A stretch of 64,000 nt of DNA from Methanomicrobiales archaeon. Lineage in GTDB: Archaea; Halobacteriota; Methanomicrobia; Methanomicrobiales; Methanospirillaceae. The translations under genes and the position numbers were made by a program. Shown here one piece after another: positions 1 through 64,000 of the stretch (positions are counted from its first letter, which is position 1; the number at the start of each line of letters is the position of its first letter). Where the stretch lies: positions 29,161 to 93,160 of the forward strand of contig JANYKQ010000058.1 of NCBI GenBank assembly GCA_025358115.1, read 5' to 3'. The notes beneath the pieces were generated by a model that saw nothing but the letters and a program-made list of their open reading frames with translations, did not search any database and was not told where the DNA came from.

Positions 1-219
1 ATCAAAGAGCTCAAGGAGCTCTGCGAAAAGATCGGCCTGAATCCCCGCGACCTGATCAATTTCAAAAAGCTTACCGCCCAGCCGGTACCAGACGAGCTCA
101 TGAAGTTCCCGGTCTATGCCTTTGACCGGCAGGGCTACTGCCTTACCGGCCCGGCTTTCGATATGGTCATGCACATCGATGAAGTTCGGGAAAAGATCGC
201 CGAGAATTCATCGGAATAA
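1..219 (+). CDS. 3' end of an unidentified protein (truncated by window start)
   Basis: Frame 1 is open from base 1 to the TAA at 217-219 (IKELKELCEKIGLNPRDLINFKKL...IAENSSE); family not recognised. Confidence 0.6.
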   Translation: MKELKELCEKIGLNPRDLINFKKLTAQPVPDELMKFPVYAFDRQGYCLTGPAFDMVMHIDEVREKIAENSSE

Positions 220-611
220 TTTCTCTTTTTCCCCTCCCCCCCGCTTCCCTTTTATTTATTCCGGATGCAAAACTCCCGGTTTTTTGCACGCTTTACAACG
301 GGTCGTGATATTCCCTGACCATTCCTGCATGATTGCCAGTGATACCTGAGAGCTGAACGAGTATTATTAATTCTTAAAAGTTAACTTAGCGATTGATTTC
401 ACTAAATTTATTTATTTTCCTCCGTAATGTATAATCTGACCATTCCCATTTGCGATCATAGCCATCCGACAGTTTGCACAGGATACCGACATGGTATCAA
501 AAGAAAGTGTCATCGGGCGTGCGGGTGATATAGTTCACGAAAAATAACCGTATCTCGTTATACAGGCTGATATATGACCATATCCGATCAAAAAAATAAG
601 AGACATTTCCA

Positions 612-1856
612 ATGACCTCACATTTTTTCCTGCTCAGCGGTCCGTTAACTCAGGAACGCCTATCCTGGATCGAGGAGAGTTTAAAATTTTTCTTCGTCCG
701 GCTGAACCCGGAGAATCTCCTGCACAGTTCAAAACCAAGAGATACTGTCTTTTCATTCTTCCTTACAGGTGATTCGCTGTACAGCCTCCAGAACCCGGAG
801 ACGATTTCTGTATGGGAGATCATACTCTCGATGCCATCAGTGAAGATCGTATGCGACTGTAATGAACTGGAATTACGGGGCATATCGATCGAGCGCCTGA
901 AGATGAAGAATCCCGAGCAGGTGATTGACCGGAACAGCCTTGCCTTGAATGGTCAGCCTTCCTTCTGGAAAGATGTGATGAAGTTCGCCCGGCAGCACGA
1001 ACAACCAGTTCCGAGCATGGTTGGCTACCTCCAGACGGAGTCGCCCTACATGCACCAGTCGGCCCATGCTGCACTTCTCTTTCTCACTGCCGGGGTGGAA
1101 TCCCATGCTTCGGCAGACCTGTACGCGTACCTTGACGGGGTCCATGTCGGTCACATTGGGCAGAATCCATCAGAGTGCGAAAATATCGGTACCGGTCTTG
1201 AGGCCGTACATGAAAAAGCCCAGAAAAAGGGGCTATCCTGCCAGATGATTGCCTGCGGGAGATGTGCCGCAGCCCGGGGTTACAGCACCTGGGATGGTGG
1301 CCAGGGTGTGGTAATTTCGACCTGCTCGATCAAGCCCTTTAAGATCCGGAGCCTCAGGGAGATGATAGGCCCGTTCGAACGTAACCATATCATCCTTTCA
1401 AAGGACAGCGCCTCCATCCAGTTAAAAAAAGAGGGGGCGTCCATTTCACAGCCCCAATCTGATAACAGTAGGAAACCCCCGATAACGATTTTTATCACCA
1501 GGAGTCCATATGGTACTGAAGAGGCTTTTGGCGCCATCTCCTTTGCAGTTGCCTGTGCCTATGAAGGGATCCAGACGCGTGTCATCCTCATCGAGGACGG
1601 TGTGTATATGCTCATGGGCACCCACAGGCCGGAGAAGGGTACTCACTTTTTCAACCTGCAGGAGGTTATCAATGCCATTGCGGGAAGCGCAAACATCCAG
1701 TTCTTTGCGTTCCAGCCCTCACTGAACCGGAGGGGAATTACCAAGAACGCAAAGATGAACGCTGTGCTTGATATTGGTACCCAGGAACTGAGCCAGCTCC
1801 TGTTCTATGCCCCGAATGGCGTGACGGCGAATCACCAGCGGGTGTTCTTCTTCTGA
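612..1856 (+). CDS. Multi-domain DsrE/DsrF (TusD/TusC)-like protein
   Basis: Middle segment ALLFLTAGVESHASADLYAYLDGV...MIACGRCAAARG is DsrE-like; C-terminal segment TIFITRSPYGTEEAFGAISFAVACAYEG...ILIEDGVYML is DsrF/TusC-like; the N-terminal segment ending IVCDCNELELRGI also looks DsrE-like. Confidence 0.7.
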   Translation: MTSHFFLLSGPLTQERLSWIEESLKFFFVRLNPENLLHSSKPRDTVFSFFLTGDSLYSLQNPETISVWEIILSMPSVKIVCDCNELELRGISIERLKMKNPEQVIDRNSLALNGQPSFWKDVMKFARQHEQPVPSMVGYLQTESPYMHQSAHAALLFLTAGVESHASADLYAYLDGVHVGHIGQNPSECENIGTGLEAVHEKAQKKGLSCQMIACGRCAAARGYSTWDGGQGVVISTCSIKPFKIRSLREMIGPFERNHIILSKDSASIQLKKEGASISQPQSDNSRKPPITIFITRSPYGTEEAFGAISFAVACAYEGIQTRVILIEDGVYMLMGTHRPEKGTHFFNLQEVINAIAGSANIQFFAFQPSLNRRGITKNAKMNAVLDIGTQELSQLLFYAPNGVTANHQRVFFF

Positions 1857-2006
1857 ATCTGTATTTTGTACGGGTTGGGGATTACGGAGACAGGATGATG
1901 CGGTATTATTCAATTGCACAAGCCAACCGGGTTCTCAAAGATCATCAGGACCCGCGCGGTGATGAATAACAATGGATAGCATTTATCTCAATAATGAAGC
2001 GGGTTT

Positions 2007-2819
2007 ATGTTGCAATCCCTGACAATAGATAAAAAAAAAGAACCCGGTACAGTAGCCGGTATTGACCTGGGCTCAACCCGCATCAAGGTCGTGATCTATA
2101 ACGGGTCTTCTTACTTCGCAAGGATGTCGGATGCTTCGTGGGATCCGGAGAAAACGGCTCTTGAACTGCTTGCCGAAACGAGCCGGGAAGCCGGACTATC
2201 CGCTCCCCCTTCCATCATCGCAACAACCGGGTACGGGCGCCGCTGTCTTTCCCATGCAACGCTGACGTTCACCGAGATCGCCACTCATGCCAAGGGGGCG
2301 TTTTACCTTGTACCGGAGTGCCGGTTTGTAGTGGATATAGGCGGACAGGATGCCAAGGGAATCCGTCTTTCATCCGATGGCCGGGTGGAGGACTTTGTGA
2401 TGAACGACAAGTGTGCTGCGGGGACGGGCCGGTTCCTTTCGGCAATGGGGCAGGCACTTGGGGTTCCGGTTGAGGACCTTGGCGCCTATGCAACCGGTGC
2501 GGAGCCGCACCGGATCAATGCGATGTGTACGGTCTTTGCCGAATCGGAAGTGATCAGCCTGATTCACCAGGGAGTGTCCCGGAATGCGATCATTGCCGGC
2601 CTTCACGCCTCCATCGCACGCCGGACCGCTTCGATGATTTCCTCCCTCCACCCGGAGCCGCTCATTGCGTTTACCGGGGGTGTCTCGCAGAATGCCGATA
2701 TTGTGCAGAGGCTGTCTGAAGAACTGGGCCATCCCGTCATCGTCCCGCACGATGCCGTCTATGCCGGGGCGATCGGGGCTGCGCTCCTGGCATGGGAGCA
2801 CCGTAGTGAATCAGGATAA
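2007..2819 (+). CDS. BadF/BadG/HgdC-type ATPase (2-hydroxyacyl-CoA dehydratase or double-cubane protein activator)
   Basis: AGIDLGSTRIKVVIY, VVDIGGQDAKGI, NDKCAAGTGRFL and FTGGVSQN motifs. Confidence 0.92.
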   Translation: MLQSLTIDKKKEPGTVAGIDLGSTRIKVVIYNGSSYFARMSDASWDPEKTALELLAETSREAGLSAPPSIIATTGYGRRCLSHATLTFTEIATHAKGAFYLVPECRFVVDIGGQDAKGIRLSSDGRVEDFVMNDKCAAGTGRFLSAMGQALGVPVEDLGAYATGAEPHRINAMCTVFAESEVISLIHQGVSRNAIIAGLHASIARRTASMISSLHPEPLIAFTGGVSQNADIVQRLSEELGHPVIVPHDAVYAGAIGAALLAWEHRSESG

Positions 2820-2828
2820 AAAAAAGAA

Positions 2829-4016
2829 TCAGGGTTTTTTGATCATCTCAAGGAATGCCTCGACCCGGGTCTTGATCTGACCTGTATCCCCTTGCGAGTA
2901 ATCGGTCTCTACCTGGAGGAGGGGGACGTCCCCGTGCTTTGCCAGGTAGTCCTTGAGAATACGTGACTCAACATTGTAGGTGTGGCAGCCAACCCAGGTG
3001 ATATCAACGACACCATCCGCGTGGTACTCTTTTGCGAGTTTTGCCAGAAGTTCGAGCCTGCCGGTATTCGGGCTCATGCAGGAGCAGGGTGTCTCGAGGT
3101 ACTTGTCGGCGATTGCATCGAGCGGTGAGTCTGTGGTTGCTACATCATGGAGGTACTGCTTCATACCGGAACAGTTCTCAATGTAGACGATGGCAGCGCC
3201 GGACTCCTCAATGATCCTGAGGACCTTCTCGGCACCTACACCCGTGGGGACACCGGTGACGATGATCCGCATTGCGGTCCTGGGCATTGCTCCTTCACCC
3301 CTTGCCTTCATCGCCTTGAGTTCAGCAATCAGGTCCTTGAGCTGCTGGTTGAAGGCAACCCTGTCGAACGTGAAGTTGCGGGCCCACATCACCTTGAGCA
3401 GGTCCAGGCCGGATAGCGGGGCCGGGATCGCAGTATTGAGGTGAGCAAGCTCCCGCATGAGTGCCCGCTGCTCGTTGAGCTCCTCGATCGCAGCCTTCAT
3501 TTTCTCATCGGTGATCTTGACCCCAAGCCTCTGTTCGATCTCCTGCTTGCAGCGGGCTACTTCCAAGCGCCAGAACGCTTTCTGTGATTCACCCTTTGCA
3601 CTCTGCGGAACTTCGAGGACCACCATGGGTTTGAACTTCTCCATGAGCTCGAACATCTTCTTCTTGCCATCACAGGTGGTCTCCCCTATGATGAACTCGG
3701 AGTTGTTGAAGAACGCACATTTCTCGGTGATTGCAAACCCGTAGGAGGATTTGATCAGCGGACAGAAATTCCGGGGCAGGTATTTTTCCCCGTCAGCGAT
3801 GGGCTCTTCCTTGGTGGCACAGAGCGTAACCGGTACTGCACCTGCGGCAACGATGAGTTCCTGGGGTGCGAACAAACAATAGAACCCGACGAACTTTTTG
3901 CCCTGGTCGCGTACGCTCTTGATCGCTGCTGATGCATTCGGAATTACCGAATCGAAATAGGTCATCTTTTCTGCTCTCATAGTAATTTCCTCATCGGTGA
4001 TTACAGGAATAATCAT
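2829..4016 (-). CDS. 2-hydroxyacyl-CoA dehydratase D-subunit (HgdB) family protein, double-cubane cluster protein-like
   Basis: Full-length HgdB-family architecture (GFYCLFAPQELIVAAGAVPVTLC, ETTCDGKKKMFELM, VDITWVGCHTYNVESRILKDYL); occurs singly, without a partner subunit or CoA-transferase nearby. Confidence 0.85.
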   Translation of the reverse strand: MIIPVITDEEITMRAEKMTYFDSVIPNASAAIKSVRDQGKKFVGFYCLFAPQELIVAAGAVPVTLCATKEEPIADGEKYLPRNFCPLIKSSYGFAITEKCAFFNNSEFIIGETTCDGKKKMFELMEKFKPMVVLEVPQSAKGESQKAFWRLEVARCKQEIEQRLGVKITDEKMKAAIEELNEQRALMRELAHLNTAIPAPLSGLDLLKVMWARNFTFDRVAFNQQLKDLIAELKAMKARGEGAMPRTAMRIIVTGVPTGVGAEKVLRIIEESGAAIVYIENCSGMKQYLHDVATTDSPLDAIADKYLETPCSCMSPNTGRLELLAKLAKEYHADGVVDITWVGCHTYNVESRILKDYLAKHGDVPLLQVETDYSQGDTGQIKTRVEAFLEMIKKP

Positions 4017-4019
4017 GAC

Positions 4020-4499
4020 TTAGTTCCCGGGGGTCTTTCCTGTTTCCCGGAGTATGATCTTTGCAGTTTCTTCTGCAACTTCTCCGGTGAATGCAATGCA
4101 TTGCCGGAGGTGTTCGGGGGATTTTAATACCATGCCATGGGTTAGGGTACGGCAGCAGAGGCAGCCGTGCCTGCGGGTGAAGAGTGCATGCAGTTCCCGG
4201 GCAAGGGCGAGACACCGGTCAATGGAAGGATCGCCGGGCTCCTTGCGCCCGAAGACCATCCCGAGTGCCATGACCCCCCCGGTAACGGCGCCACAGGCAC
4301 AGCCCGCACTGCCAATCCCGATGGGAAATCCTGAAGCCATCCGGACTATATCGTCAGGATAGTTCAGGGCGAACTCGTCATTGATGGTCTTTACGATCGC
4401 TTCCGAGCAGTAAAACTGCCCGGACCGGTAATACGCCTCAGCGACTTCCCTGACCCGGGCCGGGTCAACGGGCTTGTGCAGTTCCTTCACGCTTCTCAC
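4020..4499 (-). CDS. C_GCAxxG_C_C family protein
   Basis: FYCSEAIVKTIN...GIGSAGCACGAVTGGVMALGMVFGRKEPG...HGCLCC cysteine pattern. Confidence 0.85.
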   Translation of the reverse strand: MRSVKELHKPVDPARVREVAEAYYRSGQFYCSEAIVKTINDEFALNYPDDIVRMASGFPIGIGSAGCACGAVTGGVMALGMVFGRKEPGDPSIDRCLALARELHALFTRRHGCLCCRTLTHGMVLKSPEHLRQCIAFTGEVAEETAKIILRETGKTPGN

Positions 4500-4508
4500 C
4501 CGGGCTGC

Positions 4509-5033
4509 TTATTTCCGGAGCCGGACTTCTGCCTTGAGTGCGATCGCATGCTGGATCGTGAACATACCCATGCAACGCTTGAGGGCGTACTCTTTCAGGT
4601 CATGGACCTGGGCATCGGTTGCCTCGCCCGTGACCTCCATGATCACCCGGTACTCGCTGATGAGCGGGCTCTCACCAAGGTCGAACTGGGCGGTATAGTC
4701 AAGGTCTGCCTCGACTTTTGTTTTTACCGAGGTAAGCTGGATGTTTCTCATGGCGGCTTCGGTGACAAACGTGCTGGAGTAGCATGCGGCAAACCAGAAG
4801 AGGCCAAATGCCATGGGGCCGGGGCGGCTTCCGGGGCCGGCAAAGTTCGGGTGGCTTGCCTCCATCGTGTAGGTGCCATCCTTCACTTTGACCGTTGAGC
4901 GGAACTGCGGGCCGCCGTTTTCAAAGAGCCAGACACCCTCTATCTTTGCGGTGAATTTTGCTTCCTTGGGATCTTTCCTGATGGTCTCTTTGTAATCCTT
5001 GACCTGCTTGGTATCAATGTTGTTCAGGCTCAT
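4509..5033 (-). CDS. OsmC family protein
   Basis: OsmC-like: PGPMAFGLFWFAACYSSTFVTEAA with a second Cys in LKRCMGMFTI. Confidence 0.85.
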   Translation of the reverse strand: MSLNNIDTKQVKDYKETIRKDPKEAKFTAKIEGVWLFENGGPQFRSTVKVKDGTYTMEASHPNFAGPGSRPGPMAFGLFWFAACYSSTFVTEAAMRNIQLTSVKTKVEADLDYTAQFDLGESPLISEYRVIMEVTGEATDAQVHDLKEYALKRCMGMFTIQHAIALKAEVRLRK

Positions 5034-5306
5034 AAGTTAACACAATAAATTAATTTGATTGAATAGTTAAAATAATTTGGTAAATACATGGTGTATGAAG
5101 CCACGGGGGAGGTTAACATTTGCTCGATACATGGATTTGGATCCTTTCAGAAATTTGTGCTATCAGACGATTCATCACTTGAAAGAATCATTACGACATT
5201 TTTTTACCTTTACAAAAGCACCTTGTTAATGATAAGCAGTAAATGAGGAGCCGGGTATGGACAGACGAGACCTAGTACGAGGAACCTGCACAAGGGGCAA
5301 CAGGAA

Positions 5307-7217
5307 ATGGTAAAACGCTACCTCGAGCTCCGCTCCCTTGACGAAGCCCTCCGGCTGCTCACCTCATCTTTTGATCTTCCCCTCAGGACCGAGAAGGTCC
5401 CGGTCATGCAGTCGGCCGGGCGGGTCGTTGCCGAACCGGTCTATGCAAAATATTCTGTGCCCGAGGTAAACCTCTCCGCCATGGACGGTATTGCAGTCAG
5501 GAGCCGTGACACCCTTGGTGCTGGTGACCGGAACCCGGTGACCCTGGACCATTTCGCCCGGGTCAATACCGGCAATATTGTGCCTCCGGAGTTCGATGCA
5601 GTCATTATGATTGAGGATGTCTGGGAAAACGGTGACCGGTTCCAGGTGCGCCGGGCTGCCGCACCCTGGCAGCACGTCCGCCCCGCCGGGGAAGATATCA
5701 AGGAGAACCGCCTCGTGCTCCCCCGCGGTCACATCATCCGTCCATTCGATATCGGGGCACTGGCCACCTACGGGATCACAACGGTCGAGGTCCGGGCGGT
5801 ACGGGTTGGAATTATCCCGACAGGCAGCGAACTCGTCCCGCTCGGTGTCCGGCCGGGACCGGGACAGGTAGTGGAGAGCAACACCATCATGGCCCAGGTC
5901 TTTCTTGACCAGATGGGGGCACACTGCACCCGCCTTCCCATAGTGCAGGATGAACCCGACCTCATCCGGGCAGCACTCCGCCATGCGGTTAAAGAGAATG
6001 ACCTGGTGATCATCTCTGCGGGTTCTTCGGCCGGTACACGGGACTTCACCGAGAGTGTCATACGATCGCTGGGTGAACTGATCTTCCATGGCGTGGCAGT
6101 CCGGCCCGGTAAGCCCGTGATGCTGGGAAAGGTGGAGGGAACGCCGGTCCTTGGGCTGCCGGGCTACCCGCTCGCTGCCCAGACTGCACTGAGGGAATTT
6201 GCAGCCCCCCTGCTGGAATCCTGGGGATTTCCCCCGGCCCCCCGCTTTCCGGTCATGGCCCGTCTGGCGCAGCCACTCGTCTCGGATCCCGGGTTTGATG
6301 AGTTCATACCGGTCTTTGTCGGTCGTATCGGTTCGAACCTCTTTGCAACCCCGCACATAAAAAAGGCCGGTGTCCAGATGGCTACAGTCAAGGCCAATGG
6401 TTACACCCGTATCCCGGCACCGGTTGAAGGCTACGAGGCCGGTACGGAACTCGAAGTCCTTCTCACTACGGACCCGGGAAGTATCGAACGCATGCTCATC
6501 CTGACGGGCTCGCTGGATCCTTCGCTCGAAGAACTCGCCGGCTTGGCCCATGACGAGGGGTTGTTCATCCATGCCACCAACCCCGGCAATACGGGAGCAA
6601 TTCTTGCCCTCCGCTGCAACACCTGCCATGCAGCCCCGCTCAGCCTGCCGGCCCGGTCCCTGCTGACCACATTCCAGCCGTATATAAAATTCCTGGAGGC
6701 CGGTGACCTGGCCTTTATCCATATCGCCACCACCGAGATGGGTATTGTTTCTGAAGAAGGACTTGGGATAAAGGATCTCTCCCATGTCCGTTTCATCAAC
6801 ACCCGGCGGGAGTCGCCAGCCCGGATGGTTCTCGATGCCCTGCTGGCTACTGAGGGCATCGACCCGTCACAGGTCAACGGGTACCTGCAGGAAGTCCATG
6901 GTCCCCCGGCCGTGGCAGCTGCTGTCCGGAACGGGTTTGCCGATGCCGGGATGTGCACGTCGAGCATTGCCAGTGCAGCCGGGCTCCGGTTCGTGCCGGT
7001 TGCCCACGAGGATTATGAACTGGCAGTACGGCGGGAGATGCTGGAAGATTCCCGTATCCGTACCTTAGTCACGCTCATCCAGAGTCCCGCATATCGCCAG
7101 ATTCTTACCCGGATGGGCGGCTATGATGTCAGCCTCACCGGCACCATACGGGGGCTTAACGGCGAGAATATCTTAACCCCGTTATCCCCCGGAAGCCTGC
7201 CGGCCGGGTATATCTGA
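5307..7217 (+). CDS. moeA: Molybdopterin molybdenumtransferase (MoeA) fused to a C-terminal periplasmic-binding-like domain
   Basis: MoeA motifs VNLSAMDGIAVRS, IPTGSEL, SAGSSAGTRDFT, RPGKPVMLGKVEGTPVLGLPGYPLAA; C-terminal ~250 aa beginning LILTGSLDPSLEELAGL is LysR-substrate/PBP-like. Confidence 0.92.
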   Translation: MVKRYLELRSLDEALRLLTSSFDLPLRTEKVPVMQSAGRVVAEPVYAKYSVPEVNLSAMDGIAVRSRDTLGAGDRNPVTLDHFARVNTGNIVPPEFDAVIMIEDVWENGDRFQVRRAAAPWQHVRPAGEDIKENRLVLPRGHIIRPFDIGALATYGITTVEVRAVRVGIIPTGSELVPLGVRPGPGQVVESNTIMAQVFLDQMGAHCTRLPIVQDEPDLIRAALRHAVKENDLVIISAGSSAGTRDFTESVIRSLGELIFHGVAVRPGKPVMLGKVEGTPVLGLPGYPLAAQTALREFAAPLLESWGFPPAPRFPVMARLAQPLVSDPGFDEFIPVFVGRIGSNLFATPHIKKAGVQMATVKANGYTRIPAPVEGYEAGTELEVLLTTDPGSIERMLILTGSLDPSLEELAGLAHDEGLFIHATNPGNTGAILALRCNTCHAAPLSLPARSLLTTFQPYIKFLEAGDLAFIHIATTEMGIVSEEGLGIKDLSHVRFINTRRESPARMVLDALLATEGIDPSQVNGYLQEVHGPPAVAAAVRNGFADAGMCTSSIASAAGLRFVPVAHEDYELAVRREMLEDSRIRTLVTLIQSPAYRQILTRMGGYDVSLTGTIRGLNGENILTPLSPGSLPAGYI

Positions 7218-7312
7218 ACTTTTTTTATCCCCTTCCCCGTGTGTAGACCCGGGGGATACTTACATTACTTTTTCTGAATTATAAAAAAAAAAGACCCTGT
7301 TAAAGGGATTGA

Positions 7313-8566
7313 TCACTTCTTGACAAACGGGTTGAAGACATTCTCGTAGATCATGTCGCTGCCGGTGTTGTGGAGCCGGCCACGCTCGGTCTTCTCCTCT
7401 GCATAGGCAAGGAGCGGGAGTTCCATGCTGACCCCCGGGACATGGCCGAACATCTTCTCGAGCTCGACCTGCTGGGCGTGCATGAAGAGTGCATTGGGGA
7501 TTTCCGCGGGGCAGACTTCCTCGCACTGGCCGCAGTTTACGCAGGAATCTGCGATATGAGCGAACCGGATCAGGTGGAACATGAAGCTGACGGGCAGCTC
7601 GCCGGGCGGGACATAGGCCGGGTTCTTGGTCGTGCAGTCAACGCAGTAACAGATCGGGCAGGCCTCAATACACCCGTAGCACTTGACACAGCGTGCAGTC
7701 TCGGCCATGATCTTCTTTAAGCGATCCTTGCCCTCGCCAAGTGCTTCGAAATCGTGTTTTCGCCACTTGTCGCCGAGCTTGAACATCGCACCTTCGACTT
7801 TGGCCCGGATCTCAAGACCCTTGGGAATTGCTGGCGCGGTTGCCATGATGCCCTTCTTGACGGCACCGTCAACAAGGTTTGCTCCCTTCTCGGAGCAGAC
7901 TTCAACAAAGGTAGCTTTACCCGCCTTGTCGCCTATGACTCCCCAGTTACCACAGGCAAGGTCAGCCTGGCGTGGGATCTTCATCTTGCAGCGGCGGCAG
8001 TTGCTGCGCCGGCCATAGCCTGCCTCTTCGAGCTCGTCAACGGAGATACCCTTGTGGCCTCCCTCAAACTCGATGATGAACTGGCCCTTGTCGATCTCTT
8101 CCTTGTGAACCGTTTCCGGATCAACGCCATACTTTTCACGGATCATCTTGCGGGCAACGACCGGGCTGACCGATCCTCCGCAGTTGACCCCGATCATGAT
8201 GATGTTGTCGAGGTTGATCTGCTTGCGCTTGGCCAGTTCGTAGAACGCCATTGCATCGCAGCCCTTGACGGTAACACCGATCTTCTTGTCCTGTGCCCCG
8301 TCAAGGTATTTCTTGACCAGTTTGGGCAGCAGGAGCGTTCCGCAGTGGAGCGAACCGGCAGTCCTGACAAGATCATTGGGGTCCGTGATGATGACCGGTT
8401 TTGCATCGTAGAGGTCAACACCCTTGGTCACTGCAAGGACAGCGTCAACCATCTTGGATTCAAGGGCATACTTCCAGAGGGAAGTTACTGCGCCCCCAAG
8501 CTCGGCCTTCTTCTGTATCTCGGCATCGTTGGTCCATGCGTAAAGCATATCGCCTTTCTTTGTCAT
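7313..8566 (-). CDS. fdhB: F420-type formate dehydrogenase subunit beta (copy 1)
   Basis: FrhB/FdhB family sequence with ferredoxin motifs CVKCYGCIEACPICYC and CVNCGQCEEVCP; directly downstream of fdhA. Confidence 0.93.
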   Translation of the reverse strand: MTKKGDMLYAWTNDAEIQKKAELGGAVTSLWKYALESKMVDAVLAVTKGVDLYDAKPVIITDPNDLVRTAGSLHCGTLLLPKLVKKYLDGAQDKKIGVTVKGCDAMAFYELAKRKQINLDNIIMIGVNCGGSVSPVVARKMIREKYGVDPETVHKEEIDKGQFIIEFEGGHKGISVDELEEAGYGRRSNCRRCKMKIPRQADLACGNWGVIGDKAGKATFVEVCSEKGANLVDGAVKKGIMATAPAIPKGLEIRAKVEGAMFKLGDKWRKHDFEALGEGKDRLKKIMAETARCVKCYGCIEACPICYCVDCTTKNPAYVPPGELPVSFMFHLIRFAHIADSCVNCGQCEEVCPAEIPNALFMHAQQVELEKMFGHVPGVSMELPLLAYAEEKTERGRLHNTGSDMIYENVFNPFVKK

Positions 8567-8568
8567 GT

Positions 8569-10638
8569 TCAGGCCTCCTTGATCTTCTCAATCTTGACAG
8601 CACAGTGCTTGAGTTCCGGCATCTTGGAGAGCGGATCGAGTGCGGTGTTGGTGAGGTCGTTTGCGCCATGCTCAAAGTGCATGGGCATGAAGATCACTTT
8701 CGGGGCCACATCGTCGGTCACGCGTGCTATGGCAATGGATTCGCCACGGCGGCTTGTTACCTTGACCTTCTCGTATGGCTTGATCCCAAGTTCCTTTGCA
8801 TCCAGCGTGTTCATCTGCATGTAGTTTTCCGGCACATCGTTGTGCAGGGTCGGGCTCCGGTCGGTCTGGGTCCTGGTGTGATAGTGGAAGATGATACGGC
8901 CGGTCATCATGGTGAACGGGTACTCTGCGTCAGCAACTTCTGCGGGCGGACGGTACTCGAGGCCGAACATGGTTCCCTTGCCATCGGCAGCGGAGAACTT
9001 TCCTATGTGGAGGATTGGAGTTCCCGGGTGCTCGATGGTCGGGCAGGGCCAGTGGACCGATTCGGGTTTCTCCATCTTCTCGTAGGTTACACCGAACTGA
9101 CCCGGAGTGACTGCGCGCATGTCGTCCCAGACATCTTTCGCGGTCTTCCAGTCAAAGCCCTTGAGGCCCATCTTCTTTGCGAGCAGGCTGATGATTTCCC
9201 AGTCGTACTTCGACTCGCCGGGACCGTTGACGGCCTTCCTTACACGGTTGACACGGCGCTCGCCGCTGGTGAATGTGCCGTCCTTCTCGGCAAAGCAGGT
9301 GCCGGGCAGGACAACGTCTGCATATTCGCAGCTCTCATTCCAGTAAATATCCTGGATAACGAGGAAGTCGAGCTTGTCAAGGGATCTCCTGACGTGGTTC
9401 GAATCGGGGTAGGAAACCACGGGGTTCAGGCCGAGGATATACATCGCCTTGATCGGGTCACCGCACTGGGTGATCTGTTCGGTTAAGGTGACCCCATACC
9501 AGTCGGGCAGGGAACCTTCTTTCATGAACCATGCCTTCTCCATCTTGGCACGGTTCTCGGGGACGGCAACTGCCTGGTAGCCTGAGAAGACGTTCGGGTA
9601 TGCACCCATGTCGCAGGCGCCCTGCACATTGTTCTGTCCCCTGAGCGGGTTGACACCGACACCGGGGCGTCCGACATTGCCGGTGAGCAGCGCGAGGTTA
9701 CCCATGGACCGGACATTGTCGGTACCGGTGGTTAACTCGGTGATGCCGAGGCAGTAGATGATGACCGCGTTCTTTGCATTTGCATACTGGCGGGCAAACT
9801 CCTGGACTGTCGCGAGCGGGACACCGTGGATCTTTTCACAGTCGGCATAGTTCTCGACGGTCTTCTTGAGGTCCTCGAAACCTTTTGTCCGTTCCTTGAT
9901 GTACTCCTTGTCCTCAAGGCCTTCCTTGATGATCCAGTACATCATGGAGTTTGCAAGTGCAATGTGGGTCGACGGGTTAAACCGGATGAACTTGTCAGCA
10001 AGACGTGCAGTCGGGCTGAACCGGGGGTCAACAACAATGATCGGAGTGCCCTTCTTCTTGGCCTGCATGACGCGGCGGGCAGCCAGCGGGTGGGCCTCAA
10101 CGGCGTTGGAACCCCACATGACGATGAGGTCAGAGTTCAGGACATCTTCGAACGGGTTGGTGGCAGCACCGGAACCGAACGAGAGCGAGAGACCGGCAAC
10201 GGACGGGCCGTGGCAGATACGGGCACAGTTGTCAACGTTATTGGTCTGGAAAGCCACACGGGCCCACTTCTGCAGTGCGTAGCAGTCCTCATTGACGGTT
10301 CGGCACGAGGTGTGGAAACCCAGCGCCCGGGGGCCGCCCTGTTTGTGAGCCTCTGAGAATTTCTGCGTAATCAGATCAATGGCTTCGTCCCACGAGGCTT
10401 CCTCGAACTTGTCGCCCTTCTTGATGAGGGGCTTGGTCAGCCGGCCGGGCTTCTGGACCGTTTCCCAGCAGGTCGTACCCTTAGGGCAGAGCTTGCCTTC
10501 GTTGATCGGAGACCGCTTGTACGGTTCGACACCAACGAGTTCATTCCCGTTGGATACGAGGTTCAGGCCGCAGCCAACCCCGCAGTAGGGACAGGTCGTT
10601 GCTGTGTACTTTAGAGAATCCTTATTTAGTTCGCTCAT
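8569..10638 (-). CDS. fdhA: Formate dehydrogenase subunit alpha (copy 1), Cys form
   Basis: CPYCGVGCGLNLV 4Fe-4S motif; molybdopterin oxidoreductase with DNCARICHGPSVAGL (Cys at the expected Sec/Cys position). Confidence 0.95.
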   Translation of the reverse strand: MSELNKDSLKYTATTCPYCGVGCGLNLVSNGNELVGVEPYKRSPINEGKLCPKGTTCWETVQKPGRLTKPLIKKGDKFEEASWDEAIDLITQKFSEAHKQGGPRALGFHTSCRTVNEDCYALQKWARVAFQTNNVDNCARICHGPSVAGLSLSFGSGAATNPFEDVLNSDLIVMWGSNAVEAHPLAARRVMQAKKKGTPIIVVDPRFSPTARLADKFIRFNPSTHIALANSMMYWIIKEGLEDKEYIKERTKGFEDLKKTVENYADCEKIHGVPLATVQEFARQYANAKNAVIIYCLGITELTTGTDNVRSMGNLALLTGNVGRPGVGVNPLRGQNNVQGACDMGAYPNVFSGYQAVAVPENRAKMEKAWFMKEGSLPDWYGVTLTEQITQCGDPIKAMYILGLNPVVSYPDSNHVRRSLDKLDFLVIQDIYWNESCEYADVVLPGTCFAEKDGTFTSGERRVNRVRKAVNGPGESKYDWEIISLLAKKMGLKGFDWKTAKDVWDDMRAVTPGQFGVTYEKMEKPESVHWPCPTIEHPGTPILHIGKFSAADGKGTMFGLEYRPPAEVADAEYPFTMMTGRIIFHYHTRTQTDRSPTLHNDVPENYMQMNTLDAKELGIKPYEKVKVTSRRGESIAIARVTDDVAPKVIFMPMHFEHGANDLTNTALDPLSKMPELKHCAVKIEKIKEA

Positions 10639-10718
10639 GTTCTATCACCATAATTGCCACAGATGCTTCCGTTCCAAAAACGGTCGAAGCGCTCTGCACA
10701 GACATGACTGGCTACCCG

Positions 10719-10778
10719 CAAAATCTGTTAACTACTTTTGCTTGATTATTGATCTCTGTAAACACCATATTTATGCAT
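10719..10778. promoter_or_regulatory. Conserved divergent promoter/operator element, fdh copy 1
   Basis: CAAAATCTGTTAACTACTTTTGCTTGATTATTGATCTCTGTAAACACCATATTTATGCAT aligns without gaps to 15498-15557. Confidence 0.6.
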
Positions 10779-10918
10779 TTTGAAAAACCTCTCTTAATTG
10801 GTGATTATCTGGGGGTTTTTACGATTCCTGACAATTATTATCGGAAGAAATTAAGTGCAGTTGTTACTCCGGAATTCCTTCCGCGCAGATCAGAACAATC
10901 TATAACGGAGCGATCCTG

Positions 10919-11476
10919 GTGAGGTTACGTCCCCTGCCTCCGATGCTCATCAATATTGTACAGACAGCACTCCTGGTATGTGACGGAACGGAATATTTTG
11001 TCGGTGGAGAATGCGTTTCGTGCGGGGGAACCTTGTCGGGCTATGACACTCGGGTGAAAAGGTTTGCAATTCTGTCTGAAGATGAAGGTGACCCCTGGGT
11101 AGAGGTCCTCCTCCACCGGGCATACTGCCGGGCCTGCGGGCGAATATGGATGCCGGAGGAACCGTTCTATCCCAGGACCCGGATTGGATCGCCGGTCGTT
11201 GATCTCTGCCGGGCCTTCTCCACAACAATGTCCTGCGGGCAGGTTTCCCGGCGTCTCGGCCAGATGGGGATTACGGTCGATCGCTGGAGTGTAAGGTCCT
11301 ATTGCTCTCTTTCCAATGCCCCGCCACCCACAGTTGCGGCCTTCGGTATGAATGTCCCGGTCTCGTTAATCTCGCTCTCCTCTCTTGCCGGAACCCTGCG
11401 TGAAGGAAGTACTGCCCGGGGCGAGGATGTGCTCATTGCGTGCAATTATCCCTCTCGTAATCGATACCCCCACTAG
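10919..11476 (+). CDS. Zn-ribbon/HTH-like protein of unknown function, divergent from fdhA copy 1; shorter paralog
   Basis: CVSCGGTLSGYD...YCRACGRIWMPEEPFYPRTRIGSPVVDLCRAFSTTMSCGQVSRRLGQMGITVDRWSVRSY; collinear with 15680..16447; GTG start. Confidence 0.6.
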   Translation: MRLRPLPPMLINIVQTALLVCDGTEYFVGGECVSCGGTLSGYDTRVKRFAILSEDEGDPWVEVLLHRAYCRACGRIWMPEEPFYPRTRIGSPVVDLCRAFSTTMSCGQVSRRLGQMGITVDRWSVRSYCSLSNAPPPTVAAFGMNVPVSLISLSSLAGTLREGSTARGEDVLIACNYPSRNRYPH

Positions 11477-11613
11477 AATTTACCTGCACAGGACACGAGG
11501 CGAGTTGTGTCCCGGTATTTTCTTTTGTACGAAAAAAAAATTATTCTTGAGAGAGAGTTCCCCTGCCCCACTCCTGGGATAGTTGTTTCCTGTAAAAAAT
11601 TTTGATGGTAATG

Positions 11614-12075
11614 TTACACCCAGACGTTTTCGGGGAACGCCATATTGGTGTAGATATCTTCCAGTCGTGCCTTATGACCCCGCTCCATGTTTGCCAGCTG
11701 GGAAAAGAGCAACTGCGTTTCGGTGTCCTCTGCAGCTGCGGCAAGCTGGGTATACATCTGCATGGCTTCCAGTTCCTTCCTGATGGCAAGGACCAGGCCT
11801 TCGAGCGGCTTTAAGTCCGCTGTCAGCTTGGGAGACGGGAGTGTATCCCCGACCTTGTAGTCATGCCCTGCAGCGAATTTCATCTTGCTGAAGTCTTTTG
11901 TCAGGAAAGCTGTTAAAAACTCACGGTGTTTTTTCTCCTCACCGGCGAGTTCATCAAAGAGGTCTTTTAACACCTTGTCTTTTACCTTGTCGGCAATAGT
12001 GCGATAGAATGTGTATGCTTCCACTTCCCTGTCGATTGCTGTTGCAATAATCTTCTTTGCATCTTCTGCTTTCAT
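11614..12075 (-). CDS. Ferritin-like/rubrerythrin-related diiron protein
   Basis: Paired helices with E...E..H spacing: AIDREVEAYTFYRTIAD...ELAGEEKKHREFL and AIRKELEAMQMYTQLA...LANMERGHKARLE. Confidence 0.8.
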   Translation of the reverse strand: MKAEDAKKIIATAIDREVEAYTFYRTIADKVKDKVLKDLFDELAGEEKKHREFLTAFLTKDFSKMKFAAGHDYKVGDTLPSPKLTADLKPLEGLVLAIRKELEAMQMYTQLAAAAEDTETQLLFSQLANMERGHKARLEDIYTNMAFPENVWV

Positions 12076-12189
12076 GGTTTTTAATCATCTCCATTGAGAA
12101 ATTTTGTTTTGCTCAACCGGTTCGTCCGGATACGGGTTCAACCTTTTTTTACCGGAACGGGACGGATTAAGAAAGTCCACCGGTAAAAA

Positions 12190-13341
12190 TTAATTGGTGT
12201 AAGCTGACTTCCCCAGCTTGGGTTCGAATAACCGGTCTTCTTCCGTACGGATTGCATGGGAGAAGAGGGCCAGTGGAATCTCTGACGGGCACAGCTCTTC
12301 GCACTGCCCGCAGTTGATACACGAGTCAGCGATGTGGGCAAACCGGCGCAGGTGGAACATCTGGTCTGCCGGAAGCACTCCCGGGCGGATCATGAGCGAG
12401 GGCTGCTTGAACTTGTCAGCAAGGGTGACACAGACCGGGCACTTGTCGATACATGAGTAGCATTTCATGCAGCGGCTGGTCTCCTTTGCAATGGTCTCCC
12501 AGAGAACAGGTGCGAGTGCCTCGAAATCGTGCTTTCGCCACTTGTCACCGAGCTTGTACATTGCGCCTTCGACCTTGGCACGGATCTCGATCCCTTTGGG
12601 ATTTGCCGGTTCCGTGGAAAGTTTCTTTGCGGCAACCGCTTTTGAGAGGAGGGTTGCACCCTTCTCGGAACAGATCTCAACAAAGGTCGCCTTTCCGGCC
12701 TTGTCTCCGATAACTCCCCAGTTCCCGCAGGCAAGGTCTGCCTGGCGGGGGATCTTTACCTTGCAGCGGCGGCAGTTGGACCTGCGGCCATAGCCGGCCT
12801 CTTCGAGTTCATCGACAGAGATACCCTTGTGGCCTCCCTCGTACTCGATGATGAACTGGCCCTTGTCGATCTCTTCTTTGGTTACCTTGTTCGGGTCAAC
12901 ACCATACTTGTCGGTGATCATCCTGCGGGCCGTGACCGGGCTTACCGATCCTCCGCAGTTGACACCGATCATGACGATGTTGTCCAGGTTTACCAGCTTG
13001 CGTTTTGCAAGTTCAAGGACGCCCATCATGTCGCAGCCCTTGACAACCATGCCGATCTTCTTACCGGCCAGCTTGGGCGCGTACTCTGTCACCAGTTTCG
13101 AGAGAAGGATCGTTCCGCAGTGGAGCGAACCGGCGCACTGGTCGAGAGCCTTTGGGTCGGTAACGATAACCGGAACTGCGTCGTACAGGTCGACACCCCG
13201 GGTAACGGCAATCACTGCATCAACGGTCTTGCTCTCGAGTGCATACTTCAGCAGCTCGGTAACCGCACCGCCGCATTCTGCCTTCTTTGCCAGGTTGGCA
13301 TCGTTGGTCCATGCATAGAGCATTTCGCCTTTCTTTGCCAT
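12190..13341 (-). CDS. fdhB: F420-type formate dehydrogenase subunit beta (copy 2)
   Basis: Collinear paralog of 7313..8566 with long identical stretches (GGHKGISVDELEEAGYGRRSNCRRCK). Confidence 0.93.
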   Translation of the reverse strand: MAKKGEMLYAWTNDANLAKKAECGGAVTELLKYALESKTVDAVIAVTRGVDLYDAVPVIVTDPKALDQCAGSLHCGTILLSKLVTEYAPKLAGKKIGMVVKGCDMMGVLELAKRKLVNLDNIVMIGVNCGGSVSPVTARRMITDKYGVDPNKVTKEEIDKGQFIIEYEGGHKGISVDELEEAGYGRRSNCRRCKVKIPRQADLACGNWGVIGDKAGKATFVEICSEKGATLLSKAVAAKKLSTEPANPKGIEIRAKVEGAMYKLGDKWRKHDFEALAPVLWETIAKETSRCMKCYSCIDKCPVCVTLADKFKQPSLMIRPGVLPADQMFHLRRFAHIADSCINCGQCEELCPSEIPLALFSHAIRTEEDRLFEPKLGKSAYTN

Positions 13342-13346
13342 GGTGT

Positions 13347-15413
13347 TCAGGCCTCCTTGATCTTTTCAACCGATACAGCACAGTGCTTGAGCTCAGGCAT
13401 CTTGGAGAGCGGGTCGAGGGCGGTATTGGTGAGGTTGTTCACACCCTGGGCAAAGTGCATTGCCATGAACAACACCTTCGGGGCAACATCGTCAGTCACG
13501 CGTGCAGTGGTGATGGTCTCGCCACGGCGGCTCTTCACCTTGATCTTCTCGCCATCCAGAATACCCATGCTCTTTGCATCTTCAGTATTGATCTGGATGT
13601 AGGACTCGGGCACTTCATAGTGCAGAACCGCACAGCGATCCGTCTGAGTCAGGGTGTGGTAGTGGAAGAGCACACGCCCGGTCATAAGGGTGAACGGGTA
13701 TTGTGCATCAGCAACTTCTGCCGGTTGTTTGTACTCGAGACCAAACATGGTCCCCTTGCCATCGGCTGCAGAGAACTTTCCAATGTGGAGGATCGGAGTT
13801 CCCGGGTGCTCGATGGTCGGGCAGGGCCAGTGGACCGATTCGGGCTTCTCCATCTTCTCGTAGGTTACACCGAACTGGCCCGGGGTGACTGAACGCATAT
13901 CGTCCCAGACATCCTTTGCCGTCTTCCAGTCAAAACCCTTGAGGCCCATCTTCTTTGCCAGCAGGCCGATGATCTCCCAGTCGTACTTCGATTCGCCGGG
14001 ACCATCGACTGCCTTCCTTACACGGTTGACACGGCGTTCACCGCTGGTGAAGGTGCCGTCTTTCTCGGCAAAGCAGGTGCCGGGCAGGACTACATCTGCG
14101 TATTCGCAGCTCTCGGTCCAGTAGATATCCTGGATAACGAGGAAGTCGAGTTTGTCAAGCGACCGCTTGACGTGGTTCGAGTCGGGGTAGGAGACAACCG
14201 GGTTCAGGCCAAGGATATACATCGCCTTGATCGGGTCGCCGCACTGGGTGATCTGCTCGGTTAACGTCACACCATACCAGTCGGGCAGGGACCCTTCCTT
14301 CATGAACCAGGCTTTCTCCATCTTGGCACGGTTCTCGGCAACCGCTACTGCCTGGTAACCGGAGAAGACGTTCGGGTATGCACCCATGTCGCAGGCGCCC
14401 TGCACATTGTTCTGTCCACGGAGCGGGTTGACACCGACACCAGGACGGCCGACATTGCCGGTGAGCAGTGCGAGGTTCCCCATGGACCGGACATTGTCCG
14501 TACCGGTGGTTAACTCGGTGATGCCGAGGCAATAGATGATGACTGCATTCTTTGCCTTGGCATACTGGCGGGCAAACGTCTTGACGGTCTCGAGCGGGAC
14601 ACCGTGGATCTTTTCGCAGTCGGCATAGTTCTCAACTGTCTTTTTCAGGTCCTCAAAGCCTTTTGTCCGTTCCTTGATGTATTCCTTGTCCTCAAGGCCT
14701 TCCTTGATGATCCAGTACATCATGGAGTTCGCAAGCGCAATGTGAGTCGACGGGGTGAACCGGATCCACTTGTCGGCAAGCCGTGCAGTTGCACTGAACC
14801 GCGGGTCAACCACGACAATCGGAATACCCTTCATCTTGGCCTGCATGACGCGGCGGCCGGCAAGCGGGTGGGCCTCGACTGCATTGGAGCCCCACATGAC
14901 GATCAGGTCAGAGTTCAGGACATCCTCGAACGGGTTGGTGGCGGCACCGGAACCAAACGAGAGGGAGAGACCGGCAACAGACGGGCCGTGGCAGATACGC
15001 GCACAGTTGTCAACATTGTTGGTCTGGAACGCAACACGGGCCCACTTCTGCAATGCGTAGCAGTCCTCGTTGACCGTACGGCACGAGGTATGGAAACCCA
15101 GGGCACGGGGACCGAGCTTGTCGGAGGTCTCCTTGAACTTCTTTGCAACCAGGGTTATGGCTTCATCCCAGGAGGCTTTCTCGAACTTATCGTTCTTTTT
15201 TATCAGGGGATGGGTGAGCCGGTCGGGCTTCTGGACAGATTCCCAGCAGCTTGCACCCTTCGGGCAGAGCTTGCCTTCGTTCACCGGGCTGCGCTTGTAT
15301 GGTTCGACACCAACGAGTTTTCCGTCGCTGACTACGAGGTTGAGACCACAGCCCACCCCGCAGTACGGACAAGTCGTCGGTACATACTTAAGAGTACTCG
15401 AGTTATCTTGCAT
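13347..15413 (-). CDS. fdhA: Formate dehydrogenase subunit alpha (copy 2), Cys form
   Basis: Collinear paralog of 8569..10638, identical over long central blocks. Confidence 0.95.
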   Translation of the reverse strand: MQDNSSTLKYVPTTCPYCGVGCGLNLVVSDGKLVGVEPYKRSPVNEGKLCPKGASCWESVQKPDRLTHPLIKKNDKFEKASWDEAITLVAKKFKETSDKLGPRALGFHTSCRTVNEDCYALQKWARVAFQTNNVDNCARICHGPSVAGLSLSFGSGAATNPFEDVLNSDLIVMWGSNAVEAHPLAGRRVMQAKMKGIPIVVVDPRFSATARLADKWIRFTPSTHIALANSMMYWIIKEGLEDKEYIKERTKGFEDLKKTVENYADCEKIHGVPLETVKTFARQYAKAKNAVIIYCLGITELTTGTDNVRSMGNLALLTGNVGRPGVGVNPLRGQNNVQGACDMGAYPNVFSGYQAVAVAENRAKMEKAWFMKEGSLPDWYGVTLTEQITQCGDPIKAMYILGLNPVVSYPDSNHVKRSLDKLDFLVIQDIYWTESCEYADVVLPGTCFAEKDGTFTSGERRVNRVRKAVDGPGESKYDWEIIGLLAKKMGLKGFDWKTAKDVWDDMRSVTPGQFGVTYEKMEKPESVHWPCPTIEHPGTPILHIGKFSAADGKGTMFGLEYKQPAEVADAQYPFTLMTGRVLFHYHTLTQTDRCAVLHYEVPESYIQINTEDAKSMGILDGEKIKVKSRRGETITTARVTDDVAPKVLFMAMHFAQGVNNLTNTALDPLSKMPELKHCAVSVEKIKEA

Positions 15414-15497
15414 TCTATCACACCATTAACTTCACGGGGAGTCCCCGGCCAAAAATGACCAGAGCATCCGTGCACACACCTATGGATTTGATTCCAG

Positions 15498-15557
15498 CAA
15501 AATTTGTTAATCTATTTTGCTTGATTAACGATCATGGTAAATACCTTATATATGCAT
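15498..15557. promoter_or_regulatory. Conserved divergent promoter/operator element, fdh copy 2
   Basis: CAAAATTTGTTAATCTATTTTGCTTGATTAACGATCATGGTAAATACCTTATATATGCAT; includes a TATA-like TTATATAT on the + strand. Confidence 0.6.
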
Positions 15558-15679
15558 TATCATATTATCGTAAAAATGGGGATCGCTTTGGGGCGGACAT
15601 GACCGCCCGTTATAACGGACGCGGTTACCATGAATGGACATTACGAGAGGGATCATAAAAACCGGGCAAGAGCAGTTCT

Positions 15680-16447
15680 ATGAGAATACGTAAGATCCAT
15701 CCCATAATCACCGGAATAATCCATACCGCGCTCCGGACCTGTGAGGGGGTCCGGTTTCATCCCGGTCCCGTATGCAGCTCCTGTGGCAGCCACTTGTCCG
15801 GGTATGACGAACGGAAGAAACGGTTTGCAATCCTGCTGGAAGACGAAATATCCCGTCCGCTGCATATCATCATCCAGCGCTCATACTGCCACAACTGCGG
15901 TATGATTGCCGTTCCGGAGGAACCCTTTTACCCGGGCACACGGATTGGATCACCGGTCGTGGATCTCTGCCGGTCCCTCTCTTCAACCATGCCGTACTCC
16001 CGTGTCTCAACGTACCTGGAGATGATGGGGGTACAGGTCAATCGCTGGAGTGCCCGGCATTATTCCTGCACGCCGTTGCCGGAAGTGCCGGCAGTGGAAT
16101 TATTCGGTATACAGCTCCCCCATTCAATCATCTCCCTCTCGGTGCTCAGCGTTTCACTTGAGATGCCGAGAGCACCGGGTATGGAGGAGATCCTTGCCGC
16201 ATGCAATTATCCGTCCATCCCGTTCAGTACACGCATCCACAGGGATAAAAACGCTGCTCAGCCCCTCGACCGGGAGAAACAGCAGAAAATCATCGACGGA
16301 TTCGTGAAAAGGTTTCCCCGTTATCAGGTCCTTGTCTTTATCTGCTTCTGGATTCTTGCAAACCTGTATTCCGGTACTGCATCGTATTTCCCCACAGAAT
16401 TTCTCGGGTACCCCGGGCTGGAGGTAGAAGAACTATCAATATATTGA
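15680..16447 (+). CDS. Zn-ribbon/HTH-like protein of unknown function, divergent from fdhA copy 2; full-length paralog with C-terminal hydrophobic segment
   Basis: CSSCGSHLSGYDERKKRFAIL...YCHNCGMIAVPEEPFYPGTRIGSPVVDLCRSLSSTMPYSRVSTYLEMMGVQVNRWSARHY; C-terminal YQVLVFICFWILANLYSG. Confidence 0.65.
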   Translation: MRIRKIHPIITGIIHTALRTCEGVRFHPGPVCSSCGSHLSGYDERKKRFAILLEDEISRPLHIIIQRSYCHNCGMIAVPEEPFYPGTRIGSPVVDLCRSLSSTMPYSRVSTYLEMMGVQVNRWSARHYSCTPLPEVPAVELFGIQLPHSIISLSVLSVSLEMPRAPGMEEILAACNYPSIPFSTRIHRDKNAAQPLDREKQQKIIDGFVKRFPRYQVLVFICFWILANLYSGTASYFPTEFLGYPGLEVEELSIY

Positions 16448-16750
16448 TCGGGTGAATGCAGTTTTTTAGTACACCGGTGTTGATCATTGAAGTTTTTGTT
16501 TTTCAGGAAATGGATGCCAGTGCTCCGGGCAGTATTAAAAAGCCAAAGTTCGCGCTCTCCAGCAGGTTTTCTGTAACAGACTTAATAACTTTTTTTGCCG
16601 CCTATTCCCAAAAGCTCCGGTAATTAAGCTCTATCCTGCAGGTTCAGACAACGGTTCAGGAAATCACCGGTATAATATCCCGGATCCCGCATCTATCAAA
16701 ATAAGTTACTTTTCATAACATGTTTATCATTTGATAGGTAATGTAGGATC

Positions 16751-17389
16751 ATGCAAGCAGGTCACCCTGAAGAAACACCCGATGCGCTGGAAGCCAGTAT
16801 GGACAGAGGGGGGGTAAAGCCAGAACTCCAGCAAAAAGTCCTAAGGCTTTCAGAATTCCATACCTACCCGGCACCCGGTGTCCTCATCGGTGCATTCATG
16901 GTGGACTATGCACTGGAACTGCTCGGGGTTACCGCTGACAAAAAACTCTACGGGGTCTGCGAGACTCCCAAGTGCCTCCCGGATGCCCTGCAGGTGATGG
17001 CCCACTGCACAACCGGTAACAACCGGCTCAAAGTTGTACCGATCGGGAAATTTGCTATTACCCTGAACGCACCCACTGAAGGCGAGACCGCAGAAGCTGT
17101 GCGGGTGTACGTGGATCTGGAGAAACTCAAATATTATCCCATAATTGATATCTGGTATGCCAACAGCCCGACCTATGACAAACATACCATGAAAGGGCTC
17201 CTGCAGGATGAGATCTTCCGCGCCGGACGTATGATCCTCTCCTTTGAACGGGTCCTGGTCCCGGTTAAGATAAAGAAGAAATGGTCCTCGGTCTCCTGTC
17301 CCTGCTGCGGAGAGACCGTTCCCGATTACCTGATCGAAGGTGATCGCTGCGGGGCCTGCGGTTCGATGAAATATTATGAGAAGATATGA
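16751..17389 (+). CDS. FmdE family protein (formylmethanofuran dehydrogenase subunit E-like) with C-terminal zinc ribbon
   Basis: FHTYPAPGVLIGAFMVDYALELLGV...CETPKCLPDALQVMAHCTTGNNRL; C-terminal CPCCGETVPDYLIEGDRCGACG. Confidence 0.88.
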   Translation: MQAGHPEETPDALEASMDRGGVKPELQQKVLRLSEFHTYPAPGVLIGAFMVDYALELLGVTADKKLYGVCETPKCLPDALQVMAHCTTGNNRLKVVPIGKFAITLNAPTEGETAEAVRVYVDLEKLKYYPIIDIWYANSPTYDKHTMKGLLQDEIFRAGRMILSFERVLVPVKIKKKWSSVSCPCCGETVPDYLIEGDRCGACGSMKYYEKI

Positions 17390-17509
17390 GCCGGAACTAA
17401 CGGCTCTCGAACGAAGACGTCACACTTTTTTATTATCAGCAGATAACCAGGGCACCAGTTGAACCGCGAAGGTACATCCGGTAGGAGCAACGATGAAAAA
17501 GAGTGGAGG

Positions 17510-17926
17510 TTATTCGGTTGCGGTATGGGGGGTTTCAGTTTTCCGGACGGGTTTTTTCACCCAGATCAGTTCCTTGCCATCAAAGGCAAAGGATTTCATG
17601 ACAAAAATTTTGAGATCTTTTGGCATCTTTGAGGTATCTGCGTTGCCAGGTACGATGATCGCATAATCGTAGCGCGGACTCGACCCGTCAAATACCGGTT
17701 CAGGGCGAATCAGCTCGTTGATCATATCGAGGGTAACTTCTTTTTTGAACGTAACCAGGAGCCTGACAATCTCCAGGTACCCGTTGTTCATCCGTTTTAC
17801 CAGAACAACAGTATCATAGCCGGTCCCCTTCTTTTTAGGGGTGATCTTCCAGCCGTCAAAACTGGAGTAGATGTGTTTTATCTCCTGCAATACAAAATCG
17901 TGCATGATATCAGTGCAGATGCCCAT
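17510..17926 (-). CDS. Hypothetical protein
   Basis: 138-aa ORF with coding-like composition and no competing ORF; family not recognised. Confidence 0.55.
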   Translation of the reverse strand: MGICTDIMHDFVLQEIKHIYSSFDGWKITPKKKGTGYDTVVLVKRMNNGYLEIVRLLVTFKKEVTLDMINELIRPEPVFDGSSPRYDYAIIVPGNADTSKMPKDLKIFVMKSFAFDGKELIWVKKPVRKTETPHTATE

Positions 17927-18322
17927 AGATACTCAATTAACTTACTTTGTTAAAAAATAAAAATGCTGTGTTAAATACTTTTAACTAACTGTTCATGTTC
18001 ACTGGTCATAGTGAACGAGGAGCGGGATCTCAGAAAGAGATCTTTTCCAGAACTGGTAAAACTGCCTGATGAAATCCAAGGCGCGGAGCAAATTTTATTA
18101 AGTTTATTTACTTAACAATATCATTTTATTAACATAAAATTAATACTAGTTTGCCCAGAAAAACGGGCAGGTCAGAATATTCATTACCGGTTCATGGTAT
18201 AGACATCATGCCACGATGTCTTAATTTCTGACTAATACCTCATTTCCCGGATGCGGCCGCCAGTCAGCGTATCACACTTCTTATGCGACCGCTCCGGCAA
18301 TTAAAAAAAAGAGGCAGGTTAC

Positions 18323-19135
18323 TTACGCCCGGATGATTGTCCCGATATTTTTCCCGTTGATCGCTTTCTCGATATTTCCGCGCTTATGGCAGTTGATGAT
18401 CCGCACTTCCCGGATATGCACAGCGTCTTTGAGAAGCTGGACAACCATGGGTTCGAGAACCATGTCCTCGAGATCCATTTTGATCAGTTCTTTGGCCGTG
18501 ATATCCCGGATCAATTCGGCATCGGGATTTTTACGGGGGTCCTCCGCATACAGCCCATCCACATTCTTCCCGATGATGCAGCTCTTTGCCCCGAGCACTT
18601 CAGCGATCAGGAATGCGCCGGTATCGGTACGGTGAGGGGGTACCATGGTATTGCCGGCCGGGTGCTCGTACAGGCCGTACGGGGGCGTGCCATGAATGAC
18701 CGGCAGGATGCCGAGTTTCAGGAGCATCGGGAGTTCAAGGAGATCGCCCGTATGGATCCGCTGGCCATTGTATTTTGAGAGGAGGATAGAGACCATGATC
18801 GCGTTCTGCTCGGAGATCTTTGCCGAGAGTTCCGCAAGGACGCCGGTGGGCATCCCTAAGTCCATACCGATGTCCATGATGTGGCGAACCCGCCCCCCTC
18901 CACCTGTAACAACCAGCAGCTTGTGCTTTCTGGATGCTTCCCCAATCTCTTCGCAGAGCGGGTGCATCACTTCGCGCCCGTAATCGATCGCCCCGTGTCC
19001 TCCTATCTTGATGATATTGATCTCCGGCGCGATACGGATCTGTTCGGTCGCCTTCCGCTTCTTCATCATACCTTTTCGTACGAGTGTTTCACCCTGGAGA
19101 CCACTCTCAAGTTCAAACCGCGTTTTCATGTGCAA
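18323..19135 (-). CDS. Amino acid kinase-fold protein resembling molybdenum storage protein (MosA/MosB)
   Basis: IIKIGGHGAIDYGREVMHPLCEEI...KHKLLVVTGGGGRVRHIMDIGMDLGMPTGVLAELSAKISEQNAIMV...TPPYGLYEHP...PPHRTDTGAFLIAEVLGAKSCII...NVDGLYAEDPRKNPDAELI...VREVRIIN-type end with GTIIRA; matches the MosA/MosB pattern better than UMP kinase. Confidence 0.8.
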   Translation of the reverse strand: MHMKTRFELESGLQGETLVRKGMMKKRKATEQIRIAPEINIIKIGGHGAIDYGREVMHPLCEEIGEASRKHKLLVVTGGGGRVRHIMDIGMDLGMPTGVLAELSAKISEQNAIMVSILLSKYNGQRIHTGDLLELPMLLKLGILPVIHGTPPYGLYEHPAGNTMVPPHRTDTGAFLIAEVLGAKSCIIGKNVDGLYAEDPRKNPDAELIRDITAKELIKMDLEDMVLEPMVVQLLKDAVHIREVRIINCHKRGNIEKAINGKNIGTIIRA

Positions 19136-19267
19136 TCAGCCAACCAGTCTATGACAATGGAAAGTTATAAGTCCATGTAAACCAGTTGATATATCAGAGT
19201 CATTACTCTACTGACACGTAAGATTCATGTGCCTGTGGGTTTGAGTGATGGCATGGAGGGAAAAACC

Positions 19268-19474
19268 ATGAAGATCTACGTGCGTGAGCGCCAGAAGGTC
19301 GGAGAAGGCGTTGAGTCGCCCAAGTACCGCATTGTTGCAATAACCGGTGGACAACTCCAGGTTGAGGCAACCCATTTCCGGAAATTCGAAGTCGAGCAGA
19401 TCGCCAAAGATGTGGGCGCAGAAGTTGTGTTTATGAAGCCGGTGGCTGATGAGCACAAGAAGAAACAACACTAA
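19268..19474 (+). CDS. Small hypothetical protein
   Basis: MKIYVRERQKVGEGVESPKYRIVAITGGQLQVEATHFRKFEVEQIAKDVGAEVVFMKPV; proposed internal ATG start. Confidence 0.6.
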   Translation: MKIYVRERQKVGEGVESPKYRIVAITGGQLQVEATHFRKFEVEQIAKDVGAEVVFMKPVADEHKKKQH

Positions 19475-19587
19475 TCTTTTTTATTCTGTTCCCGTGTCCT
19501 TACGGGATATGACAGGGATCTGCTCTGGAAAAATTCCGGTGAAGCCTCTTTATGGGAGCATGCACAATAATTCCATGAAGATGATTC

Positions 19588-19926
19588 ATGGCCGCGCTTT
19601 CCGTTGATATTCTGTTCGATGCCGCAGTCCGTATCCAGCTGCTCGAGCGTTCGATAACGATCGTATTTGCCGATAATACCATCCGGATGAAGTTCCCGAC
19701 AACGCGGCGGCTTGCCGAATTTCTCGATGTCCAGCATTATTATGTACTCCCCTATTTTGCCATGATGGAGCAGGAGGAGCTGGTCACCCGGGCCGAGCGG
19801 GTCGGAATTATCACAACGGCGAAAGGCAGCCGGAAAATGATCGATCTCATGCAGCAGAACTACCGGAAGGAATGCAATGAGATTCTTGGCGCAGCAATTT
19901 TTAATGAGTTACTCAAAAAATGCTGA
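19588..19926 (+). CDS. Hypothetical protein, possible winged-helix
   Basis: 112-aa ORF; TRRLAEFLDVQHYYVLPYFAMMEQEELVTRAERVGIITTAKGSRKM resembles a wHTH. Confidence 0.6.
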   Translation: MAALSVDILFDAAVRIQLLERSITIVFADNTIRMKFPTTRRLAEFLDVQHYYVLPYFAMMEQEELVTRAERVGIITTAKGSRKMIDLMQQNYRKECNEILGAAIFNELLKKC

Positions 19927-20086
19927 AAAGACAGCAGAAACTTTTTTTATTTATTATTAATAAATCCTCGATATCAATAAAAAAACCTTAAAACCATTTG
20001 ATAACCAACTGGTAATCAGATGTTTTTAACTCGGATAAAAAAGAAACATTGAATACTGTTCTTACCTACCGGTATCCGGTTTAATT

Positions 20087-21145
20087 ATGACGAAAAAAGT
20101 GCATGTAACCTTTATTGCAGCAGTATTCCTGCTGTTGTTCCTTGCAGCCTGCTTTGCAGGGTGCACGAGCCAGACTCCGGCCACCCCCGCGACTACGCCA
20201 GCAGCTGTACCGGCTGCAACGACAGTAGCTGCGACCCCGGCTGCGTCGCAGTCCCTCGTTATCGCAACGACCACGAGCCTGTACGACACCAAACTCCTCG
20301 ACTATCTCCAGCCCATGTTCGAGAAGAAGTACAATGTCCAACTCAAGATAACCTCCCAGGGATCCGGTAAGGCCATTGAACTTGCCAAGAATGGTGATGC
20401 AGATGTCCTGCTCGTCCACTCGCCAGCCGCGGAACTGACATTCATGAAAGACGGTTATGGCCTGAACCGGCGCTCGTTCGCTTCAAACTCATTTGTGATC
20501 GTGGGCCCGGCAGCAGATCCGGCCGGTATCAAGGATATGACTCCTGAGAAAGCCATGACAACGCTGCTCTTAAAAGGCACCAACAAGACGGCGGGTATTT
20601 CCTTCGTATCCCGTGGCGATGGTTCCGGAACCCACTCTGCCGAGAAGACAGTCTGGTCCAAAGCCGGATACAACTACACCACCCAGGTCCAGAAGTCCGG
20701 GAACTGGTATGTAGAAGCAGGTAAGGGTATGGGAGAGACGCTCCAGATGGCAAGCGAGAAGGGAGGATACGCTCTGACTGACGAAGGAACATACCTTGCC
20801 TACAAGAGCAAACTCAACCTTGTGCCGGTTGTGACCAAGGGCGCAAGCCTGCTCAACATCTACAGCGTAATGGCAGTCTACAATGACAAGCAGCCCGCTG
20901 ACAAGATCCAGATGGCCAACAATTTCATCAATTTCCTGATCGATCCGCAAACCCAGAAGGACATCGGCACCTTTGGTATTGAAACGTATGGAAAATCCCT
21001 CTTCATCCCCATGAGTGTCGAAGTCCCGACCTCGACTGCGGGCTGGGTAGGAGATTACAGCACGCCGGCAACAGCGATTGCACCGGCACCTGCCGCAACG
21101 ACTGCTCCCGTAACCACTGCTGCACCGGCAGCCACAACAACATAA
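20087..21145 (+). CDS. Tungstate/molybdate ABC-type substrate-binding lipoprotein (TupA-like)
   Basis: Lipobox CFAGC; SLVIATTTSLYDTKLLDYLQPMFEKKYNVQLKITSQGSGKAIELAKNGDADVLLVHSP; RGDGSGTHSAEK; T/P/A-rich low-complexity linkers at both ends. Confidence 0.88.
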   Translation: MTKKVHVTFIAAVFLLLFLAACFAGCTSQTPATPATTPAAVPAATTVAATPAASQSLVIATTTSLYDTKLLDYLQPMFEKKYNVQLKITSQGSGKAIELAKNGDADVLLVHSPAAELTFMKDGYGLNRRSFASNSFVIVGPAADPAGIKDMTPEKAMTTLLLKGTNKTAGISFVSRGDGSGTHSAEKTVWSKAGYNYTTQVQKSGNWYVEAGKGMGETLQMASEKGGYALTDEGTYLAYKSKLNLVPVVTKGASLLNIYSVMAVYNDKQPADKIQMANNFINFLIDPQTQKDIGTFGIETYGKSLFIPMSVEVPTSTAGWVGDYSTPATAIAPAPAATTAPVTTAAPAATTT

Positions 21146-21219
21146 TCTCACTTTTTTTTAACCGGGACCTCCGGTGTTTTGTAGAAATAGTGTGGTCCTG
21201 ATAGAGAGCACACGGCATT

Positions 21220-22347
21220 TCAGTGGATATCCTGCACGGTCTTTTCCTTACGTAAGGAAACGATGTATGCAAGGATCATGCCCACAATAAATGCGAGCGT
21301 CATTGAGCTGACCAGTGCGAGAATCCCTATAATCCCAGTGATCAGAAGCGAGTCGGTCTTGAAACTGTGCCGGCTCATCTCGATCCCGACAAATATCAGG
21401 AGTGCTCCCAGCACACCGACTGCGATGATGGAGAGCACCTGAGGGGAGGAGAAGAAGAGGGCGAGGATGATGAAGATAAGTCCAGCGTAGATATTTGCCC
21501 CACCGGTTCGTGCCCCGTACCGGTACTGTCCTGCAAGTCCTCCCGCCCCATGACACATGGGAAAGCCCCCGAACGGGACGGAAAAGATGTTCATAAGACC
21601 GATGCTTGTCGAGAATTTTTTGGGCGGCACATCCTTTCCAAAGAGATCTTTAGTCAGGAGCGAGGTGGCAAGGATCGCATTGGTGATGGTGAGGACTACC
21701 TGGGGAAGAACGAGTGTTGAGAATGCAGATGAGAAATCCGTTGGCAGGGGAATGACGAGCTGCGGTGCAGGAATCAGGCTTATGGGGGGAACGCCGTACA
21801 GGGCAATTCCCCCGACAAGGCCGACCCCGATGACCACGATCGTGGAGAGGTCCGGGATGGACCGGTACCGTGCAAGGAAATAAAAGGCCGCGATGATGGC
21901 GATGCCGATAAGAAAGAACGTGGGATCCTTAACCACAAATCCCAATGATGACCGGAACAGGAGAAGCGCTAATCCGAGCTGGATACCCCGCACAACACTC
22001 TGGGGGACCCATCGTTCAATGGCTGCAAAGAACCTGCCATAGCCAAGTACGAGAAATATGATCCCGAGGATAAGACCTGCAGCGGCAATCTCACCGCTCC
22101 CGATAGATCCCGCGATCACGATCACCGCTACTGCCTTCATCGGCTCCAGGGGGATAGGCAGCCGGTAATACAGGCCCGTGAGGATGAACCAGATACCAAA
22201 AAAGAGGAGGATATACCGGGCATTGACATCCGAGACCAGTGCGACTGCAAGGATGAGGGGTATGATCGTCCCGAAATCCCCCAGTGATCCCGCCAGCTCG
22301 GAGAGATTGAATCGCAGGGGTGGCAGGGCAGTGGGGGATTTAGGCAT
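21220..22347 (-). CDS. MOT1/SulP-like molybdate (or sulfate) transporter
   Basis: ELAGSLGDFGTIIPLILA, LPIPLEPMKAVAVI, GGFPMCHGAGGLAGQYRYGARTGGANI; polytopic membrane protein. Confidence 0.82.
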   Translation of the reverse strand: MPKSPTALPPLRFNLSELAGSLGDFGTIIPLILAVALVSDVNARYILLFFGIWFILTGLYYRLPIPLEPMKAVAVIVIAGSIGSGEIAAAGLILGIIFLVLGYGRFFAAIERWVPQSVVRGIQLGLALLLFRSSLGFVVKDPTFFLIGIAIIAAFYFLARYRSIPDLSTIVVIGVGLVGGIALYGVPPISLIPAPQLVIPLPTDFSSAFSTLVLPQVVLTITNAILATSLLTKDLFGKDVPPKKFSTSIGLMNIFSVPFGGFPMCHGAGGLAGQYRYGARTGGANIYAGLIFIILALFFSSPQVLSIIAVGVLGALLIFVGIEMSRHSFKTDSLLITGIIGILALVSSMTLAFIVGMILAYIVSLRKEKTVQDIH

Positions 22348-22591
22348 ACGTGGCTTGACTCACGAGGGGGAGATGACTCCCTCTTTACGGTAGTACGGGT
22401 CGGGCAGATTTGGTCTTGTTAACCATTATCTGTACTAACGATCGGCTTAATATCTCGTTTTCCTTTAACAGTTGAAGGATTCTTCTGTATTTTTATCTTT
22501 TCCGGAACAGAGCGAAAATTGCCCGGCCTTTGATCGAAAGATTCTTTTTTATACCTGTTTTCCCATTATCCTGTATATACGAGGAATTGTG

Positions 22592-23314
22592 ATGAAGATT
22601 AACCGTATTTATCTGGCATTCATTGCCGTTGTGCTTATGCTTGCATGCTTTTCGGTAGTGTCTGCTGCTGAGCCGATTGGCGGGAACCAGGGCTGGATTG
22701 CTGTTCACTGTAATGTTGATGGAGCCCAGGTCTATTTCGATGGAACGTATGAAGGTGTGATCTCCGGCGGCGTACTTACCGTCCCGGTCTACAGCACCGG
22801 TACCCCACTGAAATCATTCACGGTCAGTAAAGCCGGGTACACCCCGTACACCGGCCCTATCCCGGCCATGCCCGGCAAGGGAGAGACCTTTGATGTGTAT
22901 GCTACCTTAAACCTGGCTACTCCTACTGCCCCCCCGACCCCTGCGGTTATCGGTGGCGGCCAGGGATGGTATGTTGTTAACTGTAATGTGAACGGAGCAA
23001 CCGTCTCATTCAATAACCAGGTTGTGGGTGTAATTACCCAGGGAACCCTGACGGTCCCGGTCTATACTACCGGTACTCCTTATACAACCTATACCGTGTC
23101 TATGAATGGCTACCTGCCATATACTGCAACCTTAACCAGTGTCCCTGCTCCCGGGGAGAGTATCCAGCTCTATGCGACCCTCAACCCGGCCCCAACAGCA
23201 CCCCCGACTGCAGTACCGACACCGGTACCCACCAAATCCCCCCTGCCGCTCCCCCTCATCCTTATCGGGCTGGGTATTGCAGGAATAATATCTATCCGTA
23301 AGGGACGTTTCTGA
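22592..23314 (+). CDS. Secreted PEGA-like two-repeat protein with C-terminal membrane anchor
   Basis: Signal peptide MKINRIYLAFIAVVLMLACFSVVSAAEP; two repeats of (G)QGWxxVxCNVxGAxVxFxxxxxGVIxxGxLTVPVYxTGTP; Pro/Thr-rich linker; LPLPLILIGLGIAGIISIRKGRF. Confidence 0.8.
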   Translation: MKINRIYLAFIAVVLMLACFSVVSAAEPIGGNQGWIAVHCNVDGAQVYFDGTYEGVISGGVLTVPVYSTGTPLKSFTVSKAGYTPYTGPIPAMPGKGETFDVYATLNLATPTAPPTPAVIGGGQGWYVVNCNVNGATVSFNNQVVGVITQGTLTVPVYTTGTPYTTYTVSMNGYLPYTATLTSVPAPGESIQLYATLNPAPTAPPTAVPTPVPTKSPLPLPLILIGLGIAGIISIRKGRF

Positions 23315-23611
23315 TCCCTGCGGACTCTTTTTTTGTTTTTAAAATCTGACTAAAACGCGTCTTATATTTTCTGACGGCAGACGTTATTCCCGTTGGGTGT
23401 AAAAAAGGTACGGGTCTTCGGTGTTCCGCGCGGGTAAGTGATGCTCCTGAGAATTCGGGCGCAGGGGGAATCATCCTCCATCTCTGTCATCCCTTCGATA
23501 CCCGCGTGACCTGTAACCGTCATGAGCCGGATTTTTAGATCCGTGCGATGCAATCAGGATACCATCGCCCGATACGCTTGTGTTATCAACAAAAAAGAGG
23601 AAATAAAATTT

Positions 23612-24505
23612 TCAGGATGGTGATTTTTTTGCCGGATTATCGCTGGTATCCGTCATCACCTTTTCAATATCCTGCCGGAATTTTTCGAAGTGGAGTTCAT
23701 CAAGTTGCTCAGACAGGAGCCTCCCGCTCCATGCGCGACGGTATACCCATTCGACAATTTTCTGAATCGCAATAATTACCTGCTCTTCGGTCTCAACGGT
23801 CAGCAGTTGTCGGCCGATTTTGGGATGCCTCCCTCTCCTTCCGCCAACCGTGATAAGAAAATGCCGGTGTTCTGCTTTGAGGAGATCAAAATGACAGGAC
23901 TGGATGCATACCCCGCACTGGACGCACTTGTCATCGGTGAGTTCTGAGATGCCATTGCGGATCTTAATCGCCTTTTCTTTACAGTACTCGACGCAGGATC
24001 CACATCCCGTACAGAGACCGGGAGTACGGAGGGGGCGCACTCTCCCAATCACACCAATCTCGTTGAGCATCGGACTGGTACAGGCATTCGGGCAGCCCGA
24101 CAAGGCAATGCGCATCTTTACCGGCATCTCTTTTCCAAACATTTTCTCATCAATTTTTTTGGCGAGACTGATGGTATCGATGTTTGCAAATTTGCAGCGT
24201 TCAATGCCGGGACATGCGATGATATTTACAATCTCATCCTTTTCCGAGCCAACAGGTGTTTCGTTCTTCGCAAGAGCTTTTTCAACTTTTTTGAGCAGGC
24301 CCGGTTTTACATGCGGGATCTCTAACGTCTGGCGGGTGGTGCAGTGAACGGTACCCTTTCCATATTTTTTCGCGATTGTTGCAATACCCCGTAACTGTTC
24401 GATAGAGAAAATACCTGCAGGGGCCCTGATGCGAATGGTACAGAAGTCTGCGTCCCGCTCGGTGATGACGCCCCCTTTCATATGAATACCAAAATCCGTG
24501 CGCAT
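23612..24505 (-). CDS. Small siroheme sulfite/nitrite reductase-like protein with ferredoxin domain (Dsr-LP type)
   Basis: VHCTTRQTLEIPHV, CPGIERCKFANID, SGCPNACTSPMLNEIGV, CTGCGSCVEYCKEKAI, CVQCGVCIQSCHFDLL. Confidence 0.88.
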   Translation of the reverse strand: MRTDFGIHMKGGVITERDADFCTIRIRAPAGIFSIEQLRGIATIAKKYGKGTVHCTTRQTLEIPHVKPGLLKKVEKALAKNETPVGSEKDEIVNIIACPGIERCKFANIDTISLAKKIDEKMFGKEMPVKMRIALSGCPNACTSPMLNEIGVIGRVRPLRTPGLCTGCGSCVEYCKEKAIKIRNGISELTDDKCVQCGVCIQSCHFDLLKAEHRHFLITVGGRRGRHPKIGRQLLTVETEEQVIIAIQKIVEWVYRRAWSGRLLSEQLDELHFEKFRQDIEKVMTDTSDNPAKKSPS

Positions 24506-24964
24506 TGATCAGTAATAGGTAAAAACCTGTTATTAATGATGAGGTGTTGACACGAACCTGTCATTCAAATACGATCATTATCGTTTTTTTATCCTGGTAA
24601 TGCACAATCATATTTATCGGTGAAATATTTTTTAGGATCTCCGGATTTTGCAGTTCCCATGGAGTGGGGTGAATATTACTCTGAACCTTGAACGAGATGG
24701 ATACACATAAAACCGATGCAGGTTAATCTGTTTTATCATCTGGTGATGAAGTCCACCATCAATCGCCCGGACAGGGATGACGACTTCCCTTTTACCGGCA
24801 CCGGTATCCGCGCCAGCCGTCTTTGATCCCGTCAAAGACGAGCTATCCCCGTATGTGGATTATCTAAAAACAATCCCTAACGTGGCCAATCGGGATTTAT
24901 GCAGGAATAATTCCCGGCACCGGTAACAGGACAATGGATGGAACAAGATAAGAGAGGTATACTT

Positions 24965-26584
24965 ATGTCACAACAACTCGGGGGACAACCCATAATTATC
25001 ATGAGGGAAGGAGCAACGACAACCCACGGTCAGGATGCCCAGAACAGCAATTTTACCGCTGCACGAGCTGTTGCGACAGCGGTCCAGTCAACCCTTGGCC
25101 CCAGGGGCATGGACAAGATGCTCATCGATGGTATGGGGGATATCACCATCACCAACGACGGGGTCACCATTCTTAAAGAGATGGATATCGATCACCCTGC
25201 CGCAAAGATGATGGTTGAGATTGCAAAGGTGCAGGATGCTGAAGTCGGCGATGGCACGACAACTGCGGTCATCCTCGCAGGGGAACTCTTAAAGAACGCG
25301 GAGGCGCTTCTCAAACAGAAGATCCACCCAACCAGTATCGCTGAGGGTTACCGCATGGCAGCCCAGAAGTCACTCGTGCTGCTTGACAAGTACGCTATAA
25401 CGGTAAAACCGACCGATACCGTTATTCTCAAGAAGATTGCGGAAACCGCACTCACCGGCAAGAACTCGGAAATAGCAAAGACCCACCTCTGCGAGATTAT
25501 TGTCAAGGCAGTCACGTTCGTCACTGATGCTGATGGTACCGCAGACCTCGCCCACATCAACGTGGAGAAGAAGGTTGGCGGCTCGGTGGATGATTCGGCC
25601 CTCGTAGAAGGTATGGTCATTGATAAAGAACGCGGGCACCCGAATATGCCCAAAATCGTGAAGGATGCGAAGATCCTTCTCCTGAACGCAGCGCTCGAAT
25701 TCAAGAAGACCGAAGTGAATGCAAAGATCAATATATCTTCACCCGGGCAGTCACAGGCTTTCCTCGATAGTGAGGAACAGATGGTTCACGATATGGTGAA
25801 CAAGGTCATAAAGAGCAAGGCAAATGTCGTCTTCTGTCAGAAAGGCATCGATGATGTTGCACTGCACTACCTTACCAAAGCCGGCATCCTTGCAGCCCGC
25901 AGGTTAAAAAAGAGCGATATCGAAAACATTGCCCGTGCAACGGGCGCAAATATCGTCAACAGCGTTGATACCATCACGACAAAGGATCTTGGCACGGCCG
26001 GTCTTGTCGAGGAGAAAACGGTTTCAAACGATGAGATGATCTATATTTCAAAGTGCAAAAACCCCAAATCGGTCTCCATCATCGTCCGTGGCGGAACTGA
26101 GCATGTGGTTGACGAACTCGAACGTGCCATCCACGACGCCCTCATGGTTGTCAGCGTAGTTGTTGCAGGGAAAAAGATTGTACCCGGCGGGGGAGCTCCC
26201 GAGACAGAACTCTCTTTAAGGCTCCGCGAGTATGCTGCATCGGTCGGTGGCCGCAGCCAGCTTGCCATTGAATCGTTTGCAAGCGCGATGGAGATCATCC
26301 CGCGTGTGCTTGCAGAGAATTCCGGGTTTGACCCGATCAATACGCTTGTCGACCTCCGGGCAGCCCATGAGTCAGGCAAGAAGAACCACGGGCTTGATGT
26401 TCTGACCGGTAAACCGGCTGACATGCTCAAGGCGGGCGTTGTCGAACCCCTCCGGGTTAAAACACAGGCAATCTCCAGTGCAGCCGAGGCGGCAGTCATG
26501 ATCCTCCGGATTGATGATGTTATCACCTCTTCAAAGGCCGGCGGACCTGCCGGTGGCATGCCTCCGGGTATGGGCGGTTATTAA
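24965..26584 (+). CDS. thsA: Thermosome (group II chaperonin) subunit
   Basis: [73 protein letters not shown]-terminal [10 protein letters not shown]. Confidence 0.97.
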
Positions 26585-26750
26585 TTTTTCAATCTTTTTT
26601 TGTTGAATTTTTTTTATTCCTCTCATCGCAGTCCCCGTTTATTTCCGCTATTTTCCCCTGATTTTACGTCCGGTCCCACTCCGCACATCACGTTAATTCA
26701 GAAAACCTGACGAAACCTTAACAACCTTTCCTGCCGAAAATATTGGCACT

Positions 26751-28004
26751 ATGTGGAAGGCAGTGGAGATCGATACGTGGATCGCGGGCAGGCAGTCAAG
26801 CCTCGAAGATGTCCGGACCACCGTTACAGATATCATTGGCCGTGTGCAGAATGAGGGCGATGCTGCACTCATTGACCTGGCAAAGAAGCACTGTGTGCTG
26901 ACCGATATTGCAGTATCGGATGATGAACGCGAGGATGCCTACGAGAAGGTCGATGCAAAGATCATCGAGAGCATGATCGAGGCGCATGCCCGTATCGAGC
27001 GCTTCCACGAACTCCAGAAGCCCCGTGATCTCTGGTTACAGGAGATGGAACCCGGCATCGTGCTCGGTGTCAAGACTACGCCCTTAAACCGCGTTGGTCT
27101 CTATATTCCCGGCGGCAGGGCAGCGTACCCGTCATCCGCCCTCATGTGTGCCGTGCCCGCCCGGGTTGCCGGGGTCAGGGAGATCTGCGCCTGCTCCCCG
27201 CCGCCAATTAAACCATTGACGCTTGTTGCGCTGGATATTGCCGGTGTCACCGAGATTTACAATGCCGGCGGTGCCCAGGCAGTTGCTGCAATGGCGCTGG
27301 GTACTGAATCCATCAGGCCCGTGCAGAAGATCGTTGGGCCCGGCAACGTGTACGTCACGCTGGCGAAAATGATGCTCCGCGAAAAGGTGGAGATCGATTT
27401 CCCGGCAGGCCCCAGCGAGATCGGCATTATTGCTGATGAGACCGCTGACCCCCGCATAGTTGCCGCCGATATCCTCGCCCAGTCCGAGCATGACCCCAAT
27501 GCTGCCTGTATCCTGATCACCACCGACAAGTCCCTCCCGGCAAAAGTCGGTCGCGAGATAGAGGCGATGACAAAGGTCGCCCCGCGGAGAGAGATCATTG
27601 AACAGGCGCTCAAGAACTCCGGGTATTATGTTGCGGGCACCATGGAAGAGGCGATTATTGCCTCGGATGCAGTTGCTCCGGAACACCTCTCAATACAGGT
27701 TGCCGATCCCTTATCTGTAGTCACGAAAGTCAGGAACGCAGGGGCAATCTTTGTCGGGCGCTATTCGGCGGTTGCCTGTGGGGACTATGCTGTGGGGACC
27801 AACCACTGCCTCCCCACTGCAGGGTACGCAAAGACCTATTCCGGTCTCGATGTGAATCATTTCTGCAAGTCGGCGTCGGTCGAGATCATCGACCGTGACG
27901 GTCTCGAGGCGATTGGGGATATCGTTGAAACCATTGCCGATGCAGAAGGCCTCCACGCTCATGCAGAATCCGTGCGGGTGCGCAGGGAATCCGGCAGGAA
28001 ATAA
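26751..28004 (+). CDS. hisD: Histidinol dehydrogenase
   Basis: VGLYIPGGRAAYPSSALM, VQKIVGPGNVYVTLAK, IDFPAGPSEIGIIADE, AVGTNHCLPTAGYAKTYSGL. Confidence 0.97.
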   Translation: MWKAVEIDTWIAGRQSSLEDVRTTVTDIIGRVQNEGDAALIDLAKKHCVLTDIAVSDDEREDAYEKVDAKIIESMIEAHARIERFHELQKPRDLWLQEMEPGIVLGVKTTPLNRVGLYIPGGRAAYPSSALMCAVPARVAGVREICACSPPPIKPLTLVALDIAGVTEIYNAGGAQAVAAMALGTESIRPVQKIVGPGNVYVTLAKMMLREKVEIDFPAGPSEIGIIADETADPRIVAADILAQSEHDPNAACILITTDKSLPAKVGREIEAMTKVAPRREIIEQALKNSGYYVAGTMEEAIIASDAVAPEHLSIQVADPLSVVTKVRNAGAIFVGRYSAVACGDYAVGTNHCLPTAGYAKTYSGLDVNHFCKSASVEIIDRDGLEAIGDIVETIADAEGLHAHAESVRVRRESGRK

Positions 28005-28080
28005 TTGTCAGGGAAGGTACCTGAATTAATAAATCCTTTTTTAACCATCGATATTGTAACAATGAAATTTGGTTTTATTG

Positions 28081-28230
28081 TGATGCCCCCCCTCTGGGGG
28101 GGTCGTACGGTCGCCTTGTCAGTACCTCGCGGGGCAGGTCGGTTTAGAGAGATGACCGGCTCCTGAACTGCGCCGGGGGCGCCCCATCGGGGGTGGCGGC
28201 AGTATCATTATTGGAGATCTGGGTGCATCA
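28081..28230. ncRNA. Candidate structured RNA in an intergenic region
   Basis: GC-rich block with no supported ORF: hairpin CCCCCCC-TCT-GGGGGGG (28086-28102); TGATGC (28081-28086) can pair with GCATCA (28225-28230); internal GCGCCCC-ATC-GGGGG and GGTC...GACC complementarity. Confidence 0.4.
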
Positions 28231-28270
28231 GCCCCCATGAATGAACGAAGATAAAAAAACTGTATAAACC

Positions 28271-28804
28271 TTATTCCCGCCGCATCCTGCGATATCCCAA
28301 CAACACTATCCCGGCAATTACCAGTGCTGCAACCGGAAGGGGAGATCCGAGCGGGGCTTCATTGGTTGGTTCTTCGGATGGATAAAAAACGATCTCTGTT
28401 GTCGTGTACTCTCCTTTGACAAAGCGGAGCCGGTCGACCGGGGAACCCACGACATATATCGTGAAGGTGCCAGGCTTGAGATCCCCCAGGATGACCGCTG
28501 TATCCCAGGTATAGGACCAGGTACCATTCTCAAGGTGCACAGGTGCGGTAGTAAACAATCCGCGCCCGGCGGGGATATTGAGATTGTCAAGAGTTACACC
28601 ACTGGGATCGAGTTCCGGGCCGGTCACAAAGAGGTACACCGCTATGGTTTTCATGCCGGTTACGGTGCCACTGAGGGTGATCGTATCCCCGATATGCGCC
28701 TGTTTCTCTGATGTATTGAGAGTGAGTGTTACGGCTCCTGCCAGCGGGACCAGTGCACACAGCAGGGCTGCGGCAAGGATAAACAGGAGATACGACCGAC
28801 GCAT
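28271..28804 (-). CDS. Secreted/membrane-anchored hypothetical protein
   Basis: Signal peptide MRRSYLLFILAAALLCALVPLAGA, Ig-like segment, C-terminal TM LPVAALVIAGIVLLGYRRMRRE. Confidence 0.7.
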   Translation of the reverse strand: MRRSYLLFILAAALLCALVPLAGAVTLTLNTSEKQAHIGDTITLSGTVTGMKTIAVYLFVTGPELDPSGVTLDNLNIPAGRGLFTTAPVHLENGTWSYTWDTAVILGDLKPGTFTIYVVGSPVDRLRFVKGEYTTTEIVFYPSEEPTNEAPLGSPLPVAALVIAGIVLLGYRRMRRE

Positions 28805-28858
28805 GCCGGTAGGGTGAGCTGTAGAAGGGTAAAACATTGTCTTTTTCTGGTGAGTGAA

Positions 28859-30181
28859 TCAGAACCTGATCACCATCACCGCCTCTTCTTCTTTCTTCAG
28901 GTCACCTTTCAGGTGCTCGGCATCAAAGTCGTACGCATCGCCCGGAGTATAATCCTCGTAAAGCTCGCACTTGTCCAGCACATCGACAAATTCTTTTAAG
29001 AAAATCCGGGGGATCACATCGATACGTCCCCCAAAACGCGTGGTGATCTTTTTGATCATGGCGCGGATGAAGCGGTGCGAGACCCGCTCGCGGTCCGGCT
29101 CCGTGTAGGCCTGGGCATAGACATCCACGACTTTGAGCGCCACCAGTTCGAGTTTTGAGGTGTCGAACTTCTCCAGCAGGATCTGCGGCTGGCGGGGATT
29201 GCGGTAGGTATCGTTCTGCACAACACTGATGCGGTCATAGAGTGGCGGAACAGAGCGGATACCGCGGGAACCATCATACATGGCGGGCGTGCCGGTAAAG
29301 AGGAAGAAGCAGCGCGGCATCTCGCCCCGGTCGAGCGCATCGATGATCCGGACGAGCGTATGGTAGCCCCTCTCCCGCTGGTTGCGCTGGAGCCCCTGCG
29401 TGGTCTCCATCTCATCGACGGCAATTGCAATGCCGCTGTAACCGGCACCATGGATGATGGATACCAGTCCCCTCAGGAAGACAAACGCGATGGTGTCATC
29501 GATCTCGCCCTTGATCCCTGCCTTCTGCTTGAAGTCCCGCCCGATATTCGGTTCCCCGGCAATCCAGCCGAGTGCCGCCTGGGCCAGCTGGAAGTCGCCG
29601 GTATTGTTTGCCCTGTAGTACGTGCGCAATGCCGCTGCAAGGGCCGTGTTCACCTCACTGATCCCGCTGAGCGCAGTCTCGATCTCCCGCTCGGTGGCAT
29701 CTTCGAGTGCAGCCTCCTCAAGGCTGGTCCCGCTCACCGCGAGCAGCCGCTCTTCGATAGCAAAGAGCCAGTTGTCGAGAATTGTCTTGATCGCATGCTC
29801 TTCGTTCCCGGTACGGAGGTTTGCACAGACCTGCTGGTAGATGCCTTTGATCTTGTAGAGCGGGGTGGAGGCAGAGATGATCACGTGAGAGGTGACAAAT
29901 CCCTTGGTACGGGCGATCTCGAGTGCCCGGGCAACCAGGAACGTCTTGCCGCTCCCGTACTCGCCCCGGATAAACTTGAGATCCCCGCCGCTCTGGGCTA
30001 CATAATCCAGCTGACGGCTGATCACGCCTTCTTCCACATCGAGACCGACTGCAATCCGCTCCAGCCCGCCCGCAGGGACCGTGCCCCTGCGTAACGCGTT
30101 GATGATGTTGATGCTCTCGAGCCGGCGCTGGTCCATCCGTTCAGGTTCCGGTATATTCATAGGCTTCTCCATCCACTCCAA
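28859..30181 (-). CDS. DUF2791 / BrxD-like P-loop ATPase
   Basis: GGDLKFIRGEYGSGKTFLVARALEIARTKGFVTSHVIIS, GIAIAVDEMETTQGLQRNQRERGYHTLVRIIDAL, FFLFTGTPAMYDGSRGIRSVPPLYDRI. Confidence 0.85.
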   Translation of the reverse strand: MEWMEKPMNIPEPERMDQRRLESINIINALRRGTVPAGGLERIAVGLDVEEGVISRQLDYVAQSGGDLKFIRGEYGSGKTFLVARALEIARTKGFVTSHVIISASTPLYKIKGIYQQVCANLRTGNEEHAIKTILDNWLFAIEERLLAVSGTSLEEAALEDATEREIETALSGISEVNTALAAALRTYYRANNTGDFQLAQAALGWIAGEPNIGRDFKQKAGIKGEIDDTIAFVFLRGLVSIIHGAGYSGIAIAVDEMETTQGLQRNQRERGYHTLVRIIDALDRGEMPRCFFLFTGTPAMYDGSRGIRSVPPLYDRISVVQNDTYRNPRQPQILLEKFDTSKLELVALKVVDVYAQAYTEPDRERVSHRFIRAMIKKITTRFGGRIDVIPRIFLKEFVDVLDKCELYEDYTPGDAYDFDAEHLKGDLKKEEEAVMVIRF

Positions 30182-31967
30182 CTCCTTTCTTTGCGATCAG
30201 TAACAATCCCTGTGCTGCTGCTTTCTGGATCAGGTGGTTGACAATCCCGACCACCCTGCGGGTTTGGAGCACCTTTCGCAGTTCCATCTCGTTTGCTGTC
30301 CGGTGCAGCCGGATGAACTCGAGGATCTTTGCTTCCTGTTCGGTAAGCCCGAGCTGATCGGTGATCACCTGGGCCGGCTGGCCGGCTGCTGCCCGCTTTT
30401 TCACTTGCGGTACGTTCATAATCGGGCGATCAGCTACTGATTTTTCCTTGCAGGAGCGGATCAGGGTGAGGAAATCCTCGAGGTGAATGGCCCGGGTGTG
30501 GGCCGGCATCACGTCCATCCCGCTCAGGCAGTAATACTTGCAACCCGCATAATCCTGCTCTTCATGTGCATTGTTCCCGGCAATGAAAAAAGCCATGGCA
30601 AGCAATTCAAGACCTTCAGAATTCAGCGTTGTCCGCCGGGCTTCGAGTTTTGCGAGCAGCTGCTCCATCAGCCGCTTGAGGCGGTGCATGGAGCCGTCTT
30701 TGTCCACGATCACGGCTGCCACCCGGCTGAGGTCAGCGCTCTTTTTCACATTCGAGAGGATGTAGAGCATCACCTTCTCGCACTCGCGTGCCTCGCCATG
30801 GGTGTCGAGGAACCGGGCATAGGCAAGTCCGCCGGCCAGGAAATCGGCCCGGTATGCCCGGTAATACCAGGACCGGCCTTCTGCGGCATCCCCGGCAACT
30901 TCGAAGAACCGGGCGGTTTCGAGAAGGCTGGCAACGTTTACATCCCGGGAAACAGCATCAAGGAACCTGCGCTGTGCATCATCTCCGGGAACCCAGGCAA
31001 TGAGGTGTTCCCGGTACCTGCCGATGATCGCCTGCAACTGGTCAAGGTCGTTTTTTGTTACCAGTTCATCCCGGATCAACCGCTCGTATGCAGCAAGGGC
31101 ATTGTCTCTTCCCTCGCCCGCACCTGCCCGGGCAGCAAGCAGATCGCAGACAAGAAGGCGATGCACCGGTTGACGTGAACGTTCTGCCAGCGCCCGTGCA
31201 GTTCCCAACGCGCCATCGGACTTCCCGTGCGCCTGCAGGAGCAGGATATAGTCAAAGAGGATATCCCCATCAGTATCGGGCTGGATATGTTCCGCATAAG
31301 CATCGAGGGAAGCCGGCACATCGTAGCAGGAGAGGGAAGACAGGTATTTCCTGAGTACCGCCGGTTCCCGGGTCTCCTTGTAAATCCGGTAAGCTGCCGC
31401 AGCTGCCGAAGGGAAATTTCCGGACTTTACCAGCGCATCGACATATTCATGGCCCTGCGCAGTTCCACTCCCATGGGAGGCATAGATGGAGAGGGCCTCT
31501 TCTGCCTTGCCAATCCCCAGGTATGCCCGCATCAGGTGCCGGACATCTGCCGGTTTCTTTCCCATCTGCACGAGCCGTTTAAAGACCGGCAGGGCAGCCC
31601 GGTAATCCCTGAGGGCGAGAAGATATTCTGCATAACTCCGCAGGGCATCCTGGTTGGAGGGATCGAGATGGACGGCAGCAGCGTACTCCGCGATCGCCCC
31701 TTCATCACCCCGGGCTTCGAGCACTTTTGCCAGGTAACTGTGTACATACGAAGAGTCCGGCATCTTCTGGGCAAGATCCTTAAAAAAGACTTCCGCATCA
31801 TCGAGTTTTCCCATGTAGTAGAGGTTCGTTGCTGCGAGCACATCGATCGCAGGATCCTTCCCGGACTCGAGAAGGATCGTGCAGAGCTGGCCGGACTCGA
31901 TATACCGCCCGTCTTCAAAAAGGCGGAATGCTTCTTTCTTCTGCTCTTCTCTCGATAATGGGATCAT
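30141..31967 (-). CDS. TPR-repeat protein with C-terminal winged-helix-like domain
   Basis: TPR-like repeats (DVLAATNLYYMGKLDDAEVFFKDLAQKMPDSSYVHSYLAKVLEARG); C-terminal LTEQEAKILEFIRLHRTANEMELRKVLQTRRVVGIVNHLIQKAAAQGLLLIAKKG; 41-nt overlap with the downstream ATPase gene. Confidence 0.8.
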   Translation of the reverse strand: MIPLSREEQKKEAFRLFEDGRYIESGQLCTILLESGKDPAIDVLAATNLYYMGKLDDAEVFFKDLAQKMPDSSYVHSYLAKVLEARGDEGAIAEYAAAVHLDPSNQDALRSYAEYLLALRDYRAALPVFKRLVQMGKKPADVRHLMRAYLGIGKAEEALSIYASHGSGTAQGHEYVDALVKSGNFPSAAAAAYRIYKETREPAVLRKYLSSLSCYDVPASLDAYAEHIQPDTDGDILFDYILLLQAHGKSDGALGTARALAERSRQPVHRLLVCDLLAARAGAGEGRDNALAAYERLIRDELVTKNDLDQLQAIIGRYREHLIAWVPGDDAQRRFLDAVSRDVNVASLLETARFFEVAGDAAEGRSWYYRAYRADFLAGGLAYARFLDTHGEARECEKVMLYILSNVKKSADLSRVAAVIVDKDGSMHRLKRLMEQLLAKLEARRTTLNSEGLELLAMAFFIAGNNAHEEQDYAGCKYYCLSGMDVMPAHTRAIHLEDFLTLIRSCKEKSVADRPIMNVPQVKKRAAAGQPAQVITDQLGLTEQEAKILEFIRLHRTANEMELRKVLQTRRVVGIVNHLIQKAAAQGLLLIAKKGVGVDGEAYEYTGT

Positions 31968-32668
31968 ACGTTTCCTTTGCCGAACCGGATCGCAAACAGC
32001 CCTTTAAGCATCCGGATCATGTCCCGCTTCTGCACCCGCGAATCGCCCTTGTTCTGCCAGGCAATGGGGACTTCGGTGACGGTGTATCCTGCCTGCTGCA
32101 GCCGCCAGAGGAGCTCGACATCGAACTCGAATCCCCGTGATGTCATCTTTGGCAGTACAGCACCGATTGCGGCTTTTGTAAATACCTTGGCCCCGCACTG
32201 CGTGTCGCTGTAGGTCAGGCCAAAGAGTACCCGGATCAGGAGATTGAACGCCCGGCTCTCCATTTGCCTCATTATTCCCTGTCGCACGCGAAGGGTCGAT
32301 CCCGGCACCCAGCGTGAACCGATCGCTCCGTCATGTGCGGAGAGGTGGGAAAAGAGCCGCTGCATCTCGCCGATACTGGTGGAACCGTCCGCATCAAAGT
32401 ACCCCACGAGGGGTGCCCTGGCGGCTTTGAGTCCTTCGATCACCCCGCCTCCCTTTCCCAACCGGTGATCGAAAACAAGACAGCGTATCGTGAGATCTGT
32501 CCGGTCACCTGCAATCCTGCGGATACGATCCGCAGTCCGGTCGGTCCCGTCACAGACCACGATAAGTTCCCCGTCAAATCCCGTGATCTCGTCAAAGAGC
32601 GACTGGATACGGTTCTCCTCGTTATAGGCGGGAATGACGAGACTGGACGAGAAGGCGGGTGTGGTCAT
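31964..32668 (-). CDS. Family 2 glycosyltransferase (dolichyl-phosphate sugar transferase-like)
   Basis: SLVIPAYNEENRIQSLF, VFDHRLGKGGGVIEGLKAA, GYFDADGSTSI, YSDTQCGAKVFTK. Confidence 0.88.
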   Translation of the reverse strand: MTTPAFSSSLVIPAYNEENRIQSLFDEITGFDGELIVVCDGTDRTADRIRRIAGDRTDLTIRCLVFDHRLGKGGGVIEGLKAARAPLVGYFDADGSTSIGEMQRLFSHLSAHDGAIGSRWVPGSTLRVRQGIMRQMESRAFNLLIRVLFGLTYSDTQCGAKVFTKAAIGAVLPKMTSRGFEFDVELLWRLQQAGYTVTEVPIAWQNKGDSRVQKRDMIRMLKGLFAIRFGKGNV

Positions 32669-32800
32669 TTAAGGGCTTGCTCCTGGTAACAGAGATTAGA
32701 GGGTGAAGAGTATTGCGCTTTTTTTATTAATGCTCAAGCGGACTCTGCCGTATATCCGTAATTATTGTACTATATTCGTGGGCAGAGTATCCCAATAACA

Positions 32801-33031
32801 TTACTGGTGTTTGAGCAGGTGCTGTCCCAACACCGTTGCGGGACGATACTTCTCTGCCATATGGAGCGCGGTTTTCCGGAGTTCGTGGTGCTCGGCAAGG
32901 CAGCTCTCCGGAGGCGGGGATTTGCGGAGGATTGCCGAGGTGTTCTCGGTGATCTGGATAAGTTCTGTGGCAATGACGGCATTGAGCCAGATAAGGTCAG
33001 CGAACATCTCTTTTGTTTCAGGGTCCTGCAT
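32801..33031 (-). CDS. Small hypothetical protein
   Basis: 76-aa ORF with plausible composition; family not recognised. Confidence 0.45.
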   Translation of the reverse strand: MQDPETKEMFADLIWLNAVIATELIQITENTSAILRKSPPPESCLAEHHELRKTALHMAEKYRPATVLGQHLLKHQ

Positions 33032-33129
33032 GGTGAATAATTCGTCGGATTATCATTATTAAACAACCGGCTTTAAGGGTCCAGGGGATATTCTTAATCC
33101 ATATCCGGACAAAAACTCACTGGTGAATC

Positions 33130-33546
33130 ATGTCCTATCTTAAAAATATCCAACAGCACGGCAGGAATGCCAACCCGTTCTTTTGCCAGATGGGAATTGA
33201 GATCGTCAGCTATGATGCTGGATCTGCGGTGCTCAAAATGCAGGTCCGGCCCGATATGCACAACGGTGTCGGCTGGCTCCAGGGCGGGATGCTCGTTGCA
33301 CTCGCAGATGAAGCGATCGCGCTGGCCCTCTACACCCAGTTAAAGGAAAACGAGGGCATTGCGACCATCTCCGAATCCACCAGTTTTGTCAAAGGTGTGC
33401 GGGAGGGTGTGATTGTTGCCAAAGCAAAGGTGATCAAGAAGGGACGGCGTGTTGCCTTTGCCGAGGCTGAGGTCTTTTTGGATGCCGGTGAAATGACGAT
33501 GCTTTCCCGGACATCGGCTGCATTTGCCGTTACGGCAAAAGAATAA
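33130..33546 (+). CDS. PaaI-type hotdog-fold thioesterase
   Basis: PFFCQMGIEIVSYDAGSAVLKMQVRPDMHNGVGWLQGGMLVALADEAIALAL. Confidence 0.88.
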   Translation: MSYLKNIQQHGRNANPFFCQMGIEIVSYDAGSAVLKMQVRPDMHNGVGWLQGGMLVALADEAIALALYTQLKENEGIATISESTSFVKGVREGVIVAKAKVIKKGRRVAFAEAEVFLDAGEMTMLSRTSAAFAVTAKE

Positions 33547-33552
33547 AAAAAA

Positions 33553-34272
33553 TTATTTCTTATTTCCTTTGGATTTCTTCTCTTCCGGCTTGACTTCGGG
33601 TTTGATTTCAGGTTTTCTGAATTTGATATACCAGACTGCCACACCCGCTACAATAATGACGAGAATCACAATCACAATCATCGTTGTCGGGATCGCTGAT
33701 GAAGCGGCCTGCTGTGCAGCTGCAAGGCCGGCTGTTGCGTCACGGTTGCCCGGGTCTGTCTTCAGGGCTGATTTATAGGAATCCACAGCATTCTGGTATT
33801 GACCCATTTTTAAAAGTGCGTTCCCCTTGTTATTCAGGGCCGTTGTATAATTCTTCTCAAACTTGAGAGCGCTATCATAAGCAGCGACGGCATCCGGATA
33901 TTTTTCCAGATTGTAGTTTACATAGCCCTTATTGTTCCAGAGCTTTGAGTCATTGGGATAGAGTGCCAGTCCCTGTTCGAAGGTCTTAAGCGCTCCATCG
34001 TATTGCTTAAGCTGGATCTGTGCGTACCCCTTGTCCCGGTACGTATACAAGAGGGCGTCGGACATTTTGAGCAGGGTCGTGTTGCCGGCAAGCGCCTGAT
34101 CAAAGGATGCAATAGCTCTCTCATATTCATTCATGTTGAGGAGTTTTTCTCCCGTATTATAATGGATAAGTCCCTCATCGGTGAGTGCTGCATCTTCTGC
34201 AAGCGCCGGTGGAACAAAGCAGGCAATCAATGCGATAATTGCCAGAATGTGAATAAACTGCCTGAAATTCAT
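33553..34272 (-). CDS. Membrane-anchored TPR protein
   Basis: Signal peptide; tandem TPRs (YNTGEKLLNMNEYERAIASFDQAL...); C-terminal TM TTMIVIVILVIIVAGVAVWYIKF plus Lys-rich tail. Confidence 0.85.
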   Translation of the reverse strand: MNFRQFIHILAIIALIACFVPPALAEDAALTDEGLIHYNTGEKLLNMNEYERAIASFDQALAGNTTLLKMSDALLYTYRDKGYAQIQLKQYDGALKTFEQGLALYPNDSKLWNNKGYVNYNLEKYPDAVAAYDSALKFEKNYTTALNNKGNALLKMGQYQNAVDSYKSALKTDPGNRDATAGLAAAQQAASSAIPTTMIVIVILVIIVAGVAVWYIKFRKPEIKPEVKPEEKKSKGNKK

Positions 34273-34467
34273 GCTCAGTCAGTGGGATTTTTTTGTAAAT
34301 TAATCTTACTTGGGGATGATACCTCCGGATGGTTTGGGTTTTCATCATTGCCTGATTCCGGTACAGAAAAAAGCCTGCGGGAAATAACCTTTTTTATCCC
34401 GTTCCTTTAAGGAAGATAACACTATTAGGATTGTGAGCCAAAATATAATGCAATCGGGGAGATTCTT

Positions 34468-36048
34468 TTGAAGTACATCATAATTACCGGCGGTGTAATG
34501 AGCGGACTGGGCAAGGGGATCACCGCTGCATCCGTGGGACGGATCTTACAGAACCGTGGCTACCGGGTCACGGCTGTCAAGATAGATCCATACCTGAATA
34601 TTGATGCAGGAACGATGAACCCGGCCCAGCACGGAGAAGTGTTCGTGCTCAAGGATGGCAGCGAAGTTGACCTTGATCTAGGTAACTATGAGCGGTTCTT
34701 AGATATCGAGCTGACAGCCGCCCACAATATCACTACCGGCAAGGTGTACCGGACGGTCATCGACAAGGAGCGCCGCGGCGATTTCCTTGGAGAAACTGTT
34801 CAGATCATTCCCCATATAACTGACCAGATCAAGACCTGTATCCGAAATGCGGCAGAAGAGGAATTCCCTGATGGGACGAAAGCGGATATCTGCCTCGTGG
34901 AAGTCGGGGGAACTGTCGGTGACATCGAGAGCATGCCGTTTTTAGAAGCGGTCCGCCAGATGCACGGCGAACTTCCTGAGCACGATATTGTGCTTATCCA
35001 TGTCACCCTGATCCCTGAGGACACGATGGGGGACATGAAGACCAAGCCCACCCAGCACTCAGTTAAGGCCCTGCGGGAACTCGGGCTGCATGCAGACATC
35101 ATTGTAGGCAGGAGTGACAACCCAATCAGTGCCGGCACAAAACGCAAGATCTCCGCATTCTGCGATCTCCCCCAGAGCGCGGTCATCTCTGCGGCAACTG
35201 CCCCCGATACCTATGCAGTCCCGATGGAGATGGAAAAGGAGGGTATTGCCGCTGTGCTCTCCGCCCATCTCGGGCTGGATAAGAAAGAGCCCGACACCGC
35301 ATGGTACCGGCTGGTAAACAAGGAGTACACCAACCGGGTGACCGTTGCGATCGTCAGTAAGTACGGTATCGAGGATGTCTATATCAGCATCAAGGAATCG
35401 CTCAAGCACGCGGGCCGCGCCCTCTCCACCGAAGTGAAGATCGCGTGGCTGGATGCAGAACGCTACGAACGGTGTTCACTCAAGGACTATGACGGCATCC
35501 TGATTCCCGGTGGATTCGGAAAACGTGGTATTGAAGGCAAGATCGAGGCGATCCAGTTTGCCCGCGAGAACAATGTGCCCTTCCTCGGGCTCTGCTTAGG
35601 GTTCCAGCTGGCAACCGTTGAGTATGCCCGCCACAAGGCAGGCTATGCCGATGCCACGAGCGAGGAGTTTGGCGAGGGCACGCACGTGATCGGGCTTCTC
35701 CCAGAACAGGAAGGAGTTAACGAACTTGGCGGGACCATGCGGCTGGGCAATTACAACGCCGATATTCGTGATGGCACGCTGGCGATGAAACTCTACAAGG
35801 AAAAACAGATCACTGAACGCCACCGGCACCGGTATGAAGTAAATCCGCAGTATATCGGCGACCTGGAGAAGGCAGGACTTGTCTTTTCGGCAACCAACAA
35901 GAACCGGATGGAGTGCCTCGAACTTCCCGATCACCCGTTCTACTTTGCCACCCAGTTCCACCCGGAGTTCCGGTCACGGCCAACCCACCCGTCTCCCCCG
36001 TATCTCGGGTTTGTTGAAGCATGCCGGGCGAACAAGAGGACAATCTAG
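34468..36048 (+). CDS. pyrG: CTP synthase
   Basis: [50 protein letters not shown], glutaminase [21 protein letters not shown] start. Confidence 0.97.
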
Positions 36049-36058
36049 GAGATCAAAC

Positions 36059-36976
36059 ATGGTCAATACCGAGAAATTCATTATAAAATCCATTGCAGAG
36101 ATCAAAGCCGCAGCCGGTGACGACAAGGTGGTTATGGCCCTTTCGGGCGGCGTTGACAGCTCGGTCTGTGCCGTACTTGCAGCCCGGGCAATCGGGGACA
36201 ATCTCTTCCCTATCTACATTGATACCGGCCTGATGCGCAAAGGCGAGACCGAACGGATACGGACGCTCTTTGGCGATATCCACCTCCAGATTGTCGATGC
36301 CGGCGACGAGTTCCTCGCATCGCTCAAGGGTATCACCGATCCCGAAGCCAAGCGTATGGCTATTGGCGAGCGGTTCATCCGGGTCTTCGAGCGCGAGGCA
36401 AAGAAGATTGGAGCAAAATGCCTGTTGCAGGGCACCATCTATCCGGATCGCATCGAGAGCGAGGGTGGGATCAAGAGCCACCACAATGTAGGGGGTATGC
36501 CGCTCCACATGGAGTTCACGAAAGTGATCGAACCTATCCGCGATCTCTACAAGGACGAAGTGCGGGATGTGGCCGGCGCCCTGGGTATGCCAAAAGAGAT
36601 CCAGCACCGGATGCCGTTCCCCGGCCCCGGGCTTGCGGTTCGTATCATCGGGGATATCACGAAAGAAAAAGTTGAGATCATCCGCGAAGCGAACTGGATC
36701 GTGGAAGACGAACTGGTTGAGAAGTACCTGCCCTGGCAGTGCTTTGCCGCACTCATCGGTCTTGGCACCGGTGTCAAAGGCGACAACCGGATCCACGGGT
36801 GGATCGTTGCGATCCGGGCAGTGAATTCCCGGGATGGCATGACTGCTGATCCGATTGATATCCCGTTCGAGCACCTGGTGAGAATCGGCTCCAGAATTAC
36901 CGCCGACATTCCCCGGGTTGCAAGAGTGGTGTACGATATCACGGCAAAACCTCCGGCAACCATAGAATATGAATAA
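36059..36976 (+). CDS. guaAB: GMP synthase, ATP-PPase subunit B
   Basis: [41 protein letters not shown]-terminal [39 protein letters not shown] at 36059. Confidence 0.96.
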
Positions 36977-37028
36977 CGTGTGAACAAAAACAAAAGAAGA
37001 ACAAAACAAAATCCAATAAATCAAACGT

Positions 37029-38168
37029 GTGATAAAAATGGAAACAACAAGCCAGTTCAAGGCCCTCGATGAACGCTATGTTATGCCTGCGTTCTCGCGG
37101 GAGATGGCGATCGTCAGGGGAGAGGGATCAACCGTCTGGGATGCGGACGGGAAAGAATATCTCGACTGTGTCGCGGGTATCGCAGTCTGCAGCACCGGGC
37201 ACTGCCACCCGGCCGTGGTCAAAGCGATCTGCGACCAGGCCCACCAGCTGATCCACTGCTCCAATCTCTATTACGTACCTCACCAGGGGGATCTGGCAAA
37301 GAAACTTGTCGAGATCACCGGCCTGCACAAGGCTTTCTTCTCGAATTCAGGAGCAGAAGCCACCGACGGGGCACTCAAGCTGGCCCGGGTCCGGACCGGC
37401 AGGAAGAAATTCGTTGCCTTCACCCACGGGTTCCACGGCCGTACCGTAGGTTCCCTCGCCGTCACCCACAAGCCGGCCATCCGTGAGCCGTTCGAGCCGC
37501 TCGGCATGGTCAAGACTTTTGTCGAATATGGTGATCTTGATGCCTTGAAAAAGGTCGTGGACAAGGATACCGCAGGGGTCATCTTCGAACCGATCCAGGG
37601 AGAAGCTGGAGTTATCATCCCCCCGAATAGTTTCATCGAAGGCATCCGGGAGATCTGCGATGATACCGGGGCCCTCATGATCGCTGATGAAGTCCAGACC
37701 GGCATGGGACGTACCGGCAAATGGCTGGCCATGCAGCACACGAAAGTGATGCCCGATATTGTCACCCTTGCAAAAGGCATTGCCAGCGGGTTTCCCATGG
37801 GGGCAATCGTTGCCCGGGAAGACCTGGAGTTCAGGAAGAGCGAGCACGGGAGTACCTTTGCCGGTGGCCCGCTTGCCTGCGCAGCAGCGCTTGCCACGAT
37901 TGGCGTGATCGAGAAGATCCTTCCCGATGTCACCCGGAAAGGCGAGCGGTTCGGCAAGGGTCTTGCCGCCCTCAACCCCCGTATCCGCGGGCTTATTATT
38001 GGTATGACGATCGGCGACAAATGCCCGGAAGTCCAGAAGAAATGTGCAGCAGCGGGTGTGCTGGTCAACTGTGCCGCGGACGGGAACCTGCGCCTGGTCC
38101 CGCCACTGGTGATCACGGATGCCGAGATCGATCGCGTGGTCGGAGTGATCAATGGAACACTTGGTTAG
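37029..38168 (+). CDS. argD: Acetylornithine aminotransferase-like class III aminotransferase
   Basis: VWDADGKEYLDCVAGIAVCSTGHCHPAVV, FFSNSGAEATDGALKLAR, IADEVQTGMGRTGKWLA; GTG start or ATG at 37038. Confidence 0.92.
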   Translation: MIKMETTSQFKALDERYVMPAFSREMAIVRGEGSTVWDADGKEYLDCVAGIAVCSTGHCHPAVVKAICDQAHQLIHCSNLYYVPHQGDLAKKLVEITGLHKAFFSNSGAEATDGALKLARVRTGRKKFVAFTHGFHGRTVGSLAVTHKPAIREPFEPLGMVKTFVEYGDLDALKKVVDKDTAGVIFEPIQGEAGVIIPPNSFIEGIREICDDTGALMIADEVQTGMGRTGKWLAMQHTKVMPDIVTLAKGIASGFPMGAIVAREDLEFRKSEHGSTFAGGPLACAAALATIGVIEKILPDVTRKGERFGKGLAALNPRIRGLIIGMTIGDKCPEVQKKCAAAGVLVNCAADGNLRLVPPLVITDAEIDRVVGVINGTLG

Positions 38169-39210
38169 ATCCTGCTATAAAAAAAAGAGCGGCTATGTCT
38201 TTGCCAAAAAAGCGGAGGATATCGCCCGCGAGTACGGTATCAATAAGATAGCCCGGCTTGCCAGCAATGAGAACCCCGAGCCGATCTCTCCCGCTGCATT
38301 AGCCGCAGCCGAAGAGGCGCTCCGGACCGTGAACCGGTATCCCGATGAGCGGGTCAATGTCCTGATGAATGCCCTGAGGGCATATTATGGCGATTATCAT
38401 TTCGTCACGGGCGTAGGTATGGATGGCGTGATCGAAACGATCATCCGCACGCTTGTCGAGCCCGGCGAGACGGTTGCCATCTCCACCCCCACGTTCTCGT
38501 TCTATGCACTCGCGGCCATGGGCCAGGGTGCAAACGTCATCACGATCCCCCGGGAAGCAGACTTTTCGGTTGATTGCGGAAAACTGATCAAGGCGGCCAA
38601 AGAGGCAAAGATCACCGTTCTCTGTTCTCCTAACAATCCCACCGGGAATGCAACCCCCGTTGAGGCAGTGGCCGAGATCCTTGAAGGAATCGAAGGTCTC
38701 CTCTTCTTAGACAATGCCTATGTCGAGTTCTCGGGTATCGACTATCGCCCCCTCCTGAAGAAGCACGAGAACCTTGTCCTGGGCAGGACGTTTTCCAAGG
38801 TCTACTCCCTTGCGGGTCTCCGGATCGGGTATGCCTTCACCCCGCGATGGCTTCCCCCCTGGTACTCCCGGGCCGGCACGCCGTTTACCGTCAACTCGGT
38901 CTCGGCGGCGGCAGCTGCTGCAGCATTGCCCGACAAGGACCGGGCAGAGCGCTATATTGCCCAGGTGAAACAATGGCGCACCCGGTTTGCTGATGAAGTG
39001 AAGTACCCGGTCCTCCCCTCGGATGCGAACTTTGTGATGATCGATGTCGCCCCGCACAAAGGTGATGCCATGGTCGAAAGTCTTGCCCGCAAAGGCATTG
39101 TTGTCCGTTCGTGCAGGAGTTTTGCCGGGCTCTCCGATCACTATATCCGCGTAAGCGTTGGCGAGGACTGGGAGAACGAGCTGTTCGTGCAGGAGATCAA
39201 CAAATTATGA
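38152..39210 (+). CDS. hisC: Histidinol-phosphate aminotransferase
   Basis: ARLASNENPEPISPAALAAAEEAL, SPNNPTGNATPVEAV, RTFSKVYSLAGLRIGYA; 17-nt overlap with the preceding gene. Confidence 0.93.
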   Translation: MEHLVRSCYKKKSGYVFAKKAEDIAREYGINKIARLASNENPEPISPAALAAAEEALRTVNRYPDERVNVLMNALRAYYGDYHFVTGVGMDGVIETIIRTLVEPGETVAISTPTFSFYALAAMGQGANVITIPREADFSVDCGKLIKAAKEAKITVLCSPNNPTGNATPVEAVAEILEGIEGLLFLDNAYVEFSGIDYRPLLKKHENLVLGRTFSKVYSLAGLRIGYAFTPRWLPPWYSRAGTPFTVNSVSAAAAAAALPDKDRAERYIAQVKQWRTRFADEVKYPVLPSDANFVMIDVAPHKGDAMVESLARKGIVVRSCRSFAGLSDHYIRVSVGEDWENELFVQEINKL

Positions 39211-39716
39211 TGTGTGGCATCACCGGCACCCCGGGCACCGGCAAATCGCTCATCGGCGATGAACTCACCCGCCGGGGGCATACGGTTGTCCACCTCACTG
39301 ATACCATACGCCACTATATTACGGGCGATGACGAAGAGCGCGACACCGAGATCTTCGATGACGAGCGCTGGGCTGCCGAGTTTGTCCCGGTTGACGGGTT
39401 TGTGGAAGGGCACTTTGCCCACCTGCTTCCCTGTGATCGTATTGTTGTGCTCCGCTGTCGCCCGGATGAACTCAAAAAACGCCTGGGGCAGCGCAAATAT
39501 CCCGCCAGCAAGATCCAGGAGAATGCAGATGCCGAGGCCCTTGATGACTGTCTTATTGAGACGGTGGACCTGCACGATGCTGAAATGATCTTTGAACTCG
39601 ATACCACCGGTCGCGACCCGGTGTACTGTGCGGATCAGATCGAAGGCTTTGTTGCAGGAATGATCCCTGCACAGTTTGGCAGTCTTGACTGGTCCGGCTT
39701 TTTAGAGGTGCATTAA
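39207..39716 (+). CDS. Adenylate kinase-like (Fap7/hCINAP-type) NTPase
   Basis: MMCGITGTPGTGKSLIGDELTRRGHTVVHLTD, VLRCRPDELKKRLGQRKY; 4-nt overlap with hisC. Confidence 0.88.
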   Translation: MMCGITGTPGTGKSLIGDELTRRGHTVVHLTDTIRHYITGDDEERDTEIFDDERWAAEFVPVDGFVEGHFAHLLPCDRIVVLRCRPDELKKRLGQRKYPASKIQENADAEALDDCLIETVDLHDAEMIFELDTTGRDPVYCADQIEGFVAGMIPAQFGSLDWSGFLEVH

Positions 39717-39717
39717 G

Positions 39718-40314
39718 ATGACGCTCGACCAGTACCGCTCCCATGTAAAAGTCTATTTCGATCCGCTGGTTGCCATTGCGATCCGGTGCCGGCTGACGCC
39801 GAACTTCTTTACGATCGCTGCCCTGTTTGCCTCTGCCGCAGCGGGGATTCTCTTTTACCTGCGCCTCGAACTCTGGGGCGTGTTAGCCGTAGCACTCAAT
39901 GCGTTCTGTGACTCGATGGACGGTGCGGTTGCCCGCGAGATGAAGTGCCAGAGCAAGCGCGGGGACTTCCTCGATCATGCCGTGGATCGGTACGCGGATA
40001 TTTTCATCATCACCGGTATCTTTGCCGGGGGCATGGTGCCGTGGCAGATCGGCGTACTGGCACTGACCGGTGTGCTGATGGCATCCTATCTTGGTACCCA
40101 GGCCCAGGCCGTTGGTGTCGGGCGCGTATATGGCGGCATTTTGGGCAGGGCGGACCGGCTGGTCCTGATCATGGTTGTCGGTATCATCAATCTCCTTGCC
40201 CCCATGAGTTTCTATGGGCTCTGCTGGTTTGGCTGGTTATTACTGCTTTTTGGGATATTTGGTCATATCACCGCATTCCAGCGGTTTGCGTATGTCTGGG
40301 CGAAAGTGGAGTGA
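39718..40314 (+). CDS. CDP-alcohol phosphatidyltransferase family protein
   Basis: CDSMDGAVAREMKCQSKRGDFLDHAVDRYAD matches DGxxAR(x8)GxxxDxxxD. Confidence 0.92.
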   Translation: MTLDQYRSHVKVYFDPLVAIAIRCRLTPNFFTIAALFASAAAGILFYLRLELWGVLAVALNAFCDSMDGAVAREMKCQSKRGDFLDHAVDRYADIFIITGIFAGGMVPWQIGVLALTGVLMASYLGTQAQAVGVGRVYGGILGRADRLVLIMVVGIINLLAPMSFYGLCWFGWLLLLFGIFGHITAFQRFAYVWAKVE

Positions 40315-40449
40315 GATCTTCATTTCATCCTTTTCATAGGTACACACCCGGGAGGGATTTTTTTCCTTCTTCCCATTTTGGTTCCCGTTTTTATGGAAAC
40401 CTTTCAAAATCTCCGTTTGGTTTATCAGCTTCCGAATTAATTTTGTAGT

Positions 40450-41175
40450 ATGGATAAAAACACGTTCATCATCCTTCTCCTCTGCATTGCAGCGGTTCTG
40501 CTTGCCGGTTGTACGCAGAACACCTCTCCGCCCGTTGCGGCAGTGACGACAACCATTCCCCCAACTACCGTTACGACAGTTCCCGGTGATACACAAACCT
40601 GTACAACCGCTGCAGACTGTGTACCAACCCCGTGCTGTCATCCGACCTCCTGTGTCAGTAAGGCTGAAAAACCCGATTGTAACGGTGTCATGTGCACCAC
40701 GAGCTGCGAAGGATCGCTGGACTGCGGTGCCGGCAGCTGCGGGTGCACGAACGGGAGATGTTCGGTAGTGCTGGCACAGCCCACGACATTATCGGTTATA
40801 ACCAAGACTTCAGTAACGCTGACCGCAAGTCCCCAGCGTTACTCACCCATGATGTCTTCCACTCCCGGGATCAAAATAACGGTGGATGCCAATGGTTTTA
40901 ATGCGGCCAGATCACGGTTTGCGTGGAGTGCTACGGAAGGAAATTTCTATACCTGGGGTCCGGTAAATTACACGGTGACCGAGGTTGGAAACCCTTACAC
41001 CAATCAGGGTGAGACCCTCTACTGGACGTTTACCCAAAAACCTGCATTAATCCTTGAGCCGGTAGTAATTACTGTCACGGCAACAGATATTGCCACAGGC
41101 CGGGCACAGGGAAGCTCGAAAGTGGTCCTTGTCTGGGATGGGGATAACGCGGTTATGCTGAAAGATACAAAATAA
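40450..41175 (+). CDS. Cys-rich lipoprotein of unknown function
   Basis: Lipobox LLAGC; CTTAADCVPTPCCHPTSCVSKAEKPDCNGVMCTTSCEGSLDCGAGSCGCTNGRC. Confidence 0.75.
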   Translation: MDKNTFIILLLCIAAVLLAGCTQNTSPPVAAVTTTIPPTTVTTVPGDTQTCTTAADCVPTPCCHPTSCVSKAEKPDCNGVMCTTSCEGSLDCGAGSCGCTNGRCSVVLAQPTTLSVITKTSVTLTASPQRYSPMMSSTPGIKITVDANGFNAARSRFAWSATEGNFYTWGPVNYTVTEVGNPYTNQGETLYWTFTQKPALILEPVVITVTATDIATGRAQGSSKVVLVWDGDNAVMLKDTK

Positions 41176-41299
41176 TTTTTTTTATCTGAAATAAAAAAAG
41201 GGAATCACTTTTTTTCACGTACCCGAATATTTACCGATGTGATGACAGCAGGGTTTTTCTCTGGGTGAGCCGGTTACCCGTGAGTGCCGGGATATCCGG

Positions 41300-41959
41300 T
41301 TATGACTCTGTTTCCCCGCAGGATATGTCCCGGATAAATTCCAGCGCCTCAACCGCATCGTCTCTTTTCTGATCACACGAATGGGTATCAACCCATCCGA
41401 GGAACCGCTCGCGGGTTACCGAATCAACACTATTCCCTGAGCCGGCTACTATAGCCGGGTAGGTACGCTTAGGATAGAACAGGGACCGGGCCGAAACGAG
41501 CAGAGCATCATGTACAGCAGCATCGATAATGCCGGCCGCCATCGCCTTCTTTAAGGTAAACCGGATATTGATCAATGGTTCAGAGAGCGATATGCCGGAG
41601 ACCGGATCGAACACGAGCGCGACCTCATCATCGGCAATCAGTTCCCCGCTCTTGTACATCCGGTAAATCTCACCAATACCCACCATGCCAAGCGTATCCA
41701 TCTCTGCAGCCCGGAGGGCTCCCATGCTCGATGAGCCGATCACCCTTATGCCGCCTTTTACTGCCGCAAGGATCTCGCGATGGGCAACTGCCGATTCCTG
41801 ATGAAAAACGCCATCGATCAGGCCTATGATTGCCGCACCATCCCGTGCTGCTGCTATAAGATCGCCCCTTTTTGCCGGTGGCCGGTACTCAGCAGAGAGG
41901 ATCTGTTCCGCCGCCAGTACGTCAAGGCTTGGCCCGAGAAAGACGATGATCTTTGGCAT
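41300..41959 (-). CDS. tfuA: TfuA-like protein
   Basis: KIIVFLGPSLDVLAAEQIL, VIGSSSMGALRAAEMDTLGMVGIGEIYRMYKSGEL; overlaps the 3' end of ycaO. Confidence 0.93.
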   Translation of the reverse strand: MPKIIVFLGPSLDVLAAEQILSAEYRPPAKRGDLIAAARDGAAIIGLIDGVFHQESAVAHREILAAVKGGIRVIGSSSMGALRAAEMDTLGMVGIGEIYRMYKSGELIADDEVALVFDPVSGISLSEPLINIRFTLKKAMAAGIIDAAVHDALLVSARSLFYPKRTYPAIVAGSGNSVDSVTRERFLGWVDTHSCDQKRDDAVEALEFIRDISCGETES

Positions 41960-43133
41960 GTTTCACCCGCTCGCCCTTGCGTTCAAGGTCCATTGCAAAG
42001 ACTTCGAGCCCGGGGACAATGACCCGGACAACCGGGATCCCGATCTCTTCTCTTGTCAGGTCAACCACAATTACCCGGTCGAGTCCCTTCATCTCTAAGG
42101 TCGTGATGATATTATTGATGTCTTTTAAGAAATCATCGGTGTCGGATGAGGGAATATCTGCATAATCCACCGTCCCGTTGTCCCGGTACCAGTACCCGTT
42201 GATCCTTTTCGCCCGTTCGTAGCCCATCTTCTTACGGAGATCGGCGATCGTGGTGTCTTCCCGGGCCCCGTGGATCTGGGTGAGCCGGCTCTGGGCAACT
42301 TCGGTAAGAGCCCGCATCACGGCGATCCGTGCACTGGTGTGCGTCCCGATACCTATGGTAAGGAGACTGGGGTCTTTTAAGAGGACGTCATCAGCAACTG
42401 CGGCAATTGTCGGTATGCCGATGTCGCTGGTGATATCCCTGATCGTAACCTCGACCTGTGCATCGGCAAATTTCTTCTGCATGTCCTGGATCACCGGGTC
42501 ATCGATGCCTACAACTGCGGGACCGGTGTTGCGTGTGGTTTCGACCAGTGACCAGGCATCCCGTTCGATAACTTCGGAGAGGGCGTGGAATATCGCCTCT
42601 TCAAGGGTGTTTCCTGATGCAAGACCGTTTGAGTTCGTGCGGAATACTCCACGGTACCGGTGAGGAACCGGGTGGAAGACGGCAAAGGCCGGGACCCATA
42701 TCGTCTGGTTATTGGCGATATCGTATCCCTGGCACCAGGACATGAACCGGTCCATAGCTGCACCTTCCGGCAGGATCAGGTCCTCTGGATTGACAACGGG
42801 TTCGCGGCCTTCGAGCTCCTGGAAGAGTGCAACCCGGATCTCCCGGTCATGTACCTCTGCTGAATACCGTTCAATGCCTTCCATGATAGCTGATATCCTG
42901 GACTCTTCGACCGTAGCTCCCTTGCCATTGTACACGGTGATTGCACCGTCTTCAGCTGTCGGGCGGATGCAGGAGAAGACCGGTATGCCGATCCGGTCAA
43001 GGCTTGTGATATCTGCTACACGGGTGATGCCGGCTGCGGGAACTTTGGGTTCAATGCGGCGAAGTGTCTCTTCCAGCGGACTGGCCCGCTGCGTCTCATT
43101 GTTGTAGGTCTTCTTGCAGGAGTGGAGCTGCAT
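41922..43133 (-). CDS. ycaO: YcaO cyclodehydratase-family protein
   Basis: VYNGKGATVEESRISAIMEGIERYSAE, NGLASGNTLEEAIFHALSEVIERDAWSL, ARIAVMRALTEVAQSRLTQIHGARED. Confidence 0.95.
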   Translation of the reverse strand: MQLHSCKKTYNNETQRASPLEETLRRIEPKVPAAGITRVADITSLDRIGIPVFSCIRPTAEDGAITVYNGKGATVEESRISAIMEGIERYSAEVHDREIRVALFQELEGREPVVNPEDLILPEGAAMDRFMSWCQGYDIANNQTIWVPAFAVFHPVPHRYRGVFRTNSNGLASGNTLEEAIFHALSEVIERDAWSLVETTRNTGPAVVGIDDPVIQDMQKKFADAQVEVTIRDITSDIGIPTIAAVADDVLLKDPSLLTIGIGTHTSARIAVMRALTEVAQSRLTQIHGAREDTTIADLRKKMGYERAKRINGYWYRDNGTVDYADIPSSDTDDFLKDINNIITTLEMKGLDRVIVVDLTREEIGIPVVRVIVPGLEVFAMDLERKGERVKHAKDHRLSRAKP

Positions 43134-43230
43134 GGATATGTTCTCTTAAGTAGTAGGTGGGCACTTTTCGGGTTTATACATGCCCATACGTGATGATTAC
43201 GAAAAATGAACGGGGAATCCGGGCGTTCTC

Positions 43231-43932
43231 TCACCCGTCAGCGGGAAGTGTTGCAGCAAACTCCCGCACTTTTTCTGATGCCCCGTCCCTGAGAGGTACC
43301 CCATGACCCGGGAGCAGGACCTCAAAATCAAGAGTAGCGATCTTCCGGATCGACTGGTGCGAACCCTTTATGTCCATGGTAAACAGAGCCGGGCCTTCTG
43401 CAAGTGATACCCCGTCATACCGCAGAATGTCCCCGCAGAAGAATGTCTTTGTACGTTCATCGTACAGTCCGATACTCCCGGGTGTATGGCCGGGTATATG
43501 GACACAGAGAAGATCCTCAATCCGGTCCCCGTCTTTTAACAGGATATCTAAGGGAAAGACGCCGGGGTTCATGATCTTATTGGCGATCCGCAACAGGAAT
43601 CCCCGGAATCCCGGATAGACCGGAAGGGCGATCTGTCCAGATACATACCCAGCATCGGCAGTCCCTATCGCGACCTTTGCACCGGGGGAAGCATCTATGA
43701 GGGTCGCCACACCGCCGATATGATCCATGTGAAAATGAGTGATGATGATGCTTTTGATCTCTGCTGGTTCCCGGTACATCGTGTTCCGGAAATAGGAAAG
43801 GATCTTCTTCCCGCTGCCGGCCGGCAGGCCGGTATCGATCACGGTGAGGCCATCGCGGACGAGGATGTAACAGTTGCCATTGACCCCGTCCATCTGGTGA
43901 ATGCCCGTTACGATCTCCATAGTATTACTCAC
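43231..43932 (-). CDS. MBL-fold metallohydrolase
   Basis: IIITHFHMDHIGGVATL, HIPGHTPGSIGLYDE, LLPGHGVPL. Confidence 0.93.
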   Translation of the reverse strand: MSNTMEIVTGIHQMDGVNGNCYILVRDGLTVIDTGLPAGSGKKILSYFRNTMYREPAEIKSIIITHFHMDHIGGVATLIDASPGAKVAIGTADAGYVSGQIALPVYPGFRGFLLRIANKIMNPGVFPLDILLKDGDRIEDLLCVHIPGHTPGSIGLYDERTKTFFCGDILRYDGVSLAEGPALFTMDIKGSHQSIRKIATLDFEVLLPGHGVPLRDGASEKVREFAATLPADG

Positions 43933-44166
43933 CAGGTATTGGGGATTTTTAAGGGTATGAGTTTTACTGAACCAATAATCCTCTGGATCAATGATACCAT
44001 TCCGAATCCGCCAGTATCTGCTGGATCCTGTATCTCCCCATGGGCGAAGTCTGCAAAAATCCCAAGAAATACCGGCATGAATCTCTTGTAGTCAAGATTT
44101 TTTTTCTACACGCTTTTTTGTCCGTATGCCATCATTTTTAAATATAACCATGATGAATTCCATCAC

Positions 44167-44859
44167 ATGACAGATCCCGGTTCATCGCATTCAGGGGCTG
44201 GCGGCGCAAAGAGCCACGTCCCTTCGCCGTTACTGGCAGATATGGAGAATGCCCTGATCTCGGTTGACCGGGCCAGAGCCGGCAGGATCGTCCGGGAATC
44301 CTGCACATCAGGTTCCCCGTTTATGTGCCTCGAAACACTGGTCGTTCCGGCACTCGAAGAAGTGGGCCGGCGCTGGGAAACCGGTGATGTTGCGCTGTCA
44401 CAGGTATACATGAGCGGGCGGATTTGTGAAGAGATTGTGGTTCTCATGCTCCCTGCCGGGGATCCGCGCCGCGTGGACCAGCCGAAGATGGCGATTGCGG
44501 TTCTCGAAGATCACCACACCCTTGGGAAACGGATTGTCCTATCAGTGCTCCGGGCCGGGGGGTTTGACGTGATCGATTATGGTCACGGCGTTTCAGTCGA
44601 CCAGCTCGTTGAAGGGGTAACCCGTGACAAAGTCATTATTCTCCTGATCTCCACCCTGATGCTCCCTGCCACTATCAGGACAAAAGAGGCGATTGCCCGG
44701 ATCAGGAAACTGCATCCGGAAACCAAAGTGATTGTCGGGGGGGCACCGTTTCTTTTTGACCCCCTGCTCTGGAAAGAGGTAGGGGCGGATGCGATGGGAC
44801 ATGCGGCATCCGACACTCTCTCTCTGGTAAAACAGATGGCGGGAGGTACGCAGAAATGA
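44167..44859 (+). CDS. B12-binding corrinoid protein (methyltransferase type)
   Basis: DHHTLG matches DxHxxG; VIVGGAPFLFDPLLWKEVGADAMGHAASDTLSL. Confidence 0.88.
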   Translation: MTDPGSSHSGAGGAKSHVPSPLLADMENALISVDRARAGRIVRESCTSGSPFMCLETLVVPALEEVGRRWETGDVALSQVYMSGRICEEIVVLMLPAGDPRRVDQPKMAIAVLEDHHTLGKRIVLSVLRAGGFDVIDYGHGVSVDQLVEGVTRDKVIILLISTLMLPATIRTKEAIARIRKLHPETKVIVGGAPFLFDPLLWKEVGADAMGHAASDTLSLVKQMAGGTQK

Positions 44860-45896
44860 CCTCATCCATGACCTCGCTCGAGCGCACGCTCACTGCTCTT
44901 GGCCAGAAAGAGCCGGACCGGGTCCCTCTCTTCCTCCTGACCACCATGCACGGGGCCAAAGAGCTCAGGATGTCCATCCGTGAATATTTCTCCAAAGCGG
45001 AGAATGTGATCAAAGGACAGGTCCTTCTCCAGAAAAAATACGAGAGCGACTGCTATTACCCGTTCTTCTATGCTTCTGCTGAAGTTGAAGCCTGGGGCGG
45101 GGATGTCATCTACATCGATGACGGGCCGGCGAATGCAGGACGCCCGATCATCCGGTCCCCGGAAGAGATTGAGTCCATCGAAGTGCCGGAAGTTGCTGAT
45201 TGTACCAGTCTTCGAAAGATAACCGGCTGCATACAGGGTCTGGTGGAGAAATCTGCCGGAAAGATCCCGGTCATCGGGGTCGTGATGTCCCCGTTCTCGG
45301 TCCCGGTGATGCAGATGGGTTTTGAAGCATACCTCGATCTGATCTACACCCGTCCCGAACTCTTCCGGACGCTGATGAAGAAGAACCAGCAGTTCTGTGC
45401 GGACTGGGCAAATGCTCAGCTGGAGGCCGGCGCGAACGCAATCTGCTATTTCGATCCGGTCTCATCCCCGACTATCGTTCCTCCTGAACTGTACCGGAAG
45501 ACCGGCCTTTTTGTGGCAAAAGAGACCATAGCCCGCATCAAAGGACCGACAGCCACCCATCTTGCGTCAGGCCGCTGCCTGCCAATCATCGACGATCTTG
45601 CAACCACCGGGACCGCCATTGTCGGTGTGAGTGTCCTTGAGGATATTGGTGAAGTAAAACGGGCCTCCAACTCACGGCTCACCGTGATGGGAAATCTGAA
45701 CGGGATTGCCATGCGGCACTGGACCCCTGCGGAAGCAGAGCGGATAGTCAGGGATACGATTGGAAAAGCCGGACGGGGGGGTGGTTTCATCCTCTCTGAT
45801 AATCACGGGGAGATCCCATTCCAGGTCCCCGAAAGCGTACTCCTTGCGATCAGCCGGGCTGTGAAGAAGTACGGAACGTATCCGCTGGACGGATGA
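44856..45896 (+). CDS. MtaA/uroporphyrinogen decarboxylase-family methylcobamide methyltransferase-like protein
   Basis: TSLERTLTALGQKEPDRVPLFLLTT, ICYFDPVSSPTIVPPELYRKTG, ATHLASGRCLPIIDDLATTG; 4-nt overlap with the corrinoid protein gene. Confidence 0.85.
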   Translation: MTSSMTSLERTLTALGQKEPDRVPLFLLTTMHGAKELRMSIREYFSKAENVIKGQVLLQKKYESDCYYPFFYASAEVEAWGGDVIYIDDGPANAGRPIIRSPEEIESIEVPEVADCTSLRKITGCIQGLVEKSAGKIPVIGVVMSPFSVPVMQMGFEAYLDLIYTRPELFRTLMKKNQQFCADWANAQLEAGANAICYFDPVSSPTIVPPELYRKTGLFVAKETIARIKGPTATHLASGRCLPIIDDLATTGTAIVGVSVLEDIGEVKRASNSRLTVMGNLNGIAMRHWTPAEAERIVRDTIGKAGRGGGFILSDNHGEIPFQVPESVLLAISRAVKKYGTYPLDG

Positions 45897-45899
45897 TCG

Positions 45900-48065
45900 A
45901 TGACGGATGCATTCGTCATCCTGTGCTGCGAGAATATCCGGCAGGAGGTCGACACAATTCTTGCTTTGGGGGTTCTGCCCCATGCAACGGTTCGTTCCTT
46001 CCCCTTTCACTGTGGCCATGTCCAGTCTGCCTGGAAAAAAGTCAGCGACCCGTACCTTGATCTCGAAAAAGGAGGAGCACGGATATTCCTCAGCGGATGC
46101 GGATGTTCCAACAAACTTGACGTACCCAAAGTTGTTTTGGAGGGTGCTTCCCTTATCTTCCATGGAGCCGGAGGATCACTTTTCCTGCCGGAGGATCAAC
46201 TCTCTCACTTCCAGAAGGATGGCGCATTGCTCATCCTGCCAGGTTGGCTCCTCCGCTGGAAGCAGAATGCTCAATGTGATGGATTGGATCCGGTAACCGC
46301 CCGACAGATGTATGCGGAATCGCTCAAAGAGATAATCCTTCTCGATACCGGTGTGTATCCTGGCATTGCGCCGGTGCTTGCGGAATTTTCAGAATTTACC
46401 GGTTTACCCGCCCGGACCGTCCCCTCCGGCATCGAATATTTCCGCCTCCTGTTGACGGTCCAGTACCTTCAATGGCAGTGTGAACAGGATGTGACCGGGT
46501 TCAGGACCCGGATCAGCACTTCTGAGAAGAGAGTGGCCGATTATTCGATGGTGGCAGACCTGACCGGAAAAATTATTGGTGTTCATGACGAAGAGACAGT
46601 CATCCGGCAGACCCTGGAGCTCGTAACCCTGCTCAGTTCGCCCTCACGGGCAGGATTTCTCATTATCAGGAATGACAAGCCAGGTGTCATTATCAGCACC
46701 CCCCCGGATGCTTACGCTTCGACCGCCCATTTCCAGCGAATTTTCGATCCCTCGTCCCCGTATCTCGTCCACGAGAAAGGCGATGGCTTTCTCTTCCCGG
46801 TGAAATACCACAACCGTCTCATTGGCATCCTTTCGGTCGATCAGGTATCCCTGCCGGAGAACCTGGATGAGTATCTCAATCTCACCCACTTCATCAGCCA
46901 GATTGCCGGTCTCTCCATTACGATTGCACGGACGCACCAGGATCTCGTGCAGACCGTGAACGAGAGGGACGCCGAGATTGCCGAGCGTGAAAAAGCGGAA
47001 CATGCGCTGAGGGAGAGCGAGGAGCGGTACCGCGGAATCATCGAGAATATCGAGGACGTCTTCTTCCGTTTCGATGGGGAAAACCGGATGGTCATGGCCA
47101 GCCCCTCGGTAATTTTCACGTTCAGGTATGATTCGGTTGAGGATATGCTCGGGATTCCCGTTCTCTCGATCTGGAAAAATCCTCAGGAGCGGCCACTGAT
47201 GCTGGAGGCCATGAAGCAGCACGGCGGAGTCGTGCGGGACTGGGAAGCGGAGTTCGTGAGAAAAGACGGCACGGTATTCTGGGGGTCGATCAGTGCCCAC
47301 CTGCACACAGATGAGCAGGGAACGTACCAGGGAACAGAGGGAATCATACGGGATATTACCGAGCGAAAGAAGACTGAAGATGCATTGAAAGCGGCCATCA
47401 AAAAACTGAACATGCTCTCCTCTATCACCCGGCATGATATCCTTAACCAGATCATGGGATTAAGGACATATCTTGAACTCTCCCGTGAGGATCTCAAAGG
47501 GACACGGTTCGCTGCATTTATTGAGAAAGAGGACCAGGCTGCCGAAGCAATCCAGCGACAGATCGAGTTTACAAAATATTACCATGATATCGGGGTCAAT
47601 GCACCGAAATGGCAGGATGTGGCAGCGGTCATCCATGAGGCAGCTGCGCAGCTCAACCTTTCGGCAATTGAAGTGCGGGTCACCGTCAAGGACATGGAAA
47701 TATTTGCAGATCCCCTCATCGAGAAAGTTTTCTTCAATCTTATGGAAAATTCCCTTCGTCACGGCGGGCGGGTGACCCGGATGGAGTTTTTGGCCCGCAC
47801 ATCAGAATCCGGGCTGTTCCTCTCCTATTGTGACAACGGGGAAGGGATCTCAGAAGAGGACAAGAAGAAACTTTTCCAGAAGGGGTTTGGCAAACATACC
47901 GGCCTTGGTCTCTTCCTCTCCCGCGAGATTCTCTCTATCACCGGCATCACGATTACCGAGTCCGGTGAACCCGGCAAAGGGGTGAGGTTCGAGATTCTCG
48001 TTCCGGAGGGTGGGTACAGGTCCGGCATGATCACCTCAGTCAAGGATCCTTTCGGGAAGGAGTAA
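45900..48065 (+). CDS. Sensor histidine kinase with N-terminal DUF1638-like domain plus GAF and PAS
   Basis: N-terminal ~200 aa FVILCCENIRQEVDTILALG...VRSFPFHCGHVQ...RIFLSGCGCSNKLDV (DUF1638-like); GAF; PAS SEERYRGIIENIEDVFFRFD; kinase SSITRHDILNQIMGLRTYLELS and ENSLRHGG / YCDNGEGI. Confidence 0.82.
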   Translation: MTDAFVILCCENIRQEVDTILALGVLPHATVRSFPFHCGHVQSAWKKVSDPYLDLEKGGARIFLSGCGCSNKLDVPKVVLEGASLIFHGAGGSLFLPEDQLSHFQKDGALLILPGWLLRWKQNAQCDGLDPVTARQMYAESLKEIILLDTGVYPGIAPVLAEFSEFTGLPARTVPSGIEYFRLLLTVQYLQWQCEQDVTGFRTRISTSEKRVADYSMVADLTGKIIGVHDEETVIRQTLELVTLLSSPSRAGFLIIRNDKPGVIISTPPDAYASTAHFQRIFDPSSPYLVHEKGDGFLFPVKYHNRLIGILSVDQVSLPENLDEYLNLTHFISQIAGLSITIARTHQDLVQTVNERDAEIAEREKAEHALRESEERYRGIIENIEDVFFRFDGENRMVMASPSVIFTFRYDSVEDMLGIPVLSIWKNPQERPLMLEAMKQHGGVVRDWEAEFVRKDGTVFWGSISAHLHTDEQGTYQGTEGIIRDITERKKTEDALKAAIKKLNMLSSITRHDILNQIMGLRTYLELSREDLKGTRFAAFIEKEDQAAEAIQRQIEFTKYYHDIGVNAPKWQDVAAVIHEAAAQLNLSAIEVRVTVKDMEIFADPLIEKVFFNLMENSLRHGGRVTRMEFLARTSESGLFLSYCDNGEGISEEDKKKLFQKGFGKHTGLGLFLSREILSITGITITESGEPGKGVRFEILVPEGGYRSGMITSVKDPFGKE

Positions 48066-48145
48066 GAGATCAGCCGGCAAACCCGGGTAACAGGCACAGG
48101 AACTGGCAAAGAATAAGAAAAAAAAAAGAGTGACGAAGGGCCATT

Positions 48146-48907
48146 ATGAAAATAATTTTCGATGATAAGTTCTACCAATCGGACTATGCCGATAACGGAG
48201 CATCTGTTCCCGGCAGGATGGAAGCGGTCATGAGCGAGCTTAGCAACAGGAGCACCTTTGAACTCGTCCACCCCCGACCCGCTAGTGACGATGACGTGCG
48301 GCTGGCGCACACACAGCACTATATTGACTCCGTCAAACCGAACCGGAAACTCTACGATATGGCGGCACTCGCTGCCGGCTCGGCAATTATGGCAGCAGAG
48401 ATTGCATCCAATGGCGAACCGGCATTTGCCTGCCTGCGACCCCCGGGTCACCATGCTTCCCGTAATTCATCCTGGGATTACTGTGTCTTTAGTAACATGG
48501 CGATCGCCCTTTTATCCTTAAAACAGCAGAAAAAAATCGAATCCGCTTTTGTTCTCGATTTTGATGCTCATACCGGTGACGGTACCAAAGATGTGCTCTC
48601 TGACTGGAAGGAATGCCAGATCCTTAATCCTTACGCTGACAACAGCGAGGCATATCTCAAAGAGATCCAGGATGTTGTGGGAAAAATCCCTTCGGTGGAT
48701 ATCGTTGGCGTCTGCGCCGGATTCGACTCCTATGAAAAAGATGTGGGGAGAAAACTTGCAACTGCTGATTTTTATCTTATCGGAGACCTGATGAAACGGT
48801 TCTCAAAAAAAGCCGCAAAACATCGACGGTTTGCTATCCTTGAAGGGGGTTATTTCCTGCCGGATCTCGGGAAGAATGTACTGGCGTTTTGCCAGGGTTT
48901 TATGTAA
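48146..48907 (+). CDS. Histone deacetylase / acetylpolyamine amidohydrolase family protein
   Basis: CLRPPGHHASRNS, VLDFDAHTGDGTKDVL, CAGFDSYEKD, LEGGY. Confidence 0.9.
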   Translation: MKIIFDDKFYQSDYADNGASVPGRMEAVMSELSNRSTFELVHPRPASDDDVRLAHTQHYIDSVKPNRKLYDMAALAAGSAIMAAEIASNGEPAFACLRPPGHHASRNSSWDYCVFSNMAIALLSLKQQKKIESAFVLDFDAHTGDGTKDVLSDWKECQILNPYADNSEAYLKEIQDVVGKIPSVDIVGVCAGFDSYEKDVGRKLATADFYLIGDLMKRFSKKAAKHRRFAILEGGYFLPDLGKNVLAFCQGFM

Positions 48908-48922
48908 GTTAAGGGTTTGACT

Positions 48923-49228
48923 ATGACGGTATCTATCCAGTTCACTCCAAAAGAGCAGCAAAGATCAGCATATGACTGGGCAGATATATCACACGGGAGT
49001 GACCGCGTTGGCAAAGCCCGCTGCACAATCCAGGATTCAACTATTATTATCTATTCAATAAACATCTACCCCACCTGGGAAGGGCATGGCTATGGCCGGG
49101 AATTTGTCGACTATTGCAAGAACCATTTTCAGGTTGTCATTGCCGACCGGGTCCGCCCCACTGCTGTCGGTTTCTGGGAGGCTATGGGATTTAGCAATGA
49201 TAATGACGGGAACTGGAGTTATCGTTAA
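48923..49228 (+). CDS. Small GNAT-like N-acetyltransferase
   Basis: INIYPTWEGHGYGREFVDYCKNHF (acetyl-CoA loop) and PTAVGFWEAMGF. Confidence 0.75.
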   Translation: MTVSIQFTPKEQQRSAYDWADISHGSDRVGKARCTIQDSTIIIYSINIYPTWEGHGYGREFVDYCKNHFQVVIADRVRPTAVGFWEAMGFSNDNDGNWSYR

Positions 49229-49321
49229 CATGGGAGACGAAGGTATGGCCCATCCTTACGGTGGAGCCGGAGAACTCCCAACCCATAAAGATAATACCCG
49301 GCAGAGAAAAGTAAGGTTCGT

Positions 49322-49777
49322 ATGGCTGAAAAAACCGGCGAACCATTGCATATCCTGCTCGTCGAGGACAATGAGGCCCATGCCGAGCTCGTGATTCGCG
49401 GCATGCGTGACCAGCCGGTGGTAAACAGGATCCACCATGTGTCCGACGGCGGGAAGGCCCTCGACTATCTTTTCGGTCGGGGTGCATACGCAGATCCGGT
49501 CCAGAATCCCCGTCCGCATTTTGTTCTTCTCGATCTCCGGCTCCCCCGGGTTGACGGGCTTGAAGTTCTCCGGACGATTAAAACCACGCCGTCTCTCCTC
49601 CGTATCCCGGTGATCATCCTCACCAGTTCCGATGCTGAGGATGATATCGCGAAAGCGTATGATTACCATGCGAACAGCTATATTGTAAAACCCCTTGACT
49701 TCAAGACCTTGACAAAACTGGTAAAGGAGCTTGGGTTCTACTGGCTTGGCTGGAATGCAAAACCCCGGGGAGACTAA
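49322..49777 (+). CDS. Response regulator receiver protein (Rcp1-like)
   Basis: [19 protein letters not shown]...[21 protein letters not shown]...[32 protein letters not shown]. Confidence 0.93.
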
Positions 49778-49808
49778 ATCCCCGGAAGCTCCGGGACAGG
49801 TATGGGCA

Positions 49809-52800
49809 ATGGATATCGTTGCAGGAACAACCGTTTCTCACATTCTGATTGTTGAGGATGATCGCGGCCAGCAGGCTCTCGCTCTGCATGCTTTTTTGGA
49901 CTATCCTGAACAGTTCCGTGTGACCATTGCAGGAAATCTCCGTGATGCCCGGGACCTGATTGGAAGTGAATCTCCCGACTTGATTATTGCCGACTGGAAT
50001 CTCCCCGACGGGAAAGGAATCGATATCCTGCCCCGGAAGAATGGAATGGTGACAATTCCTCTTGTCATTATGACCGGTTACGGCGATGAACACCTTGCCG
50101 TTGAGATCATGAAATCCGGGGCACTCGATTACGTTGTCAAATCTGCAACAATGTTTGAGGATATGCCCCATATCGCCCGGCGTGCGCTCCGGGACTGGGA
50201 AAATCTCCACGGAAGAGAACTGGCTGAGGGGAAGGTACGGGATTATCAGAAGCGCCTGGCAGATATCCTCAGTTTTCTTCCGGATGCGGTGCTTGCCATT
50301 GATAACGAAGGCCGGGTGATCGCGTGGAACAATGCGATCGAACAGATGACCGGTGTAACCGCTGAAGCAATGCTCGGGAAAGGCGATCATGAGCACAGCA
50401 TCCCTTTTTACGGAGAGCGACGCCCTATCCTTATCGACCTGGTCCTGGAAGACGACCCGGAGATTGAAAAAAATTACCTGTTCCTGCAACGCGAGGGCCA
50501 GAAAATCATATCCGAAGTATCTGCCCCTTTGATGAATGGGGGCAGGGGTGCCTTTCTCTGGGCTACGGCTTCCCCCCTGTTCAACGATGCCGGGGAACGC
50601 ATCGGTGCAATCGAAGTGATACGGGATATTACCGAGCGGAAACAGAAAGAGGAATTGCTGCAACAGCGCGAGGCAATTTTAGAAACTCTCCTGAATGCCC
50701 CGAATGACACCATTGCACTACTCGATCGCCAGGGTATTATCATAGGAATGAACGATGAAGGTGCACGGCGACTCGGGGGAACTGTACAGGCGGTAACCGG
50801 GCGGTGTGTGTATGATCTTCTGCCCGCGGAAGTTTCCATGACCCGGAAGGAGTATGTAGACCGGGTTTTTGCAACGGGTAAACACTCCCAGCTGGACGAT
50901 GCCCGGTCCGGCATGTATCTCCATAATGAGTTCTTCCCTATTTTCAATTCAGATCATACGGCAGTAGACCGTGTAGCGATATTTGCCCGTGACATTACCT
51001 TTCAGAAACAGGCAGAACAAGCCCTGCAGGAGAGCGAGACCCGGTTTAAAGCCCTCATCCAGAATTCATCCGATATCATCCGGATTCTCAATCAGGATGG
51101 CCGGATCGTTTATGAATCACCTTCTTCTGAATGGATACTGGGCTACCCGCCGGGTTCCCTGATCGGCAGGGATCCCATGGAGTATGCCCACCCGGAGGAT
51201 CTGGCCAGGGTCAAAAATGATCTGCGGAACGTATATGACAAGACGAATACGGGAGTTCCGACTGAGTTCCGGATTCGCAAAGCCGATGGGGAATATCTCT
51301 GGGTTGACTCCATCGGCACAAACCTGCTGGACGTTGCAGGAGTAAACGGCATTGTTATAACAACCCGCCCCATCCAGCAACGAAAACATGCCGAGGAGCA
51401 GATGATCGCATCCCAGCGACTCTACGCCGTCCAGTCCCAGATCAGCCAGGCCATCGTCAGAATGAAAGACCTCGAGACTTTTGTTACCGATATCTGCCGG
51501 ATCCTGGTTGACTACGGTCATTTCCGTATGTCGTGGGTTGGACTGCTTGACCCCCGTCTGATGACCTACAACGCCATAGCACATGCAGGGCATGATGATG
51601 GGTATATCAGGTTGCTTGAGATCAGTTTAAACGATGACGAGAAAAGCCGGGGTCCGACCGGTACTGCTTTTAAGGAAAAGCATTACGATATCTGCAATGA
51701 TATCGAGACGGACTCCCGTATGGGGCCATGGCGGGATGAAGCACTGAAACGTGGCTATCATTCCTCGGCTGCATTCCCGTTCCGGCGTAATGGCGAAGTT
51801 GTCGGGGCATATACGATTTATGCGTCCGGGAAGAATTTTTTCAACGAGACAGAGATCGCCCTTCTCGAAGAGATAGCAATGAACATCTCGTTTGCCCTTG
51901 ATATGCTTGATGAACAGGAACAGCGCAAGCGGGTGGAGGAGGCACTCGCAGGCAGTGAGGAGCAGCTCCGCCTGGCCCTTGAAGGTGCCGATGCAGCCTT
52001 CTGGGACTGGCACCTCTCCACCGGCAAAGCAATTTTCAGTAACCGGTTCTATACCATGCTCGATTATGAACCCGGTGAATTCCCCGCAACCTATGATGCA
52101 TGGACAACCCTTATGCATCCTGATGAACGGGACAGGATCCTTAACGATCTCAAACGGCAGATCCAGGAGAAGCGCCCCCTCTGCGAGATCGAGTACCGGC
52201 TCAGGACAAAAGCGGGAGACTGGATCTGGATTCTTGGACGGGGAAAAATTGTTGAAACGGATGATCAGGGAAACCCTCTGCGTTTTACCGGTGTCAACAT
52301 CGACATCACTAACCAGATGCTCATGGAATCGGAAATTCGCTCCCTCAACACCGTCCTTGAACAGCGGGTCAGAGACCGTACAGAAGCCCTCTCAAAGGCA
52401 AACGAAGCCCTGGAGTCCGAGAATGCTCATCGTATGATGGCAGAGAAAAAACTCCAGTCTTCGTATGATGAAAAAGTGGTGCTCTTAAAAGAGATTCATC
52501 ACCGGGTCAAGAACAATCTCCAGATAATTGCCAGTCTCTTAAACCTCCAGTCCCGGTATATCTCGGATTCACAGACCCTTGCGGCAATCCGGGAAAGCCA
52601 GAACCGGGTCAAGGCGATGGCGCTGGTACATGAGAAATTGTACCGTGCTGACGACATCGCCCATATCAGTCTCCGGGAATATGTACGGTTTCTCGGCACC
52701 GGCCTTTTCCATTTCTACGATGCCCGGGCCCGGGAGATCTCGTTCCTGCTTGAGATTCACGATATCAATGTCGATATCGATGCCGCCATCCCCATTGGTC

Positions 52801-53090
52801 TCATCCTCAATGAATTGATCTCAAACTCGCTCAAATATGCATTTCCCGATGGAAAGAGAGGAGAAATTTTCATTGAAGTCAAAAAGGAAGGGCATACCTT
52901 AACTGTCCTCTTCCGGGACACGGGTGTTGGAATCCCTGCGGAAATGGACTGGAGAAACACCCCCTCTCTTGGCCTGCGACTGGTCATCACGCTTGTCGAC
53001 CAGATGAATGGTACCGTGGAGCTTGACCGGAGTTGTGGAACCATCTTTACCATGGTGCTGCATGAGAAGGAACAACGGAGCCCGGAATGA
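49809..53090 (+). CDS. Receiver-PAS-GAF-PAS histidine kinase (HisKA_2/HWE type)
   Basis: N-terminal [20 protein letters not shown] receiver; several PAS modules ending DITERK; C-terminal [27 protein letters not shown]; proposed ATG at 49809. Confidence 0.9.
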
Positions 53091-56000
53091 AAACCGCTGA
53101 TCTCTCCCCTTTACCGCTCACTGAACTCTGGTGGAAGGGTATTATCCTTTCGCTTTCAGGTGCAGTCACAATCATTGCTATCTGGTGCCTGACACATGGT
53201 ATTACAATTCTCTTTATGGATCTCTATTATTTCCCGATAGTCCTCCTTGTTTACCGTTACCGCTGGAAAGGCTGCGGTCTTGCCACCCTCCTTGCCTTTT
53301 CCTGTCTCACCCTTGTACTCGTTTTCTCAGGGGACCCGGCGGCTGTCTTTGTCGGGGCATTTTACCGGTTCTTGGTCTTTGCAGGAGTTGCAGTAGTCAT
53401 CACATATCTTTCTGAACGGCAAACAATTGCCAAAAACTCCAAGCAACAATTCGCCGAGATAAGGGACCGGTATCTCTCGCTCGCTCCGGCGATTATCCTT
53501 ATCCTTGACAGGAATGGGGTGATAACGTTCCTCAACCAGAAAGGCGGCAATATCCTCGAATCTCTGCCGGATGAGGTTGTCGGGTTGTCATGGGTGGACC
53601 AGTTCCTTCCGGAAAAAGCACGGGACCGTGCCAAACAGGCATTTTCCCAGATGATTGACGGCAAGGTCGAGCAAAACCGGATTCTCGAGATCCCGGTACT
53701 GACCAGCGCCGGTGTGGAGAAGATCATACGGTGGTATACCTCTGTCCTGCATGATGAGAACGGGAAAATTACCGGAACTCTGGGATTTGGCGAAGATATC
53801 ACAGCGGAGAAATGGGCGCAGGATTCCTTATGGAAGATGCAGCAGTTCCAGGAGAGTGTTATCGCAAATGCAAATGTCTGGATCACCGTGCTCGAACCTG
53901 ATGGCACCCTTCTTGTCTGGAATGATGCCGCCGAATCCATCAGCGGCTACAAAAAAACCGGAATCCTGGGAAAAAAAACCATCTGGAAAATGCTCTACCC
54001 GGAAAACGAATACCGGAAGGAAGTCTCCGGTGAGATCCGGCAGATCATCGGGCGGGACACGTTCCTTGAGAATTTTGAGACCGAGATCCGCTGCCTGGAC
54101 GGGACAAAAAAGACCATTGTCTGGAATACCCGGGGACTGCGGGATGATGTTGGGACCATCACGAGCTACATAACCATCGGGCGCGACATTACGGAACAGA
54201 AATCAGCCGAGTCCCGTGCCAGCGAGAGTCTACGTTTCCTTGCTACCATGATCAACACGCTCCCCATACCGGTCTTTTACAAGGATGTTGAAGGGAGGTA
54301 CCTTGGCTGCAATCCCCCGTTTGAAGAGTATCTCGGTATTGCCTTAGAAGATCTCAAGGGAAAAACAGCCTATGATATCTCGCCAAAGGATCTTGCGGAC
54401 AAATACACTACTGCTGATCAGCAGGTATTAGCCAATCCTGTTCCCCAGCGTTATGAGACGCAGGTGCAGTACGCGGATGGCTCCCGCCACGACGTTATCT
54501 TTTACAAAGCTTCGTTCCTCAATACAGATGGGTCTGTCGGGGGACTGATCGGCACCTTCCTAGATATCACGGAACGCAAACGGATGGAAGAGGCGCTTCT
54601 CGAGAGCGAGTCATTCAACCGTGGTCTCGTGGAGAACCTGCCCGAATATATTGCTGTTTATGGCATTGACGGGAAGCTGCTCTACGTGAACCCGGCCTCA
54701 GCGAAGGGACTTGGATATGATGCGGATGAACTGGTTGGCACGCATGTGCTCACGTATATCGCAGAGAAGTACCACGATATCGTAAAGGCCAAAATGGCTG
54801 CCCGCCGGGGTCCGGGTGACACGTCCCCATATGAGATCGATATGGTCACCAAGGACGGGCTCGTAAGAACGGTGATTGTAAAAGCAACACCGATCCAATA
54901 CCGGAACAATCCTGCAATCCTTCTCCTCCTCATTGATATCACGGACCGGAAAAAGGCTGATGAGGAAATTCGCAAGGGCAGTGAGGAGTGGCAGACGACT
55001 TTCGATGCGATTACCGATGTAGTCTTCCTCCTCGATGATATGGGGCATATCGTCAGGCACAATAAAGCGTTCGAAACCTTCACCGGAAAAAGTGCAACAG
55101 AGATTGATGGCAGACCTTGTTACGAACTTTTGCATGGATCTGTCTATCCTATTGCGGGCTGTCCGAATGTAAAAGCACAGGTAAGCCGGCAGCGTGAGAG
55201 CCTGGAACTCCCCATCCGAGACCGGTGGTTCATCGCTACCGTGGACCCTATCTTTGCAAAAAACGGGAGTGTCCGTGGTGCAGTGCACCTGATTGTTGAC
55301 ATCACCGAGCGCAAAGAAACGGAAGACAAACTTCGTGCGAGTGAGGAGAAATTCCGTGATATCTTCAATAATGTCAACGATGCTGTCGAAATACATGCAA
55401 TGGATGAACGCGGACTCCCGGGCAGATTCATTGATGTCAATGATGTAGCCTGCAGGATGCTCCAGTACAGCCGGGAGGAACTGCTGACCAGAAGCCCGAT
55501 CGATTTTGCAACAGATTACCATAACCGGTCTATCGATGTGATTGGCGAGGAACTCAGGATCCGTGGATACTCGACATTTGAGACCGGTCACCGGAGGAGG
55601 GACGGGACGATCATCCCGGTGGAGATTAATGCCCATGTTTCCACACTGCTTGGGCAAGTGGTCGTTGTTGCAGTTGTCCGCGATATCACGGAGCGCAAAC
55701 GGGTGGAGGAATCGCTCCGCGAGTCACGGCACCTCTTCGCAGATATCATCAGTTTCCTGCCGGATCCCACCTTTGTTATCGACAATGATGGCAAAGTGCT
55801 GGCATGGAACAAGGCGATCGAACAGCTCAGCGGGGTTCCGGCCCGCGATATTATTGGTAAAGGAGACTATGAATACAGCCTCTGGCAGTACGGAAAACGG
55901 CGCCCGGTCCTCATCGATCTTGTCCTTCACCCGGACCAGGATGCCGCCAGGATGGATTATGCCAATATCCAGTTGAGCGGACAGACCATAACTGCCCAGA

Positions 56001-57244
56001 TTGAGATCCCGCAGTATAACAGCAAGCGCAGGATTCCACTCTCGCTCGTTGCATCGCCTTTAATGGATGCCCAGGGGAGAATTACCGGAGCGATCGAGTC
56101 CCTGCGGGACATATCGGGTCTTAAGGAGGCAGAAGCTGAACTGGACCGGATGAACCGGAACCTTGAAAAAATCGTCAGGGACCGGACGCGGTTGCTGGAA
56201 GAAGAGATTATCCAGCGCAAACGAGCCGAAAATGATGTGCAGGCAGCGCTCGATTATACGCGGTCGGTTATCGAGGCGAACCCTGACCTCATTGTAGTCC
56301 TCGATGATAAAGGTACTATCCTGGACCTCAATGCCTCCGGTGAACTGCTGACCGGGATCTCAAAAGATAGGCTGATTGGAACCCCCTATTTCGGCTATCT
56401 AGTCGATGACGGCAAACTCATGGACTCCTTTTTAGCGCTTCTAAAGGAAGGCAGGCTTGAGGATTTTGTCCAGATACGAAACACCGACAATCACGTAACT
56501 CCCTTGTCTGTACATGCCACCGTTATACGGGGAAGTGAAGGCATCCGGGACCGGATCATCGTTTCTGCCCATGACATCACCCGCCAGAAAGAGGATGAAA
56601 AAGCTATCCGGGCGTCACTGGATGAAAAAGTCCTGCTCCTCAGAGAAGTCCATCACCGGGTGAAAAATAATCTCCAGATCATCATCAGTCTTGTTAATCT
56701 CCAGATGCGCCAGACCGAAGATCCCCTGGTAAAGCAGATCATGTCTGAGACGCAGAACCGTGTGCGGGCAATGTCCCTGGTCCATGAGAAACTCTATCGT
56801 TCCGAGAGCCTGTCCCGGATCGATTTTGCGGATTACTCCCGCTTCCTTGCAACGCAGCTCTTCTCGTATTATGGCATGGATTCTCAGAGGGTACATCTGG
56901 ATTTTACCATGGGCGAGATCATGGTAGATATCAATACTGCAGTCCCCCTCGGCCTGCTCATGAACGAGCTCATCTCCAATTCCCTCAAACATGCCTTTCC
57001 GCACGACCGTGAGGGGGTGATCAGTATCAGTGGCGGGGATGAGGGGGGTCTCATGACGCTGATTGTCCGGGATAATGGTATCGGGATTCCGGCAGAGTTT
57101 GACTGGAAGAACACTACTTCGCTGGGTATGCGCCTCGTGACCAGTCTCATCGACCAGGTCGACGGGACCGTCACGCTCGACCGTAAAGGGGGAACAACAT
57201 TTACCATTACGCTCAGAAGAAAGCCCGCCTCCGGGGTTGCGTGA
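53087..57244 (+). CDS. Membrane multi-PAS histidine kinase (HisKA_2/HWE type)
   Basis: N-terminal TM segments; repeated PAS modules; C-terminal [26 protein letters not shown] and [13 protein letters not shown]; 4-nt overlap with the upstream kinase. Confidence 0.92.
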
Positions 57245-57473
57245 TGTCCGGTATAAAAAATATCACCTCAGCAATCTGACAGGAGTTATCCGTCCTTTGA
57301 CAAGGGAAGCGGACAAACTCATACCGGGAAGAAGTGATCCGTACTCTCGGTCATCTCTCACCAACTTTCCCGTAATTTTTTTTGTCCATTGACTCTCACC
57401 GGGCAGATTTTTTTGAACAACATTTATAATGCTGTATAATGATTCATTGACGTAATCAAAAGGAAACTGCTCC

Positions 57474-58526
57474 ATGTCACAGGCATCCATCTTCATTGTC
57501 GAAGATGAACTCATTGAAGCTGAAGATATCCGTCAGACCCTGGAAAAACAGGGATATACGGTAGCCGGGTCTGCACGGTCAGGCGAGTCTGTGCTGGAAC
57601 TCTTAACAACGATCCATCCCGATCTGGTGCTGATGGATATCCACCTCGCGGGTATACTGGACGGCATTGATACAGCCGGAAAGATACGGAATCTGTATCA
57701 TCTCCCGGTCATCTTTCTCACCGCATATGCAGATGAGATCACTCTCGGCCGGGCAAAGTACACCGAGCCATACGGCTATGTCCTCAAACCCTTTGATGAG
57801 CGTGAACTGCATTCAGCCATCGAGATGGCTCTCTATAAACACCGGATGGAGGAGCGGTCAAAAGAGAATGAGCGCACGATTCGCATCCTTGCCAATGCCA
57901 TACCCGACGCGGTCATGCTCTTAGATAAAGACCGGAACATCATAAGCCAGAATGATGCCATGGCACGCCGGCTCGGTCTTGATTATACACGGTCACAGCA
58001 GGGTTGTGCGTGTCCGTTTGACCAGAACGGGATGTTTCCTTCACTGGAATTAAAGATACAGGAAATTACCAGTTCCGGCCGGCCCATCCGCTTCGAGGAG
58101 AAGAGCGGGAATGAATGGTTTGAGATATCCCTTATCCTTATTCCCGGATTGGAGGGACGAAATCCCCGGATTTTTGTCCAGTTTCACGATATCACTGCGT
58201 ATAAGAGATTTGAGGAGCAGTTGAAAAAGGAGGGGATCACCCGGATTGAGCATAACATGGAACAGTTCCAGATCTTAAACGACCAGATCAGGAACCCTCT
58301 CCAGGCGATAATGGGCTATGTAAATCTCGACTGTGTTCATTACCGGGATCGTATCCTCGAACAGATCGGGCTTATCAACAACCTTGTTTCCCGCCTTGAT
58401 CAGGGCTGGGTGGAATCGGATAAGGTGAGACGTTTCCTGCTCGTCCGTTACCGGTCTGCATCTGATGATTTTGCGCCCGATGATGTGTCTGTTCCATCGC
58501 CAGGAGAAAAGTCCAAAGGAGTCTGA
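57474..58526 (+). CDS. Response regulator with PAS domain and degenerate kinase-like C-terminus
   Basis: Receiver IFIVEDELIEAEDIRQTL...LVLMDIHLAG; PAS; C-terminal RIEHNMEQFQILNDQIRNPLQAIMGYVNLD with no HATPase domain. Confidence 0.88.
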   Translation: MSQASIFIVEDELIEAEDIRQTLEKQGYTVAGSARSGESVLELLTTIHPDLVLMDIHLAGILDGIDTAGKIRNLYHLPVIFLTAYADEITLGRAKYTEPYGYVLKPFDERELHSAIEMALYKHRMEERSKENERTIRILANAIPDAVMLLDKDRNIISQNDAMARRLGLDYTRSQQGCACPFDQNGMFPSLELKIQEITSSGRPIRFEEKSGNEWFEISLILIPGLEGRNPRIFVQFHDITAYKRFEEQLKKEGITRIEHNMEQFQILNDQIRNPLQAIMGYVNLDCVHYRDRILEQIGLINNLVSRLDQGWVESDKVRRFLLVRYRSASDDFAPDDVSVPSPGEKSKGV

Positions 58527-58528
58527 AG

Positions 58529-59131
58529 ATGTACACCGTCCTGATTGTGGATGACGATCCCGCAATACGGGAAATATTCACCATATATCTCGAGATGCGT
58601 GCATACCGGGTTCTCACGGCAGCCGGTGGGAGGGAGTGCCTGGACCTGTTGAATACGCAAATACCTGATCTCATCCTGCTGGATATGATGATGGAACCCA
58701 TGGACGGATGGGAAACCCTCCTTGCAATCCGCTCCAGGTCTGCTTCCCGTGCAATTCCCGTGATAATTATTACCGGAAAGGAGGCAACGCCCGAAGAAAT
58801 TCTGCAGTATGGTATTCTCATTGAGGATTTCATTGTAAAACCCGTTGATTTCAAACGAATATCTGCATCCTTCCATCTCATTATTGAGAAAGACCAGGTC
58901 CTGAGACGTGAAATCGAACGGATTAAGGAAACGGAGCAGGATCCGGAATTACCGGGTGAATATACTCATCTTCTCCGCCTTGTCAGGGTAGCAAAAAACC
59001 TCATGGCCCGGTCCAGGGACCGCCCCTGGGCGGATCAGATTCCGTTGAAAAAACACGAGGAACGACTGCAATGGCTGCACAAAAAACTGGGGTTTCCTGA
59101 CCTCCTGCTGCAGCGGGATGAAATCGAATGA
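58529..59131 (+). CDS. Response regulator receiver protein
   Basis: TVLIVDDDPAIREIFTIYLEMRAYRVLTAAGGRECLDLL...LILLDMMMEPMDGWETLLAI. Confidence 0.92.
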   Translation: MYTVLIVDDDPAIREIFTIYLEMRAYRVLTAAGGRECLDLLNTQIPDLILLDMMMEPMDGWETLLAIRSRSASRAIPVIIITGKEATPEEILQYGILIEDFIVKPVDFKRISASFHLIIEKDQVLRREIERIKETEQDPELPGEYTHLLRLVRVAKNLMARSRDRPWADQIPLKKHEERLQWLHKKLGFPDLLLQRDEIE

Positions 59132-59214
59132 CAGATCCTGCCTTGACGACCGCTGCATTTTTTGGTAAATGCGAGTATCATGATGATAAGAAGATCTACT
59201 AATTATCCGGGTGC

Positions 59215-60147
59215 ATGATGGAAAAACGGGCAATACTCATCGTGGAAGATGAAGCGATTGTAGCCAATGATATAAAGGAGACTTTAACCGGCCTGGGATA
59301 CGAGGTTGTGGGCATTGCGAAATCCGGGGAGCTCGCGCTGGAAAAGGTAAAAGAATTCAGCCCCGATCTCGTGCTCATGGATATTCACCTCGCCACGAAT
59401 ATGGACGGGGTTGAGACCGCAGGAAAAATTCGCATACTCTTTGATATCCCCGTTATCTATCTCACCGCATATGCAGACAAGGAGCTGCTCGACCGGGCCA
59501 AAGTGACCGAACCGTACGGGTACGTTCTCAAACCCTATGATGAGCGGGAACTCCACTCGGTTATCGAGATGGCCCTGTACAAGCACCGGATCGAGCGGGA
59601 GATAAAAAAACGGGATGCGATCCTCTTTGCCGTGAGTTCCGCTGTTGAATGGCTGCTCCGTATCTCCCGAGCGAAATCCAAGGCACCCCGCGATTTCGAT
59701 CCTTCGGATATCCGGGATATTCTCGAACCCATCGGCCTTGCACTCGATGCCGGCGCAATCGGAATCTTCAAAGAGAGTATTGATCCTGATGGTTTGCTGA
59801 AGGTCAGTATGGTCTATGACTGGGGATCCCCTGTCTATCATCCCGGCCTCTTCAAACCCGAATTGAAGCAGTTCACCTACCAGGCTTTCAATATTAACCG
59901 CTGGCATGACCTGCTGGTGAAAGGTGAGGTTGTACCGGCCACCCCGTCAGATCTTTTTGCTGAGGAGAAACTCCTCTTCACATTGCTCGGCGTTAAATCC
60001 GGGCTAATCCTTCCTGTTTTCATCTGTGACAGGTTCTGGGGTTTCATCGGCTTTTTCGATCTTGAAGAACGGGTACGATCCCCGGATGAGGTGGAAGCAT
60101 TGCGCATTACTGCAAACCTGCTTGGAGCTGCACTGGGATACCGGTAA
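59215..60147 (+). CDS. Response regulator with C-terminal GAF-like domain
   Basis: ILIVEDEAIVANDIKETLTGLGYEVVGIA...LVLMDIHLATNMDGVETAGKI; C-terminal FTLLGVKSGLILPVFICDRFWGFIGFFD. Confidence 0.9.
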   Translation: MMEKRAILIVEDEAIVANDIKETLTGLGYEVVGIAKSGELALEKVKEFSPDLVLMDIHLATNMDGVETAGKIRILFDIPVIYLTAYADKELLDRAKVTEPYGYVLKPYDERELHSVIEMALYKHRIEREIKKRDAILFAVSSAVEWLLRISRAKSKAPRDFDPSDIRDILEPIGLALDAGAIGIFKESIDPDGLLKVSMVYDWGSPVYHPGLFKPELKQFTYQAFNINRWHDLLVKGEVVPATPSDLFAEEKLLFTLLGVKSGLILPVFICDRFWGFIGFFDLEERVRSPDEVEALRITANLLGAALGYR

Positions 60148-60230
60148 ATGGTACGGTTCCCCGGTGCACAAGTGGATTGAAGGCTCCCTGCCCGCCGGTT
60201 TTTTTCAAGAAAAGAATATCCCGCGGGGTC

Positions 60231-61232
60231 CTAGAACCAGCTCTCCAGTGTCTTCTGCCCCGCTTTGACTGAGAAATTCTCAAGCGCCTTGTTAACCCTC
60301 TCTTCTGAGAATTCATACCCGTCACAGAGCATCTTTTTGATTCCCGCTGTATCGGGGTGTCCCCAGACAAGGGTATAATCGTCCGTCACCGGAGGGTTCA
60401 GGAAAAGGTCCATCACTGGTTCAGGATCGAAGTCCGGCTGCTTCTCTTTGAGTTTTTGTGCAAACTCTCCTTTCTGCACGATCTTCAGGCCGGTTTTTGC
60501 TCCGACACCATCAACGCCCGGGTTGAAATCGGTCCCGATCAGGATGCTGATCTCGATCAGCTGCTCGCGGGTGAGATGAAGTCCAGAGAGCACTTCGGAA
60601 AGGATCATCCGCTCCGGGCTGACCGTGATCTGCCGGCCCCGGATCTTCCTCTTGCCGCTCACGGTCAGATTCCGGACAAGGGTGGGAGCACCAAAGAGCA
60701 GGGTATCATAATCCTGCGACACCACGTACCGGGCTTCGCCTTTTGTCACCATGTAGGAGGCCTGTGCCTCCCCCTCGCCGGGTGCCTGAACGAACGGGAT
60801 ACCCAGGAGCCCGAGCAGTTCTTTTGAAGATGCGATAATAGCAGCATCCACCCGTGTCGCGGACCTGGCCTGCTTGTAGGCCTCTGCCTCATCCCCGCGT
60901 TCGACCGCTTCCTTCCAGCGTTCACCCGCTGTATCGCGGGTCTTCCTGCGCTGGTCGACGGTTGCCTGCTTGAGTTCGCCGGGTTTCCCGTCAAAGACAA
61001 AGACCGGCTTGATCCCCTTGTCCAGGAAATTTGCAATCCGGAAGAGAATACCGGAGAGGTGGGAGGTGACCCGCCCGCGCCCGTCCATAAGGGGGGTGCC
61101 ATCCGGCTGGCGGATGATGGTTAAGAACTGGTAGAGGGTATTGTTCGCATCGATAGCCGCGATACCGGGAATGGTCTCTAATGTGACCGGTGTCTTATAC
61201 TCTGCCAGGATATCCCGAAGTGCAACGCCCAT
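60231..61232 (-). CDS. fen: Flap endonuclease 1
   Basis: [70 protein letters not shown]-terminal QKTLESWF (PIP-box-like). Confidence 0.97.
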
Positions 61233-61417
61233 CCTTGTTCACCTTCTGGTACATACGTTATTTGTACGCACGTTTAGCCTTTTTCAGCATTGGTATCTCC
61301 GGGTGGCGATGGTCTGATGCCCGTGGGCAAAGAGCCGGACAGGGTATTTTGGATATCCATGCTTTTAGGTGATGAGAGTACAGTAATTACTAACATTTAC
61401 GTTTACGGAGCATCCGC

Positions 61418-62314
61418 ATGGACAAAAAAAATCTCATCCCCCTTCTTGCAATGCCCTTCCTGTTCCTTGTCGTGGAGATTGGGGCAATCCTGTTCTCCCT
61501 GCCGGTGCAGGCTTCCGGTATCGTTGCGTTTGAAGATCCCACTTCGCTGGATAACGTGGTCCTGTTTATCGGCATCCTGCTGGTCTTTACCGGTTTTTTG
61601 CTCGTCTTGATCAAATACGATATGAAAAAAGTGATGGCGGCAGTCATCGGGCTCTCGATTTTTTTTACCTTTGCGTATGTCTTTGCAGCCCTCTTCTATG
61701 CAGTAATGGGAGATTCAGTCATTGCCAACATCGCGATGCTGGTGCTCTCGATTCTCGCAACGGCGCTCCTGTACAAATACCCGGAATGGTACGTAATCGA
61801 TGTGCTCGGTGTCGTCATGAGTATCGGGGTCGCCTCGATCTTTGGAGTCTCACTGGATGTCTGGCTGGTCGTCATCCTGCTCGTTCTCCTCGCGGTCTAC
61901 GATGCGATCTCCGTGTACAAGACCAAACACATGATCACGCTGGCAGAAGGAATCATCGATCTCAAGACTCCCATGCTCTTTGTCATCCCCAAGCGCCGGG
62001 ACTACTCGTTCATCAGGGAAGGTTTCGGGAAACTGGATGATGGCGGGGAACGGTCAGCCTTCATCATTGGTATGGGCGACCTGATCATACCCTCCATCCT
62101 GGTAGTTTCGGCCAATGTCTTCCTGCAGGGTTCAAGACTGGGAGGGATCATCAATCTCCCGGCACTGGGTGCGATCATCGGTTCACTGGCCGGCCTCTGC
62201 GTGCTGATGCATTTTGTCATGTCAGGAAAACCCCAGGCCGGACTCCCACCCCTGAATGGCGGCACTATCCTGGGGTTCCTTGTCGGACTGGCAGCGATGC
62301 CATTGATTGGGTAA
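61418..62314 (+). CDS. Presenilin/A22-family intramembrane aspartyl protease-like protein
   Basis: Polytopic membrane protein with AVYDAISVYKTKHM (YD) and FIIGMGDLIIPSILV (GxGD); C-terminal GLPPLNGGTILGF. Confidence 0.88.
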   Translation: MDKKNLIPLLAMPFLFLVVEIGAILFSLPVQASGIVAFEDPTSLDNVVLFIGILLVFTGFLLVLIKYDMKKVMAAVIGLSIFFTFAYVFAALFYAVMGDSVIANIAMLVLSILATALLYKYPEWYVIDVLGVVMSIGVASIFGVSLDVWLVVILLVLLAVYDAISVYKTKHMITLAEGIIDLKTPMLFVIPKRRDYSFIREGFGKLDDGGERSAFIIGMGDLIIPSILVVSANVFLQGSRLGGIINLPALGAIIGSLAGLCVLMHFVMSGKPQAGLPPLNGGTILGFLVGLAAMPLIG

Positions 62315-62456
62315 ATCTTAATTTTAATATCCTGTGGATATTTTGGTAAATCTCGTGGGGATTGAGATTACCGATCCCTTTTTTTAACGAATACGCCACC
62401 CCGATGGGCACTCATGCGGCGGATTTCAACAGATCCGCATATCGGATAACCTGTTA

Positions 62457-62960
62457 TTACGCCAGTGCCGGTACCCCTTCTGACCACCTCTCGACCCGCA
62501 GGCGGATCTCATCATCCGTGTAGGATGAGACGGTCACCCGGTTGCGGGCGATGCTCAGGAAATACTGCTCCCCGTGCGGGTCGTGGCATTTCAGGATAAC
62601 GGAAAAGAGATCGGCATCGGGAATGTGCCTGACCTTCCCGCGATGAGCCGCTATGTTTGCCATATTGCAGATGACGGCTGCTATGCCGTACTGGTATCCC
62701 TCCAGTGAATCGTACATTTCCTGCCCGGTCCCAATCCGCCTGCCTGTTGCATCTTCGTATACGAATTTTGCTGTGTACATCTCCCGCACGTTCTCAACCG
62801 GCGGGTGGTTCTTCCTCCCGGTATAGTAAGAGATGCAGCCAAGCGGGTTGTTCAGGATAAGCGAACGGACGACAGCAGTAAACGCGGTGACATCCGGGAA
62901 GGGCTTTTTCAGATGGTGAAAAGCACTTTTTGTTCCGGGTTTCTGGTTGAAATGTGCCAT
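62457..62960 (-). CDS. Hypothetical protein
   Basis: Coding-like ORF; ATG at 62960 (MAHFNQKPGTKSAF...); family not recognised. Confidence 0.6.
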   Translation of the reverse strand: MAHFNQKPGTKSAFHHLKKPFPDVTAFTAVVRSLILNNPLGCISYYTGRKNHPPVENVREMYTAKFVYEDATGRRIGTGQEMYDSLEGYQYGIAAVICNMANIAAHRGKVRHIPDADLFSVILKCHDPHGEQYFLSIARNRVTVSSYTDDEIRLRVERWSEGVPALA

Positions 62961-63127
62961 GATAGTTCTTGTCTGATCCTTTGATTGATCATCAGGTTTG
63001 TATTTCCTTACCCGTTTTTGTGCCCACGGGAAGTCCCGGGAGGGAACGGGTAGTACGGAATGAGTCCCCATCAGAACGTACGAGGGGGGTCGATAAATCC
63101 TTGGTGGTCAGTTGTGCGGGGTAAACT

Positions 63128-63421
63128 GGGGGTCGGGCGGTGTACTTTGATGGCCGCACGATCCATTCTTACCGGCACCGGTCTGGTCGGGAATGAAGAG
63201 ATGTAACGACGGCAAATTGGTTGGTGGCATTATTTGGGGTGTCCTGAAGCGGGAGGGAGAGATGGCGCTCTGCTGTCAAGTACACCGCCCGACCCCCTCC
63301 ATCCCTTGTGTTGTGTTTCGGGATTTTGTATGCCAAATCCCCGGATTTTTACGACAGATAATTTGTGAGGGATGTTGATCCGGATCGGGTAATGGATGAT
63401 GGGGGGGTCGGGCAGTGTACT
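63128..63421. repeat. Intergenic three-copy ~20-nt repeat (two forward, one inverted)
   Basis: GGGGGTCGGGCGGTGTACTT at 63128-63147; exact reverse complement at 63278-63297; near copy GGGGGTCGGGCAGTGTACT at 63403-63421. Confidence 0.85.
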
Positions 63422-63550
63422 GTGTTTTCCCACCCGGATCCACAAGAGAGTTTGCGATTGTATCAGTCCCGGGTTCCACTATCCGGTCGGCCGTACGATA
63501 ATAAGCAAACCGTAGGCATACAAAATATGAGCAGAATAAAAAAAGGAAAA

Positions 63551-64000
63551 TCAGATTGACTCAGGAGTCATACCCGCACGGACGGTACGGGGCTTCCTGA
63601 CGGTTCGCTTCCGTTTGGGTTTTTTCGCTTTCTCGGAATCGTCGTCTTCATCATCATTCATCTCCATCTCTTCGGGATCATTCCTGATGGGAGACCGGAT
63701 ATCGACAACCTTCTTCTTCTCCACCGGTTCCGGCTTATGCAACAGGATCTCTGCAAGCACCGCGTCAACTCCTTCCCCGGTCTTGGTTGACATTGTCATG
63801 TACCCTTCTGCCCCGACAATGTCGGACTTGTTGGCAACAACGATCATTGGCACGTCAACCATGCCCTTCACTTCATCGCGCAGGTGGAGCTGGACTTCCA
63901 TGGGGTAGCCGCAGTGTTCCGATGGGTCGAGGATGAAGACCACCAGGTCGGCAACATTCATCATTGCAGAGAGAGCCTGCCGTTCGATCTGGTTGCGTTC
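63551..64000 (-). CDS. NOG1-family GTPase, C-terminal part (5' end outside window)
   Basis: Open to the window edge: ERNQIERQALSAMMNVADLVVFILDPSEHCGYPMEVQLHLRDEV...MIVVANKSDIV; acidic/basic C-terminal tail. Confidence 0.88.
   Translation of the reverse strand, partial: ERNQIERQALSAMMNVADLVVFILDPSEHCGYPMEVQLHLRDEVKGMVDVPMIVVANKSDIVGAEGYMTMSTKTGEGVDAVLAEILLHKPEPVEKKKVVDIRSPIRNDPEEMEMNDDEDDDSEKAKKPKRKRTVRKPRTVRAGMTPESI

Follow-up and report, generated by a model that had tools for sequence, protein, structure and literature searches.

A known enzyme, the double-cubane cluster protein (DCCP), is here placed inside a sulfur-handling gene island of a methanogen. In the window, the whole stretch of 64,000 nucleotides that was analyzed, the DCCP gene adjoins the convergent gene of its cognate ATPase (activase) and shares a strand with genes for an OsmC-like protein and a C_GCAxxG_C_C redox protein (CGC). 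The host, which had been taken for a methanogen from the DNA alone, indeed belongs to the methanogen genus Methanoregula.

Gene layout of the locus

An earlier sequence-only reading had described a minus-strand run of OsmC, C_GCAxxG_C_C and HgdB-family genes with a BadF-type ATPase gene converging on it, and all four open reading frames and their families were recovered: the OsmC-like protein with Cys84 and Cys154 (4509..5033, minus strand; PF02566), CGC with eight cysteines (4020..4499, minus strand; PF09719, 100 bits, and TIGR01909, 111 bits), the HgdB-family protein identified below as DCCP (2829..3980, minus strand; HGD-D, PF06050; ~383 aa counted from the conserved start) and the DCCP reductase-type activase of the ASKHA/BadF family (2007..2819, plus strand; BcrAD_BadFG, PF01869, and TIGR00241, 230 bits). 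The HgdB-family gene had, however, been started at 4016, leaving a gap of 3 nt to the CGC gene; its start is probably the ATG at 3980, residue 13 of the longer reading frame, because nearly all orthologs begin there (MRAEKM/MRPEKM), and the gap then becomes ~39 nt. The motif GAGG lies ~9 nt upstream of this ATG. An in-frame TGA in the DCCP gene of one congener (G020), considered as a selenocysteine codon, was rejected, since the reading frame is open over its full length from the conserved ATG and the TGA thus lies upstream of the start.

On the plus strand, the activase gene stands in line with a gene whose 414-aa product contains at least two DsrE-like domains (612..1856; PF02635, 60 bits over two stretches), which is the first intact gene of the run ending in the activase; two gene runs therefore meet at the ends of the DCCP and activase genes. 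The same strand carries the 3' part of c7 (1..219), a conserved 190-aa island gene that begins left of the window, and a probable decayed tusA remnant (437..545), a broken-frame match to the TusA C-terminus. A probable remnant of the small gene c31 (1880..1978, plus strand) was assigned from a weak tblastn match (39% over c31 residues 82-114, E 0.002) at the position expected from relatives, where c31 lies between the DsrE gene and the activase gene. The AlphaFold model of the 414-aa DsrE protein, built from two sequences, reached a pLDDT of 42 and was not used. A relative of this protein is encoded in 33 of 39 Methanoregula genomes, several of which have a second copy at 55-58% elsewhere. Further right in the window, two tandem pairs of genes for FdhB-like and molybdopterin FdhA-like proteins were observed (7313-10638 and 12190-15413, minus strand).

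Identity of the double-cubane cluster protein and its activase

Against the NCBIfam equivalog NF040772 (cut-off 350), the HgdB-family protein reaches 497 bits, whereas dehydratase and benzoyl-CoA reductase models give 120 bits or less, every one below its own cut-off. Its closest PDB sequences are the DCCP chains of 7YYL and 6ENO, and its AlphaFold (AF2) model (pLDDT 92) superimposes on 6ENO/7YZM with a TM score of 0.94, versus 0.87 for BzdN and HadC. Cysteines 47, 85, 115, 282, 311/313 and 344 (395-aa numbering) align with those of both DCCP and BzdN, the benzoyl-CoA reductase subunit in which six cysteines bind an [8Fe-9S] cluster (PMC11971306). Thus a score above the family cut-off, six ligand cysteines, a single subunit and a cognate ASKHA activase occur together, and the protein is a DCCP, with the cluster itself predicted from the ligand cysteines. 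The family score, fold and cysteines sustain the earlier proposal of a single-subunit double-cubane protein acting with its activase as an ATP-driven low-potential reductase, and the fold and cysteine comparison that had been suggested as a check came out in its favor.

That the protein might instead be an acyl-CoA dehydratase-like enzyme of amino-acid fermentation has virtually no probability left. The HGD-D Pfam family is common to both kinds of enzyme, but the window protein groups with DCCPs and apart from HadC on the tree, as the earlier reading had required, and it has both of the extra cluster cysteines missing in HadC, a dehydratase subunit with Pro and Ala at the equivalents of Cys47 and Cys282. 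Moreover, the genome assembly, which is 70% complete, encodes a single HGD-D protein and no HgdA-type partner subunit. Family score, tree and cysteines rule this identity out.

Compared with the DCCP/DCCP-R system of Carboxydothermus hydrogenoformans (6ENO, 7YYL, 7YZM), the window protein has the same fold, the six cysteines and the organization as a single subunit with its own activase, but it shares only ~36% identity and falls into a separate DCCP subfamily on the tree. The window activase gene converges on the DCCP gene, whereas in most of the bacterial loci examined the two are adjacent and encoded on a single strand. Another [8Fe-9S]-binding homolog with the same six cysteines is BzdN, from class I benzoyl-CoA reductase (8S02), which acts on CoA esters in partnership with a further subunit, BzdO; a BzdO-like second subunit is absent from the window locus.

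Among the PDB relatives of the activase are DCCP-R (7YYL) and the activator of 2-hydroxyisocaproyl-CoA dehydratase (4EHT). Cys136 and Cys174 of the activase lie in the family-conserved contexts NDKCAAGTGRF and CTVFAESE, and we take them to be candidate [4Fe-4S] ligands.

The sulfur island

Most of the island falls outside the window, to its left, or has been deleted from the window's genome. To the left on the same contig are a formylmethanofuran dehydrogenase-type gene run (read from motifs and order), a methyltransferase gene, c11, the genes for a cysteine desulfurase of the TIGR01977 type, for a rubredoxin-like protein and for a small ferredoxin protein resembling sulfite reductase, and c7. 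Matches to an "FdhA-like" neighbor were reassigned, by motifs and gene order, to FwdB, encoded in the formylmethanofuran dehydrogenase operon. The corresponding locus of relatives L025-L027 and L029 encodes two YedE halves (TIGR04112), a TusA/YeeD-like protein, a DsrE protein, the TIGR01977-type cysteine desulfurase, rubredoxin and the small sulfite-reductase-like protein; the YedE halves and TusA/YeeD-like gene sit between c7 and the DsrE gene, and the small genes c25 and c31 follow the latter.

Alignment (blastn) with the locus of a DCCP-less relative (L179, genome G014) pairs window positions 1-414 with 5096-5520 and 437-1856 with 6731-8157. Relative to G014, the window thus has a deletion between 414 and 437 that removed YedEa, YedEb and the 5' portion of tusA, and the activase and DCCP genes occupy the place of c25 and c31. 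A PF04143 transporter search of the window's assembly returned no match. The relatives' split YedE halves and TusA resemble the YeeE/YeeD thiosulfate uptake system (PMC11073785), matching the TsuA and TsuB models weakly and sub-threshold to both, and are absent from the window's genome.

None of c7, c11, c25 and c31 gave a family match above a cut-off. The 190-aa c7 (MTKQSEYMEAFFGV...; G000:C43:28807-29379 on the window's own contig, window 1-219) is conserved with the island across two families. By eye, c25 (in the region with c31, L179 8171-8772 and L027 7999-8600) is TusA-like but has no cysteine at the usual place; in the run of another family of the order described below, c25 was found and c31 was not.

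Distribution among relatives

Conservation of the OsmC-CGC-DCCP trio in related genomes, an earlier expectation, held among Methanoregula genomes. In a survey of 39 genomes of the genus, partly incomplete and, being related, not independent, the island OsmC was present in 15 and a close DCCP in 10, all within those 15; five genomes have OsmC without DCCP, and none has DCCP without OsmC. This arrangement is not due to chance (hypergeometric probability ~5e-6, with shared ancestry ignored).

The further claim that OsmC and CGC are dedicated partners of DCCP did not survive. In five congeners (G014, G028, G030, G033 and G038), OsmC-CGC holds the same place facing the DsrE run with neither DCCP nor activase between; all five keep YedE-TusA and DsrE, and genome-wide searches of G014 and G033 found no close activase, only a distant homolog of ~30% identity. 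In a different family of the order (four genomes, L076-L079), genes for cysteine desulfurase, YedEa, YedEb, TusA, c25 and OsmC stand together, followed by CGC and/or a sulfite-reductase-like gene, with no DCCP in the run; in L078 and L079 all eight genes are co-directional. In G046, from another genus of the same family as the window's host, DCCP and activase genes converge near fwd and rubredoxin genes, with OsmC ~17 kb away. Taken together, the five DCCP-less islands, the other family's run and G046 indicate that OsmC and CGC are island genes and not DCCP subunits, and the best reading is that DCCP is an accessory module of the island, lost or absent in several congeners. Its history within the genus takes at least three changes on the island tree, four by fewest changes, each of which may be a gain or a loss.

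Among congeners with readable loci, DCCP occurs without the YedE-TusA-c25-c31 unit in four genomes (the window's own, G000, and G010, G015 and G025) and together with it in four others (G006, G017, G020 and G036). No congener with a readable locus lacks both, in numbers too small for a claim of complementarity. Several loci show irregularities of their own. In G025 (L033; G025:C55:261-1368), the match to the DCCP gene is broken into two or three frame-shifted pieces, through decay or assembly error; in G015 (L030), CGC matches in two overlapping frames (8203-8717) and ~4 kb of unrelated genes separate DCCP from its activase.

Origin and a second recruitment

In a tree of 88 sequences, built by a quick method with SH-aLRT support only, the Methanoregula-type DCCPs form a clade (100) nested with those of Heliorestis, UBA5324 and CTSoil Bacillota (SH-aLRT 99); other methanogen DCCPs and C. 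hydrogenoformans DCCP fall elsewhere. The nearest bacterial sequences, from Heliorestis acidaminivorans (65% identity) and Bacillota UBA5324 (59%), belong to the same subfamily as the window DCCP; beside them the OsmC-CGC pair was not detected, and the activase gene, where present, lies upstream in the same orientation. An ancestral member of this lineage may have gained DCCP and activase from a bacterial, Bacillota-like source, and the pair would have been set where two converging sulfur-trafficking runs of the island meet.

In G010, a second DCCP-activase pair, of the C. hydrogenoformans clade, lies between OsmC and CGC (L031 6835-12534), and the rest of that genome gave no close match to the usual activase. 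No other single observation points as strongly to a functional link as this recruitment of two DCCP subfamilies by one operon. In the same locus, the DsrE-domain gene is split into two open reading frames.

Proposed function and alternative explanations

The neighborhood alone cannot name the substrate of DCCP, and a sulfur species is the leading hypothesis. We consider it about an even call that DCCP serves as an accessory low-potential reductase for small sulfur species handled by the island's sulfane-sulfur relay, a substrate class suggested by the neighboring genes. By homology, the activase dimer would hold a [4Fe-4S] cluster, take an electron from a low-potential donor, perhaps ferredoxin, and, hydrolyzing ATP, push it into the [8Fe-9S] cluster of DCCP. 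DCCP would then reduce a small molecule, possibly thiosulfate, polysulfide, sulfur or a related S-oxy/sulfane compound, while the DsrE/TusA relay may carry products or precursors of the reaction, in an order that we can only propose, and OsmC and CGC may manage thiol or persulfide redox in the same island. For YeeD, the electron route for thiosulfate decomposition has been given as unknown (PMC11073785); within this island, an ATP-driven reductase could provide such a route.

Bacterial neighborhoods bear on this proposal from both sides. A YedF, EF2568-type desulfurase, SelD, SaoD, DUF3343-like or LysR-cluster gene lies within 10 kb in 21 of 76 bacterial DCCP loci, a count with no background rate; the neighbor clusters were named via NCBIfam representatives, except the DUF3343-like one, which had no NCBIfam match and was assigned by eye. 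The Heliorestis DCCP has a YedF C-terminal match 2.5 kb away, and Lin et al. report that, in STRING, an activase and a subunit of 2-hydroxyglutaryl-CoA dehydratase are linked to YedE/YedF (PMC5322559). The other 55 loci are without the listed sulfur and selenium genes, and many of them adjoin corrinoid methyltransferase genes. The loss of YedE and TusA in the window's genome also speaks against the sulfur reading and indicates that DCCP can be retained without the uptake half of the island; the ~17 kb between the DCCP-activase pair and OsmC in G046 points the same way.

The last two observations, and the absence of DCCP from five otherwise intact islands, could also mean that DCCP is a passenger module, in the island by accident of insertion and reducing something unrelated. 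We consider this unlikely, given that the operon in G010 took up members of two different DCCP subfamilies, that the island OsmC accompanies DCCP in 10 of 10 DCCP genomes of the genus and that sulfur or selenium genes are frequent neighbors of DCCP in bacteria. A role in selenium metabolism has been put forward for those bacterial DCCPs that lie near YedE, YedF, SelD and selenocysteine lyase genes; SelD, YedF and a selenium-associated LysR regulator are among the bacterial neighbors, and YedE was proposed as a selenium transporter (PMC5322559). Those neighborhoods likewise combine YedE, TusA, DsrE-type and EF2568-type desulfurase genes with a DCCP-type pair, but Methanoregula is without SelD, and its island adds OsmC, CGC and the small sulfite-reductase-like protein. 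SelD was above cut-off in none of the 39 Methanoregula genomes, with positive controls detected, and sulfur is therefore favored over selenium; together with the lack of a clear selenium phenotype upon yedE deletion in Methanococcus maripaludis (PMC11097638), this renders a selenium role here very improbable.

Detoxification of a small nitrogen compound (hydrazine, azide, hydroxylamine or one derived from NO) would fit the ability of DCCP to reduce acetylene, hydrazine and azide, activities of unclear relevance (PMC11971306), and the nearest bacterial relative adjoins genes for a hybrid-cluster protein and a NirB-like protein. It is distinctly unlikely in Methanoregula, as nitrogen-oxide genes were not found in the conserved island and the Heliorestis locus also has the YedF-like gene. 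We likewise give little credence to a role in reactivating or reducing some corrinoid or organometallic intermediate. MtaA-like methyltransferase, corrinoid protein, AcsV and Sao genes do occur in one set of bacterial DCCP loci, and DCCP has been noted in clusters of type I methyltransferases for which a part in methyl-selenium or methyl-sulfur metabolism was proposed (PMC10418091), but the Methanoregula island showed no such corrinoid or methyltransferase gene.

Few proteins have a cluster that equals those of nitrogenase in size; DCCP is among them, and a 2025 paper describes its biological function as unknown (PMC11971306). A bolder version of the sulfur reading, possible though doubtful, is that DCCP is the reductant-delivering enzyme of sulfane-sulfur/thiosulfate assimilation in methanogens, an ATP-driven, nitrogenase-like reductase of inorganic sulfur; if true, this would give DCCP a physiological role. 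Congeners that lack exactly the DCCP-activase pair, in a group without SelD, provide a natural comparison set and make the substrate class testable.

Follow-up and report, generated by a model that had tools for sequence, protein, structure and literature searches.

Among described systems, the mec cassette of anaerobic dichloromethane degraders comes closest to the locus reported here; it encodes a histidine kinase with a PocR domain (MecA), a corrinoid protein (MecB), an MTI (MecC) and a response regulator (MecD) (PMC9768040, PMC10344839). Compared by description, the likeness lies in a histidine kinase, a corrinoid protein, a methyltransferase (of the UroD superfamily according to PMC13222342) and a response regulator in adjoining genes. 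However, the mec cassette is catabolic, it also includes MecE, MecF and MecI and usually the reactivation proteins MecGH, and its kinase is described with PocR and not with DUF1638. At the superfamily level, a further likeness exists to CdmB and the Moorella O-demethylase (PMC13222342), zinc-free MTIs of the URO-D superfamily with a corrinoid partner; these enzymes, however, work with an MTII in the demethylation of chloromethane or methoxy-aromatics and are not reported with DUF1638 kinases. DUF1638 itself, whose function is unknown, has been linked with corrinoid reactivation and RamA in bacteria (PMC5764234), and a connection to corrinoid reactivation was also made in a further report (PMC12478193). 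In the open-access literature, no earlier description of a corrinoid/histidine-kinase sensor module of the present kind was found, none of the DUF1638 reports found there concerned kinases, and a 2018 census of archaeal two-component systems made no mention of corrinoid or DUF1638.

The window, the whole stretch of 64,000 nucleotides analysed here from a Methanomicrobiales archaeon, contains the following features, all on the forward strand:

44135-44147, +: TATA-box-like element TTTTTAAATATAA, read directly, 20-32 nt 5' of the start codon of the corrinoid gene; predicted to act as promoter for a near-leaderless transcript
44167-44859, +: corrinoid protein, 230 aa (Pfam PF02607 and PF02310 above cut-off; DxHxxG motif)
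44856-45896, +: UroD-superfamily methyltransferase-like protein (MT), 346 aa (PF01208; alignment; AF2 model)
45900-48065, +: histidine kinase, 721 aa (Pfam PAS and HATPase_c)
45900-46508, +: kinase input domain, DUF1638-like, aa 1-203, with a long helix at its end (profile comparisons; AF2 pLDDT 92)
46509-46970, +: kinase linker region, aa ~204-357, possibly GAF-like (conserved in the kinase alignment; no Pfam match)
47010-47387, +: kinase PAS domain, aa 371-496 (TIGR00229 and Pfam PAS)
47427-48065, +: archaeal-type histidine kinase core (PF02518; H-box TRHDILNQ with H512, N613/N617, D645xGxG, G668/G670)

The corrinoid and MT genes overlap by 4 nt and a gap of 3 nt separates the MT and kinase genes, exactly as the initial annotation had it, and its reading of the three ORFs as one apparent operon is borne out by their conservation. 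A search for the operon elsewhere recovered the order corrinoid protein - MT - DUF1638-kinase, mostly with 4-nt overlaps, in another 38 loci of archaea belonging to two classes, and also on one bacterial plasmid, which rules out chance adjacency. At a threshold of E<=1e-45, orthologues of the MT form a sharply bounded family, present in 24 of 324 genomes with one copy per genome, and a histidine kinase gene follows in every case (24/24); in three of these loci (L194, L195 and L196) the kinase has no recognisable DUF1638 domain. Three orphan DUF1638-kinases (L067, L145 and L146) were also observed, with no corrinoid or MT genes nearby. No close relative of the MT was found in phages. The distance matrices of the module parts correlate (r 0.55-0.89), a correlation that shared descent would also give.

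The N-terminus of the kinase had been described as DUF1638-like, and this description was upheld by profile-profile comparison. Taken alone, the window kinase scores below the threshold of PF07796 (22.9-23.2 bits over residues 105-183, against a gathering score of 27), while one relative (G205) passes it with 28 bits and 12 of 27 aligned kinases match at E<=0.01. Aligned by hhalign with the standalone DUF1638 proteins, the DUF1638-like domains of the kinases gave a probability of 97.1 and an E of 5.4e-11 over 184 columns; the profile of these domains also matches G531 at 8.9e-16, at the same place where PF07796 scores 4.8e-36. The conserved residues of DUF1638 (Cys9, Glu15, GxC, PxWxxxW and Thr205 in the numbering of the standalone alignment) correspond to C10, E16, GCGC 66-69, P114-W116-W120 and T150 in the window kinase, with C10 replaced in the f8 subfamily. 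Judged from these profiles and residues, the first ~200 aa are a diverged DUF1638-like domain and not a full member of the family. A Foldseek search with the AF2 model of the domain gave no clear relative (best E 1.4e-3, rmsd 14.6 A), and the VIA fold search reached Z<=7.8 at most, where racemase/LacI-like entries tied with Rossmann-like ones and no match was specific. Standalone DUF1638 proteins occurring with RamA, in P. inhibens, R. pomeroyi and L163, are homologous to the input domain of the kinase and share its Cys, PxWxxxW and Thr positions. The input domain differs in its fusion to a histidine kinase and its shorter length, and its identity to them is about 20% or lower. At L163 the standalone gene lies in an MtaC-MtaB-RamA operon, a setting that agrees with the published link of DUF1638 to corrinoid reactivation.

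The corrinoid protein consists of a B12-binding_2 cap and a B12-binding domain (PF02607 and PF02310), and the DxHxxG motif recognised in the initial annotation reads EDHHTLG (D115, H117, G120), invariant in all 25 sequences compared. Its score of 77.9 falls under the TIGR02370 cut-off of 215.3. The same pair of domains is found in signalling in CarH and the photocobilins, which respond to light through B12; unlike the module, these light sensors have no methyltransferase partner. Another B12-binding protein gene of the window genome likewise overlaps a kinase gene.

Placement of the MT in the URO-D superfamily is clear (PF01208 at 177.9 bits, covering 2-346 of the 346 profile positions), and its AF2 model (pLDDT 91) is closest in the PDB to 4ay7 (Foldseek E 2.5e-20, TM 0.86, 18% identity). 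The methylcobamide:CoM methyltransferases MtaA/MtbA with MtaC/MtbC/MttC resemble the module in URO-D fold and in corrinoid domain architecture. However, the MT lies far under the family cut-offs (TIGR01463, 98.4 bits against 235.4; NF040654, 84.6 against 400), and at the zinc-ligand positions, which we take to be His-x-Cys ... Cys in MtaA, alignment with MtaA/MtbA relatives placed A237 and H317 where MtaA has Cys. More generally, where MtaA reads HIC and (P)GC, the module MTs have HLA(S)/xxA(S) and DNH, one set of the MtaA-locus comparison comprising plus-strand sequences only. The previous label "MtaA-like" is thus retained for the superfamily and withdrawn for the family: identity with MtaA or a CoM methyltransferase was rejected, and no CoM function is implied. 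Because the UroD superfamily also includes zinc-free substrate:corrinoid methyltransferases (PMC13222342), the MT itself, judged by its sequence, more likely acts on the substrate side or is a receptor without catalytic activity. For the same reason, the earlier statement that no substrate methyltransferase is present holds for MtaB and MttB, which were not found in the window genome (70% complete), and does not extend to the MT, which may itself be one.

Neither MtaB nor MttB was found in any of the 16 Methanomicrobia genomes with the module that were tested. The loci yielded no complete methylotrophic corrinoid system (MTI, corrinoid protein, MTII and activator) and no methylotrophic operon using these genes, and such a system elsewhere in the genomes was rejected on the lack of MtaB/MttB, with the window genome 70% complete. 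We consider it probable that the three genes form one sensory unit for C1 or methyl compounds in which the kinase reads the state of the corrinoid. A sensory rather than catabolic role, as first proposed in the initial annotation, is well supported by the pairing of the MT with kinases in all 24 loci and by the failure to find a CoM-methyltransferase sink in the window genome and in one complete genome that bears the module.

In the proposed mechanism, the ligand of the UroD-superfamily protein would be a C1 or methylated compound, whose methyl group the protein would probably move onto the cob(I)alamin of the corrinoid protein. Since no acceptor (MtaA/MtbA or MTII) is encoded with the module or was found in the window genome (G000) or the complete, module-bearing genome G120, a methyl-Co(III) or otherwise altered corrinoid state would persist and act as the signal. 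The DUF1638-like domain, kin to the proteins found with RamA in corrinoid reactivation, would dock on the corrinoid protein in a putative complex, and the corrinoid state would be relayed via the linker/PAS region to the kinase, which, in whichever direction it responds, may phosphorylate receiver proteins that control C1 or energy metabolism.

An alternative hypothesis is that the corrinoid protein and the MT are a catabolic or co-metabolic demethylase, an MTI-type enzyme (MtvB/OdmB/MtoB/CdmB-like) feeding a distant acceptor, with the kinase as its dedicated expression regulator, as are the two-component genes of the bacterial mec cassette. UroD-superfamily MTIs can be zinc-free (PMC13222342), and the mec order is histidine kinase - corrinoid protein - MTI - response regulator (PMC9768040). 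In addition, conservation of DxHxxG and of the pocket residues of the MT means that the two proteins may catalyse a metabolic reaction, the kinase doing no more than regulate it, and RamA-like genes occur in most genomes (RACo/RamA was not found in 6 of the 27 module- or kinase-bearing genomes), so that corrinoid turnover is possible. However, the module loci share no recurring MTII, RamA, transporter or second substrate enzyme, G000 and G120 have no other TIGR01463-like (MtaA/MtbA) gene besides the module MT, and no RACo-domain protein was detected in G120. Moreover, the corrinoid-associated DUF1638 domain is carried on the kinase, and the MT is always paired with one. We regard this demethylase hypothesis as unlikely.

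It is even less probable that the module senses corrinoid redox state or B12, the readout being Co(II) versus Co(I) or corrinoid availability and the UroD protein a structural partner or non-catalytic ligand receptor. Such a role would fit the tie of DUF1638 to corrinoid cofactor reactivation (PMC5764234), the loss of zinc ligands in the MT and the second B12-binding protein gene that overlaps a kinase gene in the window genome. The MT, however, is the best conserved part of the module (median identity of 54%, against 21% for the DUF1638 domain) and has kept its pocket residues, which suggests that it binds a specific ligand and is not simply a scaffold.

Preference for a C1/methyl-compound sensor draws on the bacterial copy as well. 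Plasmid pAZKH of the betaproteobacterium Azoarcus sp. KH32C carries the full module, with an MT 60.5% identical and a DUF1638 profile E of 1e-37, between formaldehyde-oxidation genes (fae/fhc) and a PQQ methanol dehydrogenase, and a REC-HK-REC hybrid kinase accompanies it. The proposed C1 sensing of archaea is thereby linked to the methanol-oxidation island of a proteobacterium. Perhaps, and we propose this only tentatively, a receptor type common to archaea and bacteria exists that senses by way of an enzymatic methyl transfer: a dedicated UroD enzyme free of zinc would pass a methyl group to a B12 protein, and a DUF1638-kinase would read the methyl-corrinoid and control C1 metabolism, namely methanogenesis in the archaea and methanol oxidation in Azoarcus. 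Methyl-tetrahydromethanopterin was considered as the ligand, since this carrier is common to methanogens and the Azoarcus island, and is disfavoured, as the bacterial route is not known to have a methyl-level intermediate.

The signals of methanogens, and the inputs of most of their many histidine kinases, are largely unknown, and the module offers one kinase family a concrete and testable input, proposed to be a pair of soluble proteins carrying a visible cofactor. DUF1638 gains a second setting, which implies docking to corrinoid proteins. As the module occurs in methanogens without MtaB or MttB, these organisms may monitor methyl compounds outside their known diet.

The kinase core is complete: the H-box His and the ATP-binding residues are intact in the window kinase, and H512, N613, N617, D645, G647, G649, G668 and G670 are conserved in each relative whose sequence reaches across these positions. 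The window kinase gave no Pfam match to the PocR domain, and a whole-kinase protein search of the genome contigs returned only generic matches to the kinase core. A conserved His512 and ATP site, together with the absence of an Fe-S or ASKHA reactivation domain and the existence of two related loci that retain a kinase in which DUF1638 is not recognisable and one that lacks it, argue against the proposal that the DUF1638-kinase governs corrinoid reactivation itself, as a regulated RamA-independent reactivase that does not report to a response regulator. In its favour are the DUF1638/RamA link in bacteria (PMC5764234) and at L163, and the lack of an adjacent response regulator in most loci; we hold it to be very improbable. 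For the sensor, no response regulator consistently adjoins the module across the loci. Kinase and REC genes repeatedly adjoin it: in L049 (by Pfam), and likewise in L050, the gene immediately upstream encodes a REC-MetOD2 response regulator, and a REC-only gene is located at 49322 in the window.

The corrinoid protein, UroD-superfamily methyltransferase-like protein (MT) and histidine kinase genes lie exactly where the initial annotation placed them, and its 4-nt overlap between the corrinoid and MT genes and 3-nt gap between the MT and kinase genes are likewise exact:

44135-44147, TATA-box-like element TTTTTAAATATAA ahead of the corrinoid gene
44167-44859, + strand, corrinoid protein ORF (Pfam B12-binding_2 and B12-binding)
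44856-45896, + strand, MT ORF (Pfam URO-D)
45900-48065, + strand, histidine kinase ORF (Pfam PAS and HATPase_c)

The three genes presumably form a single transcription unit (the module). The opposite strand upstream carries an MBL-fold gene and an overlapping YcaO/TfuA gene pair (41300-43133, - strand; YcaO is methanogenesis marker 1), which is annotated for McrA glycine thioamidation.

When sought elsewhere, the order corrinoid protein, MT, DUF1638-kinase recurred at 39 archaeal loci, the window included; 37 are intact, L059 is cut by a contig end and the kinase is split at L150. At the latter (4518-6405, - strand, complete genome G285), a 215-aa DUF1638 domain and a 375-aa kinase occupy separate ORFs, by frameshift or natural split. 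In addition, MT is truncated at L053, and the kinase stands alone at L067, L145 and L146. Searched against 324 genomes, the MT profile picked out a single protein in each of 24 at E<=1e-45; 23 of these reach about 1e-150 or lower, the remaining one 7e-48. A histidine kinase follows MT in all 24 matches, each of which was inspected; its N-terminus is unrecognised at L194 and L195, and no DUF1638 was found in it at L196. The distance matrices of the module parts correlate (r 0.55-0.89), as expected from joint inheritance, with MT the best conserved part (median identity 54%) and DUF1638 the least (21%).

MT had been described as MtaA-like, which holds at the level of the URO-D superfamily (177.9 bits) and of the AF2 model, closest to MtaA (4ay7, TM 0.86). 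However, MT reaches only 98 bits against the MtaA/CmuA family profile (cut-off 235), and its relatives carry H/x-L-A-S and D-N-H where MtaA has the HxC...Cys zinc site; across 25 archaeal sequences, the Ala, Ser and His never vary. Thus, MT is not an MtaA-type CoM methyltransferase. As the UroD superfamily also includes substrate:corrinoid methyltransferases, some zinc-free (PMC13222342), MT may itself be the substrate-side component. The MT of G305 (L195, 5667-6704, - strand) has an in-frame TAG at codon 80, where a near relative in G242 has a conserved Trp (TGG); the codon is either mutated to amber or read through as pyrrolysine.

The proposed DUF1638-like N-terminus of the kinase was upheld by profile comparison, although residues 1-203 alone scored 22.9-23.2 bits against PF07796 (cut-off 27). 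A profile built from 26 relatives (A4) matched a standalone DUF1638 protein of G531 (E 8.9e-16; PF07796 there, E 4.8e-36), and its alignment with a profile made from 13 standalone DUF1638 proteins gave a probability of 97.1% (E 5.4e-11, 184 columns). PF07796 matched 12 of the 27 aligned kinases directly, and the common positions include Cys10, Glu16, PxWxxxW (114-120) and Thr150. Taken together, these data show residues 1-203 to be a diverged DUF1638-like domain. Its AF2 model is a confident alpha/beta fold (pLDDT 92) whose last element is a long helix pointing to the kinase, and structure searches gave no clear PDB relative. In the kinase core, His512 and the ATP-site residues are kept among relatives. 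A4-type domains occur in 27 of 232 Methanomicrobia genomes and, by profile search, in a second class.

MtaB and MttB were found in none of the 16 tested module-carrying Methanomicrobia genomes; both are present in G352, of the subfamily with Cys10 replaced. No MtaA/CmuA-like gene other than MT was found in the window's own genome (a methanogen MAG, probably of the Methanomicrobiales, 70% complete) or in the complete module-bearing genome G120. RACo/RamA-type proteins occur in most genomes and were not found in 6 of the 27 module- or kinase-bearing ones, including G120. In G130, a Methanomicrobia genome without the module, a REC gene, MtaC, MtaB, a RamA-like protein and a standalone DUF1638 stand in a row (L163, 891-6213), probably an operon for activating methanol, in a family whose members are mostly hydrogenotrophic; the position of this DUF1638 agrees with genetic and proteomic links to corrinoid reactivation (PMC5764234, PMC12478193). 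The window's genome encodes just one further B12-binding_2 protein, 356 aa long and with ELHEVG in place of DxHxxG. It lies on another contig (L069, 4996-7238), where its gene overlaps that of a 391-aa histidine kinase by 4 nt, the pair having no methyltransferase.

A bacterial copy was found by tblastn against plasmids in a single record, pAZKH of Azoarcus sp. KH32C, where a corrinoid protein (DNHMLG) gene overlaps by 4 nt that of a 60.5% identical MT. The locus also encodes a hybrid kinase of REC-HisKA-HATPase-REC architecture and a 590-aa DUF1638-kinase, which A4 matches at E 1.4e-37 and PF07796 at E 1e-4. It has fae/fhcABCD on one side and a cluster for PQQ methanol dehydrogenase on the other; pterin-cofactor genes and RuBisCO genes are close by.

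The main rival explanation likens the module to the mec cassette and makes it a regulated demethylase; the mec order of kinase, corrinoid protein, substrate:corrinoid methyltransferase and regulator (PMC9768040) is strikingly like that of the module. The simplest account is that the module is a sensor. In its favour are that MT pairs exclusively with kinases, that it has lost the CoM-methyltransferase zinc site, that a methyl sink is lacking, that the input domain is of a corrinoid-associated type and that the Azoarcus copy sits in a C1 island. For this sensor we infer methyl transfer, docking, a ligand and a partner regulator: the ligand would act on MT, the corrinoid protein would then change state, probably to CH3-Co(III), and its recognition by the DUF1638 domain would cause the kinase to signal. 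Each element taken singly, whether two-component system, UroD methyltransferase or B12 sensor, is of a known kind; no earlier description of the corrinoid/UroD/DUF1638-kinase combination was found in the open-access literature searched, and the module is potentially a new receptor type. The Azoarcus gene context suggests methanol as the ligand; however, the zinc-free UroD sites reported so far belong to enzymes that demethylate methoxy-aromatics or halides (PMC13222342), so methanol is no more than a candidate.

Kinase/REC genes are the commonest recurrent neighbours of the module (25 loci), and a REC-MetOD2 response regulator lies directly 5' of it at L049 and similarly at L050. Downstream in the window, a histone-deacetylase-family gene and a GNAT gene precede a series of REC and kinase genes; this signalling island (49322-60147, + strand) encodes, in consecutive genes, a REC-only protein, a pair of very large HisKA_2 kinases with multiple PAS domains and three more REC proteins. 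At L058 (1258-4553), MCP and CheW genes directly upstream on the same strand hint at a link to chemotaxis in that species.
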